DNA of 64,000 nt from Utricularia gibba (Eukaryota; Streptophyta; Magnoliopsida; Lamiales; Lentibulariaceae). This document shows, piece by piece, positions 1 to 64,000 of the stretch; the first letter of the stretch is position 1, and each line of letters begins with the position of its first letter. A program made the translations under genes and the position numbers. The notes under the pieces were generated by a model. The model saw nothing but the letters and a program-made list of their open reading frames with translations, was not told where the DNA came from and did no database searches. The stretch is taken from contig NEEC01000002.1 in NCBI GenBank assembly GCA_002189035.1, forward strand, positions 620,001 to 684,000, read 5' to 3'.

Positions 1-2310
1 ATAATATTATATATTTAATCGCCAGTTGCGACCCAAATATTGATGGCGTGTCACTCTCCATCGCCATGTCTCCATTTTCAATTGCCAACCGTACCTGGGA
101 TTCCTCCGACTTGTCTGTCAATTTACCGTTTCGCCCCCCCAACCACTAACGGCGTCAGACGGTGGGGTTACGCTTCCGTTACTTGCGCACGCGGCGACGT
201 CGTTTCGGCAACGCCGAATATAGGCCGTGCCGTGGCTAATTGTTGGATGTGGCCCCACCCACTCCTTGGACATATACATTAATTATAAATATTTTTTGAT
301 GCATTTAAATAAAAACTATTAAGTACTATTTTTTATTTACAAAATTATTTAATTATTTCGTAATTGGGCCGAGGAACGCCTTGCTTGATTTCTTAATTGG
401 GCCTTTTGTTTCAATCGGCCCGGCCCATTGGTAAGCATTTGATTCGAAATCTACGGTCGTTCTCGTACTCGATTTGGGGAGGCTGATGGGTGATACTTCA
501 AAAATGCCCCCAATCATGGCATTATTTACCAGTCGAACCACCTCGAGAGTGGCCTTTCAACGGGGTCAAATTTGTCCATTAAATCACAAATATTTTAGTT
601 GTAACAACAAATTGATTTAAATATTATTTTAAAAATCCATGGGTTCCTATCTAATCTAGATACTTTTTAATTAACATATTACTCATATTTTTTAATATTT
701 GATTAAAATAATTATACTAATCTTTTTCGATACCTCAACCCTATCGAAACTTTAAAATTAAACATGTTCTGATTGAAATATATATCTAAGAAGATGCTTG
801 ATTGTGAATATCCCACCTTAGTATAGTGCATTCTATGTCCATATTGCTTCCAAAAGAACTTTATTTATACCATGTAAAAAGTTCGTTTATCTTATGTAAA
901 TTTACGTATCAAATACAAAGATATACGTATTTATCATCTATTTTATATCATTACTACATAGATTTCTTTAGTTTTTCTTCTTCTCTATTATTGTCATTGA
1001 TGGTAAATAAAAATAAAAATTTATAATACATATGTTTTTACTAAATAGAGATAAATATTCAAATTATAAAAAATCATGAATTATTTGTATAAATGTATTT
1101 ATCATAGTTTAAATCGTGATAGAACTATTCGTTCTTTTTTTAAAAAAAGTTTCAATATATTTTTATAAAAAACATTAAATTGTAATTTAATTGAACCGCA
1201 TGTCAACCACTATTGGATTGCAATTGAAACCAATTTTAGTTTTTTATTTTAAAACAATTCGAATCTAATCTAATTTTATACAATTCACAACTTTTAAAAC
1301 ACCTATGTCTACATTCAAACTCACCTATCTCTTTGTAAGACTATGTTCAAGGAAAAATGAAAAATATATTATATTAATTCCATGTTCATACGACCAGAAA
1401 TAAAATGAAATTGAGTAGAATAATAACTCAAATTGAATATTAAATATTTTTTTCTAAATATAATGGAGTTTTTTTTATACAAACCGTAAAATTAGACATC
1501 TAAAATAAAAATAACATAAAATTATAAGAATTGAAAAATCTAAAACCCTAATTAGCAATCGGTTACAATCTCTTTGTTGAGTTTTAAGTGAGTTTCCAGT
1601 GAGAAGATTGGTTTGAGATGAGAGCGCGAGAGCACATCGGCTGCATGACCGACCGACCCTACGCGGATGGGGATGGGGATGGGGGCGTGGTACCCGGGCT
1701 ATGGAGAGCCAACTGGGAGGGGAGGGTCTGAGGCCGGAAACAGATTCAAATAATATTTAACTGGAAAGGAAAACAAAGATCCGGTGAAGTTGTTTGCCTC
1801 CTCCCTATCGGCTATCTCCCTAGTCAGCCGCCTGGGGGCAGTCAAAGGAGAGATGCCAAGGAGGGAAATCGGAAATTCCGCCAATCAGTTTTGAAGCTGC
1901 TGTTAATTGGGGAAGGGAGATTAATCAGGGATTAAGAGCAATACCAATAGTTAATTAAGGGGGTTCTCACACGATTGGTGGACAACCAGTAGGCCGAGAT
2001 AAGCCTAATCCCCCCTAATCCAACAATCAACATCGCAGCTACAAAATCAAACCTTTATTGGGTTGTGGAGTAAACCCCTTCCAGGGAATCCCTCATCTCC
2101 TCTCCTCAACTCTCCTCTCTTGTGTGTTTAAAGGGGTTGTTTCTCTTCAATTTGGTGGTCCATGGATTGATTTCTCAAGGTCCACTCCAATACAAAAATA
2201 TTAACTTTCTTTAAGACAGGATTGATCAGCACATAGCCGTCTTTCCCCCCCTCCTCCACTTTCTTTCTCCTGTACTGTTTTCTTCTTCTGCTGGCTATGG
2301 CCGTCTGACG
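1..2310. other. AT-rich intergenic region
   Basis: No gene is supported. Most of it is AT-rich sequence with only short open frames of no recognisable composition. From about 1600 the base composition becomes more balanced; this part probably holds the promoter and leader of the trihelix gene that starts at 2436. Confidence 0.6.
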
Positions 2311-2368
2311 GAGGGAGGGGGGGGAGGGGAAGGGAAGGGAAGGGAAGGGAAAGGGAAAGGGAAGGAAA
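2311..2368 (+). repeat. G-rich (GGGAA)n tract
   Basis: A purine-only run made of G tracts of three or more separated by A, AA or AAA. It contains well over four G3 runs with loops of one to three bases, the classical G-quadruplex pattern on the sense strand. It ends 67 bp before the trihelix start codon, so it lies in the leader or core promoter. CACGTG boxes follow at 2387-2392 and 2420-2425. Confidence 0.85.
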
Positions 2369-2435
2369 CGCCGTTTGTGTGGCGGCCACGTGCTTGTGGT
2401 TTATTTGATGGTATAAAGTCACGTGAGGAGTGGGA

Positions 2436-3930
2436 ATGCAATTTGAGGCGGTGAATCTGGGAGAGGGCCCAGTTGACGGAGTAGACGGCCGTCAAACGTC
2501 GGGAAATGGGGACGACGGGGGGAAGGCGTCGCGGCTGCCGCGGTGGACACGGCAAGAAATCCTTGTGCTGATACAAGGGAAAAGGGTGGCGGAGAGTCGT
2601 GTCAGGAGAGGTCCGGGATCGCGTTCGGCTTTGGGTCCTTCTCATGTCGAGCCCAAGTGGGCCTCGGTGTCGTCCTACTGCAAGAGACACGGCGTCAATC
2701 GGGGCCCGGTTCAGTGTCGGAAGAGATGGAGTAATTTGGCTGGGGATTTCAAGAAGATTAAGGAGTGGGAATCCAAGATTAAGATGGAGACGGAGTCCTT
2801 TTGGGTCATGAGGAATGATTTGAGAAGAGAGAGGAAGCTCCCTGGGTTTTTTGATCGGGAGGTTTACGATATTCTCGACGGCAGTAAGGGAGTCGCCGCC
2901 GCTGATGGGGAGGAGCATCTCGATACTGAACCGTTGGAGGATGTCAATTCGGAGAGCCGCGACGAAGCTGGGCCGGAGACGTTATTCGATAGCGGCCGGA
3001 GCGCCGCCGCCGATGATGGACTCTTCTCCGATTTCGAGGAGGCTGGCCGGAGCTCCGGTAAAAGGAAAGAGACGGCTGACGAAATACCCGCACCAACTCC
3101 GATATCAGGTGATGACAGGTTTCACCAAGATTGGATTTTTTTCATGTAAATGGTTTGCTCTTGCTGTTTAGGAAGGATACATACTTTTATTGCGCGCAAT
3201 ACGGAATTCCAGCAAGATAAGACCTGAGTCTGGCCATCCATTTGATTCCACTTTTAGGCGTTAGTTTCCTTATTGTCCATTGCAGGGATACGTCTCTTTT
3301 CTCCATGGCTATGCTAAACAAAACCAAAGCTTGGAATTTCTTAACGTTTTCTGAACCGCGAGCATCTTTCAGTGAATGCATCTCAGTTACATGACCCTTT
3401 TGATTCGACTAACAGCTTGGTTTTCTTGCCTTTCTTGTAGTTGCTGAGAAGCATTATCAGCCTGATCCCCAGGATCCTTCAGGCCAAGGTACTTCCATTG
3501 CATTGCATGCCAAATGTCCTTCGTTTGTATAAGGGCAGACAGGAACTTGAATTCCCGTATCTGGGTTCTGTCTCTTTTGCTGATTCTGTCTGAATATCTT
3601 TGTGTAGGAACACATACAGAGAAAGAAAGCAGGGCGGAAGCGGAAGCGGAAGCTGGGGAGTCTGGAGAGGGGAGGAAAAGAAAGCGACACGAAGTGGATG
3701 TAGAAAGAAAGCGATACGAAGCGGATGTAGAAAGAGGAGCAAGCAGTAACATTGAGCAACAACTGGTTGCAGCTCTAGAGAAAAATGGTAAAATATTGAG
3801 TTCACAGCTTGAAGCACAAAACACTCATCTTCAGCTTGACAGGGAGCAACGCAATCAACATGTTAACAGCTTATTGACAGTTCTCAATAAGCTTGCTGAT
3901 GCTTTGGGTAGAATTGCTGATAAGTTGTAG
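2436..3930 (+). CDS. Trihelix transcription factor (ASR3/SH4-related type)
   Basis: Predicted exons are 2436-3108, 3441-3488 and 3608-3930, giving 347 residues. A trihelix (Myb/SANT-like) DNA-binding domain covers roughly residues 33-147, opening with RLPRWTRQEILVLI and containing the third conserved tryptophan in QCRKRWSNL. A charged, repeat-rich stretch (RAEAEAEAGE) follows, and the C-terminus is an amphipathic coiled coil ending in ADALGRIADKL, the dimerisation element usual in this subfamily. ASR3-like proteins are nuclear repressors, in Arabidopsis linked to immune gene control; transfer of that role is inference. I chose the ATG at 2436 because the frame upstream offers only a GTG. Both introns are GT-AG and all phases match. 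Two CACGTG boxes and a G-rich tract sit just upstream. Confidence 0.88.
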
Positions 3931-4484
3931 CAGCCGGAAGAAGAGCCATTGCTGGGTGTGTACAAAGGAAATATTTTTACAGAGTATAGAATTCAAAGGG
4001 TTTCGTATAGGCGAGGATCAAAGATTGTTCCTTTTCCATTTCCCTTGCGAAATAAAACCAGCGGCGGCGGGTATGGCGCGCTGTGTAAATGTGACGTTCT
4101 TCCTCATTGTGCCGTTTGCCCGTTTTTCCGATAGGTAATTTGGGGCGGTCTGAATAACCGGTCCGTACTTTGTCGGCCGAACCACCGTTTAAAGATGGAA
4201 TGAAGCATCAAATTCCGAGATAAAAATGGCGCTTTCTTGGATGTTGTCATCTTAGCAGGCTAGGTTTCTGCGATTTGCCGTCAACACGCTCATGGAGTTC
4301 TGAATTTTCTATGTGTTGGTGCCGAAGTCGCTTTCCATTTCGATGTCTGGACCCCCGCAATTTGTATCTCTGAATTAGATATCCAGATTACGGTTGCGCT
4401 TTCAATTCAGTTCGATAAAGCTTTTTGTTTTAGACGATTCCGATTTTGGTTTCTCAGATCTGAGAGCTGAGTGAAATCCCAGAT
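3931..4484. other. Short intergenic gap
   Basis: About 550 bp between the trihelix stop codon and the dioxygenase start. It must contain the 3' UTR of the first and the promoter and leader of the second. No further gene is supported. Confidence 0.6.
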
Positions 4485-5643
4485 ATGGGTTATGCGAACC
4501 GAGTGCAATCCCTAGTGCAAGATGGGAAATCGGTGGTTCCCCCTCAATACGTGCAGCCACCGGAGACGCGGCCTCTTCGCGGCGGTGAAAACCTGAAGAA
4601 TCGTGACGACCCATCTCCTCCGGTAATTGACCTACGTGGAGACAATCTCATACAGGAACTGGGATCAGCCTGCGCGGAATGGGGAGCCTTCCATGTAATC
4701 TCCCACGGTGTTGCGGTTAAGTTGCTCGATGAAATGCGGCAGATGGGGCGCGCCTTCTTTGAGAACTGCACGATGGATCAAAAACTCCGGTACGCCTGCG
4801 ACAGCAGTTCCCCTGCTTCAGAAGGGTATGGGAGCCGCATGCTTGTTGCTTCCGACGATGAAGTTTTAGATTGGAGGGACTATTTTGATCACCATACCTT
4901 ACCCATTTCTCGTAGAGATCCCTCAAATGGCCCGAGTTTCCTCCTCAGTACAGGTCTGCACATGTTTTTTTACTGAGATTTCTTGAGTTTCCTCTCTGAA
5001 ATCCGTCTCTGCAGACGAGTCGTGGAAGAGTACAGCGATCAAATGAACGCCCTGGCTGAGAAGCTGTTAGCCGTGATTTCATCAAGCTTAGGACTTTCAC
5101 CCTCCTGCCTCAAAGACAACGTCGGCGAATTCTACCAGAACATAACCGTGAGCTATTACCCTCCATGCCCACAGCCGGAGCTGACTCTAGGCCTGCAATC
5201 ACATTCAGACTTCGGAGCGATCACACTCCTCATTCAAGACGACGTAGGGGGGCTTCAAGTGCTGAAAAACGGAGAGTGGATCTCCGTAAGCCCACTGGAA
5301 GACGCCATTTTCGTCATCCTCGCCGATCAGACCGAGGTATGTGTACCCTCCTACCCATAACACCATTTTTATCACCCCCTGAAAGCTGAAATGCAGCACT
5401 TTCCGGTGGGCGTTGCAGATCATAACAAACGGAGAGTACAAGAGCGCCGAGCATCGGGCCATCACCAACTCCCAAAGGCCGCGCCTGTCGGTTGCCACAT
5501 TCCACGATCCGGCGAAAACCATGACGATAAAACCAGCCCTGGAGCCTCCCAAGTACCGGGCGGTAAGATACGGCGACTATGTATCTTCCTGGTACACAAA
5601 AGGCCCCGCAGGCAGAAGAAACCTGGACTCTCTCCTGCTCTAG
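4485..5643 (+). CDS. 2-oxoglutarate/Fe(II) dioxygenase (DOXC class), frame broken by one base
   Basis: Exons 4485-4953, 5015-5336 and 5419-5643 would encode about 338 residues, the usual family length. The N-terminal DIOX_N region carries SHGV; the double-stranded beta-helix carries the iron ligands H220 and D222 (in SHSDFGAI, codons at 5202 and 5208) and H276 (in SAEHRA, 5452), plus R286 and S288 of the RLS co-substrate motif. Substrate unknown; the sequence resembles the flavonoid/jasmonate oxygenase branch, but I would not assign it. Near 4923-4928 one base is missing: read one frame over, the exon end gives KWPEFPPQYR, which joins exon 2 as RVVEEYSDQ exactly as in the family, and the exon phases fit only with that extra base. 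As written, the frame stops at 4974. Introns are very short (61 and 82 bp). Confidence 0.85.
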
Positions 5644-6906
5644 CGACGTGGTTCCTCTTGAAGAAGTTAGCCCTTGTACGGACGCCGATTTCTGGTTATC
5701 AAGTTATCCATCCTCCCAAATCAAATTTGCCAATACTCATGTTTGGAATACTTTTTAGAAAATCAATTTTCAAAAAACGTTTTTAAAAATTAGAAATTCT
5801 GCTTTTTAAAAATGTTTTAAATTTTTTTTAGTTTTTTTAAAATAGAAATCATTAGTAAAAATTAATTCTAAAAAGTTTCTTGAAAAATGTTTTTTTTTCA
5901 AAAAATCAATAGAATATAGAACTATTCAACTATATTAATATAATTCATTTAACACATATTTAAATTTAATATATCAATTTTAGTTTTCGGAATTAACTTT
6001 TAATTCAATTTCAATTTTAAATATTTATAATTATTTAATTAATCATTTCGGTGCTTTAATTTATTATTTTATTAATTATTTTTTTAATATCCAAACAGAG
6101 TACTTGATCCATTTTTAAAAAAATGAATAAATACATATATATATATTATATTTAAAATCATATGTTTAGTTACTTTTTGTTGATCTGTTATATATTAAAA
6201 TAAAATATTAATATCTAAAGATATTCGATTTTTGATACACGTGATTATGCGAAATCACCGCGTGTGTATATCCGTAGACGACGGTAGTGGTGCACAGTGT
6301 CGGAAAGAGGTGACGGACAGAAAGAAAGGAAGACGCACTGTCGGAAAGTTGGGTGCTGGAGTGGTGAAGCGTCGCCATCCGGCTCCTCCACTTTTGCTTT
6401 ATCCTTTTCAAATTCATTAATTCTCCTCCGCTTTTCTTAAATTATTTTTAAATTTTAAATTGGGGTTGATGAATTCAAAGGGCGCCATGGGAGGGACGCA
6501 GGAAGAAGGGGGCCGGGGGATTGATTTCTTGTCTCTTCTCTCGGTTGGCTATGGAGTTGGAGTAAAGAATAAAGAATTATTGGGTGTGACGTCATAATTA
6601 CGGGGTTGGGAATCACATATGGGCCTCCAGCCACCTGTTCCAGGCTTCCAGCATCAATGTTCTTCAACTTCTTTGACTGCTTGCTACCTGGAGCAACGGT
6701 CGAAAATCCACCCACCCACATTTCTTTCACTTTCAGGTAGGGAGTGAGATAGAAAAAAAAGAAAAGGAAGAAACCCATCTCAGATCCTTGGATGTTTTTG
6801 TCGTCTCTGGGACAGGGACAAGAGCAAAATGGGCTTGAGAAAGATCAGGTTTTCAGTTGATGATTAACAGGTGTCTGGTGGAGGAACAAGAGTTTGTTCT
6901 GCAAGC
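5644..6906. other. Intergenic region and AGD leader
   Basis: The first 600 bp are AT-rich with nothing recognisable. From about 6480 the sequence is more balanced and likely contains the promoter and 5' UTR of the ARF-GAP gene beginning at 6907. Small open frames here look random. Confidence 0.5.
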
Positions 6907-9900
6907 ATGCACTTCACAAAGCTTGATGACTCTCCGATGTTTCGTAAACAGGTTGGTTGTGTGCAGTATAGCATGTTTTTACCCGGCTTCTCTGCATTTG
7001 AGGGGATGGCTGTCTGTGTCGCCACAGAGACAAGTTACTTTTCTTTGTCTGTTAAGACCTGAGATAATTGAGAACCTTACGTTTTCTGGTTCATGTAGAT
7101 GAAGGAAAGCTTGTGTAACAGCTAATCATTTGGAAATTTTCCATTTTCTTGTAGCTTTTCTTGTCGTGGGGAATTTATTTAGACGTATTTTTGTGAATAT
7201 TTGGATCCCAAATCACGAATTCTCGTAACGTAAAATGGCTCTCGTTTTCTCCGGTATTATCTTTGTCAAGGTTGTTATGGAAATGTTGGATCTTGAACGT
7301 TTCAAGTTGCCTTAGATGAGCGTGCTGCGACTTAGATTGCATTTTGACTCACTTTCATGCTTTTGATTTCTTCTCCTAGATTGACTATGCAGATATATTG
7401 GTAGTCTATATTCCATTGATATGTCTTTGAATAGATACAAACCTTGGAAGATAGTTCGGAAACATTGGGTGAGAGATGCCTGAAGTACTACAAAGGATGC
7501 CGAAAATACACGTGAGTTGTGAATACATTGATTCCTGTAATGTTTAATATGCGCATTGTTGTTGTTCAGTTATATTGTCTATGTCTCAGTGAAGGTCTTG
7601 GTGAGGGATATGATGGAGATATTGCTTTTGCTAGTGCTCTGGAAACTTTTGGTGGAGGACATAATGACCCTATAAGTGTTGCCTTCGGTGGTATAAACCC
7701 CATACTGCCAAGAATCGACTTTTAGCCATATCATGTATTAGTTCCCCTTAAATGATATAAAGTCTGCTTCCTCTAGGTCCTGTTATGACAAAATTCACCA
7801 TTGCACTGCGGGAAATTGGAACCTATAAAGAAGTTCTTCGATCTCAGGTGGACCTGTTAATTAGTTCTCGATATGAAATGGAAACCCATGTTCATTGATT
7901 TAATGATATTTACCTCTCTTTTTTTCTAGTTCATTTTCTTGTGATGATCATTTTACGGTATATGCGAATGGATGTTGCCTTACAACTATTAGTTACCTGA
8001 AAATATATGTGTAATTCCCTTTCTTCAGGTTGAGCAGACATTAAATGAAAGATTGCTGCAGCTTGTTAACTTAGATTTGCACGATGTTAAGGTACCCTGA
8101 ATCATATTTATATTAGTGATGTGTATTTTTTAGAGGCTCTTGGTGGGATCTGAATTCTATATCACAACCGTTTCTATGCATTTCTGCAACGTTATAATTT
8201 TTTTTCTAATCAGGTTGAGTTATTCTCTGCGATTTATATTCCAAGGTTATACATTTTAGCTTCTTTTTAGCTTTCCTTGCGTTCATGATACATTGAATGA
8301 TTTTTCACCCATATTTCCACTTTCACTAAAAATGCAGGAGGCCCGGAAGCAGTTTGACAAGGCTAGTGTTCTTTATGACCAGGTAAAAAATTGCTGCCCC
8401 ACTATTGAACAGACTGAGCAGATCCATTATGATATGGCATATTTGTTGACGAGTGCATTACATGAAATAGTGATAGTTAAATTTACAACAGGCCCGTGAG
8501 AGGTTTTTGTCGTTGAGGGTAGGAACTAAAAGTAACCTAGCAGCTGCTGTTGAGGAGGTAATTATGAAGCGTGAAGTATTAAGATGAATCCCTGAGCTTC
8601 ATCCCAGCATCTAGGCTGTACAGTTAACGAATTCCTGTGATGTTTTTAGGAGCTTCATCAAGCTCGGTCGGCTTTCGAGGTGGCAAGATTTAATCTAGTA
8701 AGATGCCAGCTTCTTGATTACCATTATATTTTTAATAATTGGAAGGAGCTAGAGTGTAATAATGGATGCTGGGTCACAGGTTAATGCACTTTCAAGTGTT
8801 GAAGCAAAGAAAAGATTCGAGTTCTTGGAAGCAGTAAGTGAAACAATGGCAGCTCATCTTCATTATTTCAAGCAGGTAAATGTAGTAACACGAAGCGTTG
8901 GACTGTGCCACATTTTTATGACTGATTTAATTGTTGGTTATATCTAGGGGTATGAGCTGTTGAATCAAATGGAACCTTACATTAACCAGGTTCACCAAAC
9001 TTATGATTTTTCTTGGTTGCTGATGCTTTTTTTTTTCTTTAATTGTGCTCTCTCTTCTTTAGAAAAGTTAATATTAGTCTTTGTGAAGATGTTTTTGTGG
9101 GACATAAAACTTCAGAAATATGCATGTATGTTGCAGGTTTCAATGTATGCAAAGCAATCGAGGGAGAGATCAGATTATGAAATGGCTGAACTTAAGGAGA
9201 GGATGCAAGAATATAAAAGACAGATAGATAAAGAAGGCAGGATGTCTTTGAATGGTTGCCGTGGATCTCCAAATGGAGATGGAATACAGGCAATAGGGCG
9301 GAGTTCGCATAAGATGATTGAGGCAGTCATGCAATCCGCAGCGAAAGGAAAGGTGGGTGGAGCTCATATTCTGAAGTTCCTCCATGTTTTATTTCAGTTC
9401 TTTTATTTATATCTGCCATGTATTTAACTGAAACATTTATTTCTCAGGTTCAAACGATTAGACAAGGTTATCTTTCCAAACGTTCCTCCAACCTGAGGGG
9501 TGATTGGAAGAGAAGGTTCTTTGTTCTTGATAGCAGAGGAATGCTTTACTATTATCGCAAACGAAGCAGCAAAAGTGTGAGTTGATATTTTAACTACATC
9601 TTTGGTAGCAGTAAAAGCGGATGGTGTTCCTTAGCCTGCAACTCTGTGTAATGCAGGCTGCAGGAACTCAGCTTTCTGGTCAAAGACATGGTTCAGATTT
9701 AGGATCTAGTTTTATCAGTCGCTGGTTGTCATCTCACAATCATGGTGGGGGTATTCATGATGAGAAATCAGTTGCTCATCATACTGTTAACCTGCTAACC
9801 TCTACCATAAAAGTTGATGCTGATCAATCTGAATTAAGATTTTGCTTCCGAATCATATCCCCAACAAAGAACTACACTTTGCAGGTTTCTTATTCTCCAC

Positions 9901-11873
9901 CACTGTGCTCCGATCTTTTTATTATATGTACATGCATATTTGTCCATTTTATAAGAAACTACTTGTTGCAGGCAGAAAGTGCCCTTGATCAAATGGACTG
10001 GATCGAGAAAATCACAGGAGTCATTGCCTCATTACTGAATTTGCAGGCTCCTGAAAGGGTAATTTTCATATTTTCCTTAGCTACTTCCCTCCTGTTACTC
10101 AGATGATTCATGATTTGTTCTCGGATTCAGTGTTTGACTGCTAGCCCTGTGGGTGGTGGCCATAATCGTTCTGGTAGTGAGAGTAGTTCTTTGGATACTG
10201 TTGACTTAAATCATGGAGCTGTTGAAGAGTGCACATATGATAGGTTTTCCACGATGCATGTGGACCGCCCTCTGAGAATCTCACAGCAGTTAAAAGCTTG
10301 TCAAAAGAATGAGAAACCAATAGATCTATTGCAGAAAGTGTCTGGTAATGACAAATGTGCTGATTGTGGTGCCACAGAACCAGATTGGTCATCGTTAAAT
10401 CTGGGTGTTCTCATCTGCATTGAATGTTCTGGTGTACATCGAAATCTTGGTGTGCACATATCTAAGGTATACAAATTGTAGATTTCTTCATTTGTTGTTT
10501 CAAAAAATCAAAATGATCCTTCATGGTCTACCTCCATGTCCTATCCAGGTAAGATCGCTGACTCTTGATGTCAAAGTGTGGGAGCCATCTGTTATAAACC
10601 TATTTCAGTCTCTGGGAAACACATTTGCAAATTCAGTATGGGAGGAGTTGCTGCATTCAAAGAGTGCTCTCCACATTGATCATGGTAACTCAGGGTAAGT
10701 CTCTTCATCTATGTTTTTTGAAAATAAAAGAAGTGCTGAATCTATATTCTCTTGCTAACATTATACAGTTCTAATAGCCAACAACTGTTGCACTTCAGCA
10801 AGCCTTTCCCCTCTGATTCAATATCTACAAAAGAGAAGTTTATCCATGCAAAGGTACTCCCCATGCTTTTTCTTTTTTTATTGTGAAACCCTGAGCTGTA
10901 ATATTCTTAGTGGACTACAAGAATCTCATAGTATGCCAGCTTCATGGAACTTTTGGTTTTTTAGTAGTTGTTGAATCATTTCGACGCAGATTTACTATAT
11001 AATAACACTTTAGGAATGACTGTACACCAATAAAGGTCCTCTTTTTCCAAGAACTACGCACCAAGCTTTTCAAATGCTGGCGATTATACCCTGGTTTTAC
11101 CATGAATTTTCATATGCAAGCGTTGAGTGGCTCTTTATTCATTCAGCGAATGGTTATCTGTTTCCTCAGTATGCTGAACAACTTTTTGTCCGGAAGCTGA
11201 AAGAAAGCCTTAATGTGGCAAAGCAATTGTGGGATGCTGTTCGTGCCAATGACAAGAAGGCCGTATATGGGCTTATAGTGGGATCAGAAGCTGATGTTAA
11301 TGCCATTTACAGTCAAGGAACTAGTAGTAACACCACCCTTGCGAAGGTAATGCTTTTACAAGGGCAATCTGCAGATGACTGCCACTCTGGTTGCCTAGAA
11401 GCTCAAGCCCACCGTGCTGCTGGCTATATGAATTCTGCGAGCACAAGTGAATGTAACAACAGTGCCGCGGATCTAAATGGCTGCTCGTTGCTTCATCTTG
11501 CTTGTGAAACTGCAGACATTGGAATGATTGAACTTCTTTTACAATGTGGTGCAAACATAAATTCTTTGGATTCCATGGCTCGTACTCCACTTCATTGGTG
11601 CATCATGAAAGGAAAAACTGGCTTCGTTAAGCTTCTCCTTGCAAGGTATCATCTTTTCCTCCCTATCAGCAGCCCTTTGTACCTAACACAACCTGATGCT
11701 CGTTTTCTTTGTGATTCAATGTTGTCATGTTGATAAAGCATCTGCACTGTTTCAGGGGAGCTGATTTTCAGGCTGTTGATGCCCAAGGCAGAACTCCACT
11801 TCAACTGGCGGTTGAATCCAACTTTAAGGACAGTGAGGTTATCACACTACTCTCAGAGTTGCATGTTCAATGA
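6907..11873 (+). CDS. AGD: BAR-PH-ArfGAP-ankyrin ARF GTPase-activating protein (AGD1/AGD3 type)
   Basis: Nineteen exons: 6907-6951, 7435-7511, 7590-7690, 7777-7847, 8029-8091, 8338-8382, 8492-8557, 8650-8697, 8780-8875, 8948-8989, 9137-9352, 9448-9576, 9657-9884, 9972-10058, 10131-10466, 10549-10694, 10769-10853, 11170-11645, 11756-11873. They join without a break into 824 residues, about the size of Arabidopsis AGD1 and AGD3. Order: BAR domain (about 1-230, with [10 protein letters not shown]), PH domain (about 293-435, [11 protein letters not shown]), ArfGAP zinc finger with CADC and CIEC cysteine pairs (about 500-620) and C-terminal ankyrin repeats (from about 730). These proteins stimulate GTP hydrolysis by ARF GTPases on trans-Golgi and endosomal membranes; AGD3 is VAN3/SFC in vein patterning and AGD1 acts in root hairs. 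I cannot tell the two apart here. The start [12 protein letters not shown] is diagnostic of the family. Confidence 0.95.
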
Positions 11874-13206
11874 GCTCGACATAAAACAACCATACATTAT
11901 TTCATCTCCGACCAATGACCACTGAACCTCACCACCCGGCGATCTTGTGCTTAGTGGCCGCTCTGATGTAATCATGTATTGCATATTGCTCTCCCTTTCT
12001 CATCAAGAAAATGAATGCATCTCCCAACCCATTAGCCCGATCGGTGCCTGCAACTTGTGAATGGTCATGCATGAATATGTATCTATGGATGGGACCTGAA
12101 GTTCATGAATAGCATGATGGAAGTTGTCTGCGTGTTATGCTTCTGAAGTCGCTGTAGTTAGGTGTTTCACGCTTTTGGGGTCAGTTGTTTTTGTTGTACA
12201 CTGGATTTTCAAGGCTGGAGTTTTCCCACCTCCACCTCTGCGCAATGGAGAAATGAGACTCCATGGACAAAAAAAGACTGAAACTTTAATCTGCCTTTAA
12301 GGGGGAAAAGAGATTTGAAATGAAATAAAGTAACGAAATTTATGCCCAAGGACTGAGGGACGTTTATTTGAAAGTGCAAAGTGGTTCTTTGCATGAATTC
12401 CCGTGTAGTTGAGCGAAGGGGCCAGATCTTGTTTCAGAAAATGAACGGCTGGATCGAACGCCGGCGCAAGCACCGATGCATTTGCTTTCGGCCTGGCCCT
12501 GGCGCACGGAAATGAGCCTCCGTGTTTGTGGTCCACCTTCTCCCCCAACGCCAATTTCTTCCACGCCTCGCGCGGGAAGAAAAATGGTTTGTCTTGTAAA
12601 CGTTTCTCATCAATCTTTTTCTGCTATTAAAATAACTAAAGATTAAAAAAGAAATAGACCTGGGGCTGGTTTTCTGTTTTTTTGTTTTCATCATTTTGTT
12701 GTGGGTTACTGGGTTTCTTTCAAACACCATAGCCATAGCTACAACAGCTGTTTAGTAAGAATGCACGTTTCTGTTCCCTGCTCAGAGTTGTTTTTGTCTC
12801 TAGTTATTCTTACGAAGTCTTAGCTTTTAAGGAAGAGATGAACGACGGTAGAGAAACTCTTCTGCTGCGGAAGTTTGAGTTTGAAGCTGAAAACAAAGAT
12901 ATCTGTTTTCTTCTGTTTCCTCGTTATCTTTAGATTCATATAAAGTCTCAGGCTTTTCTGTTTTTACCATATGGGTTTTCTAGAATCTTCCTATAGAGGA
13001 TGAAAGTTGGTATTTTTCTCCAGGGATCTAGCTTTTATAATGGACAACAGATTCCTTGAGATAGACTTGAGTGTTACTGCTTTGTTCCATTCCCATCCCG
13101 CGTTTTGCTCTGCTTGTTTGGATATGACGCTTCCTACATTCTCCACCGTTTTCCCTCTGTTCTTCCCCATAACTGTTGTTGCGGTTAGAACCTGAGGTTT
13201 GGGAAA
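11874..13206. other. Intergenic region, AGD 3' end and CRN promoter
   Basis: No gene supported. It should hold the AGD 3' UTR and, from about 12750, the promoter and leader of CORYNE. Open frames of 60-100 codons on both strands have no recognisable features. Confidence 0.5.
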
Positions 13207-14461
13207 ATGGCTGCTCTTTTTCTGGGCATCAGAATCTTTAACATGGCTGTATTCTCAATCTTCTGGTTCAATCTTTCGTTTGCACAGTGCCTGGATAAGA
13301 ATGGCAACATTTTATACAACGAGTCATCATATCAACCACGGGGTCTCAGTTCGAAGAGTAGATTTAAAATAGCTTTGCTTAGTATAGCGTTTGGATCATT
13401 GACAGGGATCATTACCGCCAGTTCTTTTGTCTTTCTGGTTGGGAAGTTTTTCAGATACATCAACAAGAAGTCAGTTCTCGAAAGCCCTTTTCTGTTTTCA
13501 CCCAAGATTTCTCCGGAAACACTGACATTAGCTCTTTCAAATGAACCTCAGTTGCTTGGATCAAGCTCCAACGGGAAATATTACAAGGCTGTTCTTGATA
13601 ACGGTTTGACTGTTGCTGTGAAGAGTCTAGAGCCTCCCGAACATCTATTTTCTGGGGCTCAAGGCTTGGCATTGAAGAGAAAGATAAACCAAGAGCTTGA
13701 GAATCTTACTGCTTTGAGACACAGGAATTTGATGAGTTTGAGGGCTTTTGTCTGTGAACCACCTGGTAGATGCTCTTTAGTTTATGATTATATTCCAACA
13801 GGGAGCCTCGATGATGTGATGAGACGAGTGAAGGAACGTCATTTGGAACTGAAATGGGAAGTTCGCCTGAGGATTGTTGTAGGTATAGCTAAGGGATTGC
13901 ATTATCTTCACTTTGTCTGTGATCCCAGAAGATTGCATTACAACTTGAAGCCTTCTAATGTTGTCCTGGACTCTGAGTTTGAACCAAGATTAGCAGATTG
14001 CGGATTAGCACCTGTGTTTCCGAATTTTCGTCAAGGATCAACCGTATATCTTGCTCCCGAATGCTTGCAAGATTCAAGGTATAGATTTCAAAAGTCACTT
14101 CTTTTAACTTCACTCAAGATTTTGTACTGATGTCTGATCATTTATATTTTTGTTACGTAGATACACAGACAAAAGTGATGTCTTCAGCTTTGGGGTCATT
14201 ATGGGTACTCTGTTAACCGGCAAGGATCCGCTTGATCTTGAATCCGGCGGTGGAGCAAGCTTGGGGCAGTGGCTCCGGCGGCAGCAGCAAGCCGGTGAGT
14301 GTCGTGGAGCTCTGGACAGCAGTATTCTTGGAGACGAAATGGAAGAAAATGAGATGATGATGGCTTTAAGAATCTGTATAGCATGTTTATCACATTTGCC
14401 GGCTGATAGACCTTCCAGTGATGAGCTCGTCTCAATGCTAACTCAACTCAACAGTTTCTAA
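13207..14461 (+). CDS. CRN: CORYNE receptor-like pseudokinase
   Basis: Exons 13207-14078 and 14161-14461 give 390 residues (Arabidopsis CRN has about 401). Residues 1-27 look like a signal peptide, 55-79 like a transmembrane helix, and the rest is a kinase fold. The extracellular part is very short and has no leucine-rich repeats, as in CRN. The ATP-binding lysine is present (VAVK, K139), but the catalytic loop reads HYNLKPSN instead of HRD and the metal-binding loop reads ADCG instead of DFG, so it should be a pseudokinase. CRN pairs with CLAVATA2 at the plasma membrane to relay CLE peptide signals that limit the stem-cell pool in shoot and root meristems. The C-terminus PADRPSSDELV closely matches the known protein. 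Confidence 0.93.
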
Positions 14462-15486
14462 AACACATCAGGCATTCTGTAGCGAGTTGGCTTTTCTTCC
14501 ACCAGTACATCTGCTGTGGAAGCTCACTTTTTTGACAATGAAACGTAGATTTTGGTTATGAGTCCAACTCATTTGCAAAAGATCACCGGAACAATCCTTT
14601 TACGAACGAACCTGATCTGTCTTCTAAGAAATCTGCTCTGAAACAGGCTAAACATCTGTGAAAGCACAAAGCGCTTGCTTCTCTGCAATTCAGAACTACC
14701 AGATATGTTACACAACTGAATGGGTTTCCTTCATAGGCACCATGTTACCATTGAACAGTTTAGAATGGTGCAACTCACCATATTGTTCTTCAATTGTAGT
14801 ATCTTTTTTAGCATCTCAGAAACATTATCCCCATAGCATTATCTTGTCTTATTGTAAGCCTTACAGTTGCAGGATGTGACAATTGCAACGTGATATCGTC
14901 CTCGGCAGTTGGCACAGAAATCCGTCTCTGGGCCAGAGTCAGGACTCAGAAACAGTGGCTCGTCATATGTGAAGCTCTCAGACATAAGCAACAGCAAGAA
15001 CAGTGAGCATGGTGATGGTGCTCTGTTAAGGCATGTTTTGACTTCTTTACATGGAAGATTTATAATTGAGAGGGAAACGCAATGCCAATGAAAGAACAAA
15101 GAAAATGTGAATAACATTGAGTTGCTTCAAGGAAAACTAACTAGAAGATTCATAATTGAGAGGCATGTTTTGACTTCTACTCGTTTTACTGCAACTGCAA
15201 GCAATGATCTTTTCCAACTGAATCTTCTTTCCTCGTTGCAATTCAACCAGCATTCGAAGTTTCAGAGCGGCCCAGATCAATAGTTTCATGAATCAAGGGA
15301 GGAGATGAAGAATGGGGTGGGACTGCAAAGTGAAAAAGTGAACTGGATACCCGGTTTTGAAAATAAGTTTAATACATTGAATCAAAAGCCTCTGACTCAA
15401 TAACGCAGGTATCTCAGAGGCTATTGATTCCACAAGCAAAACAAATACAGTCTCCACAAGTTACATAAATCGAATGCTCCTCATTT
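14462..15486. other. Convergent gap between CRN and SCD2
   Basis: The 3' UTRs of both flanking genes fall here. No gene is supported. It contains a local duplication: the words CATGTTTTGACTTCT and ATAATTGAGAGG both occur near 15033-15071 and again near 15152-15177, in swapped order. Confidence 0.5.
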
Positions 15487-18400
15487 TCATTCCTCATTCT
15501 CTTGATTGATTTCTCCACGGGATGCCTCCCAGAGCTGTTGCTCGATTCTTAACTTCCGCAGCTCGATCAACCCTTGCTCAACTTGAACACACAAAACCAA
15601 GTATCAGCTTCAGGGGGGTCAGCACTCATGATATGCCTCTAGAGCAGCTCATGAAACTCACCATCCGATGCATCATGCGAGGTGGGTGCTTGCTCGCTGC
15701 GACTGATCCAAAATTTTTTTAATCTCTCATCTGCTTTCTCAACTTCAATGCCATAAACCTTGGCCCTTCTCCAGAAATATGTAAGCCATGCCTGTGTATT
15801 GGAATTTATAAACCAGATGGTTCAGAGGTCAATGGAAAACTTGTGAGATGTCGAAAGGAACCTCCTTGAAGAGGACATCCTCCGCTTCTTCAGGGCTGAG
15901 GTCTGCAAATGAGTTTATTTTTCTCAGAGTTGTAGATTCAACTTACTTATAGTTGAGCAGACACAAATAGTTTCATAGGAGGATACCATATGCCTCCGTG
16001 AACCTGGGTTCAAATGGCGGAGACTTAAAATCTGCAGCACAAAAGTCAGGGAATGATTCCAAAGGAGAAACCAGTCAATGCCATTCAAGTGCATGGTTGG
16101 CTTTCTGAACAAACAAGAATAAACCTGGCATTGAGGCCCTAGTAGGGGCAGACCGTCTTTGTTGAGCAAATGCGTTACAGATGGATTCTTCAACCTGAAC
16201 AACGATGCAGATATCAAAAGCAAATGAGCAATTCAGAAAGTGATGGCTAGAGCACGAATGGGGAACTAACTATTTTAGCATTCAAAGAAAGAACCTTCAA
16301 AGAAGCAAGTTCCTTTAAACCCATCTCAACTTTCAGCATGCTCTCAATGTTTCCTTCTCCAGTAAGATCACTAACGCCTTCAACGAGTTTACCTCTTTGT
16401 GGCTTGCTGTTACCTGCACAGTAGAAGAATTAGACCATTTAAAACTTCTATAATGGCGGTAATGGTGCTGAGACTAGCCTTTCTTCCAGCGTTCATCCTT
16501 GGCCTTCTGTCCAGCAGATAGAACAATTTCTAAAGGAAGAGGTGCAAAAGAGGACCAATACTCATACTTCGACATGGCAATATCCTCAAAAATGCCTGAA
16601 TGGATCAACAACTCCAATAAATGATCACGCCACATCTCGATTCCGAGTAGTAAAACATGCAGCCTCAAGAGGTCTTCATACAACATTATTTTCCTTATCA
16701 AACTGATAACTGTACTGTAGAGAGATCATTACCAAGTTGTGCGGCCAAGCCCCAGTATCTTGCGAGCCAACACCTTTTCAGGACGACTTCTTCCTGGAAA
16801 GGTTACATAGAAGTATACCAAAGCTGAGCAACTTAATGGGTATATGATCATGAAATTCAGGTAACACCAACTCGCCCACCATTTCATCCTGGGTCAAAAC
16901 CATTCTCTGTGTCATTGAACGAAGGGCTTTAACTTCAGTCATGGTCCCATGCAATTGTTCAGTGACAGTAGCAGCCTCTTGATTTGCGGTCTGCAAAGCA
17001 ACCATTCACAATCTAATGCAGTCAACAGGGACTATATGTTAATTGCTCACAAACACACAACATGAAGTACTCACCTTAACATCAGACCGCAGGGATGACA
17101 TTTCCGCATCCACCCCATCTTTAGCTGCTAGCTTAGCCACCTTGAGTGCAGCCTTCACATTACAATGAAAAGAAAATATTGAAGGGGAATATATGATCAT
17201 CCAGGGCACAAGAAGAATTTCTCTAGTGAAAGGTTATGCACAAGTCAGTCCAGAATCATGAATATCAAAATATCCTTAGATAAGATGACTTGTAAACACA
17301 CCTCTCTTTGTCGTAATGACGCTTCCTTCCTGTAATCATCAATGGAAATCAAGGCCATAAAACACCATCTTAACAACAGCAGAAGTAACCCCATTAAATT
17401 CGAAATACCTGCTCAAAAGTTTAGCTTCCAGAGAAACTCCTTCTCCAAGGGTAGCAACCTGCTTTTCGAGTTCTTTAACTCTTGCCTCAGCCGCTTCATA
17501 ATTTTCCTCAGCGATTCGCAACTGTAGAATCAAGCTAAGTTCGAGGGATAGCACAAATATTTCGGCAGATAGCATAAATGTCAAAAAAAAAAAAAACTCA
17601 CAAACCTTTTCAACAATGTTTTCTTTTTCTTCTTGTAGGACATCAAGCTAACAATGATAAAGAAATTAATATGAGACAGAGCAAGACAGAAACGGTATTA
17701 ATATGAAACATACTTCATCTCGAAGTGCAGAGGCACGGCCATCTCCTTCATTCTTTACATTTGAGATCTCTGCATCTGAGAAGAACCTACATTTCCAAAA
17801 GTGGTTATTCAGATTCTATGGGCCATACTATACAATGAATCTAGTAAAAAAGGATGTACAACTGGATAACTTATTGGTACTTATTTTCTCTTTGCCTGCT
17901 GCTTGGGGGATCAATCTGAGAGATAGGTGAAGGATTTTTGAGTGGAGGCCTAAGAGGAGGCACAGAGGGAGTTGCCTTTGTGTGTATGGTCGTGCGACCG
18001 GTCGATGTTGAGCGAGGTGCTGGATTTACATCCTGCTGAAGTTGAATGACCTGATAAAGAGACGCCACATGAAAATCAAGAAAAACAAGAGACCTGACTA
18101 ACTCTTCAAAGCAAGCATTGACTTTGTATAATAGAGGCAGACGCCTCATGAAAACTAGCATATCTCTAGTAACTTTCAGCTATCAGAATTTGTGCTTCAC
18201 TGTAAGGGCTGGTTTTAAAAAACATTGATAAACCAAGCAATGCTTTTAGAACAGAACTTTAAACTTGCAATTTGCAAATTATACAAAACACACTCTTTTG
18301 ATCCATCCATCCTGCACATCGAACAGAGGTGCTTAGATTACCGCATCAGAAGAAGATCTGGCGATCTTTGTTGATGGAATAAGCGGCTTAACACCAGTAC

Positions 18401-18704
18401 TTCCGCTAAAACCGCTATTCGCCCTTCCAGGAGGCCTGGAAATAGACAGCGGGTGCGGAGAATTGATCCGGGATAGTAAACCTCCATCTTCACCCAGACC
18501 ACCTTCATCATCATACTCATCATTATCTGCGGCGGCGGCTTGGGAAGCCATTACCTGAGCCAGACGCTGAGCCGCTGCCTTAGCGGCGTAGTTCTGTGTC
18601 CGCTTGACATTCGAAATGCTGTTCGCTGAAGGCGATCTAGCGTGATGTCCACGCGCCGACAGCCCACCTCCGGGTTCAGTGCTCCACTGTTGCAATCTCT
18701 CCAT
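15487..18704 (-). CDS. SCD2: SCD2-like coiled-coil protein (stomatal cytokinesis defective 2)
   Basis: Sixteen exons in order of transcription: 18342-18704, 17881-18050, 17714-17786, 17606-17647, 17409-17521, 17302-17329, 17075-17152, 16880-16990, 16733-16793, 16479-16595, 16295-16413, 16125-16194, 15987-16031, 15862-15902, 15662-15791, 15487-15581. They join to 551 residues with all phases correct. The N-terminus has the family block [16 protein letters not shown] and the SARQR-type block PPSSRQREN; the middle (about 205-330) is a coiled coil; the C-terminal part has [11 protein letters not shown] and [13 protein letters not shown]2 works with the DENN protein SCD1 in clathrin-dependent trafficking during cytokinesis and cell expansion. 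The intron at 16414-16478 must use a GC donor, because the GT alternative runs into a stop. Confidence 0.92.
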
Positions 18705-19622
18705 TTCTGCAGATGGGTAGCAATCACATCCCGAAAAAGAGTAGAATTAGATAAGAAAAATGAGGACTTGGAGGCTTGCGACGAGAGTAAAGACCTTGTC
18801 GGTGGCCGGTAAGATTCAAAACATCCCGGAGAGGGTAACGGCGAATTTCTCGAGATCTTGCGAGATTTTTTCAGTTAAGGAGGACAAAACGAAACCATGG
18901 AAACAGCAGAAAAAGAAAACTGTTTCATATTGCTACATACATTTTCGGCAATTAATGTCTTGGGTTTACAACCTTTTCCTTCACTTTTTTCAAGAACAGA
19001 TTGCAGTTGCAGCAACCACGGTAGGGTAGGTGTCATTTTCCCTTCTTTTTACAAAGACACTGTTTTTACTTGACAATGAAAGCTTTTAGTTTTCAGCCGG
19101 CAATCTCCCTCCAGTTCAAACCGCATTCACCATCGAAATCCCTTAAAATTACGCAATCAACAAACGAAACAAAAGAGGAATCTTGATTTTCTCCTCTGAT
19201 TGATTCCCCTTAATTCCTCCACTGCTTTCCGCAACTTCAATGGACCGGTAACTGAGATTCCCAATCTCATCTCCCACCAACAGGGCCGGAGAAACAACTA
19301 TCAGATCCTCCGGCAGAAACTCATCAGATAAGTCTTCCGCGGAGAAGACTCTGTTGTTGATGCCTTGGGCATTTTTGTTGCAGCTCCATTGTTACGGGCC
19401 CAACGTCAATCTTTTATTTAGGGTCGCATCGTGTGTCTGGGCCGGCCTAATAATATGGCGTTCAGTTTCTCGGCCCAATCAATGAAGCTTCGTTTCTCCG
19501 GGAGGTGGTCGGTGCGATCGCAGAAGCTTCGCTGCAACTTCGGCGCTTATTGAAGGATTCTCGGCGGCGACTTTAAGGCGACAGAAAGTTGTGAGCACCC
19601 AAGGAACGCGTTTTCTGTGTCC
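18705..19622. other. Divergent promoter region SCD2 / GILP
   Basis: About 920 bp separate the start codons of two genes transcribed away from each other, so both promoters must lie here. I saw no further coding sequence. Sequence around 19400-19450 has GGGCC/GGCCC words typical of plant housekeeping promoters. Confidence 0.55.
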
Positions 19623-20661
19623 ATGGAGAAGGCATCTATGGGTGAGCCGGCGATCGGAATCCCGTACCCCGCTGCGTATCCACCGCCTATGATGGCGCAG
19701 CAATACTACGTCGCCGATAACCCCTATCAAGCCGGCACGATTCCTCCCAACGCGATTTTCGGAGATCCAAAGGGAATCCCTATTCAGCAGACGATCTACC
19801 GGGACACACCTGCTCCCTTTAACTGCCAGCATTGCGGCGACACCGGTGTTACCCTAGTCAAGTGAGTTTCATGACGATTGTCATTGATTCTGATTAGGTT
19901 TCTTGGAAATTGGGTTTTACGCCGTTGACTTGCCCGGAAAGTTGGGTGCGATCGATCGAATGGTATTTATGTTCAGGGAAAAAGATTCGATTTTGAAGTT
20001 GGGGAACTTATCTCTAACTTCAGTGCCCAGACTGCTCATTTTGATTTTCAATTTTTCATGACAGTAGTTTGATTCCCGTTATATCAACCTTGTTGACTTG
20101 ATGCTTGCTCTTGAACTTCCCTCTTTCATCCATTTCCTCTTGGCTGCTACCCGGAAAGCTTGATGCTTGCTGTTTAGTTCTGTAACAGCAATGTTGAGTT
20201 CATGAACATGCGATATGCTCCATGAATGACCTAGTTCACGTACCTAGATGCAAAGAACATGGGAGTAGTCTGCGTTCTTGCGAAATCATCAAGGGATAGA
20301 GCTCCTTCTCCTTCTTCCCTCCATTTATGATGTGTTTCCTGTACTTGAAATTCAGGTCAAAGCCAAGTTTAGCCGCCGGTGTTGCCTGCATGATGCCACT
20401 GATGCTGGGCTTCTGCTTTCTGTGCCCTTCCATGGACTGCCTGTGGCACAAACATCACTACTGCCCAAGCTGCAATCAAAAGGTCAGCTTTCTTCCTTCC
20501 CACATGTTCTCTCCTTCTTCTTCCTCGTCTTCTGCTTCTCCAGTCGGATCACTTACTCGGTGAACCCGTTTCATCAGGTTGCAGATTTCCAGAAGTCTGA
20601 TCCTTGCCTGGTGATAGATCCTCCCCAGTGGGTTCAACAAAGCTTCGCTTTGCCTCATTGA
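19623..20661 (+). CDS. GILP: LITAF-domain membrane protein (GILP-like)
   Basis: Exons 19623-19861, 20356-20482 and 20578-20661 encode 149 residues. The N-terminal 60 residues are proline- and tyrosine-rich. The LITAF domain has its first zinc knuckle at C68/C71 (NCQHCG), a hydrophobic hairpin segment (residues about 85-108) and the second knuckle at C116/C119 (HHYCPSC). LITAF proteins sit as monotopic membrane proteins on endosomal or plasma membranes; Arabidopsis GILP interacts with LSD1 and restrains hypersensitive cell death. The start at 19623 is the first ATG in frame; the frame opens slightly earlier with a GTG. All junctions are GT-AG. Confidence 0.9.
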
Positions 20662-22099
20662 CAATGGCGGATCCGATCCGTACCTCTTCTGCTTTAGTTT
20701 GCCGTGTACGTACTACAATCCTCCTATGGACCATGCGTTCAACAACATATACTAAAAGTTAGTTTCATAAAAAGGTATTAGTATATTTAAAAATATTATA
20801 ATTGAATATATAATTAAGTCCGAGTAACTAATATAAATATAATTAACTTATTCCTCAATTTGTGTATTTCATTCAAATATTCAAAAAATAAGTATGTGAT
20901 TATTGATTGGTATAATATTATATTATCAAATATTATATAATCATCTCGTCAACTTTTTATATATAACATTTTAATTAGATTATTTTAATAAAATAAAGCT
21001 CCAAAGGATAAGAACATAGAAATTATTATTTTTATCTTTAAAAATAAATAAATATATATATATATATAAAGATGGAATTTAAATATAAATATATTTTTCA
21101 ACCACGTGGTAGCCTAACCTTTCTTTATTGGTTACCCTTATCGCATGCCTTGGACCGAAGGTGAGTGGGTCCCCCTCTGCTTTTAAGCACGCTAGTTATC
21201 TTCTTGGAATTTTTAAAAATAATAAATTAAAAATCAAAATGGACGCCCGATATTACGCCAGCCGTGGCGTCACCTTCCGCCGCATTTCTGGATTTTGACA
21301 AAAAAAAAAAGATACACAGTTTAAATTAAGATGCATTGCTAAAAACATAAATTAATTATTATATATATAATAAGAGCTGATAATTGGGGAGGGTGTCCTT
21401 GTTCCTCACGACACTGTTAATGAACTCGAGCCGTCTTATTCGGGCCCCACATCGCCTCGCAAAGCGCAGTCGTCATTGAGAAAGGCTCCCTTGCAGCGCA
21501 AGTTGATAAAAGTGGACTTTTCTCATGATTTTCCTGATTTTTTTATTTCAAAAATGATCCGACCATATTGATATTATCGGATTATTATGTATTCATAATT
21601 TCTAAATTGATCATGTTTAATTTTTTAATTAAGTTTAAAAATTAATGAAGTCTATGAATCTATATTTTGATAATTAAATAAAAGATTAATTATAAAAATT
21701 AACTTTTTGAGATACTGAGATGATTAACCATGGTTAATGGCGTTCCTGTTTTCTCCGGTTTCGTTGCTGGGAACTGGAGCCATCCCGATTCAATGGAACG
21801 GTGGATAAGATATTTTGGGGGTGGCCGCCGCTCAGTGTCGGCATCTCTTCTTCGGAGGAGGAGGAATGAATCATGAGTGATGGTGTTTCTGTGAAAATAG
21901 ACTTGCAGTCAACGTTTTAGACGCCATAACCCCACTCAAGTTTCTTCTTCGTTTTATTCCAGTGCATGATGCCTTTTTCCCGGGCTTCTTCTTCGTCTCC
22001 TTTTGCTCCTCTTCTGCTCTAATCTTGTCTGTCTTTTTTGGTAACTGATATTGTCATCAACATTCCTTCTTTTTTTTGTTCTCATTTTGCGTTTCTGTA
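20662..22099. other. AT-rich intergenic region, COL promoter
   Basis: No gene seen. The left half is strongly AT-rich. The right half should contain promoter and leader of the CONSTANS-like gene starting at 22100. Confidence 0.5.
21052..21068. repeat. (AT)n microsatellite
   Basis: Uninterrupted alternating A and T over about 17 bases in an AT-rich spacer. Confidence 0.85.
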
Positions 22100-23545
22100 A
22101 TGGTGGGCTGCGACTTCTGCTGTCACCGGACGGCGATTCTGTTTTGCCGTGCTGACAGTGCGAAGCTCTGTCTGTCGTGCGACCACCAGGTGCACACAGC
22201 CAACGCTCTCGCCAAAAAGCACCACCGTTCACAGATCTGCGACAACTGCGCCGCCCAGCCCGCAGGGATCCGGTGTGCTACCGACGGATTAGTCCTCTGT
22301 CAGGACTGCGATTGGGACGCTCACCGGTGTGCCAACCATCTGCGCTCCCCGCTCGAGGGCTTCACCGGTAGCCCATCCCCTTTTGAACTGGCTCCATCTT
22401 GGGGCGCTGAGAAGAAATCACCGCCGCACGAGTGGAGCGGTTTTCTGGAGGAGCTGATGGTACCCATCTCCTCAGATTACGGTGGCAAGAGCTTAACTTA
22501 TGGTAAACATAAACAAGCTATACTTGAACAGTTGCTGGAGCTTTTGTCTCAGAACGGCGCCGGTACCAGTCGGGATATGGAAGAGATGGTTCCAAGTACG
22601 CCGCCGTGTAACGGCTCTTGGCACCTCGAGAATTTCTGCGAAACAACCCAAGAAAAGAAGCCTTCGCCGCAAAGCCAGAGCAGCAGTACCACAACAATGT
22701 TGACCCAGCCAGTTCCTAAGCAAGAACCATGGAACAATACCAGCAGTCGAGCTCGGGTACTCTGTTTATGCGCTGATTTGGCACGGTGTTTGTACAGAGT
22801 TCCGGAGGTATTTCACACTTAAATCCCTCTTTTGCAGATCTGGGATTTCAATCTTGGACAGTTAAGAGGGCAAGATGAGCACAGCCCAGAACAGATTGAA
22901 TACAGTGATGGTAATCTCCTGTTCAATGACAATTCATACAGTGAGCTGCTGCCAAACGAAGCTTCCTCGGCAAAGAGACCAGGCGTCAAGATTCCAGTGG
23001 TCGATTTTTCTATCCCAAACAAGGATATGATCCCCTTCGTGGTAAGCAATGTGTTCTCTCTGTTAGAACTCCTATGCAGTTCGATAAAGATTTGATCTTT
23101 GAAATGAGCAGGCCACCGCCAACGTTAACCATATGCTTGGTCAATGGCCCGCAATATCAGAAAGCAAGGATTTACAAGCATCAGAGGAGGGTAATAGCAG
23201 AAAGGGATCCTATGATGGCCTAATTAAGTTGCATTTTGGGGATCAGCCGGTTCCACTTCAGAATGACAGTATGTCATCTTCCATGATGAAGGCAAACATG
23301 GAACTCATGGCAAAAAATCGAGAGGATGCCGTGATCAGATACAAGGAAAAGAGGAAAACAAGGAGGTAGATCAAAGGCTCCATCCCTGTTTCTGTATTCA
23401 GTTGACAATGTGTCCTGATGATGTCCTTGACGTTTCATTTCATTGCAGATATGATAATCATATCAGATACGAATCAAGAAAAGCAAGAGCAGACACTAGG
23501 AAGCGAGTGAAGGGCAGATTCGTCAAGGCAACAGAAGAGCCATAA
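22100..23545 (+). CDS. CONSTANS-like protein, two B-boxes plus CCT (COL9-15 / BBX7-13 type)
   Basis: Exons 22100-22756, 22838-23041, 23112-23365 and 23449-23545 encode 403 residues. B-box 1 (about 4-43) starts [14 protein letters not shown]-box 2 (about 47-90) starts [13 protein letters not shown]; both keep the zinc-binding Cys/His/Asp pattern. The CCT domain lies at the C-terminus ([17 protein letters not shown] joined to [15 protein letters not shown]), split by the usual intron after its first half. Two B-boxes of this kind with CCT place it near Arabidopsis COL9-15, nuclear regulators of flowering time and light responses; the exact orthologue is not resolved. The start at 22100 (MVGCDFC) was preferred over an upstream TTG in the same frame. 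Confidence 0.92.
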
Positions 23546-24003
23546 CATGGTCTCATGCTTTTATGCTGACTTGCTTCAGCTTGAATTTCCATGTAATTCT
23601 ACTGATTCTCAGCGCTTTTTGTCTGTCAAATAACACAATGTATCTCTATGATCATTTGTTGAAGTTGAAAAGCTGAGAGAAAAAAAACATTCTTCATCAA
23701 GCTGGTCCATTTGGTCTGAGCAGAAATGTGGTCGTGTACGTGAAGACAGGGGCGAACTAATATTAATTGAAGCCAGAAGTCTCTTACCATCACAATCATT
23801 TCCAAGAAACTGACATAGCCATTGGCGGTTGACAAAATTCAGACAACCTTAACTTCCTCTTTTTCATCACACCCAAACTCGGTGTTTCTGTTCAGTCACC
23901 GATAAAGAAAAGAATGTAAGATTTATCTCTGCTTCTGCTAAAGAGCGCTTTTGGGGTGAAAGTGAAAAGGGGGATCAACATTTTCTGCAGCGGAGAAGGG
24001 TCC
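23546..24003. other. Intergenic gap
   Basis: Holds the CONSTANS-like 3' UTR and the upstream region of the next, broken gene. No other gene seen. Confidence 0.5.
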
Positions 24004-24450
24004 ATGACGACAATGGTGCAGCGGAATTCGGGTGCGACGTTGGAGGATATGATTCTCCGGCTGGCGATGGAGGAAAAAAATGCGCCAAGAATGTCGAGTG
24101 CCTAAAATTCTTTGACTCAATACCGAAGATTCTCCTTCAACGGAAAAGACGCAATATACAGAGATTCGTTCACGGCACCGGTGAGAGCAGGAAAAACGCC
24201 GGTGGTTGTGGGCCGAGAGAGGGTGGTGTGGTGCAAACCCGGGGCGGTGGCGATGCTGATGGGACTGGAGATGACTCCGTTACCACTACGTCTGCGCGGT
24301 CTTCAGTCGTCACGGATGGGAAAAGTCGGAAATATACAGCGGCAGAATCCGAGGAGGAGAGGCGAAGCAGAGGAGAACAGCAAAGGCGGTGCCCTGCATG
24401 CAGTAGCGGACCGGTTCTGCCGGAAATACAGTTCTCCGAAGACCGCGTAG
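24004..24450 (+). pseudogene. Small VARLMGLE-motif (DUF3741-like) protein, interrupted by an in-frame stop
   Basis: One frame from the ATG at 24004 to 24450 would give 147 residues, but codon 34 (24103-24105) is TAA. Before it lies a family-like N-terminus (TLEDMILRLAMEEKNAPRM). After it, in the same frame and without any intron signal, come YRRFSFNGKDAIYRDSF and VVWCKPGAVAMLMGLE. The last block matches the VARLMGLE-type motif of DUF3741/LONGIFOLIA-related plant proteins, and I recall small uncharacterised plant proteins with the same order of blocks. One base change (TAA from AAA or CAA) would account for the break. It may be a recent pseudogene, a sequence error, or a readthrough case; function is unknown in the family. 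Confidence 0.65.
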
Positions 24451-24888
24451 CACCGCCCAGCAGCCCATTTCGGAATTGGCCCAAACTCTGATTAGGCCCA
24501 TCGTCAATTCAGAATCTTTTTTTATGAGAAAGTTAGTTCAAAAATATGTTAAACTATATTTTTTATTATTAAATACTAACAATATGTTATAAAATATAAT
24601 TTAATATAAATATAAAATGCGCATCACTCTTTATAATTAATTATATTTAATAAATCGAAGGTGGCCAAGGCCACGTGTAGTTGCAGTCAATGAGCGTCGT
24701 TTTGATAGAGGAATAATGCAGAGGTCGAAGGCGTCGGACACGGTGTCGGATGCTTTTCTTTTATTCCAAATTCAAACTTGAAACAAGGAGGAAATGGAAG
24801 AGGACAATTAGCATGTCGTCTTCGATGCAGACTTGAGATTCTTTTCGAGTGATTGAAACAAGTAACTGATGGCGACACGGGGAGATTC
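24451..24888. other. Intergenic gap
   Basis: AT-rich centre; the right end should be the 3' UTR of the minus-strand proline-rich gene. Nothing else recognised. Confidence 0.5.
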
Positions 24889-25491
24889 TCAGGCGTGACA
24901 CTGGAAACACGGTGGCGCGGGTTTGCCGCAGTCTTCGAGGACACGGCGACACTTGGGGTAGAGAAGGTTGATGTTGAGCGTCGCTTTGGCTTTCACGGCG
25001 GTGCAGAGGCATTCAGCAGCCTCCCAGTCAGTCAGACGTTGGATCACCGGGCAGCAGACCGTCTTCGGGTCAACACCGATACCGATTCCGATTCCGGCGT
25101 GCACCAGGCCACCCAGAACGTCGACGCACGCCTCAAGTTCCACCGTCGCGATGGGACACGTCGGCTGGTACGATGGGCACGTCGTTTCCGGTGGTGTGGG
25201 AATAGTCGGAGGATTGTACACGGGTGGAGGATTATATACTGGCGGTGGCTTGACGACGGGTGGTGGGGTCGTGGGGGGAGTGTACACAGGCGGTGGTTTA
25301 GCCACCGGAGGCGGATTATACGGTGGCGGCGAGGGCGTGGGACGATGCACCGGAGGCAGATTCGGTGGCAGCTTCGGCGACGGTGTGTAGGGAGGGCACT
25401 CATTACATGCTAGACAAAGGTAGCCAGTCCCGACGCCGGAGACAAGCACCAAAAACATGATTCTTGCGATAACCCGCAAAACCATCGCCAT
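24889..25491 (-). CDS. Hybrid proline-rich cell-wall protein with eight-cysteine (8CM) domain
   Basis: A single exon of 200 residues. Residues 1-27 form a signal peptide (MAMVLRVIARIMFLVLVSG). A proline-rich repeat region follows with units such as PPPVYNPP and KPPPVY, and the C-terminal 85 residues are an 8CM domain with C, C, CC, CLC, C, C spacing (CCPVIQRL, AECLCTAVK). Such proteins (HyPRP, pEARLI1-like) are secreted and associate with cell wall or cuticle; some act in cold tolerance or priming. I chose the ATG at 25491: the upstream ATG at 25548 lies only 11 bp past a TATA box and would be at or before the transcription start. Confidence 0.92.
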   Translation of the reverse strand: MAMVLRVIARIMFLVLVSGVGTGYLCLACNECPPYTPSPKLPPNLPPVHRPTPSPPPYNPPPVAKPPPVYTPPTTPPPVVKPPPVYNPPPVYNPPTIPTPPETTCPSYQPTCPIATVELEACVDVLGGLVHAGIGIGIGVDPKTVCCPVIQRLTDWEAAECLCTAVKAKATLNINLLYPKCRRVLEDCGKPAPPCFQCHA

Positions 25492-25558
25492 ACTAAAATA
25501 ACACAAGAAATGAAATGAAAACTTCACCTTATGTCTCAAAACCTGCATGACTACTGCC

Positions 25559-25566
25559 TATTTATA
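25559..25566 (-). promoter_or_regulatory. TATA box of the proline-rich gene
   Basis: TATAAATA on the minus strand, 68 bp upstream of the chosen start codon; transcription would be expected to begin near 25530. Confidence 0.7.
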
Positions 25567-28447
25567 GACTTCATTTTAGGTAATAAAACATATTAAAAAA
25601 TAACTTCACATAGAAAAATTAAATTAAAATGATAAATTATATAATATTAGTAATTTTTTATACTCATATTGTATTTCGAATTCTTGATTTTAATATGGTA
25701 TTAAAATGTTTTCGATTCTTAATTTCAACAAAGTAAATACATGGTTATTAGAAAATGCATTTCCATCATCTATTTTTCAAAAAATAATTTTCGATAACTA
25801 ATTTTAACAAATGTAAATCCTTTTTAATTATTAAAAATAAGAACCGTTTTTAAAATTTAATTTTTATTATATTTTATTAAAAAATATTTCAAACTTACAA
25901 GTCAAATAAAACGTCTCGAATTCTAACCATGCTCGCGCCGGAAAACCCTATCGTTTATGTAATGACCGAAGATGAAGGCAAACAGAAAGAATCAGCTAAT
26001 TATCTGGTAAGAGGATCCTTTCGCGACAAACAGAAGATAAACCCTATCATTTTATGTTATGCAGATGGATGGATGGTGCTGGCAGTGTCCGCGTCCAGTC
26101 GGAGGTGGGACGACGCGGTATCGCACTTTTGTCTGGGTTCTCCAAAATTCAAACTCCGAAACCAAGACAAAGGAGGAAGAAGACAGACAATTAACAGGAT
26201 GCAGACAGAGATTAGCGCGTAATTTATGTCGGCATGGCTTCATTATAATGTTTTTTTATTAATTGAAATAATAAAAAATACGACATGATTAATAAAATTT
26301 ACATATATAATAATATTTTGAAAAAAAATCTTTAAAAAATATATGATATTTAGTTTTAAGTTGCTTTGGAAATTATATTTTATATATCAATATTTTTTAA
26401 TAAGTTTTAAATTGAATCATATAACTAAAATTTTAAATATGATTCAAATGCACCCTAAGAAATTTTATAATTAAAATTGGATTTTTAAGTTGTAGAGATA
26501 TTCCTAAACTGTGCGTAGAAATTAATGGGCTGTCCCATTTCGGAGCGGGAAAAAAAAAAAGAGGTTCATTTATTGGGCCTAGCCCTTTTACAGGGTCAAT
26601 TTACAAAGCCCATTGGTCCAATTTGAACGTATCATGGCTAAATAATAATTACCGTGGGTGTGTTCTTTATTATGAATGTGTACTTCAGATTATTTAAAAT
26701 AGAATTTAAATTTCTGATTTTATTATATAACGATTAAATATTAAAAACCTTAAAAATTAAACAGAATCACTTCAATAAATCATATTTATTTGCAATAATG
26801 ATTATTGTATGATTAGCTTCTATTCTATACTTTTGTTGGTACCAAACCAAAACAAAAAGAAAGAAGAGCATATACGTTGTCCAACGAAAAAAACAAAATA
26901 TTTTTTGTTATATCAAGTAAAAGATACATTATAACGAAATCAACGAATCAAATAGACCATACAAATGTAGAAGTTCAACAACAAAATAATCATCGTTGAT
27001 CAAAATAAGATGATCAAAGTTCATGGATTTGTTATCATCCACCGAAGAAACCCTAACTCCGTTACAATAAAACTTGGTCTTCTCTTTGAAGGGTGGCTTA
27101 TCTTAAGTCTAGATTAGGTTCGTTTTGATTAAATCTCATTCCTAACAAATGATCCAAGCACGACACACTGTTTTAAAACACTAGACAACTGTGTGTGTCT
27201 TCTGGTGCGAGCTTGGAAGATCAAACGCGGCTGCCCAGACAGCACGTTGAATCCCATTCCCACCCATCGGAGCGCACTGCTTCTGCTGCAGAGGTGCTTA
27301 GGATTTGTGGTGGCGGTGCCGTACTTTTTGAACGGGGACCTGAAACCCTGCAAGGCGTCACTGTTGCTCTAAGCAACCTTGTGGGAACCCAACACTCTCT
27401 GCACCTGCAACTCACTGCCTGTGTGTTGTGTGTGTGTGGATGCTCACTCATCGTCAACCTTGCAATAATTCTTGGCCTCCCTCAAACTCAGACTACTGTT
27501 ACATTTATTATCACATATGCATTTATGCAAGGGAGAACTGCTCTCGCATCAGTTGGTGACATCGAAATGCAGACGAATCCCGTTCTTGTCCCATGCTTCC
27601 TCAAGAAAAGAAGACGAAAACCCTAAAACATGGATCCATTGTAACACAGAAACAGTGGGATGAAGCAACTTGCTGAGGAGGTTGGATGGATGGATGGAAA
27701 GAATGGGTGCCGTGAACAAGACCAACTGCTATACTGTTGTCGGCTTTTTATTATTATTTTTATAAAATATTATTATATAAATAATGAAAAAAATAGAATA
27801 CTTATCCACCTCCTGTCCTGGTATCCCTTTCCTCATTTATCTAAATAAAAGCCTACCTACCACAAATCGAACTTGAATAAGGCTTTGACCCGACATGGTG
27901 TTCCGACCGGTTGAGTAAAAAGTACGTGTGTTTGTACTTTTATTAAATTATTATATCATTTAATATTATAATATAAATATATTTTTAAAACAGATAAAAA
28001 TTAGATAGTATATTTTTTCTAATTAATTTCTTATTTAATCACTAAAACATATATTCAATCATTTCTAAAGTTAAATAGAATCACTTCAATTAAGTAACAT
28101 GTACTATATCTAATGTAAGATATTAAATGGTTGAAGATAAAATGCAAGGACATTACTCATGGATATTTATAATATTTTATATAAATAAAACCCTAATCGC
28201 GTTTGCATGAGTTAAATTAACACTTGCTGGTGGTGCTTAGTGGAGGGATTGAATTAATTAGTTAGGATGGGAGGAAGATGGGAACAGTTGCAGAAGGGGG
28301 GAAAAAGGAGTCTCCATTACAAAGGAAAGCAGAGGAACTTTGGGTAAGGGATGGAGATGGTGATGGTGATGATCTTCTGACGTGTATCCCTTTTGAACAC
28401 AAAACTGCCGCCTGCGAAATCGCTACTTCATTCATGAGATCTCTATT
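25567..28447. other. AT-rich intergenic region
   Basis: No gene supported over about 2.9 kb. Two islands of balanced composition (25930-26220 and 27140-27680) carry open frames of 80-140 codons on both strands, but none shows a recognisable domain, a family-like start or splice partners. Confidence 0.5.
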
Positions 28448-29270
28448 TCAAATGACTGTAAAGCTGTTGCCGCAGCTGCTGCTTTCTGCTTCTTCTTCTT
28501 CGTCTTCCTGTTCTTGTTTTCTGATCAAAATCTGCGTCACCCCGCTTGACCCGGAGGAGGAATCCGCCTTCTCTTTCGCCATGAAGTCGTAGAAAACAAA
28601 GCCCTGTTCTTTCCTCCTGGGTTCGGTAACGTTTCCCTTCGTGCTCCTCCTCTTCTTCAGCAGCATTCTACAGAGAACCCAAGTTTCCTGCACCATAAAA
28701 CGCTGCTCAGGGCTCCATTTCTTGGTGTAGATTGAAAACAGAGGGGTTCTAGTTTACCTCAACTGGAAGCGGAGCCAGAGTCCCCTGGCATGCTGCATTC
28801 AGTAGACGGTATTCGTGCAACACCCAATCGGTTTTACACCCTTTAGGAGGCTTCCCCAAGTAGAAAACCAGGGTTTTCTTCATCCCAACAACATGATTTC
28901 TCACAACGATCTGCTTATCCAAACCAGTAGCCTTCCAGTAACCGCCGGCGGTCGCCCTGTTGGACCGGCTTCCGTTTGGGTACTTGATCTCCTTCCTGCA
29001 GAAAAAGTACCTCTCCTGCTCCGTATCCCCTGAAGATTCACACTCGATACATCAAATGTCAATCATCAAATAATGAAGTTCAGTCACCAACTAACCCGGC
29101 AAATCCCAGGGATCAGATCTGTTGGCATCGAACTCAGGGATGATTGATGCCGGCACCGGAAAAGAAAAGACTTTGCGCCTGAGGTACTGCAACACGAGCT
29201 CCTCATCAGTGGGGTGAAATCTGAAGCCAGGAGGCAACCTGGAGATGATCGTGTTTTGGGGTTGCTCCAT
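28448..29270 (-). CDS. NAC083: NAC transcription factor, VNI2/NAC083 type
   Basis: Exons in order of transcription 29096-29270, 28758-29029 and 28448-28687 give 228 residues. All five NAC subdomains are present: [56 protein letters not shown] and [10 protein letters not shown], then the short WVLCR block. The C-terminus keeps features of Arabidopsis VNI2/ANAC083, namely [16 protein letters not shown] and a serine-rich SSSCGNSF tail. VNI2 represses xylem vessel differentiation through VND7 and links ABA with leaf ageing; orthology is inferred. I chose the ATG at 29270, since the upstream ATG at 29327 directly abuts a TATA box at 29328-29334. Confidence 0.93.
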
Positions 29271-29327
29271 TTGAGTTGCAGAAACAGAGGAAGGGCGTGT
29301 GGAGCGTGGGGTGGAGCAAGACGCCAT

Positions 29328-29334
29328 CTTTATA
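29328..29334 (-). promoter_or_regulatory. TATA box of the NAC gene
   Basis: TATAAAG on the minus strand, 58 bp from the chosen start codon, which allows a leader of about 30 bases. Confidence 0.65.
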
Positions 29335-32300
29335 GTGGAGGTGAGTCGCAGTTGGGGAACAGAGGGGACGCAGACAGTGGAGTTAAATGGACATAAGCAA
29401 GCCAAGGGAACCGCATATGTTGCGTGAACGGGACTCAATTCAAAAGATCATCGACTTCGATCACAACAAGGAAGAAGATAAACAACCCTTTTTATTTTTA
29501 TTTTTTTAAAGAGGAAAAGTCATTAATTGGGAAAAAGGGTATTTTAAAAAATATTATCTGACGTGGCTCCATGGGCCCCAATAATGAAAGGTGAATTCCT
29601 ACTGCATGCAGCAGGAATTACGTGTTTGCCCCCGTACGCTTCCCTCTTTGTCTCGTGTCGTTTTCGATTTGCCCGTTTACGGTAATCCAATCCACCAAAA
29701 CATGCAATCGAACAACACACGGACAAAAGCACGAAAAGGGAAAACAAAAGAGGGTTTTTTACCTGACGGTCGGAATTCTAACAATAGATATTTTAGCGGT
29801 TGTTCGGTAATCAAAAACGACGGAACGGCTATTCCTTTCCTAGAGAGCTAAAATAGCTACTAAAAAAATAACACGTGTTAGTAAATATTGACATAAATTT
29901 AATATATTGCAAATTTTATTATTATTGTAAAAAATAGAATGTACTAGGAGGGTATTTTAGTACTTAAATAAATTCTATTATAATATGTTTTTAGTATCCT
30001 TTTTTTAAAGGTTTTTTATAAGTTCAATTTTCTAATTAATTCCACACATATTTATCCATATAATGTGATAGTCCCACATGTGTTTGTTGCATGGTGTGGA
30101 GTGTGTGTTTTACTTTTTCAAATAGAATTAAAAATGATTAAATTTAAGAAATATCAACCCAAGAAATGATAGAATTAATTTAAATGAATCTAATATCAAT
30201 TATGAATGGAACAAAATGACGATTTTTATAGAATCATTAAGTTTTTCTCCCAAAATAGAGAATATAAAATTGTGAAGATTAGATTCACCAAATCTACAAT
30301 ATCGTGCATTGATATTAATTGGATTAGAAAATAATGGGGTAGGGGGTCGGGGCGCCAAGAAAACAACAAGGATTGATCAACGTTTTTTGTTGAAGGGGAA
30401 AAGGGAGTCAAAAGCGTTTGCGTGTGGGGGAGTGGAAAGACGGGGACGACACGAGACAGCCCCAGACGTCAAAACCAGCCAATCATCTCATCTCATTCAA
30501 TCCACCCAAATCTTTCGCTTTCTGTGGAGTTGGGTATTGGATTTGGGTACCACCCACAACCAAAACACACCCCCATTTCCATTATGGCACCCAGACATCC
30601 CATTCATCATTCACATTCATGAAGCAACAATAGGTGCTATTTGGCACCATCCAATGATCCGCCCTATCACGTAATGGATGATTCATTTGAGTGGGAAAAG
30701 GGAGAGGAGAATTTCAAGTGCAACGAATCACTGACTTCGCATCACACTCGTCTCTCAATGATTATAAACCAAATTTGATTTCTGCTCGAAATTAAATTTT
30801 TGATGAATCGAATTAATATACATAAAATTCAAATACATAATAAACGTTAATCCTATTTAAAAAAATTAGATCTAATCAATTATTGATAATTTAATATACT
30901 TAACTATTTTACTTTACATGAAAAATTAGTTGTTGTAATACATCGCATTGTCTCATCCGTGTGCTGATCCGGTGAAGCGGGCCTGGGCTTCTCCGAATCA
31001 GGGATACCTATTTTGGGCCCTCAAAGAAATCCAGTCTATCCCAGAGCTTTCCCAGCCCAATACGCCTTCCGATGGCTGCTTCCTCTGTCGAACCTGCTTC
31101 TTTTGCCCCACTCACGACCTGCCTGCGCAGTGCCCAAGACACACACACGCACACACGGAGCCAGAGGCAGAGGCTTTTGATTTTCCGGCAGGCTCCACTT
31201 GCACGTTCTAATTTTCCGGCGGGAAGAACCGGGCGGGGCGACGGAAATAAATGCCGGGGAGGCGCACGTGACTAGGGAGGGTGAAAAAATAATGCAGTTG
31301 TCATTGATGTGGCTACCGAACCCACAACGGATTTGCATGCGCGCTGTTGCGGGGTTGGGTTCCATCGTCCCATTCCGTAGACATTATTGCATGGGATTAT
31401 TTACTTCATTCATGCCACATTCACATACACATTAATTGAACCCACTTCGGCCCCCCCACTCTCCATCTCGCACCCCCACCCCCACAAAATAACAATACAA
31501 ACTAATATTATCCAGATTAATAATTTATTATCAAATATAAATGAATTTTAATCCAAAAAATTAGAAATATAAAAACATTGTCTCAACTTTTATTTTGGAA
31601 ATGGGTATCATAAGATTTTCTACAATTAAGTATATTATTAATAATCTACATAGTATGGGTACGGGTACATCATTAGTATTGATATGAAGATATGCATACG
31701 ATAAATTTAAAAGTATATTATTAACATATGACTACGATATATTTATTTAAAATTTATTATTGTTGTTGATAATTGATAATAACGTAAAAAAATATTGTTG
31801 GATAAGAGTATCAATCCAATCGTCATAGGGGACAAAACCAAACGACACATGTTGATTCAAAGAAACCATATAAACAATTTAATATTTTTTTAATAATAGC
31901 AATGTATCTAGATGCATCCCTATACCCATATATAATGGATAACTTCAAAGCACAAAACACAAGTATTCCTGCTTTACATTTGATAATCAATTGAAATTAT
32001 TTTTTTATAATATGATTTACATTTTTTATATATTTGAGTTTATACAAGGGATCGTCCCATTTATCATATACTAATATACTTAATTTGTTACAAAAAATTA
32101 TTCGGGGTGTCCGTACGGGGGGTTAGCTTTTTAGGTGGAGTTAAAAGTGTAGAATTCAGTTGAAAGGCGTTGGGTGGGATTAATAGTTCAAAGTGTTCAC
32201 CGGTGCGGCGCCGTACACCGCCGCATCAGAATCACCGTGAGTCACGAGGGCGTGTCCCCACTTCAGTGGACAAATATCTATCGAGACGATGAAATGCCGA

Positions 32301-33255
32301 CTGGATTAATCCCACCGCCATTTTACGCCTCATTAAATACATAATTTATTTTACTCAGCAACAAATTCTCAATTATTGATCTTCCTATTTCAAAATCATT
32401 TTTTAATAAAATAAAAAATTGAAAAACCACGACGACGACAGGCATGTGTGAGGAGGACCTAATTGCAAAAACCAGAATCTGCAGTGGCGTCATGTCCTGC
32501 TCCTGCGTGCGTCACTGCAGAGAAGTGTCGATCCCTCAATTTCTTTAATTCTCTGATTCACCCCTCCGGACATTTAAAAAAGCACCCACCAAAATTTATT
32601 ATTTTCCCTTGCTTGGAGGGGAAATTCAATTTCCAACATTAATGACCCACGGCCGCCCAACACATCAATCCACATTCATTTTCATTTCTTTTTTTTTTTC
32701 ATTTTTTTTTTCAAACATTTACCTTATCCAGTTTTAATCAAATTCCCCACACACATATCATAAAATAATCAATTTTCCAATTCATCTATTTTCACAAGGA
32801 ATACAGAACTATATTCAATGTAGAACATAATCAATTTTAAAATTATGTGAATAGAATCAAATTTGATATTATAAAATTATTTTGTATAATACTATAAAAT
32901 TTAATAAAATAAAAATATATATTACAACGTCTAACTTACTAATTTATTATGTAATGTAATTTTTATTATATAAATATATTTTTAAAATAAATAAAATTGA
33001 ATATATTATAAATTTTCTAATTAATATTTTATTTAATCATTAAACATACAAATTCAAAAAATTCAAAAATTTTTTAATCAATCACAAATTTTGAATTTCT
33101 AACTTTATTATAACAATTTTAAAAAAAATTACTAATTCTTTTCACAAATTTTGAAAAGAATCACTTCATATATAACAAACCCTTTATATGTAAACAATGA
33201 AATTACTAATCACACCACAACCTAACCCTTTTTTGCTTTTTATTATGGTTTTGCA

Positions 33256-33272
33256 TTTAGGGTTTAGGGTTT
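33256..33272 (+). repeat. Two telomere-type units (TTTAGGG)
   Basis: Two perfect TTTAGGG units in tandem followed by T residues. A related stretch TTTGGGG-TTTAGGG lies at 33844-33857. Both are upstream of the glutaredoxin gene; short telo-box sequences of this kind occur in plant promoters as well as at old telomeric insertions. Confidence 0.7.
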
Positions 33273-33333
33273 TTTAAGTAGGTGATAGTTGATGTTGCTA
33301 GTGCAGTACGGTCGCTCTTAAAGGAAGGAGAAT

Positions 33334-33447
33334 TTATTTTGGTAGAGCTACGGGGGCAATAATGTCCAGAGACGTTACTCTATAGCAACATTAATAGTCT
33401 CCGGAGCGAGGTCGCGCCCCCGACATTCAATTCTCTACCTAAAACCA
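33334..33447. repeat. Imperfect inverted repeat
   Basis: The arms around 33336-33357 (TTTTGGTAGAG then CGGGGGC) and 33416-33447 (GCCCCCG then CTCTACCTAAAA) are inverted copies separated by about 60 bases, with a few unpaired bases inside the arms. A separate 17-bp palindrome follows at 33468-33484 (GGAGCAG-AAG-CTGCTCC). Confidence 0.55.
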
Positions 33448-33590
33448 TGCCTTATGCTCGCATTTTTGGAGCAGAAGCTGCTCCTGTTAGGTTTAATCGG
33501 GTTGATAATGCAGTTCAAACTCGGGGTTGGTGTGTGAGGCAGTGCATGTGGGGGGGAGTGACGCAACTGGGCTTCAGAAGTCGTCGTCTC

Positions 33591-33598
33591 TGACGTCA
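33591..33598. promoter_or_regulatory. TGACGTCA bZIP/TGA-type box
   Basis: Perfect palindromic TGACGTCA about 510 bp upstream of the CC-type glutaredoxin start. TGA-class bZIP factors bind TGACG, and ROXY-type glutaredoxins physically partner TGA factors, so feedback is conceivable; that link is inference. Confidence 0.4.
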
Positions 33599-33985
33599 GC
33601 CACATTTATAGTATGTGGTATAGATCGATGCCCCCAATTTAATGTAATTCAAGCATTAGAATCAAAAGCAGTTGAAGGAGTGAGTAGTGATTTAAGGAGT
33701 TTGGTCCTCACCTAAATGTGCACCCTCATCCTCTCATGCTTGGTTCCCGCTTTCGAACCAGTTGAGTGAAATGGTGGTCATGGTGAAGGCAAAGGTGGAA
33801 GAAAGAATGAATCTTGTTTTGGGTTGGGTTGGGATATTTGGGGTTTGGGGTTTAGGGTTTTTGAAATGAAATTAGGGTATGGGTGACATTATGGGAGTCA
33901 GAGTATGTCGTGGGGGTTCTTGTAATAAAGTCTGTGTTTGAATGCGTTACGCATTTGCCCCTGCTGGTTTCTGGTAGAGGACTAC

Positions 33986-33993
33986 TATATATA
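33986..33993 (+). promoter_or_regulatory. TATA box of the glutaredoxin gene
   Basis: TATATATA 117 bp upstream of the start codon at 34110. Confidence 0.6.
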
Positions 33994-34109
33994 CGTGGTG
34001 CTTGTGTTTGTGAAGTGAGTATCCTCGGACGACAGCGGCTTCCTGCATCACGACAAATTTCAATTCCAATCCGGATTTCCGATTGTCTTGAGGAAGAGGG
34101 GTGCTTGAG

Positions 34110-34496
34110 ATGAGTAGTAAAAGTAGTGCCACGAGCAGTTTGTACAGTTTGCCGTCGTCCAGGGCGCCGGCAACGGTGGACGCGATGGAGAGGGTGGTGC
34201 GGCTGGCGTCCGGCAGCGCGGTGGTTATATTCAGCATGAGCAGTTGTTGTATGTGCCATGCGGTGAAGAGGCTGTTTTGCGGGATGGGAGTGAACCCGAC
34301 GGTGTACGAGTTGGACCACGATCCAAGGGGTAAGGAATTGGAGAGGGCGCTGTCCAGGCTCCTCGGCGGATCCTCCGCCGTGCCGGTGGTGTTCATCGGA
34401 GGGAAGCTCGTCGGCGCCATGGACAGAGTCATGGCGTCCCATATCAACGGCACGCTCGTCCCACTTCTCAAGGAAGCGGGAGCCCTCTGGCTCTGA
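34110..34496 (+). CDS. CC-type glutaredoxin (ROXY class)
   Basis: Intronless, 128 residues, as usual for the class. The active site is CCMC (C46, C47, C49) in [12 protein letters not shown], which defines the plant-specific CC-type (class III) glutaredoxins. The glutathione-binding block [12 protein letters not shown] is present and the protein ends in GALWL, the ALWL motif through which ROXYs bind TGA transcription factors and the co-repressor TOPLESS. Related Arabidopsis ROXYs act in petal and anther development, jasmonate/salicylate cross-talk and nitrate signalling. The start at 34110 was chosen as first ATG; an upstream GTG is in frame. Confidence 0.94.
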
Positions 34497-34974
34497 GTTG
34501 CTGCTGCACCTCCTCCCTTCATAACTCTATAGTGATTAGTAATAACACTAGTTGCATAATTTTCTTTTCTTTTACTTTCTGGGTTGCTCTGTCTTCAATA
34601 TCTCATCAATAGCAAGCTCCTTCATCCACCCAAGCCCTTCTTCAACCCCCATATTATAAAATGTGTTAAAAGAATACAGAGGCTGCAGATGTCGCTGGGG
34701 AGTCAGAGATATTTTGGGAAACAAAAGCAGCCCGCCAACAAGATAAACGGTCAAAGTCACCGGGAACAACAAGATGAGCTCCCTGTTTTACCCATCGCTG
34801 CTGGTTTTGCCTCTGCATCAAGCTCTAGATCAATGTCAATGAAGAAAGGATATAGCTCCTGATGCAAACTATTTCAGAGGAGCTGTTAATGGTGCAGGGG
34901 CTGTATCTGATAATGAAGAAAGATTATAGCAAATCTAGCAGTAGAAACAAGCTTTGAAAACTCCATTTGGGGTA
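34497..34974. other. Intergenic gap
   Basis: Contains the glutaredoxin 3' UTR. A short open frame on each strand has no recognisable content. Confidence 0.5.
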
Positions 34975-36369
34975 TCAGCCATTGACGCCGAGACCACCCC
35001 ATCTTACACTGAATCGGGCGGCGATGTACTGCGCATCCACAGGTCCTTGGCTATAAAGAGCGACCAGGCAGCATCGAGCTTGTCGCTTCTGATACAGAGT
35101 CTCCTCTCATACGCATCTGGTATCTCTCCTTTGAGTATCTGATCATAGATGTTAAAAGTTCCTTCGAGTCTCCACTCATACGCCAACTTTCTTTGAATTG
35201 AAGATTCAGGTAGTTGCTGTCCAATCTCATCCCCAACCCAGGGACCTTGCTGTTGACCTTCAGATACATGGCTTCGTCTGGTTGAACAAGGATGACCAGT
35301 TCATTGGTGGCGCGATCGAGATTGTCAAATAGTGCGCCAGGAGCAGCAATCGGCTTAAGTGATTCCTCATTTTGTGTGGCTTTTGTACTGTCCGATCACC
35401 ATGTCACAGAGAACAACCGGCTATGCCGAGCGCAAAACTTTAAACTGTCACCAGAGTTGAATCATGAATCAGTTCCACCATGCCAAATGAAATGAGTGCA
35501 TATGCAACAGCGGAGAGAGTAAACCTTTTCATTTCTTATATCTTCTGCTTCCAGACTAACAGGTGTTACCAGGGCAAACAGAGCAAGAATTTGAAGCAAA
35601 TGGTTTTGCATTATGTCTCTAATTATTCTATAATGGTCAAAGCAACTGGTAAGAGACACAACATGATTAATGAGCCAGTGCGTAGGTACTCCCTTGACCA
35701 CAGAGGCTCAAAAATAAGGATAGACAACCGGAGAATACAAAGGTTTCCCACGAGCTCCTTTCCAAGATAATGATCTATCCTGAAAGAAGGTGAAACCATA
35801 AACTCATTAATATAAACATAGAAACAAAAACATTAGAAAAAGAATGAACCAGAAAATTTTGTTCTCCTGTTATGGATTGCTTGAGGGCATCGGGTAAAGT
35901 GACTGATGAATCACTATCCCGTCAAAAAGTTTTCTCAACAATGAATCACCCTTATCCAGCCATTAGCAGAAGATGCAGAGCGGCTTGCACATCTTATTGC
36001 ATCAATAAAAATGTTTGGTGGAATAGATAAATAAAAAAGTCGATGTGAAACGTTTTAACCTTACAGAAACAAGAAATATTACAGTCATCAGCGATACTAA
36101 GACGCATTAGCAACACACCAAACACTAGTGAAAAAGACTACGATGCCAAAGACAAAACATGCTTGATTGAGCGCTTGAAAAAGAAAAAGGGTCAAAAAGA
36201 TGGCTAAGCACTAGCCATGCCGCAGATACTGTGATACAAATGGAGAAGAAGTACCGCATGCCCCTGAAGATTTGTATAGAGCTCCATGAAATTTTCTCGG
36301 GAGTCATATTGGCCGGAATTATAAAAACACTTTTCAAGAAACTGCTCCATCTTTCCAACGCAACTTTCT
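34975..36369 (-). pseudogene. Decayed plastid-type glucose-6-phosphate dehydrogenase
   Basis: Minus-strand fragments follow the order of a plastid G6PDH: ENC-like RESCVGKMEQF and CFYNSGQYDSRENFMEL (about 36230-36369), [12 protein letters not shown] with [10 protein letters not shown] (about 35690-35775), [20 protein letters not shown] and [11 protein letters not shown] (about 35535-35645), IGQYKSHTK (about 35370), [31 protein letters not shown] and a C-terminus VRWGGLG stopping at 34975. Several frame changes, an in-frame stop (the reading VLRSA-stop where the family has KVLRSM) and internal deletions rule out a functional enzyme. Sequence between EDIRNEK and VLRS looks like a retained intron, so this is a decayed gene copy and not a reverse-transcribed one. 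The N-terminal third and transit peptide were not found. Confidence 0.88.
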
Positions 36370-38900
36370 CTGTACAAGCAATGAAGCAAAAATCAAAAGC
36401 AGGATCCACCATCACGAACTTTTCCCTGCAAAGATTTAATAAAATCATTAGGGAAGAAAAGCTTGGATTGTGAAGTTCCTTTTGTCAATTACGCAGAAGC
36501 ATACACCACGATTCAATTTCAACCATACGAAACCACCCCCAGTCCAAAAACAGCCAAAGAAAATAAGAACCTTGAGATTCTGAACAAATAGAAGGGAAAT
36601 AAAACGAACCATCTTGCATGAGGATTGATCGAGATAAAGAACCACTTTCTTTTATCCTACTCTTCTCCTCGAAACCATTGTAAGCAAGTTGATTCTGCGA
36701 TCCAACTGACGACGAAGTGGGATATGCTGATTACGAACAACAATGATTCGTTGGGGCAATTGAATCCATATCCTCGCCCTTCACACCCACCCCACAATCC
36801 AACTCTGCAGATCCCATTCCTTTCCATCAGGATCAAAGCTCACTCATGAAACATTACAGTAGAACATGAAGAGCTGGTGCCTGCGGGCTCTCGATGGATC
36901 TCAAGGGTTGCATTTATACATACTTTCTTGTACTCTCACGTCATCGGCTTCTGAACGTCAAGGCTCCGACGTTTATTCCCTCAGCAAATAATCAGTACAA
37001 CGCATGGGCCTCAGCCCAAAACACAAAACGTAACCGGCCCATTGTAAGCCCATATTCAATATGATCGCATACCATACCAGTCCACGTGGTCATATATGCC
37101 TCTCAGCCACATGGGCCCAACGAGTGGGGTTTCCCATATGTGGGCCCACGCATGAAAAGCCCACTCTTTAATAAGAATAGTAATATCTTATAAAATTTCT
37201 TTTTATTTTCATTACCAATTTACTGCATAACATTTAATACTTTAACCAACATTTTATTCAGAATAATTTAGCTGGAGTAATTTCAAAATATTTATTTTAA
37301 CTATTTATAAATCATTTTTTACAATAAAAAATTAAAAGCTTGGATGCTGTCATTATTTCCAGCATAGAAAGTCTAAGGTGACAAATAATACTAACAATAG
37401 GACCCCAAAATCTACACACTTGCGATGGTCAAAACGCAAATTTAGTAGAATTAACAAACATTGATGGATTTCCTGAGAATTTCAAAGCTTTTGACATCAG
37501 ATTTTCAACACAAGTAACTGATGCACTTTGTGTTGGCCGGCCGGCCCCCTGAATCCCCTACACAAGCTCCAAACCGCCCGCCCACATGGCCGCCGGCCGA
37601 CCGTGAACTGGATCCACACACCCACCCACCAGCCGCGCCGCCCCGAGCCCGTGGAGCTCCCATCTCAGCACGCCGGCAAGCCCATTCGCGGGAGAAGAAG
37701 AAGAAGCAGAAGAAGGCCACCTGGGCATTATTGAGCGGATTCCGTTCGAGCCGTACGAAGTGGTTTAATTGCAAGAGAAAATCATGGAGGTGCGATGTTT
37801 GTCAATCGTGTATCTGAGAAAGTCAAGTCGGGCAATTTATGGGTATTGTGTAAGAAGACAAAAGCGAGTGTAGGGAGGAGGTTGAAGGGAAATTAAAATA
37901 AAATATTGCATGATTATTGCCTACGTGGAAACCGGGCTCCTCCGGCATCAACTTGGACTGATTCGTCTCCCTCCGCCGCTCCCCGATTCAACACCACAAT
38001 CTCCAGACGCCCCCTTCTCCGGATCCGATCGTCTCCTACCTTGATCCCCCCGGACTTCTTCTATTAATACTACCTTCCCACTTACTGCTTTAATCCCTTC
38101 TCATCATGCCTTCATTTGGCAGGAAAACTATAATTGAACAAGCAATTCTATATCTTAATTTAAAAATGAAATAATCAATTATGTAACAAATTACATATTA
38201 TTAGTAATTGATTAAACTTAATATTTTTTTAATATAATTCATGTTTATTATATATTTTAACTTCATTTATATTTGATTGATCTATCAAATCTTGAATTTC
38301 AATATAATATCAGAACATTTATAATATCATAGCATTTACTTTAAAACATGATTTGGATAGTCAATATGGATTTCATGCTGATTAAAAAAAAAGTTGTATA
38401 GGACTTAAATGATAAAAATTAAATTAAACTATAATTTGTATATTTATACAATCATACAAATAAACAAGTTTTAACCGGATCAAAAACTAGTTTGATTTGA
38501 AGATGTATTAAAACATATAATATTACATCACGATTAATTTTTAATATGATTCATATTTTTTATGTACTTAAATTTCATGTATTATTGTAATACTCATTGA
38601 ATACTTAATTTCAACACTCACTATTTTCAAACCACATCACTTTTATATTTCTATTCATATATCAACATGAAAAATGGATATTGAGGATTATCAATTTTAT
38701 CATGCATTATTTCCAAATCAGTGAAAACAGGGTGTACTTGTTGTACGTATCTCTTGCAAGTGAAACTAGGGATGCAATCTACCACAAGTCAGATGTAGCC
38801 ATTAAGAGCAGAGAGGGTCAATTTGATTCACTACAAGTTTGAGGGTTGAGGCGAGGCGAGGCGAGGAGAAACCATTCCGGTCCACAGCACAGCAACTTCA
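36370..38900. other. Intergenic region and WRKY promoter
   Basis: No gene supported. 36960-37160 carries several TGGGCC/GGCCCA words of the kind found in housekeeping promoters, possibly left over from the G6PDH copy. 37530-37760 is a GC-rich island with overlapping open frames on both strands but no recognisable protein. A (GAGGC)n run lies just before the WRKY start (about 38848-38866). Confidence 0.5.
38816..38821 (-). promoter_or_regulatory. W-box upstream of the WRKY gene
   Basis: TTGACC on the minus strand, 80 bp upstream of the WRKY start codon. WRKY proteins bind TTGAC cores, so auto- or cross-regulation is plausible. Confidence 0.5.
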
Positions 38901-39856
38901 ATGGACAACTACTCTTCTTTGTTTCAGCCTTCTTCTTCATCCTCCTCCTGTGCCATCCCGCAAAACCCTCTGATGAATATCATCAGCCATGCTCCTGCTT
39001 CGGATCACCACCACACGAGCAACGGGATCGTAGGGTTCGACGGCCAGAGTCCCATGGTGCAGAAGCACGAGCCGAAGAAGAAGGAGAGGAGGCCCAGATA
39101 TGCCTTCGAGACCAGGAGTCAAGTTGATATCCTTGATGATGGTTATAGATGGAGGAAGTACGGCCAGAAGGCTGTCAAGAACAACAAGTTCCCTAGGTAT
39201 TTCGCTTCTGTCTATTGCTTTTCTTTGTGCAGCACACACGCAACAGATCATACGCTGGTATACAAGAAAAGCAGCAAAGAGGGTTTCCTTCTTCTTCTTC
39301 TTCTTCTGTTGAGTTGAATCTTAGGTTAGAAAGCTTACCGTCAAAGGGGTTTACCTAATTACAGTCAGCCATCAATTGAAATTCAGATGGGATGAATGGA
39401 TGGGGCACATGTCTTTCAATACCAGCATCCTCCCTTCCAACTGACCGGAAATATTGACTTCGAAAAATGTTTGCCTGTGTTTCTGATTTACTTTAATTCT
39501 GAATTTATAACTGAAATAAACTTCCAAATTTCGTACTTAGAGCTCAAAGAATAACTCAGCAACACAATCCTTTAGTGTCAAATCAAACCGGTGCAACCCT
39601 CTTCTGATCCTGGTCTTGCATCGAAGTTTCTTAGATGAGCGTTTAAAGATCCTAACGAAGTTCCTGGTTGCGATGCAGGAGCTACTACAGGTGCACACAC
39701 CAGGGATGCAATGTGAAGAAGCAGGTCCAGAGACACCCTAGGGACGAAGGGATCGTGGTGACGACCTACGAGGGAATGCATTCTCATCCAGTACAGAAAA
39801 CAGACGACAATTTTGAGCACATTCTCAGCCAGATGCAGATCTACACTTCTTACTGA
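38901..39856 (+). CDS. WRKY75: WRKY transcription factor, group IIc (WRKY75-like)
   Basis: Exons 38901-39196 and 39679-39856 encode 157 residues. One WRKY domain: WRKYGQK at residues 84-90, followed by the C2H2 zinc finger of group II (CTHQGC, then HSHP). The intron splits the domain at the conserved arginine (FPR then SYYRC). The lysine-rich block before the domain and the C-terminus [12 protein letters not shown] match the WRKY75 clade (short single-domain proteins of about 145-190 residues), which regulates phosphate starvation responses, root hairs and leaf ageing. The exact orthologue within the WRKY43/45/75 group is inferred. Confidence 0.93.
39288..39307 (+). repeat. (CTT)n microsatellite in the WRKY intron
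   Basis: Almost seven CTT units in the single intron of the WRKY gene. Confidence 0.85.
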
Positions 39857-41065
39857 ACTACCACAGCTTCAATGGAAGCTCTTTGTTGCACTACTACACT
39901 ACCTGTGTAAGAAACACTAAAACACCATAATTTTCAACAGGGTTTACAGTTTGCTTCTTCGTTTCCTTCCTTGGGGCTTGCTATGCCGCTTCTCCAACCC
40001 CAAAAAGCTTTAATTTTTTTGAGCGAAGAGCGAAATGCAGTGTGCCCTTCTTGTGTTTTCTTGGTAAAATTGGAGAAGTCCAACAGTTGGGATGGAATCA
40101 GAATTGATCCCTCATTTTATGACATGTGGAGGTGGCACCAAACAGCTTGGCCTGTCGAACAAATTAATGAGATATATTTCTTTATTTTTTTATATTATGA
40201 AATTAGGTTTATTGTAAACTAATAATTAATTATTGTTTTAAAAAAATAATTAACGGGTGATTTTAGGCCGGGCCGGGTCCTTGATAATATTTCATAGGCC
40301 GAGCTGTTTGGATTTTCACTCACTAAAAATAATTTATTTTTTAGCTCCAAAGTTATTATGGGCCGGGTCCGTAGATTGAGCCTTCGGTCCAACGCACAGA
40401 GAAGTGATGGAACTCATTGCTGAAAGTTGCTAGTGGATCTGAGAAGAATGCACCGTTGAACCGCCGTTAACGGGTTTCCCCTTGGAGTTTGATGGTTTTA
40501 GTTGTTCCTGAGACGAAAGGACTGTTGAATCTATCGTTGGCACGATTCAACGGGACAATTGGAAGCTACGATAAAGCTCTTTAATGGAAGAGACATTGTG
40601 TTACATCTTGTTCTCGAAACAAAAGGTGTCCCTTCTTGTGAAGTTTCAATTTTTGTTTATTCATTTCAGAGATATAGTCTTTCCTTCGAATCGACAAATT
40701 CTTGGTAAACAGCTCACTATTTGCATGTGTGGTCATGTTTTGCTGCGTGGTGCGCTGTTTTTTTAATCTAATGTATGTATCTTTTTGCTTCTTTTTTATG
40801 ATGTTGACTTTTTGTCGTGGCCTCGTTATCGACCAGCGTGGCTGTCGACTCGGAATATTTGATTCATCCAAAGCATCAGTGCAGTAGCACCCTGCAATAA
40901 TGATTCCTTGCCTGCTACAACTCTAAACTTTGTACAGTATCACTTAGGTAAGCTAATGCTATTGGAGAAGTGAACTGGATGCCTGTTGAAACTTCAAATC
41001 CCCTCTGCTATTGACTGATTACCATGCTGTCTCATTATCCTCTCGCCCTCAATCACTCTTTGATC

Positions 41066-41081
41066 TTTTTTTTTTTTTTTT
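41066..41081 (+). repeat. Poly-T tract
   Basis: Sixteen consecutive T residues in the spacer. Confidence 0.9.
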
Positions 41082-41521
41082 GTACTGCTGCATTGATCCA
41101 ACAAGGGGAACATAAATATTATTTGTGTAGGGTGCAGCAAGCATGTTTAGTAGTTTCTGCACCCACGCGATACAGATACAGACCTACTTGAAAGTGTTTG
41201 TTTGGTCTTGCCTTATACTTAACGTCTTCTAAACTGAAATAATGCTTCCGTAGTGTAGTCCCATTGTAGCTTCTGTAGAAGCTTGGACTCTTTCTGTTTG
41301 CATTTCTGAAGCAGAGTTCTGCATAAGGGTTGAGTGAAGTTCTTATACCTTGTTCTCAATTTTTTAGCAGAAAACATGGAATGTGATTCATATTGTGCCT
41401 GTTCAGATGACATGCAATGGATTCCAATACCATGCGCTAACTTATTTGTGTCCCTTGTGGACATCACTGCTAAATTGCTGCATTCTGCATCTTTTACTAC
41501 CGCTTCGGTTCCGATCCTCTC

Positions 41522-41728
41522 TTACTCGCTGCTGTTTTGTTGATGTGGATCACCAAATCTATTGTCACTTTCAACCGCATGTTGGAAGCAGAAAAGATAA
41601 GCAGAGACCTCCGGGACGGTCACTGGGAAGTCTTTAACTGGGGCAAAAGCCGATTCTACCATTCTCTTAAAAGCATCGAAATGGACTCGACGAGTTGTGA
41701 GAACTTCAGTCACCAGGTGCAAACCCAC
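41522..41728 (-). mobile_element. Possible DUF4283-type retroelement relic
   Basis: The minus-strand reading contains VLTTRRVHFDAFKRMVES and VPEVSAYLFCFQH, which resembles the DUF4283 domain (pattern: VL, R, V, A-K, then a FLFQF-like block) found in the gag-like proteins of many plant LINE and other retroelements. The usual GPW block after it is missing, and upstream sequence resembling an acidic EEEE-type start is interrupted by stops. If correct this is a short, dead fragment. It could also be coincidence. Confidence 0.33.
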
Positions 41729-43852
41729 ATCCTATTCTTTGCGGACCACTCTAGCTGGGAAATCAATGCTTCAATTTCTTCTTATGCTAATACTATTCTA
41801 CTGATCTGTAAGCTCCATTTCCATTGTCGAGGAACCGGACCTGGAATCATTCACTCATTTACTATTTACAGCGTGATTTCACAGGCAACTGTAACTGAAC
41901 CAGACGGGCCATTCATGATGTTGTTGAAAGTTAAAATGTAGCTTGATGCGTCTCCATCTCCGCCACTCATTTGGATGGTTATTTTTATTTTTCTATGATT
42001 GAAAAATGATAAAAATTCCCACTTGTTTTGTTATTGCATCATCATACACAGAGAATCCTGCAACACCTTTTTGGCTCCTTCGTTGAAGACATTAATTTTC
42101 TTACGTAACAGATCTCGTGTTGCCTGAACCATCCGAGACCACAAGTTATTGTGTAGTTTTGGAATTTTCTTAATATTAATCTTTATTGTTTATCATCGAC
42201 TTTATGTTTGATTTTACGTTAGTTGACATTGCAAACGCTTTGGTCCGGACATGACCAGCGTTGTTCCTCAAATTAGTCAAACGAACTCTGGCCACGGCGT
42301 GGCAATAGCCTATTCTGGGTTCCCTTAAATGCTGGAAGTGTAAATTTCTGGTATACATTGTTACAGGTTGTAGTTAATAAGGCAACTTTCATGAGCTTAA
42401 ATCCTTGGTGTTTTAGTGGTAGCCAGTGGGAGGCGTTTTAATAAATCTGGTGGTCTTCATAACTTCTGTGAGCTTTTGCAATTACCTTCTACAGTGAGTA
42501 CTGCTGCTGCTGTTGGGTTCTCTAAATTATTTATCTTTATTAATGCTTCCCAGAGCATGGGGTCGTAGAAACCCGTCGCGCTCAAACGCCCCCTTCAACT
42601 TTCTTCGGCAATTGAGCATAGTCGAGCTTTTAGCAGATTTTCTCTGGCTCAGCTTTAAAGGTGCGCTACTGTTTCTCTCCTCTTTCTAGCATTCTCTGGC
42701 TTCTTCGATTACTATATTTCCAATTGTTGGTTGGAAGCAGAAGAGAGTGCTTGAATCGTTTGGGAAAAAAGGCTAGACTGGGTGTCGGTGGTTGCATCTG
42801 TTTTTACAGTTTCAAATGGTGAAATCTTCACCACAACAGTATCAAGAAGTTATGCGTCTGTTTAAAAATGGACCTTTTTCCTGATATTTGCACTGAGTAG
42901 AGTAGAAGATTTTTTTTCTTTTCTGGGGAATTCTCGGATTCTGCTCGTACCATTTCATTCTATTTGGGATTGAAAGAGCTTTTGCCCTTTTTTAGAGTTC
43001 CCAAATCCACTAAAATGATGCGGCCTTGCTGTGATTTTTCCGTTCATCACCCGTTATGTAAGTTTGATTTTTTTAGTTGTTGATGATGGGCTGAATTTTG
43101 TTGAATATTGTGAAGCTGAGCTTTGAGATTCTGTGACCTCTCCCTGTGAACATCATTAACTGCCCCAATTAAATATGACTGATAAACATTTCATTGGTCG
43201 ATGCAGTTGCCATGGAATCGAAGGACCATTTCACCTCTTAACAGTACTGCTCTAGGCTAGGATTCCCCAACTGCCAACCTATTCTTTTAAAACTGTTTCT
43301 CAGGGCCAACTGGTGTTTCAGTTGAATAGATCGAAACTGGAACCAAATTTTGCACTTATTAAGACACTCTTGTCCTCCTTTCTTGCGATCCATATGCAGC
43401 TGGTTCTACAGATTCTACCTTTTTGATACCGTGTGTGAAAACATATGTGCTAACCTAAGACCTCCATCTACTGCTCTCAAGTTGTGGTAGGACACAAACG
43501 AGGCAGTGAATAGCCTCATTAATTCTCTATTATAAACTTCACCCTATCCGTTGACATTTGTAGATAAAGGGATTATTTTTCTTAACTTTGTAATTTCCAT
43601 TGCACTGAGGCAACAGATATATTCCTCGATCTGATCTTGCTAGTTGCAGGGATTTTACTGTTTCCTTTTCCCTGTTCTGTGTATCTTTACTAGTTTTTGG
43701 ATTTTTGCTTCATTGATCTGGAATCCAACTGTTTTCTCTTTTTTGTTCCCTTGTTTGGTGATTATGGTTATATGTGAAGGGAGAGACTGTTCTGTTGGCA
43801 GTGAAGGACGTGAGAAAATTTGAAACTTTTTCAGGATTCAACTCCTCTTCTG

Positions 43853-45015
43853 ATGGATTCATCATCCTTTTTGGGGTCATCGAAACGGGCCAAGGCTCCC
43901 AGCAGCAGTAACCAAATTCCTCATTGTCTGGTAGACGGCTGTGTTGCAGATTTGAGCCTCTGTCGTGACTATCACCGGCGCCATAAAGTTTGCGAAGTGC
44001 ACTCCAAGTCTCCAAGGGTGACGATCGAGGGACGAGAGCAGCGTTTCTGCCAGCAGTGCAGCAGGTAAAACCTTGAAATGGTAAATCCAGTCATATATGA
44101 AGCATGTGTTATCCTTGGGCCAAGATGCATCATTTCTCTGTGAATTAGTGATAGAACATGCTACAATTTGGAGATGTTGTGAGACTGAAAACAGGGGCCT
44201 TGGTGTCCTTAACCACTTGAATTTCTTCTGCTGCTTCGTAATGCTTGTCTTTCATCTCTTCCTCCTGCAGATTTCACTCACTTGCAGAGTTCGATGAGGG
44301 AAAACGGAGCTGTCGAAAGCGGCTAGAGGGCCATAACCGGCGGCGGAGAAAACCTCAGCCGGAGTCTCTGGCCCAGAACCCTGCCTTTCTGTTCACCAAT
44401 CAAGCCTCCTTCTCAGGGTCAAGAATCCTCTCCTTTGGTGACCAGCAAGTCCTTCCCAGCTCTGTCCTTGCTCCCAAAACATGGCCTGGACTTGTCAAAG
44501 TTGAAAACGACATGACTCCATATGGCGGCAACCAGCATCAGCCGATGGAATACAACCAAACTCCAGACGCATTCCTCAAGTATCCAGCTTTCAGCTTCAA
44601 GGGACTTCAGGACGATCACCATCATCTCCAATTCCATGAGTCTTCCTCCAGTTCCACTGCCCGGAATCCCAACTTCTTCTCCGATGGACTGAATCATCAT
44701 CCATTCGCCGACTGTGATCGTGCTCTCTCTCTTCTGTCACCGGCACCTGAAGCTACTGCACATGATTTCAGCTTGACCCACACTGGAACCGAACCAATCC
44801 GCGGGACACAACCTTCGGTGGGTCGAGACTACAGCTACCACAATCTCAGCCTGTTGCATCATCAGCTTCCTGAAGAAAACAAGGCGGGTGTCGCTGCTTC
44901 TTCTCAGTACCAGGACAGCAATGCATCTACAGCACATGTCCCGGAGATGTTTCACCATGGAGAAGGCTCTTCTGGCAGTGGGTCTCATCAAACTCTTTCT
45001 TTCATGTGGGAGTAG
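43853..45015 (+). CDS. SPL13: SQUAMOSA promoter-binding-like protein (SPL13-like)
   Basis: Exons 43853-44064 and 44271-45015 encode 318 residues. The SBP domain (about residues 24-100) has both zinc centres (CLVDGC, CEVHSK, FCQQCSR|FH) and the nuclear signal [17 protein letters not shown]; the intron lies at its canonical place inside CSR/FH. The second exon carries the miR156 site that encodes ALSLLS. SPL13-type factors drive the juvenile-to-adult transition and are held down by miR156 in young plants. The start MDSSSFLG was chosen as first ATG; upstream codons in the frame are not ATG. A 5' UTR intron is likely. Confidence 0.93.
44720..44739 (+). promoter_or_regulatory. miR156 target site
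   Basis: GTGCTCTCTCTCTTCTGTCA, the canonical site conserved across miR156-regulated SPL genes, inside the coding sequence at CDRALSLLS. Confidence 0.95.
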
Positions 45016-46268
45016 ATGATGTTGAACACTTCTCATTCTCAGTTATGTCGTGGATACAGATCCTTCACTGTGATCTTTCAATCCTGCCTTAGCTTTTTAT
45101 GAACCTTCAATTCGAGTACACCCACTTCATCCTGTTAAAAACAACCAAGGCCGTGAGCCGGCGGTGAATTTTACGCAACCTTTCTATTTATAGAATCACC
45201 GGTAGTGGTTATTATAATTATCATTTATGTATTTTATAAATAAAATCACGATGTAAATTAATTAATATATATAAAAAGTCGTTGGGAATTTCTTTTTGCG
45301 TTTATTTCAAAAATGTGAGCAGAAGTGGGCCCGGTTCTTGTTCTGATTCCACCTACTTCTGAGAAAGAGTTTCCCGAACTTGATAAGGGCTTCAATGGCC
45401 GCAGGGTTGCGCTTGAAGGTGTTTCCTCGTTTCAGGCTACGAAATTTCTCACCCTTCTGCTCCACCACCACTTCTCTGGTCCCCCTCATCTTTCTTTACC
45501 CTACCCATCTTCTCCTCTGATCAACTCACTGGAAAAATGAAATCTTTTTGACAAGAAACACTTTTCGCAGTAGGTCATGAGATAAACCCCAATATACCTG
45601 AGGGATCCAAGAAACTCAGAAACAGATAACGATGGAGTCTGAGAAGGGAAAGAATGGAAGTCAGCTGTGGTGGAAGTGACGGTAACAAGTAGCAGGAAGA
45701 TGGGTAACTACGGATGGGAAAGACATGAGCGTGCGCATCATCTCTGTCCCCACTATTGAACTCACTTCAGGGCTTCACAAAGGATGTTATTTTGCAGTAA
45801 AAGATGGGCGAGAAACTAATATGATGGAACTGTCTTTAGGTCACATGGTGATGCTCGTCTTTCAGGGATGGTACGAGTTCACACATAGAACCCTTCAAGC
45901 GTCGACACGTGTCCCTCTGCGCTGATCCGTCTCCTTGCGTCTTGGGATGCTTTTCATTACCTTGTATCGGACTTCGAGGCACTCGAGATTCTTAAACCCT
46001 ACGGAGATCAAAAGAAAAACCACTAACTTTTGAAGAAAAGGCGTTTAGCACGTTGGAGTGGTGGGGGATAATTCTTCACTTCTGACTTCAAGTAACATAA
46101 CATGTAACTGTTGTAGTGGGTACGGGAGGGGAGTGAGGATCTGCACCCATCAAGAGCATGGCTAGCTTTAAAAGAAGAAAGGGCATCGGAAAGTAAGAGA
46201 GACAAAAAAAAAAAAAAAAGTTGTGTTGTTGTGTGAGAGAGCCCAAAAGAAGAGAGGAAGATAGCAAC
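45016..46268. other. Intergenic region, SEP promoter
   Basis: Holds the SPL 3' UTR and, from about 45900, the promoter and leader of the MADS-box gene. No other gene seen. Confidence 0.5.
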
Positions 46269-48274
46269 ATGGGAAGAGGGAGAGTTGAGCTGAAGAGAAT
46301 AGAGAACAAAATCAACCGGCAAGTGACGTTTGCTAAACGAAGGAATGGGCTTTTGAAGAAAGCTTATGAGCTATCAGTCCTTTGCGATGCCGAGGTTGCG
46401 CTCATTATCTTCTCCAATAGAGGAAAGCTCTACGAGTTCTGCAGTAGTTCTAGGTATTAAAACACACAGATCAAACTCTTTTCTCTTATCAATTTTCGGG
46501 TTCGAGGATTCTTAAATTTTTTGTCTGAAAAATTCCATCTTTGATGTAAAAGAGAAAAAAAGGCCATTGGGTCTTCTTCTTTGCCGTTTCTATGAAATGA
46601 TTTGATGCCTGCTGGAGGTTTGTGCTGCTGGGTTGTGTTCGATATGCAAGTCACTATCACTTCTTTATTTATCTTCATTTCTTATACCCAACCTTTAGGT
46701 CTTCCCTTTTTCTGTTTCAGTGTTAAGCTATAGATTTCTCTTCTGCGTGGAGAGATCAGATCAGTTTATCAACCATTTTTGTTCCCCTCATCTTCTTTTC
46801 TTTTTGTTCTTGCTGCTGTAGCTTGTGGAAATCGGTTCTTTTTATTGATCTATTCTACAAGTTTTATCTTGAAAAAATTTTAAGTTCATTCATAGAACCT
46901 TATATAGTTTTTTGGAATCTGCCCTTTCTCCATTTAGGGTTTGGTTTGTTCTGCAAGCCAATCACTCATTTTTCTTCAGCTTGATCTGCAGTTGATTTGG
47001 GGAAATCTGCTTACCTTTTGTAGTGTTCGCCAAATTCACAGATTTTTTACGATTGTTGAAAAATCATCACCCTAGATTTCAAAGTTGCAAGAAATGGAGT
47101 GTACTACTGCTTGAGTTACCGTTGGGAAATGATCCAGTGGACACAATAAAGATCTCATCTTCACATTTTTCCTGGTTTCTTTCCGGTGTGATATGACTAA
47201 TACCTCAAGATTAAGACATGACTGATTAACATTTTATTAATTGTTTCTACTGTATCCTTGGGATAATGCTTGTTTCTGAACCTGGGTTTTAACTCTTGCA
47301 GCATGATAAAGACACTGGAGAGGTACCAGATGTGCAACTACGGAGCACCAGACACAAATGTATCCACAAGGGCTGCACTGGTATTTTCCTGTTATCTTTT
47401 GGCTTTCCCTTTTCTAGACTTGCCACTTTGTCAGTTTGCTTGTGGTGCATACATCTAGACTAGTATATCGCACGGTTTTGGACATCCAACTGTATCTTGC
47501 TTACAGGAGCTGAGTAGCCAGCAGGAGTATTTGAAGCTGAAGGCACGATATGAATCTCTCCAGCGGACTCAAAGGTTGTAGAAACTGTTGTTGGTTCCAG
47601 AAACATGAACAAATGGTTGATGAAAGTGTATTCCCAGGAACCTTCTTGGTGAAGATCTTGGCCCTTTGAACAGCAAGGAGCTCGAGTCACTCGAGATGCA
47701 GCTAGATACTTCACTTAAGCAGATAAGATCAACCAGGGTAGATTACTAAACATCAGCTTCCATTAAGATAGATGCAATGATTTGGTATAACCCAAACTAT
47801 TTGCAGACCCAGGCTATGCTGGATGCACTTACGGATCTTCAGAGACAGGTATCCCCAGGTACCTTTTAATCAAAAAGATGACTTCTTTAACACACCCATT
47901 TGTGAATTTGTGTAGGAACATGCCCTGAACGAAGCCAACAGAACTTTGAAGCAACGGGTACAGTTTTTTCACACTCCCATCAATGTTGTTTCGACAAATC
48001 AACAGTTTCAACGATGTTGCTGCAGTTGATGGAAGGAACCCAGATCAGTCTTCACTGGGAGGCTCATCATCATCCTCAACCAGATGCTTTCTTTCATCCC
48101 ATCGAATGCGAACCGACACTTCAAATTGGGTAAAAAAAAACACTCCGTTTTCCATCAAATCAATTTGAACTTATTCATGATCGATTCTTATAAATGTTCA
48201 GATACCAGCCGGATCATGCGGCGGCGACAGGGACCGGTGTCAATAGCAGCTACCTCACCAGCTGGATGCTTTGA
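46269..48274 (+). CDS. SEP: SEPALLATA-type MIKC MADS-box protein (SEP1/2/4 lineage)
   Basis: Eight exons: 46269-46453, 47302-47380, 47507-47574, 47638-47737, 47807-47848, 47916-47957, 48026-48129, 48202-48274, giving 230 residues in perfect phase and with the canonical MIKC exon pattern. The MADS domain (1-60) is textbook ([20 protein letters not shown]). The K domain contains [19 protein letters not shown] and [11 protein letters not shown], hallmarks of SEPs. The short C-terminal region keeps the SEP I motif ([13 protein letters not shown]) and a degenerate end (SSYLTSWML). SEP proteins bridge floral quartets on CArG boxes and specify floral organs. At 230 residues it is somewhat shorter than the usual 240-260 because the glutamine-rich C region is reduced. 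The first intron is long (848 bp), as in relatives. Confidence 0.95.
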
Positions 48275-48654
48275 TACTTCTTCAAAGTGTTTTCTTCAGC
48301 TCTTGGCGTGCTTTGCTTAGTAATATCGCTGGACCTTTTTATTGAGCTGTTGATTTTTTATGATTGTTTTTCTGGATTGAAACTGGGCTTGATATTTATT
48401 TAATGGGTCCTCAAACTTATAAGCAGTCGCAGAACTGGAACTCATCAGCGATGAGCTTCCCGGCGGTTGCCGTGACAGCGCCGCCGTTGACAGTAAAACT
48501 ACTTTACAAAGAATATGAAGAAGGCTTGTGCGTGAATGGACAAGCTGTCCTTTCCCTTCCGTTTCTTCTTTTTATTTTTCCTTCCGTACGGTACAAGTGT
48601 CTGTAGAAAGGATAGCGTGAGGTGCGGTGCGTATGATCAAAGCTCAGTGACAAC
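48275..48654. other. Gap between SEP and FLC-like relic
   Basis: SEP 3' UTR and unassigned sequence; no gene seen. Confidence 0.5.
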
Positions 48655-48843
48655 ATGGGGAGGAGGAAGCGAGAGATAAGGCGAATAGAGGACAATAGCG
48701 CGAGGCTGGTGACGTGCGCGAAGGGAAGAAATGCACAGTTGAAGAAAACGAAGGAATTGTCTGTTCTTCCCGATGCGGAAGTGGGTGTCAATTCTGAAGC
48801 TGGGGAAACCTTTACCAATAACATAGCACATTGTACAGATTGA
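48655..48843 (+). pseudogene. FLC-like MADS-box relic (first exon only)
   Basis: The reading begins [19 protein letters not shown] and continues with [13 protein letters not shown], clearly the start of a MADS domain. MGRRK and RRIEDNSAR point to the FLC lineage and away from SEP (MGRGR). Essential positions are lost: the basic patch SKRRNG reads AKGRNA, the cysteine of SVLCDA is proline, and the IVFS strand after VGV is largely deleted. The frame ends at 48843 and I found no K-domain exons downstream, so only a decayed first exon remains. Same orientation as SEP, 380 bp behind it. Confidence 0.8.
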
Positions 48844-50244
48844 AGTAAACGAAGTTATTCTGTCAAAAAATGTTGGGGAAATGGATCTCCATATTCGGTT
48901 CCCCTGAATTTCCTATTTCTTGGATGCTCTGTTTCGACTGCCCATGGACGAAATGCTTCTTCCCTACTTTTCTGTAGCAGAAGCTTGATTTTTATTGCTT
49001 CTTTAGACCATTTTTCTTGTCTCTCCCTTAATAATGTAGCACATTGAAAATGGTGAATGAGCCGCCATTGGGACTCACCAGGCCTGTGAAAGGCTCAATC
49101 TTTAGCACTTGAGAATGACATCTGACAGTTCCTAATGCACTGGAAATTTGGCCTATGACCATTGGTTTTGGAACGGTGCGCCGTCTATGTACTGTTGCAG
49201 AACTGAAGGGGGGCTGCTACTTGAATAATTTGTCCGAGTAACTCATTGCTGGTCTCCATGCATAGAAAAAACTCTTCATTTTCACTTGTCTGTTGCTGCA
49301 CTTGTTTCATTCCTAAGTCTCTGGTGTAAAACACATCAGGCTTTTTCTTAACTTCATTTTCTTCATTACTGAAGTGTGAGCCAGCCACAACATTCTACCA
49401 TCTCCTTGTGCTTCTGGTTTCGGGTTCGGGCCATAATGATGAACCATTTCTAGTTCCATGGTCCTGATTCAGGCAGTTGTATCTCAAGATTTACCATGAA
49501 TCTTGGATATATGAATAGTCATCATCTCCTTTCTTGAGAGGCTGGCTTGATGGGAATATCTGGTAGAGGCTATCCCCACCATGATGCCTTTTTTACACTT
49601 TTTTGGACAGCCTCAGCGCTGACAGGAGTACACGGATGCACCAAGCTCCCACGAGCAGCCACGTTTCTGAAAAATGTGGCTGTGGTGGCACGGAAACTCG
49701 GGCCGTTGGAGGGATGAGCATTTTCCTTCTCGGGCTCATCACACGCCACCCAGACGTGGCATCCCTACCTTTTGACCCGTCTCTTTTGTTCTTCAAGCAA
49801 TTGGGTTGCAATTTGCAAGCAACGATTTTGCTGTAATTATCTCGATTTACAGATATGGGTTAGCAGCAGGTAACTAAATCAATCTTTTATCCTGTCTACT
49901 GCGCGCGCCGGCCGTCTCTGGCTTTGCCTCTCCATCTTCTTATCCATTCACTTTCTTTATCCTTTTCCCTTGTTGGAGAAAGAGCGTCTTATCCAGTCGT
50001 TTACGGTGGCGATGACCCACTTCCCATTAAATGTGAAATTTACAACAGGCAATCGAATCAAGTTCTGAATCGGGACTGGGTAAGCTTGTTGCCCCTTTTT
50101 ATAAATACCAGGGTTCATTGCGTGCGCAGTTAGCTCATCTGTTTACCTCGATTCCTGCATCTCTCGCCGATTATCATCCTATCGCCGATTTTTCAACGGT
50201 TTTCCTGAAAACCCACAACACAAAAAAGAAATTTTGGTTCAAAG
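48844..50244. other. Intergenic region
   Basis: No gene supported. Short open frames only. The last 250 bp are the promoter and leader of the small membrane-protein gene. Confidence 0.5.
50100..50107 (+). promoter_or_regulatory. TATA box of the small membrane-protein gene
   Basis: TATAAATA 138 bp upstream of the ATG at 50245, with CTTTT-rich sequence before it. Confidence 0.6.
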
Positions 50245-50838
50245 ATGATGAGCCAGGAACCGCAGAATCAAACGGATTACTACTCCAAGGTTTTCTACGA
50301 GCTTTCTGCTTTAATTTTGAACATCATGAGATCGCCTTCGCCGTCGATGGGCTTTTCTGATGAGGATGCCCAGATCCCAGGCCAAAGGAGGCAGATACTG
50401 CCGTTTGAGCAGATTACTCCGGCGGGATTCGCTTCCCTGCTTCTGGGGATTTCCCTTTCTCTGATGCTTTGTGGATCGGTGACTTTTTTTCTTGGGTTTC
50501 TGTTGATGCCTTGGGTCCTTGGATTGGTCATATTCCTGTACTTCGTGGGGATTGTTTCAAGCCTCTCGATGATCGGAAAAGCCCTTCTGTGCCACAACAC
50601 CTGCCCCCCTCCATCAAAAAAACACATTTCATGTAAGAATCCCTTCCACACCTCTCTCTGACTTAAAAGATCTGGAGTGTTTTTTCTTGATCCCTTGCTA
50701 GAGTTCTTTGTTTCATTCAATATCATTCAAAGCTTCCCCTATGGGGGTGAAAAGCATTTATCCATTTTAGCGAACTTAAGCTCATATGCTGCGGCTGATC
50801 TTGTTTTCTTTTTGGCGCTAGCGTGGAAGTTTTTATGA
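50245..50838 (+). CDS. Small conserved membrane protein of unknown function
   Basis: Exons 50245-50632 and 50822-50838 encode 134 residues. Two hydrophobic segments (about residues 60-83 and 88-112) are joined by the short turn LLMPWVLG, preceded by QITPAGFASLLLGIS. I recall similar plant transmembrane proteins with the same two-helix core ending in a short AWKLL-like tail; the tiny second exon here supplies SSWKFL and makes that match, whereas reading through the donor gives an unrelated tail. The first 55 residues are polar and probably cytosolic. Function is not known to me. Confidence 0.78.
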
Positions 50839-51301
50839 ATCACATTTCGATGGGAATGGGGAGGATCGGAGGCATGGAAATGTAAGTGCTGTATATCTGA
50901 TGCACAGGTGGATGAAGCGATCAGCTGTGGTGCTTCAACTCGTATCGATATGAGAGGCCTTTTACAGGGAGGGTCTGTCTGTTGTTGTAAGAATGGCCAT
51001 CCATCCTTGGGGGGGATGAGCTGCTATACTTTGTGTTGGTTGTTGCATCTGGTTGATGTTTTGTGCGTGAGTTCAGAAGCGATGCTTGTCTACAGTCGCT
51101 CGGTTGTTGTCTGATTGGGTGCTGTGTCTGGTGTTTGAAATGTTGACGATGGCAATCCGGCAGGGAGCCGCCGGAGATGGACTGACAATGCGATGACTTC
51201 GTCCCCTTGTACAAACCAGTCCCTTTGTACCCATCTCGACGTCGTTAAAAGAAAATTCAAAACTTTGTTAGCAAACCTTTCCAGGCAGCTTTTGATGAAA
51301 T
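50839..51301. other. Intergenic gap
   Basis: Follows the small membrane-protein gene and should contain its 3' UTR. No other gene seen before the tRNA. Confidence 0.5.
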
Positions 51302-51307
51302 AAAAAA
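51302..51307 (-). terminator. Pol III terminator of tRNA-Ser
   Basis: TTTTTT on the minus strand, starting eight bases after the tRNA 3' end. Confidence 0.75.
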
Positions 51308-51314
51308 CAAATGA

Positions 51315-51396
51315 CGTCGACAGCAGGGTTCGAACCTGCGCGGGCGAAGCCCAACAGATTTCAAGTCTGTCTCCTTAACCACTCGGACATATCGAC
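51315..51396 (-). tRNA. tRNA-Ser (anticodon UGA)
   Basis: 82 nt, class II. The acceptor arms GTCGATA and TGTCGAC pair over seven positions (one G-U), with discriminator G. The D arm carries TCCGAGTGGTTAAGGAGA, the anticodon loop CTTGAAA gives UGA (51361-51363), a variable arm GGGC-TTC-GCCC follows, and the T arm has GGTTCGAACC (B box). No intron. A run of T residues terminates it. It should read UCA and related serine codons. Confidence 0.95.
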
Positions 51397-51414
51397 AATT
51401 TATTAAGTTCTTGA

Positions 51415-51433
51415 TCTCCTTAACCACTCGGAC
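51415..51433 (-). repeat. 19-nt duplicate of the tRNA-Ser 5' half
   Basis: The 19 bases at 51415-51433 repeat 51370-51388 exactly, i.e. the D-arm portion (A box) of the neighbouring tRNA-Ser, in the same orientation and 45 bp away. The rest of a tRNA is absent. Confidence 0.85.
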
Positions 51434-51646
51434 TGACAACAGCTTTTATTTACAAATATTTTTTCCTCTCACAATCTATGAACGGGCCGCCGCTGATTTC
51501 GACTTCAATAAGTTTCCTTCATTAGTATTTTACGGCACAAAAAAGAAAAAAAAAAATCAATAAGGTGGGGGAAGAGTGCGCTTTGGTATCGTCGCCGGAG
51601 CAGCGCTCGATTTCTCTTGCAAGGGACATCCGATCTTGTTGTGATA

Positions 51647-52579
51647 ATGGTATGAAACCTGATGTCGTGTTTGATCTACGCTACGATGACGCTGTTTTGT
51701 AATACAATGTTTCTTCCTTCTTGGTTGGTGCGTTGTTTTTCTTCTGAGTTGTCAACATTTGAATCATTTTTCTGGTTGAATTCTGATGAAGGAGAAATCG
51801 TGGGAGATTTGAGGTTCTCATCCGAGAATTCTGCAGTCTTTTCTTGTTCTCGATGCACGTCGAATTGAATTTTTTTTAATCTTGGATAATGGGTCTGATT
51901 CGTTTCATCTTGTTTGTAATGAGCATTGATTGATCCGTAATGTTAACAATTTATCTTTCTGGAGCACGCGAAGATTTGATTGATCCGTGATGTTAAACTA
52001 TTTCTCTTTCTGGAGCACGCGAAGATTTGATTGATCCGTGATGTTAAACCATTTCTCTTTCTGGAGCAAGCGAAGATTTACATGTATTGGCGTTTATTTC
52101 TTACATTCTGAGTCGCGTCTTAACATGTCCCCTTTTTTTTGTTGCCACGATGTGATCCTGATGGCGCAGATGTGTAGGTTTTTGCGAATGATGTCTCTTA
52201 TATTTTCACAGAGTAGTGTCCGTCATTGCAAACCTTTTGCAGTTGTGTGGTCAAACTTTGAATGTGCAGTTGTTGTAACATGATTCATTAACAGACGACA
52301 TCGAGGAGGCTTGCTGACAGGAAGGTGGAGAGGTTTGAGAAGAATATAACCAAGCGTGGTGCTGTCCCGGAGACTGGCACAAAGAAAGGAAGCAGCTATC
52401 CTGTTGGTCCCATCTTGCTCGGCTTCTTCATTTTCGTCGTCATTGGATCATGTAAAGCTTTCTGACCTTGCTCCTTTTCGTTTCTAAAGTGTATGCAGCG
52501 ACTGATCCCTGTGACAACGTTTCTTTGCACAGCTCTGTTCCAGATCATCAGAACGGCAACAAGTGGGGGAATGGCATGA
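51647..52579 (+). CDS. RAMP4/SERP stress-associated ER protein
   Basis: Coding exons 51647-51649, 52295-52451 and 52533-52579 encode 68 residues. The first coding exon holds only the ATG. The protein starts MTTSRRLADRKVERFEKNI, has PVGPILLGFFIFVVIGS as its single C-terminal transmembrane anchor and ends with QIIRTATSGGMA, matching plant RAMP4 almost throughout. RAMP4 binds the Sec61 translocon in the ER membrane and stabilises membrane proteins under stress. The gene is tail to tail with LCR, 212 bp between the stop codons. Intron 1 contains a 50-bp tandem repeat. Confidence 0.94.
51926..52077 (+). repeat. Three-copy 50-bp tandem repeat in RAMP4 intron 1
   Basis: Copies start at 51926, 51976 and 52027 with the word TTGATTGATCCG and end in CTTTCTGGAGCA.GCGAAGA. 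They differ by a few substitutions; the second and third are most alike. Confidence 0.9.
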
Positions 52580-52791
52580 TTTCTGTAGAACTTCCTGTGT
52601 TTTCTGTGTTGTCATCTGGTTCTAGAACTCTCTGGTGTACCCTGACCATTGCCAATGGCCTAAAGTATCGAATAAACAACTAATTATCCTTCAAATCTCT
52701 AACCCCAAATACAGAATAGCTGGTTCTTGCAGTTTACAATCGAGAAATGAAGAGCAATGCGGAGTAGAAAAGTTTTGTTGTCGAAATCTCC

Positions 52792-53955
52792 TCAAGGGAG
52801 AGCAGTGAGGCATGGCTGAAAAGCTATGCCACTGGCAAGGTACCTGACCTTCCTCCCCAAGGTGATCTTCACCCATTCCCTGCTCATCATGTTGTAAGTT
52901 ACCAGCCGGTTCATTTGCCGGGATCTCAGGGACAACATGAGCAAGCCTTGGTTTCCCAGGCAGGTCATTCTCACGTGCTTTCCATAGAACTCCAAGCACC
53001 ATAAGTTTGGCATTCTGTCAACCTCCTTCCACAGTAAAGTCATCTTCTGCAGCTCCCACACGCAGATGCAGGATGCTGCGTTTTTATTCAACAAGCCCAC
53101 GAGCATGATCTTCCCATCGCGTTCTGCTAGAGTTTGATCGCTTATATGTTGAGGAGAAGGAATGGCTAGCTGCTCCCAGACCCCGGTCTCCATGTTGCAG
53201 GACACAATTCCATCAGGATAGCTACGAAGGAAGTACAGAGTTCCTTTGACACAAATTGCTTGGGACCTGAAGTTGAGTGCCAGTGGAAGCTTGATAGTGG
53301 GGGGCATTTTTCCAGAGTAGCTCCATGAGTTCGTCATGGAGTCATAGATTTCGTACGCGCCCTCACAGCCAACGCACAGTATCTTGTAACCTGACTGCGG
53401 AGAAGGGCCATTTAGAGTCATCCCAACTGCCTCACGAGACCGGAGGTACATCGATTTTTGCGGTAACTCCTTGCAAGACATTGTTAGAGGATTGCAAATG
53501 TGGAAGCTTCTGCCGCCATGATCAAGGAAGCATATGAGCCCTCCTGCTGAGGCCACGGGTGAGCGTCTTGGTGCCGAGATGGAAACTGTGGGCTCCGGAT
53601 GGTACCACCTCTTTGAAGAAGGATCATACATCGATCCCTTGCATACTTTCTCATGAGTAACCGTGTAGAACCAAGATTGAGGCCGCTGCTTCCTCTGAGC
53701 ATACTCTTGGGAGAAACCTTGAGAACATGGCAGCATGTTCCATTTCTTGCAGACTACTCGAAGCCGGAAAATAGCTGCTATCGGCAGTCTTGCTATTACA
53801 GCTTCAATCAGATCTTCGGGGAACTCTTTCCAAATATCCTGGTCCATTGCTTCATTTGAGATTCTAGAGAGACGACTCCGCCCTTTACGAGGTCTCTTCA
53901 CGGAAGCCATACTCGGTTCCAGTATTCTCCTGTTTTCGGATTTCTGGACAGTCAT
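52792..53955 (-). CDS. LCR: F-box protein LCR (LEAF CURLING RESPONSIVENESS), miR394 target
   Basis: One coding exon here, 387 residues from the ATG at 53955. The F-box lies at about 43-85 (FPEDLIEAVIARLPIAAIFR), followed by a kelch-like beta-propeller with GYKILCVGCEGAYE, VSCNMETGVWEQ and the near-invariant ELQKMTLLWKEVDRMPN and LLMLSLRSRQMNRLVTY blocks of Arabidopsis At1g27340. It should act as the substrate receptor of an SCF ubiquitin ligase; the miR394-LCR module sets stem-cell competence in the shoot apex and leaf shape. Start is uncertain: an in-frame ATG at 53910 is also good, and the frame is open to 54042; a likely acceptor (GATATAG) near 53997 suggests a leader intron. The N-terminal extension of the Arabidopsis protein was not found. 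Confidence 0.92.
   Translation of the reverse strand: MTVQKSENRRILEPSMASVKRPRKGRSRLSRISNEAMDQDIWKEFPEDLIEAVIARLPIAAIFRLRVVCKKWNMLPCSQGFSQEYAQRKQRPQSWFYTVTHEKVCKGSMYDPSSKRWYHPEPTVSISAPRRSPVASAGGLICFLDHGGRSFHICNPLTMSCKELPQKSMYLRSREAVGMTLNGPSPQSGYKILCVGCEGAYEIYDSMTNSWSYSGKMPPTIKLPLALNFRSQAICVKGTLYFLRSYPDGIVSCNMETGVWEQLAIPSPQHISDQTLAERDGKIMLVGLLNKNAASCICVWELQKMTLLWKEVDRMPNLWCLEFYGKHVRMTCLGNQGLLMLSLRSRQMNRLVTYNMMSREWVKITLGRKVRYLASGIAFQPCLTALP
53006..53026 (-). promoter_or_regulatory. miR394 target site
   Basis: The minus strand reads GGAGGTTGACAGAATGCCAA followed by A, the known LCR site for miR394, in the codons for EVDRMPN. Confidence 0.93.
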
Positions 53956-56900
53956 CAAGGCGCTGTGGCGGATCTCCTTCGATACGCTAGTTCCTATATC
54001 AAAACACCATTTGCAAAATTCAATACCCATCTTCAGATTCAACAGACATGGAAATTACACATGATACAGGCAGCGAAGGAGAATGCCTTATTTGGAGAGT
54101 GATACATCAAAAACAACCCTCCCGACTAATTCGAAAGGTATTTACATCGGCCTCATGCATATCATCTCAATCAACCAAACAACCTTAGGGCATGGAATTT
54201 AAGTAATAAATCAGAGGACCCAGAAGTCACAACCCAAACACTTCAAATCGAACAATAGAACGAACTTCTTAACCTGAGAGGGTGCTGTGCCCATCTTGGG
54301 GGTTACTGAAATCTCAAGTGTCCCTGGGACAGCGTTTTCGCACCAGAATCTCTTCCGATTGGGCGATAAGTTGCCCATCCATCACTCAAATGGATCACCC
54401 ATGTCTTGCGCCACCCAACTGCAGATTCTACAATACACCACAAGTCAACAAGACACGCCTTTTTGGGTTGATTTTTGTATGCGGCGCTTGGGCGGAAAAA
54501 AGCGCAGAACTTGGGGACGCAAGACAGGTAATACAATACCCGTGTAGAAAAAATTACAAATCTCAGCACTCCCTAAACACGAACACAAAAAAAATTACAC
54601 TACTGTTTTTTGAGCTGCATAGTTAACGCTGACACATATACCATCTTTTATAGAAGAGAGGAATTATTATTTCAAAACAGTCAACCAAATCTTCAGAAAT
54701 GTTTTTTAATGACAAAATACCTACTATCAGATTATGATTATGGCAACAATTCAAATTAATCCTACTTTTCTGCACTCAAAATATGATAGTCTCTCCCGGA
54801 TCAAATTCCCAGCAAATTTAGCAGATGCATCCAAGTAGTGACGATGTTTCAACCAAAAACCCGAAGGAATACCGAATCTACTCTTCACCCGAGCGACGCG
54901 ATAACAAATCCAGAAATCGCAATCAACACTCAACAACAACGTCATAGACGCGACTAAATCAGAAAATCTTCCCGATCGCAAGATCAACACAGTCGTTGAA
55001 AACATGAAGAATTCATTTCGGCAGCGAATCGGCTGCGACCTAATTCAGAATATGCTCCGAAAAGAATCGCCATTACATTCCTTCTCCTGCCCGTTAGCTC
55101 ATCCACCGGAGCAATGAAGTGGGTTGAACAGCAACCGCTTCAATCGCTGGTTTATACCTTCGCAGTTGGGCCACGTTTCATGGGCCTTCTATACAGATCC
55201 CAGCCATAGTGTCATTGACGTTGGGCCAAATCACGCAGGCTCAACTACATGTGGCCCATGATCTTCGATCGCCACTAGTCCACGAAATTATACTATTTTT
55301 AAAAATGAACATTTACCATAAATAAATAATATTTTTTAGTTAATAATTTGTATTATAATATTTTTAATTTTATGTATTATATGAATATTTAGATCGCATT
55401 TGATAGATTTAATGATTTGAAAAATAATTGTATTGATTTTTTACATTTATTATAAATATTTTTTTAATGTTAATCCTATGTGATGTGGGATATTTAAATA
55501 TAAACAATTTAAATAAATTATTATAAAACATTAGTTGATTTTATTGATGGTGAAATGATGGTGAGTGAGTGCACGGTGGTCCCGTGGACGCCACCGCAGC
55601 AGACGAAAACCCTCCGTCCCCAGCATTGAATCCAGATTCACCGAAGTCATTACAGCCTGGCTAATTGCAGACACTGCAGTTGCCAGAGATGTGCCCCCAC
55701 GGCGAAGCTGCAAGTGCAATTCTTCTTCTTACTTTAGGCCCCTTTTTGCTGATCTTCCGATGGGTAAAGTGAATGAAAATGCCCTTTCAACATTCACATT
55801 TTGTTTCAATATTTTACCCCACTTGTTCTATCAACCCCATCTCAGCTTTTTTACTTTTCCTTTGTTTGTTTGCGTGGTGGGCTTTTTTTTTTTTTTTTTT
55901 TTGAGGTCTCTTATCTTTTTGACAGACACTGGGGGTGAAATTGAATGTACTTGCTGTAGCGTAGTCGTTAAGGGAAGTTTTAGTTATTCACGATTGTAGA
56001 CTCTTGGTCTTCGTGATTAATTTTTGTCATTCGAATGTTATTCATATCAGTGAAAGTGAAATTCAGTGTTATTTCTACAGCTTTTATTGATTACTTCTCG
56101 CTTTTTCGTTTCGTTCATATTCTGTGAAGATAACGAACTTGTCTGCTGCTTCAGTGATGGCACAATGGAAGGAAATTGGTATCTGCCATCAGTATTTTTT
56201 TAATAGGTTGTAGTTAATGAACCCTTTTGGTATGTGGTGAGGAATGGCGTTTCTTCTTTTTCCTTCGGATCAATGCCATTTTCGGTGAAAGAGATGAGCA
56301 CTTATGAATAAAGGTGTGAAATATCCCATTCATGAGCATTGGAAGTAGAAAAGATTCCTCTTTTCTCTTGATTTCAACTTTCCCCGCTTTTACCATTTGG
56401 GTTGGTGAGAAGTAAAGACTTTCTGAATGATTTTACTGGACACTGTTGATTGAAAATGAAACCCCCAAGTCATTATAAATTTTCTACTTGTCCTTCACAT
56501 TTTTTCCAGAATGTGGACATTCATTCTATCTTTTCTCCGCTGTACTTGTTGGTAGTACTGAAACTTTTTTGTTCAGTACAAGCTTGTGTACTTCTCCTTT
56601 TTCTCTTTGGATTTCTGGACGCTCCCTACAAGTAAAAGTTTAAAAAACTTAAGGTGTTTCTGTCTTGTGTGTTGAATTAGCCGAGGCGCAGTGTTGCTTG
56701 TAGGTTTCTTTTTGTTTTTGAGGGTATGGTTTCAGCTTCATATCATTTATGAGTCCTTGTCTTCAACAGAACTAATGATTGTGTTGTGCGTGTTCTTGTT
56801 TTTTATTTCAGCTCCTTACAAGAGATGAATGTTTCTGTTTTATGGTACTCCATTAGAATGAATTGTTCTGTGCAATCCCCGTCACAACTTTGAAACAAAA

Positions 56901-57006
56901 GCAGAACTTGGCTTTAGATGGATCAGGATTTACAACTTCCTATCATTTGCAAGAGCAGAAGAGAGACCTAGGCACCAACAGGGACAACGGTGTAATCGGT
57001 ATCTCC
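53956..57006. other. LCR leader, intergenic region and SPL leader
   Basis: About 3 kb without a supported gene apart from an open frame continuing the SPL sequence back to 56857. 54000-55150 likely holds the LCR leader with an intron and its promoter; TGGGCC/GGCCCA words cluster near 55170-55255. 55280-55560 is AT-rich. Confidence 0.5.
55883..55902 (+). repeat. Poly-T tract
   Basis: Twenty consecutive T residues. Confidence 0.9.
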
Positions 57007-58267
57007 ATGGGCTCCATCAGGGATCATGCGTATGCAACTAAGTACTCACGAACAGCTTCAGTTGAATCTTCCATCGTAGATGGTGGGATTCAGAATCCGA
57101 TCTCTAGGCTCATGACTTCTGAGGACTTCCCTAAATGCTCATATATGGGAACATTGATAAAAGATGCTGAGTTTTTTGGAACTTCCTCTCTACTTGCACA
57201 GGCTTCTGTGGGTGCCCTGGAGCCATTGATTGGATTGAAGCTCGGAAAGCGGACTTATTTCGAGAATACCGGCACTCCCTCTTCTCTGAATCTAAGCACA
57301 TCATCTAGACATAAATCGTCCTTTCAGAATCGCATACCTCGTTGCATTGTGGAGGGCTGCAGCGTTGATCTCTCATCAGCTAAAGGCTATCATCGGAAGC
57401 ACAGAGTTTGTGAGTATCACTCCAAATGCTTCAAGGTCGTCATCTCAGGAGTTGAGCGCCGGTTCTGTCAACAATGTAGCAGGTATCATCAGTTCTTTTA
57501 ACTATGCTTCCTTGCCGTATTTTCTAATCTGTATCTCTCCCTACATTAAGGTTCCACATCCTGTCGGAGTTTGATGACAAGAAGCGCAGCTGTAGACGGA
57601 GACTATATGATCACAACGCCCGTAGAAGGAAGCCACAGCTGGAAACTTTCCATATTAACGCTGCTGCCCTCTCATCATCCTTCTATGGTCCTGCAAGGAT
57701 TTTCACAAGGAAATTATTCATCTTGAGCTTAAGATATTAGTACTAATGTGCTTCCTTTTACACTGCGCAGGAGGGAAACAGATGAGTTTTCGGTTGATCA
57801 ATGGCTCAGCTTGCCACTCGGGAGAGTTGGGTAGCTCTGTATGGGATCACACCTCAAGCAGCCCCAAGTTCACAATCACCGGAGGATATCCTACAAAATT
57901 AGGCAGAGGTGGGTTTTTTCCATCCAGGAATCTGACTTCCAAGATCATTCCGTTTATTATACTGCAGACAATATCTTCTTCTCCATGAGTGCCAGGTACG
58001 AGGAATTCCTCGCATCCGGAGGTAGCACCGGAGCACTTCGGTGCTTACTCTCTTCTGTCAGCCAGCCACCGGGACTCGAGAGGAGTAGAATCTGTACCTT
58101 TTCATTGTCAAGGCATGCCCTGTGCAGCTGAGCCTGTGCTTCATGGAATGCATGAGCATCTACTGCCATTTTCTTATGGGGAAATCCCATCGTCATGGAG
58201 TCTCCCCAAAATCCAAACTTTCAGGACGCCCTACGAGTCTGATTTTTACGCCAATACGCTCAAGTAA
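57007..58267 (+). CDS. SQUAMOSA promoter-binding-like protein (SPL2/10/11 type), start uncertain
   Basis: Exons 57007-57482, 57551-57687, 57771-57908 and 57996-58267 give 340 residues. Before the SBP domain stands [14 protein letters not shown], typical of the SPL2/10/11 branch. The SBP domain has CIVEGC, CEYHSK, FCQQCSR|FH and [17 protein letters not shown]. The last intron (57909-57995) is 87 bp, a multiple of three; if it is kept, a TGA at 57986 ends the protein early. With it removed, the frame continues to the GAYSLLS block that carries the miR156 site. The start is unsure: the frame is open from 56857, after a stop at 56854, without an ATG before 57007, and family members normally have more N-termin­al sequence. 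The ATGs at 56825 and 56858 are in another frame and hit a stop at 56891. Confidence 0.82.
58041..58060 (+). promoter_or_regulatory. miR156 target site (variant)
   Basis: GTGCTTACTCTCTTCTGTCA. Against miR156 this pairs throughout with one G-U wobble, closer than the common site, which has a mismatch at the next base. It lies in the SPL last exon, or in the 3' UTR if the upstream intron is retained. Confidence 0.85.
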
Positions 58268-58580
58268 CCGGATTTCGTGGCTTACAGATGCAGTTAAGTT
58301 GCTGGCCAACGCGAAGGCAACAATCTTTTTGAAGGACTCGGTTTCCGAGACCTGCATCGTGATCTAGTGGTGTTGTTTGAATTCATTATTGTCTTAGGCA
58401 GGTTTTCTTATTCTCCATCGTGTGGCAACTGTGTAAAAGAAGTGATTTTCCTTGAAAGATGAAATATTTGTACAATCACTTGCGTTGTTCAGGAACGCTC
58501 ATTACAGGAAATGGAAACGGGAAGGGGGTAGATGCAGCAACTCCACTCTCTACCACCAAAACCATCTCCAGGAGCTGCTC
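58268..58580. other. Convergent gap SPL / LHCA2
   Basis: 313 bp between two stop codons of converging genes; their 3' UTRs may overlap. Nothing else seen. Confidence 0.5.
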
Positions 58581-59602
58581 TCATTTTGGGGTGAAAGCCT
58601 GCAACACACACAAATCGGTTGTATAGCGTTATGGTGGAGATGTATGAATGTATTTCAAATTGGGAGTGCGTTGAGCTTACGGCGAAGATGGTTGCGTGGC
58701 CGGGATCCGCGAGATGAGCGAAGAGATTATCAATGGGTCCTGTTCCAGTGTAGATATGTTGAAACCAGGCACCGATGACGGCCAGCATCGCTAATCTCCC
58801 GTTCTTGATCTCCTTTGTTCGGATCTCCTTCACTTTTTCCGGTGACCCAGATCCCCAGCCCAGGGATCGAACCAGAGTCCGCCTGGGTAACCGACGTCGG
58901 TTCCGGTGAGCTTGTTGTTAGGGAAGATGGGATCGGTGTTCACGCTGCCGGGTTTGATGATATCCGCCCATCTCCGGCCCTCGGCCCATCCGATGAGAAT
59001 GAGCTCGATTATGAAAAGCGTGGTTGTATCAGTGAAATACTCCTGTTCGCCGGCCGTGTACCATGAGGGGTGTTGAGGACTCCGATCTTCGTGAGGAATT
59101 CAGGGATGAAGATCCCGGCGGCTCCCAGCATGGCCCATCTGCAGTGAACGATCTCCGATTGTTGGTTCCATTTCAAGGTCTCCGGATCAGATCCTGTGAT
59201 AATTCATCGGGATTCCTTAACATCCGAACTGAAGAATCTTGGTTTCAGCGGTTTGAAAGCTGAAAAAAGTGTACCTAGTCCAAGAGGGTCGAAGCCGAAA
59301 TCTCCAGGAAGGCTACCGTCGAGCCACGGAGGCGGAGTGCTGCCGGGGAACCAAAGGGGTCTATCTGGATCTGCCGCGGCGCAGACGGCAACCGATCGGG
59401 AGCTCGTCTGAGTTGCAGATTTGCCACCGCCCCTGAGTTTTCTCGATCCGAAAAAGGAGGTCTTGGTACTGGAACTGCAATTCAACTCGGAATTGAGCGA
59501 CGAATGTGAAAAGAAAGTAAACTGAGAGTGATCAAGTACTTGCCTTGGGGATGAGAAGGCCACGGCGGCGATGGCTGATGAGGCGCAAGCGGAGGCGGCC
59601 AT
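58581..59602 (-). CDS. LHCA2: Photosystem I antenna protein LHCA2, frame broken by two single-base deletions
   Basis: Exons in order of transcription: 59544-59602, 59275-59474, 58681-59193 and 58581-58598. With two missing bases restored the length is 263 residues, as expected. A chloroplast transit peptide is followed by [20 protein letters not shown], then three chlorophyll-binding helices including [18 protein letters not shown] and [16 protein letters not shown], and the end GHATIFA|AFTPK. LHCA2 forms a dimer with LHCA3 in the light-harvesting belt of photosystem I. Deletions: near 59066-59070 (LNTP should run on as [11 protein letters not shown]) and near 58861-58867 (WFDP should run on as LGWGSG). 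Exon and phase bookkeeping closes only with both bases added. The first intron (69 bp) uses a GC donor. The promoter side has CCAAT, GATAAG and two CACGTG boxes. Confidence 0.93.
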
Positions 59603-60090
59603 GTCGACGGATTTTGGCTGGCGTCTAAGTGTCTGGTGCGTCCTCTAAATGGGCAGGGGCAGGCGCCCAAGATTTTGTAATCAACGGCTTATCTCTTGAG
59701 GATAGGGGCGAAGTTTGTGATTGGACGATTTCTATTCCACGTGGACACACGAATCTATCGACCGCCACGTGTCTCCTGCATATCAAAATCTCACACATGT
59801 GACACCCTCCATTGAAAAGGGAAATTATTGAGTTGCCGAAAACCTCACCTGCCACCCGCGGGTTGACTTGAACCCAAGGATCGACCCGACCCGAATCCAA
59901 CTCTACCCTTCCAAGTTCCAATTGAAGAGATATGTTACTAAGAACAAGGCGGATAAAATCACATTAAGGATGCAAACTGCAAATGATACAAATCCACACA
60001 GATTTCAGCCACAAGCTACAAATGAAAACATGCATCACATCTAATAGAAATCTGACTTAGAATCATATTCGCTGGGAGCTTCCATTAACA
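59603..60090. other. LHCA2 promoter and REF/LDAP 3' end
   Basis: About 490 bp between two minus-strand genes. It contains the LHCA2 promoter cluster described separately and the 3' UTR of the REF/LDAP gene. Confidence 0.55.
59688..59771 (-). promoter_or_regulatory. Light-type promoter cluster of LHCA2
   Basis: On the minus strand upstream of LHCA2: a GATAAG I-box at 59688-59693, a CCAAT box at 59720-59724, and G-boxes CACGTG at 59738-59743 (within CCACGTGG) and 59766-59771. I-box plus G-box is the classic arrangement of light-regulated nuclear photosynthesis genes. Confidence 0.65.
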
Positions 60091-61179
60091 TCAGTCATTC
60101 TTCACTGCAGCCTCCTCCAGCTGCTTATAGGCCTTGGAAATTTCTTCAACTGGAACGAGAGGAGCATAGGAGAAGATGGTATAGCCCCTTTGATTCAGGT
60201 CTACGATCAGGCTGTTATACCTCTCTGACCAGTATGTAGCGGTGGGAAGAGCCATCTGAGTTAGTCCACTGAGAGGGGATACGCATTGGCTTTGTACCAC
60301 ACCAGAGCCAACTGAGTCACCGTGAATTGCTTGGAGAGTTGGCTGGCATGGATGAGAGCAGCTGCTGGACCATCGGCTTGGGCCTCGACGATCAGCTGCT
60401 GGAGGACCTGGTACGCCTTGTCAACCACTGTGTGTGCCTCGGAGACGAGCTTCTTGGCAGGGGGAGGTGCAAGCTTATCGAACTTGTTGACAACCACGTC
60501 CACCTACGTTAATGAGGAAGTGATGATGGCAGATAGCAAGCACCATTTGTTATAAGATGAAAAAGCAGTTACTTCATGGAAAGCTTTGACAGAAGGCATC
60601 ATCAGTTACATATAATTCATGTGGGGGAGGAACCACAGATAAAAGGCCAAACCAGATCTATTGGGTGTTTAACTTCAATATACCAGAATTCTAACTGTGG
60701 CATTTTAAACAGACCAATTCGCAGTACTAAATTTTTTGCTGACTTCAGAAAAGGGGTCACTTTACCAGAAACGATACAAAACGTAAATCAACAAGAATGG
60801 CGAAATCGGAGAAAATGGGAAGAACATAGGGAAAAAAAAAGCACCTTGCCGTCAAGAAAAACAAGGAAGTCGGTTGGTACGCCTTTGAATCTATCATAAA
60901 CAGGATCCGCAGCAGTCTTCACAGTTTTCTCCACTACGACGAGGGACGATTTCAAGGATCCAGAATTCTGCTTAGCATAATCATAAAGATTCGATACAAA
61001 GACCACGGTTTTCAGGGCCAGGGTCCTGATCAAACCCAAGTATTTCAACTGCCTTTCAGCACCTTCAACCTCAACCTAAAAATTTTCGCGAAAAAGAAAT
61101 CATAGATCAATCAGCGTTACAGAAAAGTCGCGGAGAGCAGATTCACGAATCCGCATCTACTAACCTGAGATGCAGCCAT
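60091..61179 (-). CDS. REF/SRPP family lipid-droplet-associated protein, frame broken by one base
   Basis: Exons in order of transcription: 61165-61179, 60845-61075 and 60091-60503; with one restored base 219 residues. The protein begins MAASQVEVEGAERQLKYLG and has the REF core VPTDFLVFLDGKVDVVV, then ALVWYKANAYP and MALPTATYWSERYN, and SYAPLVPVEEISKAY near the end. REF/SRPP proteins coat cytosolic lipid droplets in ordinary plants (LDAPs) and rubber particles in latex plants, and respond to stress. In the last exon a C run near 60275-60278 is one base short: YP should continue as PLSGLTQMALP, which is what the next frame reads; as written the frame stops at 60261. Confidence 0.9.
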
Positions 61180-61764
61180 GAACACGTTCTGGGAAACTCA
61201 GCGTCCTCGAAGATGAGCTGGCCCTCAGTGATTCAATATCACTGTTGGCGTGATGACCGAAGTAAGCAACAGTAAAGAAACTCCTCGAGACATTCGAGAA
61301 ACTTCCTACGCTGTCGACGGTAGAAAATCAGCCACGTGGTGCCCGAGGGCCCCGTCTAGCAAAGTGTTCACTCCCAAGTTCTAGTCGTTTGAAAACAACC
61401 GAATTTTAGTCCCCCCATCGTCTTGATCTGCAATGAACTGGCAGATTGAATCTTGTCCTACAGTTTTCTAAGATCTCGGAATGCGATAAGTTTGAATATG
61501 GTAGTTTCTTGGTGCCAAGATTTGGTTACTAAAGAAGATGGCATGTTGACACAAAATGCAAGCATATACCTTATTATTTCTTTGTGAGGGAGTCGAGGAT
61601 GGCATGCTGAAGCAAGTGGGCCCCAGAAAAAGAGAAGAAATGAGATAGGTTATGTATGAAGTTTACTGGTACTCTTCGTGGTAAAATCAAACTGAGCGGA
61701 GAAATGGATGTCAATCGAGAGATTGCTTGCGGCAGGTTGTGGAATCACTGTGAATTCAAGTGGC
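61180..61764. other. REF/LDAP promoter and ASY1 3' end
   Basis: 585 bp between the ASY1 stop codon and the REF/LDAP start. No further gene seen. Confidence 0.5.
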
Positions 61765-64000
61765 TTAGCATTTCTGGCGCTTTATGTACTGAATGATGGG
61801 ATCTTTAACCTACACAGGAAAAGGCAAGATCAAAGAGAAGGGAAGTGACAGATGGCTAACATGTTACGGCATTGGGCTTACCATGCTGGCTTTTCGTGAC
61901 CGTTTTTCCTGAGTTGGTGTGCTCTCCATGGCATCATCTGCTCCATCGGCATCATGGGCGTTTCCATTGGCCCTGCCATCACCAGCACCCGGCACAAAGC
62001 TCTCTCTGGAAGCAGCAGGCTGTTGATTTTTCAAGGTTAAGATGTGTAGGCGCGGATAGCCGATGATCAAAAATTGAGTAGAACCTCAACTACGCTAGTG
62101 GGAGTACCCCCGGGATGATCCCTTTTCCCAGTGATACCGTTTACGGATCTCGTGGATTCAGAAAGGTTCACATCGGATCGATCTCTTGTACGTGTGAGGT
62201 CTGATCCAATTGAGTGCAGGCCACCACATGTAGACAGGTCGATTTTGCTGTTGGCTGAAAATCAGAAAGCACCATGTCAGATTGTGAGGATGAAGTGTAT
62301 GTAACTGGGAGTTATTAGATTGAATGATCACCAGTTTTTTCGAGTTCAGTCAAGACTATCTTCCTTGATGGATCTGCAACCATCTCCTTCATAAATAATC
62401 TACTGTCAGTGTCACGAGGCAAATAGCAACTAGACAGTTAAATAACGGACGCGTACCTTGGCCTCTATTTTCAAAAGCTTCTTCACTTCAACAAGTTTTT
62501 TCTCGGTAAGGTCAGAGTGGAGCACACGCTTGCCTGAAACCAAAAGCAGCTAGTTGATCAGCGAATATTTAGTAAGAAAACTTGGTTGCGGTGTATGATT
62601 ACCAAGTCTGCGGTTGCTGCCGATCTCAAGGAAACCTTCTTGGGTCATTTTGTCAATGAGCTTCCTGACCATGTTCAGGCTCACTTCACTGCCGAGTTTC
62701 TTATGGAGCTTTGCCGCAGTTATATGGTCCAGTGGAAGAGTGTGATATAAAGCCTGTTACGGAAGTGATTTAAGCAATTCACCAGAGACTGAAGTTCAGT
62801 GCAAGAGACAAAAAGTAAGTTCACCTGCACGTAGACGTGATCAAAACAGAGATTTCCAGGTTTTCCACCATCAGGTATCTTTTGTCCATCATATTCCTCC
62901 TTTACAACCTCAAAGTCATACTCCATCGTCTGCCAGTTTAGTTATAAATCCCACTCGAACGTTTTAAATGTAAGTCAAAATATGGGGATGAGAAAGAAGA
63001 GAAAAGGAACCTTTTTCTTGTTAATGATATAACTGCCTCCAGTAGCTTTTGAAACAGAACCTTCCTTCAAAAGCATGTCCATGATTTCTGGATCAAAGAA
63101 GTAGAGTAAACGTCTGATGTGCATAGCTCTCAGGATTATACACTCGCTTATATCCCTTTAAGGCTAACATCACAAGTGTACCTTCAATTAGGACCTGCAA
63201 AAGTAGCAACATTAAATACCCGATACCATAGAAAAGTTGCACTTCCAATTTTGGTCTTAAAATCATGCCAGAAAAGCACTTACTACTGAGATGTCTGGGA
63301 AGTTAGAGAGCACATCTGTGAGTTCAAGCACATCAAGGTGATAGGAGTTAACCCAATCCCTTACTCGCCTCAGCTGGTGTGCATCTTCAGCTGGATCCTG
63401 GGTATTATCTATGTAGAAAGGGGCAAATACCAGAGTTGATACACGTAGAATCAGGTGAGTGCAAACTGACAAGCACATTGTTCGAATTCTGAGGCACCTT
63501 CCTGAACAGGAGCATCATCTCCAGGATTTTGTCGTGCTGTCACAAGAAACATTAGCAGTTTGATTGTGAATTTTAAGATACACCAGAATACTGTGTTGAA
63601 AAATCAAAGCTAACCTGCTGGTGCTACGATATACTGATCATCATCTGAATTGCCGATCTGAGGCCCATGAAAAGGTGATAACTTATGAATAGGATGGTTG
63701 CAATCATTTTAGGAACAAGCGCTTGACAATATCAAAGTTCCAAAGGGAGCTCATAATCTCCTCCTCACCTCGCTTCCAGAATCACTAGATTCATCATTCT
63801 GGATAGAGTCATGTCCTAAGCTCATCTCATCATCTTGAATTTCGTTGTTTTCATCTTCACATGGATCAAGCACGCTCTTCACCTGTTGTCTTATACGTGA
63901 ATACATGTTAACCAGGGGTAGAGAATTCAGAAATCCAATGTGTAAAAATGCAGACCTTCAGAGCCAGCACCAAGTGCTTGCTATTTACTTTACCAACTTC
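61765..64000 (-). CDS. ASY1: Meiotic chromosome-axis protein ASY1, C-terminal part (partial at right edge)
   Basis: Fourteen exons in order of transcription: 63956-64000 (continues beyond the window), 63769-63882, 63615-63657, 63498-63536, 63284-63408, 63182-63194, 63011-63087, 62825-62929, 62603-62753, 62457-62533, 62332-62386, 62085-62254, 61882-62019, 61765-61809, together 398 residues in one frame. The end of the HORMA region (KVNSKHLVLALK) is followed by an acidic stretch, the SWIRM domain (WVNSYHLDVLELTDVLSNF through KATGGSYIINKKK), a winged-helix-like region (HITAAKLHKKLGSEVSLNM) and the closure-motif tail ending KDPIIQYIKRQKC. ASY1 (Hop1 homologue) loads on meiotic chromosome axes and promotes inter-homologue recombination and synapsis. 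One exon is only 13 nt long. Confidence 0.95.

Follow-up and report, generated by a model that had tools for sequence, protein, structure and literature searches.

Which gene gave rise to the short MADS-box open reading frame that lies just behind a SEP gene at this Utricularia gibba locus, and does any of it still function? The original prediction saw in it the decayed FLC partner of an old angiosperm tandem. Such a tandem is well documented: SEP3 next to FLC is given as the ancestral angiosperm state in PMC9656651, which cites Ruelens 2013, and as ancestral in angiosperms in PMC10338227 and PMC9779283 too, with further SEP3–FLC tandems in potato, coffee and beet (PMC10338227). The window, i.e. 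the whole stretch of 64,000 nucleotides analyzed here, is C451:620001-684000; whole-genome work was carried out on an assembly of 100.1 Mb (516 contigs). The features on which the argument relies are the following (window positions unless a contig is named):

43853-45015, + strand: SBP/SPL transcription factor gene (PF03110 matches at C451:663925-664068 and 664266-664352)
46269-48274, + strand: complete SEP3-type MADS-box gene, eight exons, 230 amino acids (exon model with GT/AG junctions)
48275-48654, + strand: spacer of 380 bp between the SEP3 stop and the relic ATG, former promoter/5′ region of the FLC-like gene
48655-48843, + strand: dead FLC-like exon 1, with 45 readable MADS residues followed by a 4-nt frameshift
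48844-49022, + strand: remnant of FLC intron 1 (blastn to L081)
49045-49097, + strand: what is left of FLC exon 2, interrupted by an in-frame stop (HIENGE*AAIGTHQ)
49098-49364, + strand: deletion site of exons 3-7 (K-box and C-terminus), recognized from the flanking homology blocks
49365-49639, + strand: 3′ flank of the former FLC-like gene (65% over 293 columns to L081 6792-7070)
50245-50661, + strand: small intronless-looking gene with hydrophobic stretches, the downstream neighbour, kept in the duplicate blocks too
C2:4740883-4745654: intact SEP3–FLC tandem (L081), a collinear duplicate with the same neighbours as in the window

The SEP3 gene and the relic behind it

The SEP gene is complete, as had been predicted: its exons, running from 46269-46453 to 48202-48274, are joined by GT..AG junctions throughout and yield one intact frame of 230 amino acids, whose MADS domain and K-box (92.6 and 87.6 bits) score well above the Pfam cut-offs. 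The K and C regions give 202 bits against AtSEP3 and 164 bits against AtSEP1, so that the gene combines a MADS domain, a K-box and a SEP3-like C-terminus in a complete frame. The SBP/SPL gene upstream is the usual upstream neighbour of the SEP3–FLC pair, to which an SBP gene is linked (PMC9779283).

The dead MADS first exon was also found where it had been announced, on the same strand, with its ATG at 48655, 380 bp past the SEP3 stop. Its open reading frame comprises 62 codons and closes with a TGA at 48841-48843, but only residues 1-45 are readable, the remainder having been shifted out of frame by a 4-nt deletion that follows codon 45. The match to the Pfam SRF-TF profile covers profile positions 1-36 of 48 only, with a score of 35.1 bits (cut-off 26) and an E value of 8.7e-9, which becomes 1.8e-6 in a six-frame search of the whole genome; the match is not due to chance.

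Comparison with the FLC-like gene of the C2 tandem reveals what else is left. Exon 1 of the relic is identical to its C2 counterpart at 142 of 173 nucleotides (82%), and its splice donor has been lost through a 15-nt deletion at about 48830. The homology extends into intron 1 (48591-49022 versus L081 4753-5233: 67.6% over 484 columns, E=4e-57) and, in collinear order, to a fragment that lies beyond the interval of the original prediction and matches exon 2 of the intact gene (L081 5572-5624: 75% over 53 bp, E=4e-5). Past intron 1, the alignment relies on local BLAST blocks, as a global MAFFT alignment goes astray there owing to the large deletion. Between the exon-2 remnant and the 3′ flank, 267 bp in the window replace 1167 bp in the intact copy, and exons 3-7 are therefore lost. 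Searches of the relic locus for these exons by tblastn and blastn gave no match; thus none of the K-domain exons that would have spoken against the prediction remain there. The frameshift, the lost donor, the stop in exon 2, the deletion of exons 3-7 and the substitution pattern described below (11 replacement to 6 silent changes) are together those of a pseudogene, from which probably no protein is made.

Phylogenetic placement of the relic

A whole-genome scan returned 93 MADS-box matches, from which MADS domains were taken for trees on 59 residues (protein) or 177 nucleotides (DNA), together with Arabidopsis reference sequences. The best match of the relic is by far L023 (C2:4743840), the FLC-like gene of the C2 tandem, where it stands immediately 3′ of a second SEP gene (L020); the relic and L023 share 34 of the 45 readable residues. 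The two group together with supports of 98/84 (protein) and 100/89 (DNA); they are joined by L031 (98/93 and 100/99), and then by the remaining FLC-like genes of the genome, the whole group being supported at 100/99 on DNA. The bootstrap for placing the relic among the FLC-like genes of this genome is thus 98-100%; against it count the small number of readable residues, 45, and the length of its branch.

The orientation of the relic and its distance of 380 bp from the SEP gene, with which it shares 26 of 45 residues, are also what one would expect of a failed tandem copy of that gene, and a copy of another floral MADS gene (AP1/FUL or AGL6) may be envisaged as well. Such an origin is extremely improbable: AU tests reject a forced placement of the relic with SEP (p=0.002), with the window SEP alone (p=8e-5), with AP1/FUL (p=1e-5) and with AGL6 (p=0.01), and the higher identity to the C2 FLC-like gene is accompanied by intron-1 and exon-2 remnants that align to that gene. 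A tandem SEP duplicate is in fact excluded by the AU tests and the collinear intact FLC-like gene. The FLC-type origin that had been proposed from the sequence of the exon is thereby borne out. An origin from AGL17/ANR1 or AGL15, to which a few residues of the relic point (27 of 45 shared with each of ANR1 and AGL15), was rejected too, as the trees give no support to either.

Whether FLC proper is what was lost calls for closer consideration. The AS-MADS clade, a sister of FLC, is also syntenic to SEP3 (PMC10338227): AS-MADS occupies the SEP3-linked position and forms an AS-MADS–FLC tandem in potato, and the FLC-like genes of U. gibba fall into at least two sets, L023/L031/relic and L002/L019/L021/L027. 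An AS-MADS origin is nonetheless rather unlikely, since the K-box exon (exon 4) of the C2 partner fits FLM best (74 versus 42 for SEP3 and 37 for AP1), more strongly than that of the L002/L019/L021/L027 set does; FLM of Arabidopsis is the best score for exon 4 in all six of the genome's FLC-like genes in which this exon was read. The I-K-C region of the C2 partner gave no match to AtFLC by plain BLASTP, and the whole group joins AtFLC/FLM in the MADS tree at only 89/70. The FLC identity of the clade would be founded on synteny, the MADS tree and one K-box exon. As to synteny, the relic is the immediate neighbour of SEP3, which has an SBP gene on its far side, in the same row of three genes as the angiosperm SBP–SEP3–FLC cluster (Ruelens 2013, cited in PMC9656651 and PMC9779283), where the FLC-like gene is likewise immediately adjacent to SEP3; unlike in that cluster, the FLC member in the window is a pseudogene and the intact row is found on the C2 duplicate.

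Altogether, we consider it close to certain (probability about 0.95) that the relic descends from an FLC-clade MIKC MADS-box gene and is a non-processed pseudogene, in its ancestral place directly 3′ of SEP3; its homology, position, lesions and selection pattern, as well as the intact duplicate, are directly observed.

Decay of one duplicate

DNA searches showed that the window, from ~34 to 61 kb, is collinear with C2:4.730-4.754 Mb in gene order and orientation, mostly at ~67-87% identity. The C2 segment retains the SBP gene (C2:4737702-4738800), SEP3, an intact FLC-like gene and the downstream gene (C2:4746501-4747235; also collinear with C3:4486428-4486794), whose product is a probable membrane protein. 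The 380-bp spacer of the window is itself largely alignable to that of the C2 tandem (blastn blocks 47432-48591 and 48591-49022 versus L081). In contrast to its window counterpart, the C2 FLC-like gene is complete, with seven exons, 200 amino acids and both MADS domain and K-box above the Pfam cut-offs (40.6 bits for the K-box). The two segments look like a whole-genome duplication pair; published accounts of U. gibba (genome size about 100 Mb) count two recent whole-genome duplications, or at least three, with heavy fractionation.

The tempo of the decay was assessed by polarizing the substitutions between the exons 1 of the relic and the C2 gene with L031 as an outgroup. The relic lineage accumulated 17 substitutions versus 2 on the C2 lineage, where both are silent. 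The relic branch carries 11 replacement and 6 silent changes, which agrees with the neutral expectation (72% replacement, p=0.59) and differs from the 3:14 of the functional FLC-like pair (Fisher p=0.013) and the 2:14 of SEP exon 1 (p=0.004). Four of the changes, Q18L, F21C, R24G and C39P, affect residues that are (nearly) invariant among intact genes. SEP3, on the other hand, stayed under purifying selection in the window (Ks 0.43, Ka 0.044 and Ka/Ks 0.10 versus the C2 duplicate), and the downstream gene gives a Ks of 0.59 and a Ka/Ks of 0.17. Replacement divergence on the relic branch is ~0.11, compared to a neutral divergence per branch of ~0.22-0.29, taken as half of the neighbours' silent divergence, a rough comparison on few sites. 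These figures suggest that the relic has evolved neutrally over about 40-55% of the time elapsed since the duplication, the small number of sites making this a coarse estimate, and the window copy probably died well after it.

The same data bear on whether the 62-codon frame is alive, encoding a truncated MADS peptide or serving as regulatory RNA. Its ATG and open frame have been kept, and the region upstream is still alignable; however, a replacement-rich neutral pattern confined to the relic branch, changes at (nearly) invariant residues, a frameshift within the domain and the deleted splice donor make a living frame very improbable. It is equally hard to credit that the exon-1 frame and the alignable upstream region keep a job such as a transcript regulating SEP3 or the intact FLC-like duplicate.

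Our reading of the relic as an FLC-clade pseudogene suggests the following course of events. The SBP–SEP3–FLC row was copied by segmental or whole-genome duplication, and the C2 copy retained all three genes. In the window copy, FLC was released from selection while SEP3 remained under purifying selection, and the former underwent a frameshift in the MADS domain, loss of the exon-1 donor and deletion of all K-box and C-terminal exons. The idea that the FLC partner decayed in place thus stands, with one qualification: as the tandem is intact on C2, the relic is not its sole vestige in the genome, and the decay is the fractionation of one copy and not a loss from the lineage, i.e. the ordinary loss of one of two duplicates, caught part-way.

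The cluster and its piecemeal loss have already been described in other plants, and the accepted account of the SEP3–FLC tandem is unchanged. In tea plant, duplicated SBP–SEP3–FLC clusters have likewise lost FLC and kept SEP3 (PMC9779283); unlike there, the FLC gene lost from the window has left an exon-1/exon-2 relic in which the steps of its decay can be read. What the locus offers is a clean and roughly datable view of an SBP–SEP3–FLC duplicate shedding FLC while SEP3 stays selected, with an intact partner against which each lesion can be read, along with an inventory of FLC-like genes for a very small plant genome.

Several further elements of the window deserve mention. A tRNA-Ser gene (anticodon TGA; 51313-51397, - strand) lies ~2.5 kb downstream of the relic, in a region where 82 bp match the collinear C2:4747951-4748032 at 100% identity. 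A second SBP gene (56863-57632, + strand) follows the first at a distance of 12 kb; it has relatives at C451:964393 and C375:3112216, the latter with two in-frame stops in the second half-domain match, and one of these relatives lies inside another copy of the block. Positions 32818-33190 hold a dispersed repeat, probably a short transposable element, of ~300 bp with many copies genome-wide (73-78% identity).

Other copies of the block and the FLC-like genes

Further copies of the block differ in gene content: C451:81168-85000 has kept the SBP gene and an FLC-like gene (L031, most exons recognizable) and has no SEP; C3:4486-4489 kb has kept the SBP and downstream genes and has no MADS gene; C414:513 kb has kept the SBP gene; C375:3.10-3.13 Mb and C412:70-88 kb have kept SEP3 and flanking genes. 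No FLC remnants were found next to SEP3 on C375 and C412 or next to the SBP gene on C3 and C414. The row has therefore been thinned differently copy by copy, matching the uneven thinning described for tea (PMC9779283). The older core-eudicot triplication, and not the recent duplications, may be the source of some of them. Note that at C451:79500-85667 (L084, L031) the FLC-like gene follows the SBP gene by about 380 bp with no SEP in between, as in a cluster copy that has lost its SEP.

Additional FLC copies had been anticipated, and the genome indeed contains seven FLC-like genes whose MADS exon is intact. One of them is the direct partner of the relic, whose tandem with a SEP3 gene persists. 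Four FLC-like genes form a tandem array at C2:1183970-1194533 (L002, L040, L019 and L021) with no SBP or SEP gene near, and a lone one (L027) is located at C451:2853103, away from any SBP or SEP gene; with the array and L027, FLC-like genes have expanded in a genome otherwise shedding duplicates. SVP/AGL24-like genes also occur in tandem arrays, one of five members at C505:603686-617044 (L014, L044, L018, L045 and L032) and one of four at C402:1168888-1178287 (L017, L076, L037 and L033, with L076 degenerate); the two arrays are related and apparently duplicates of a single array.
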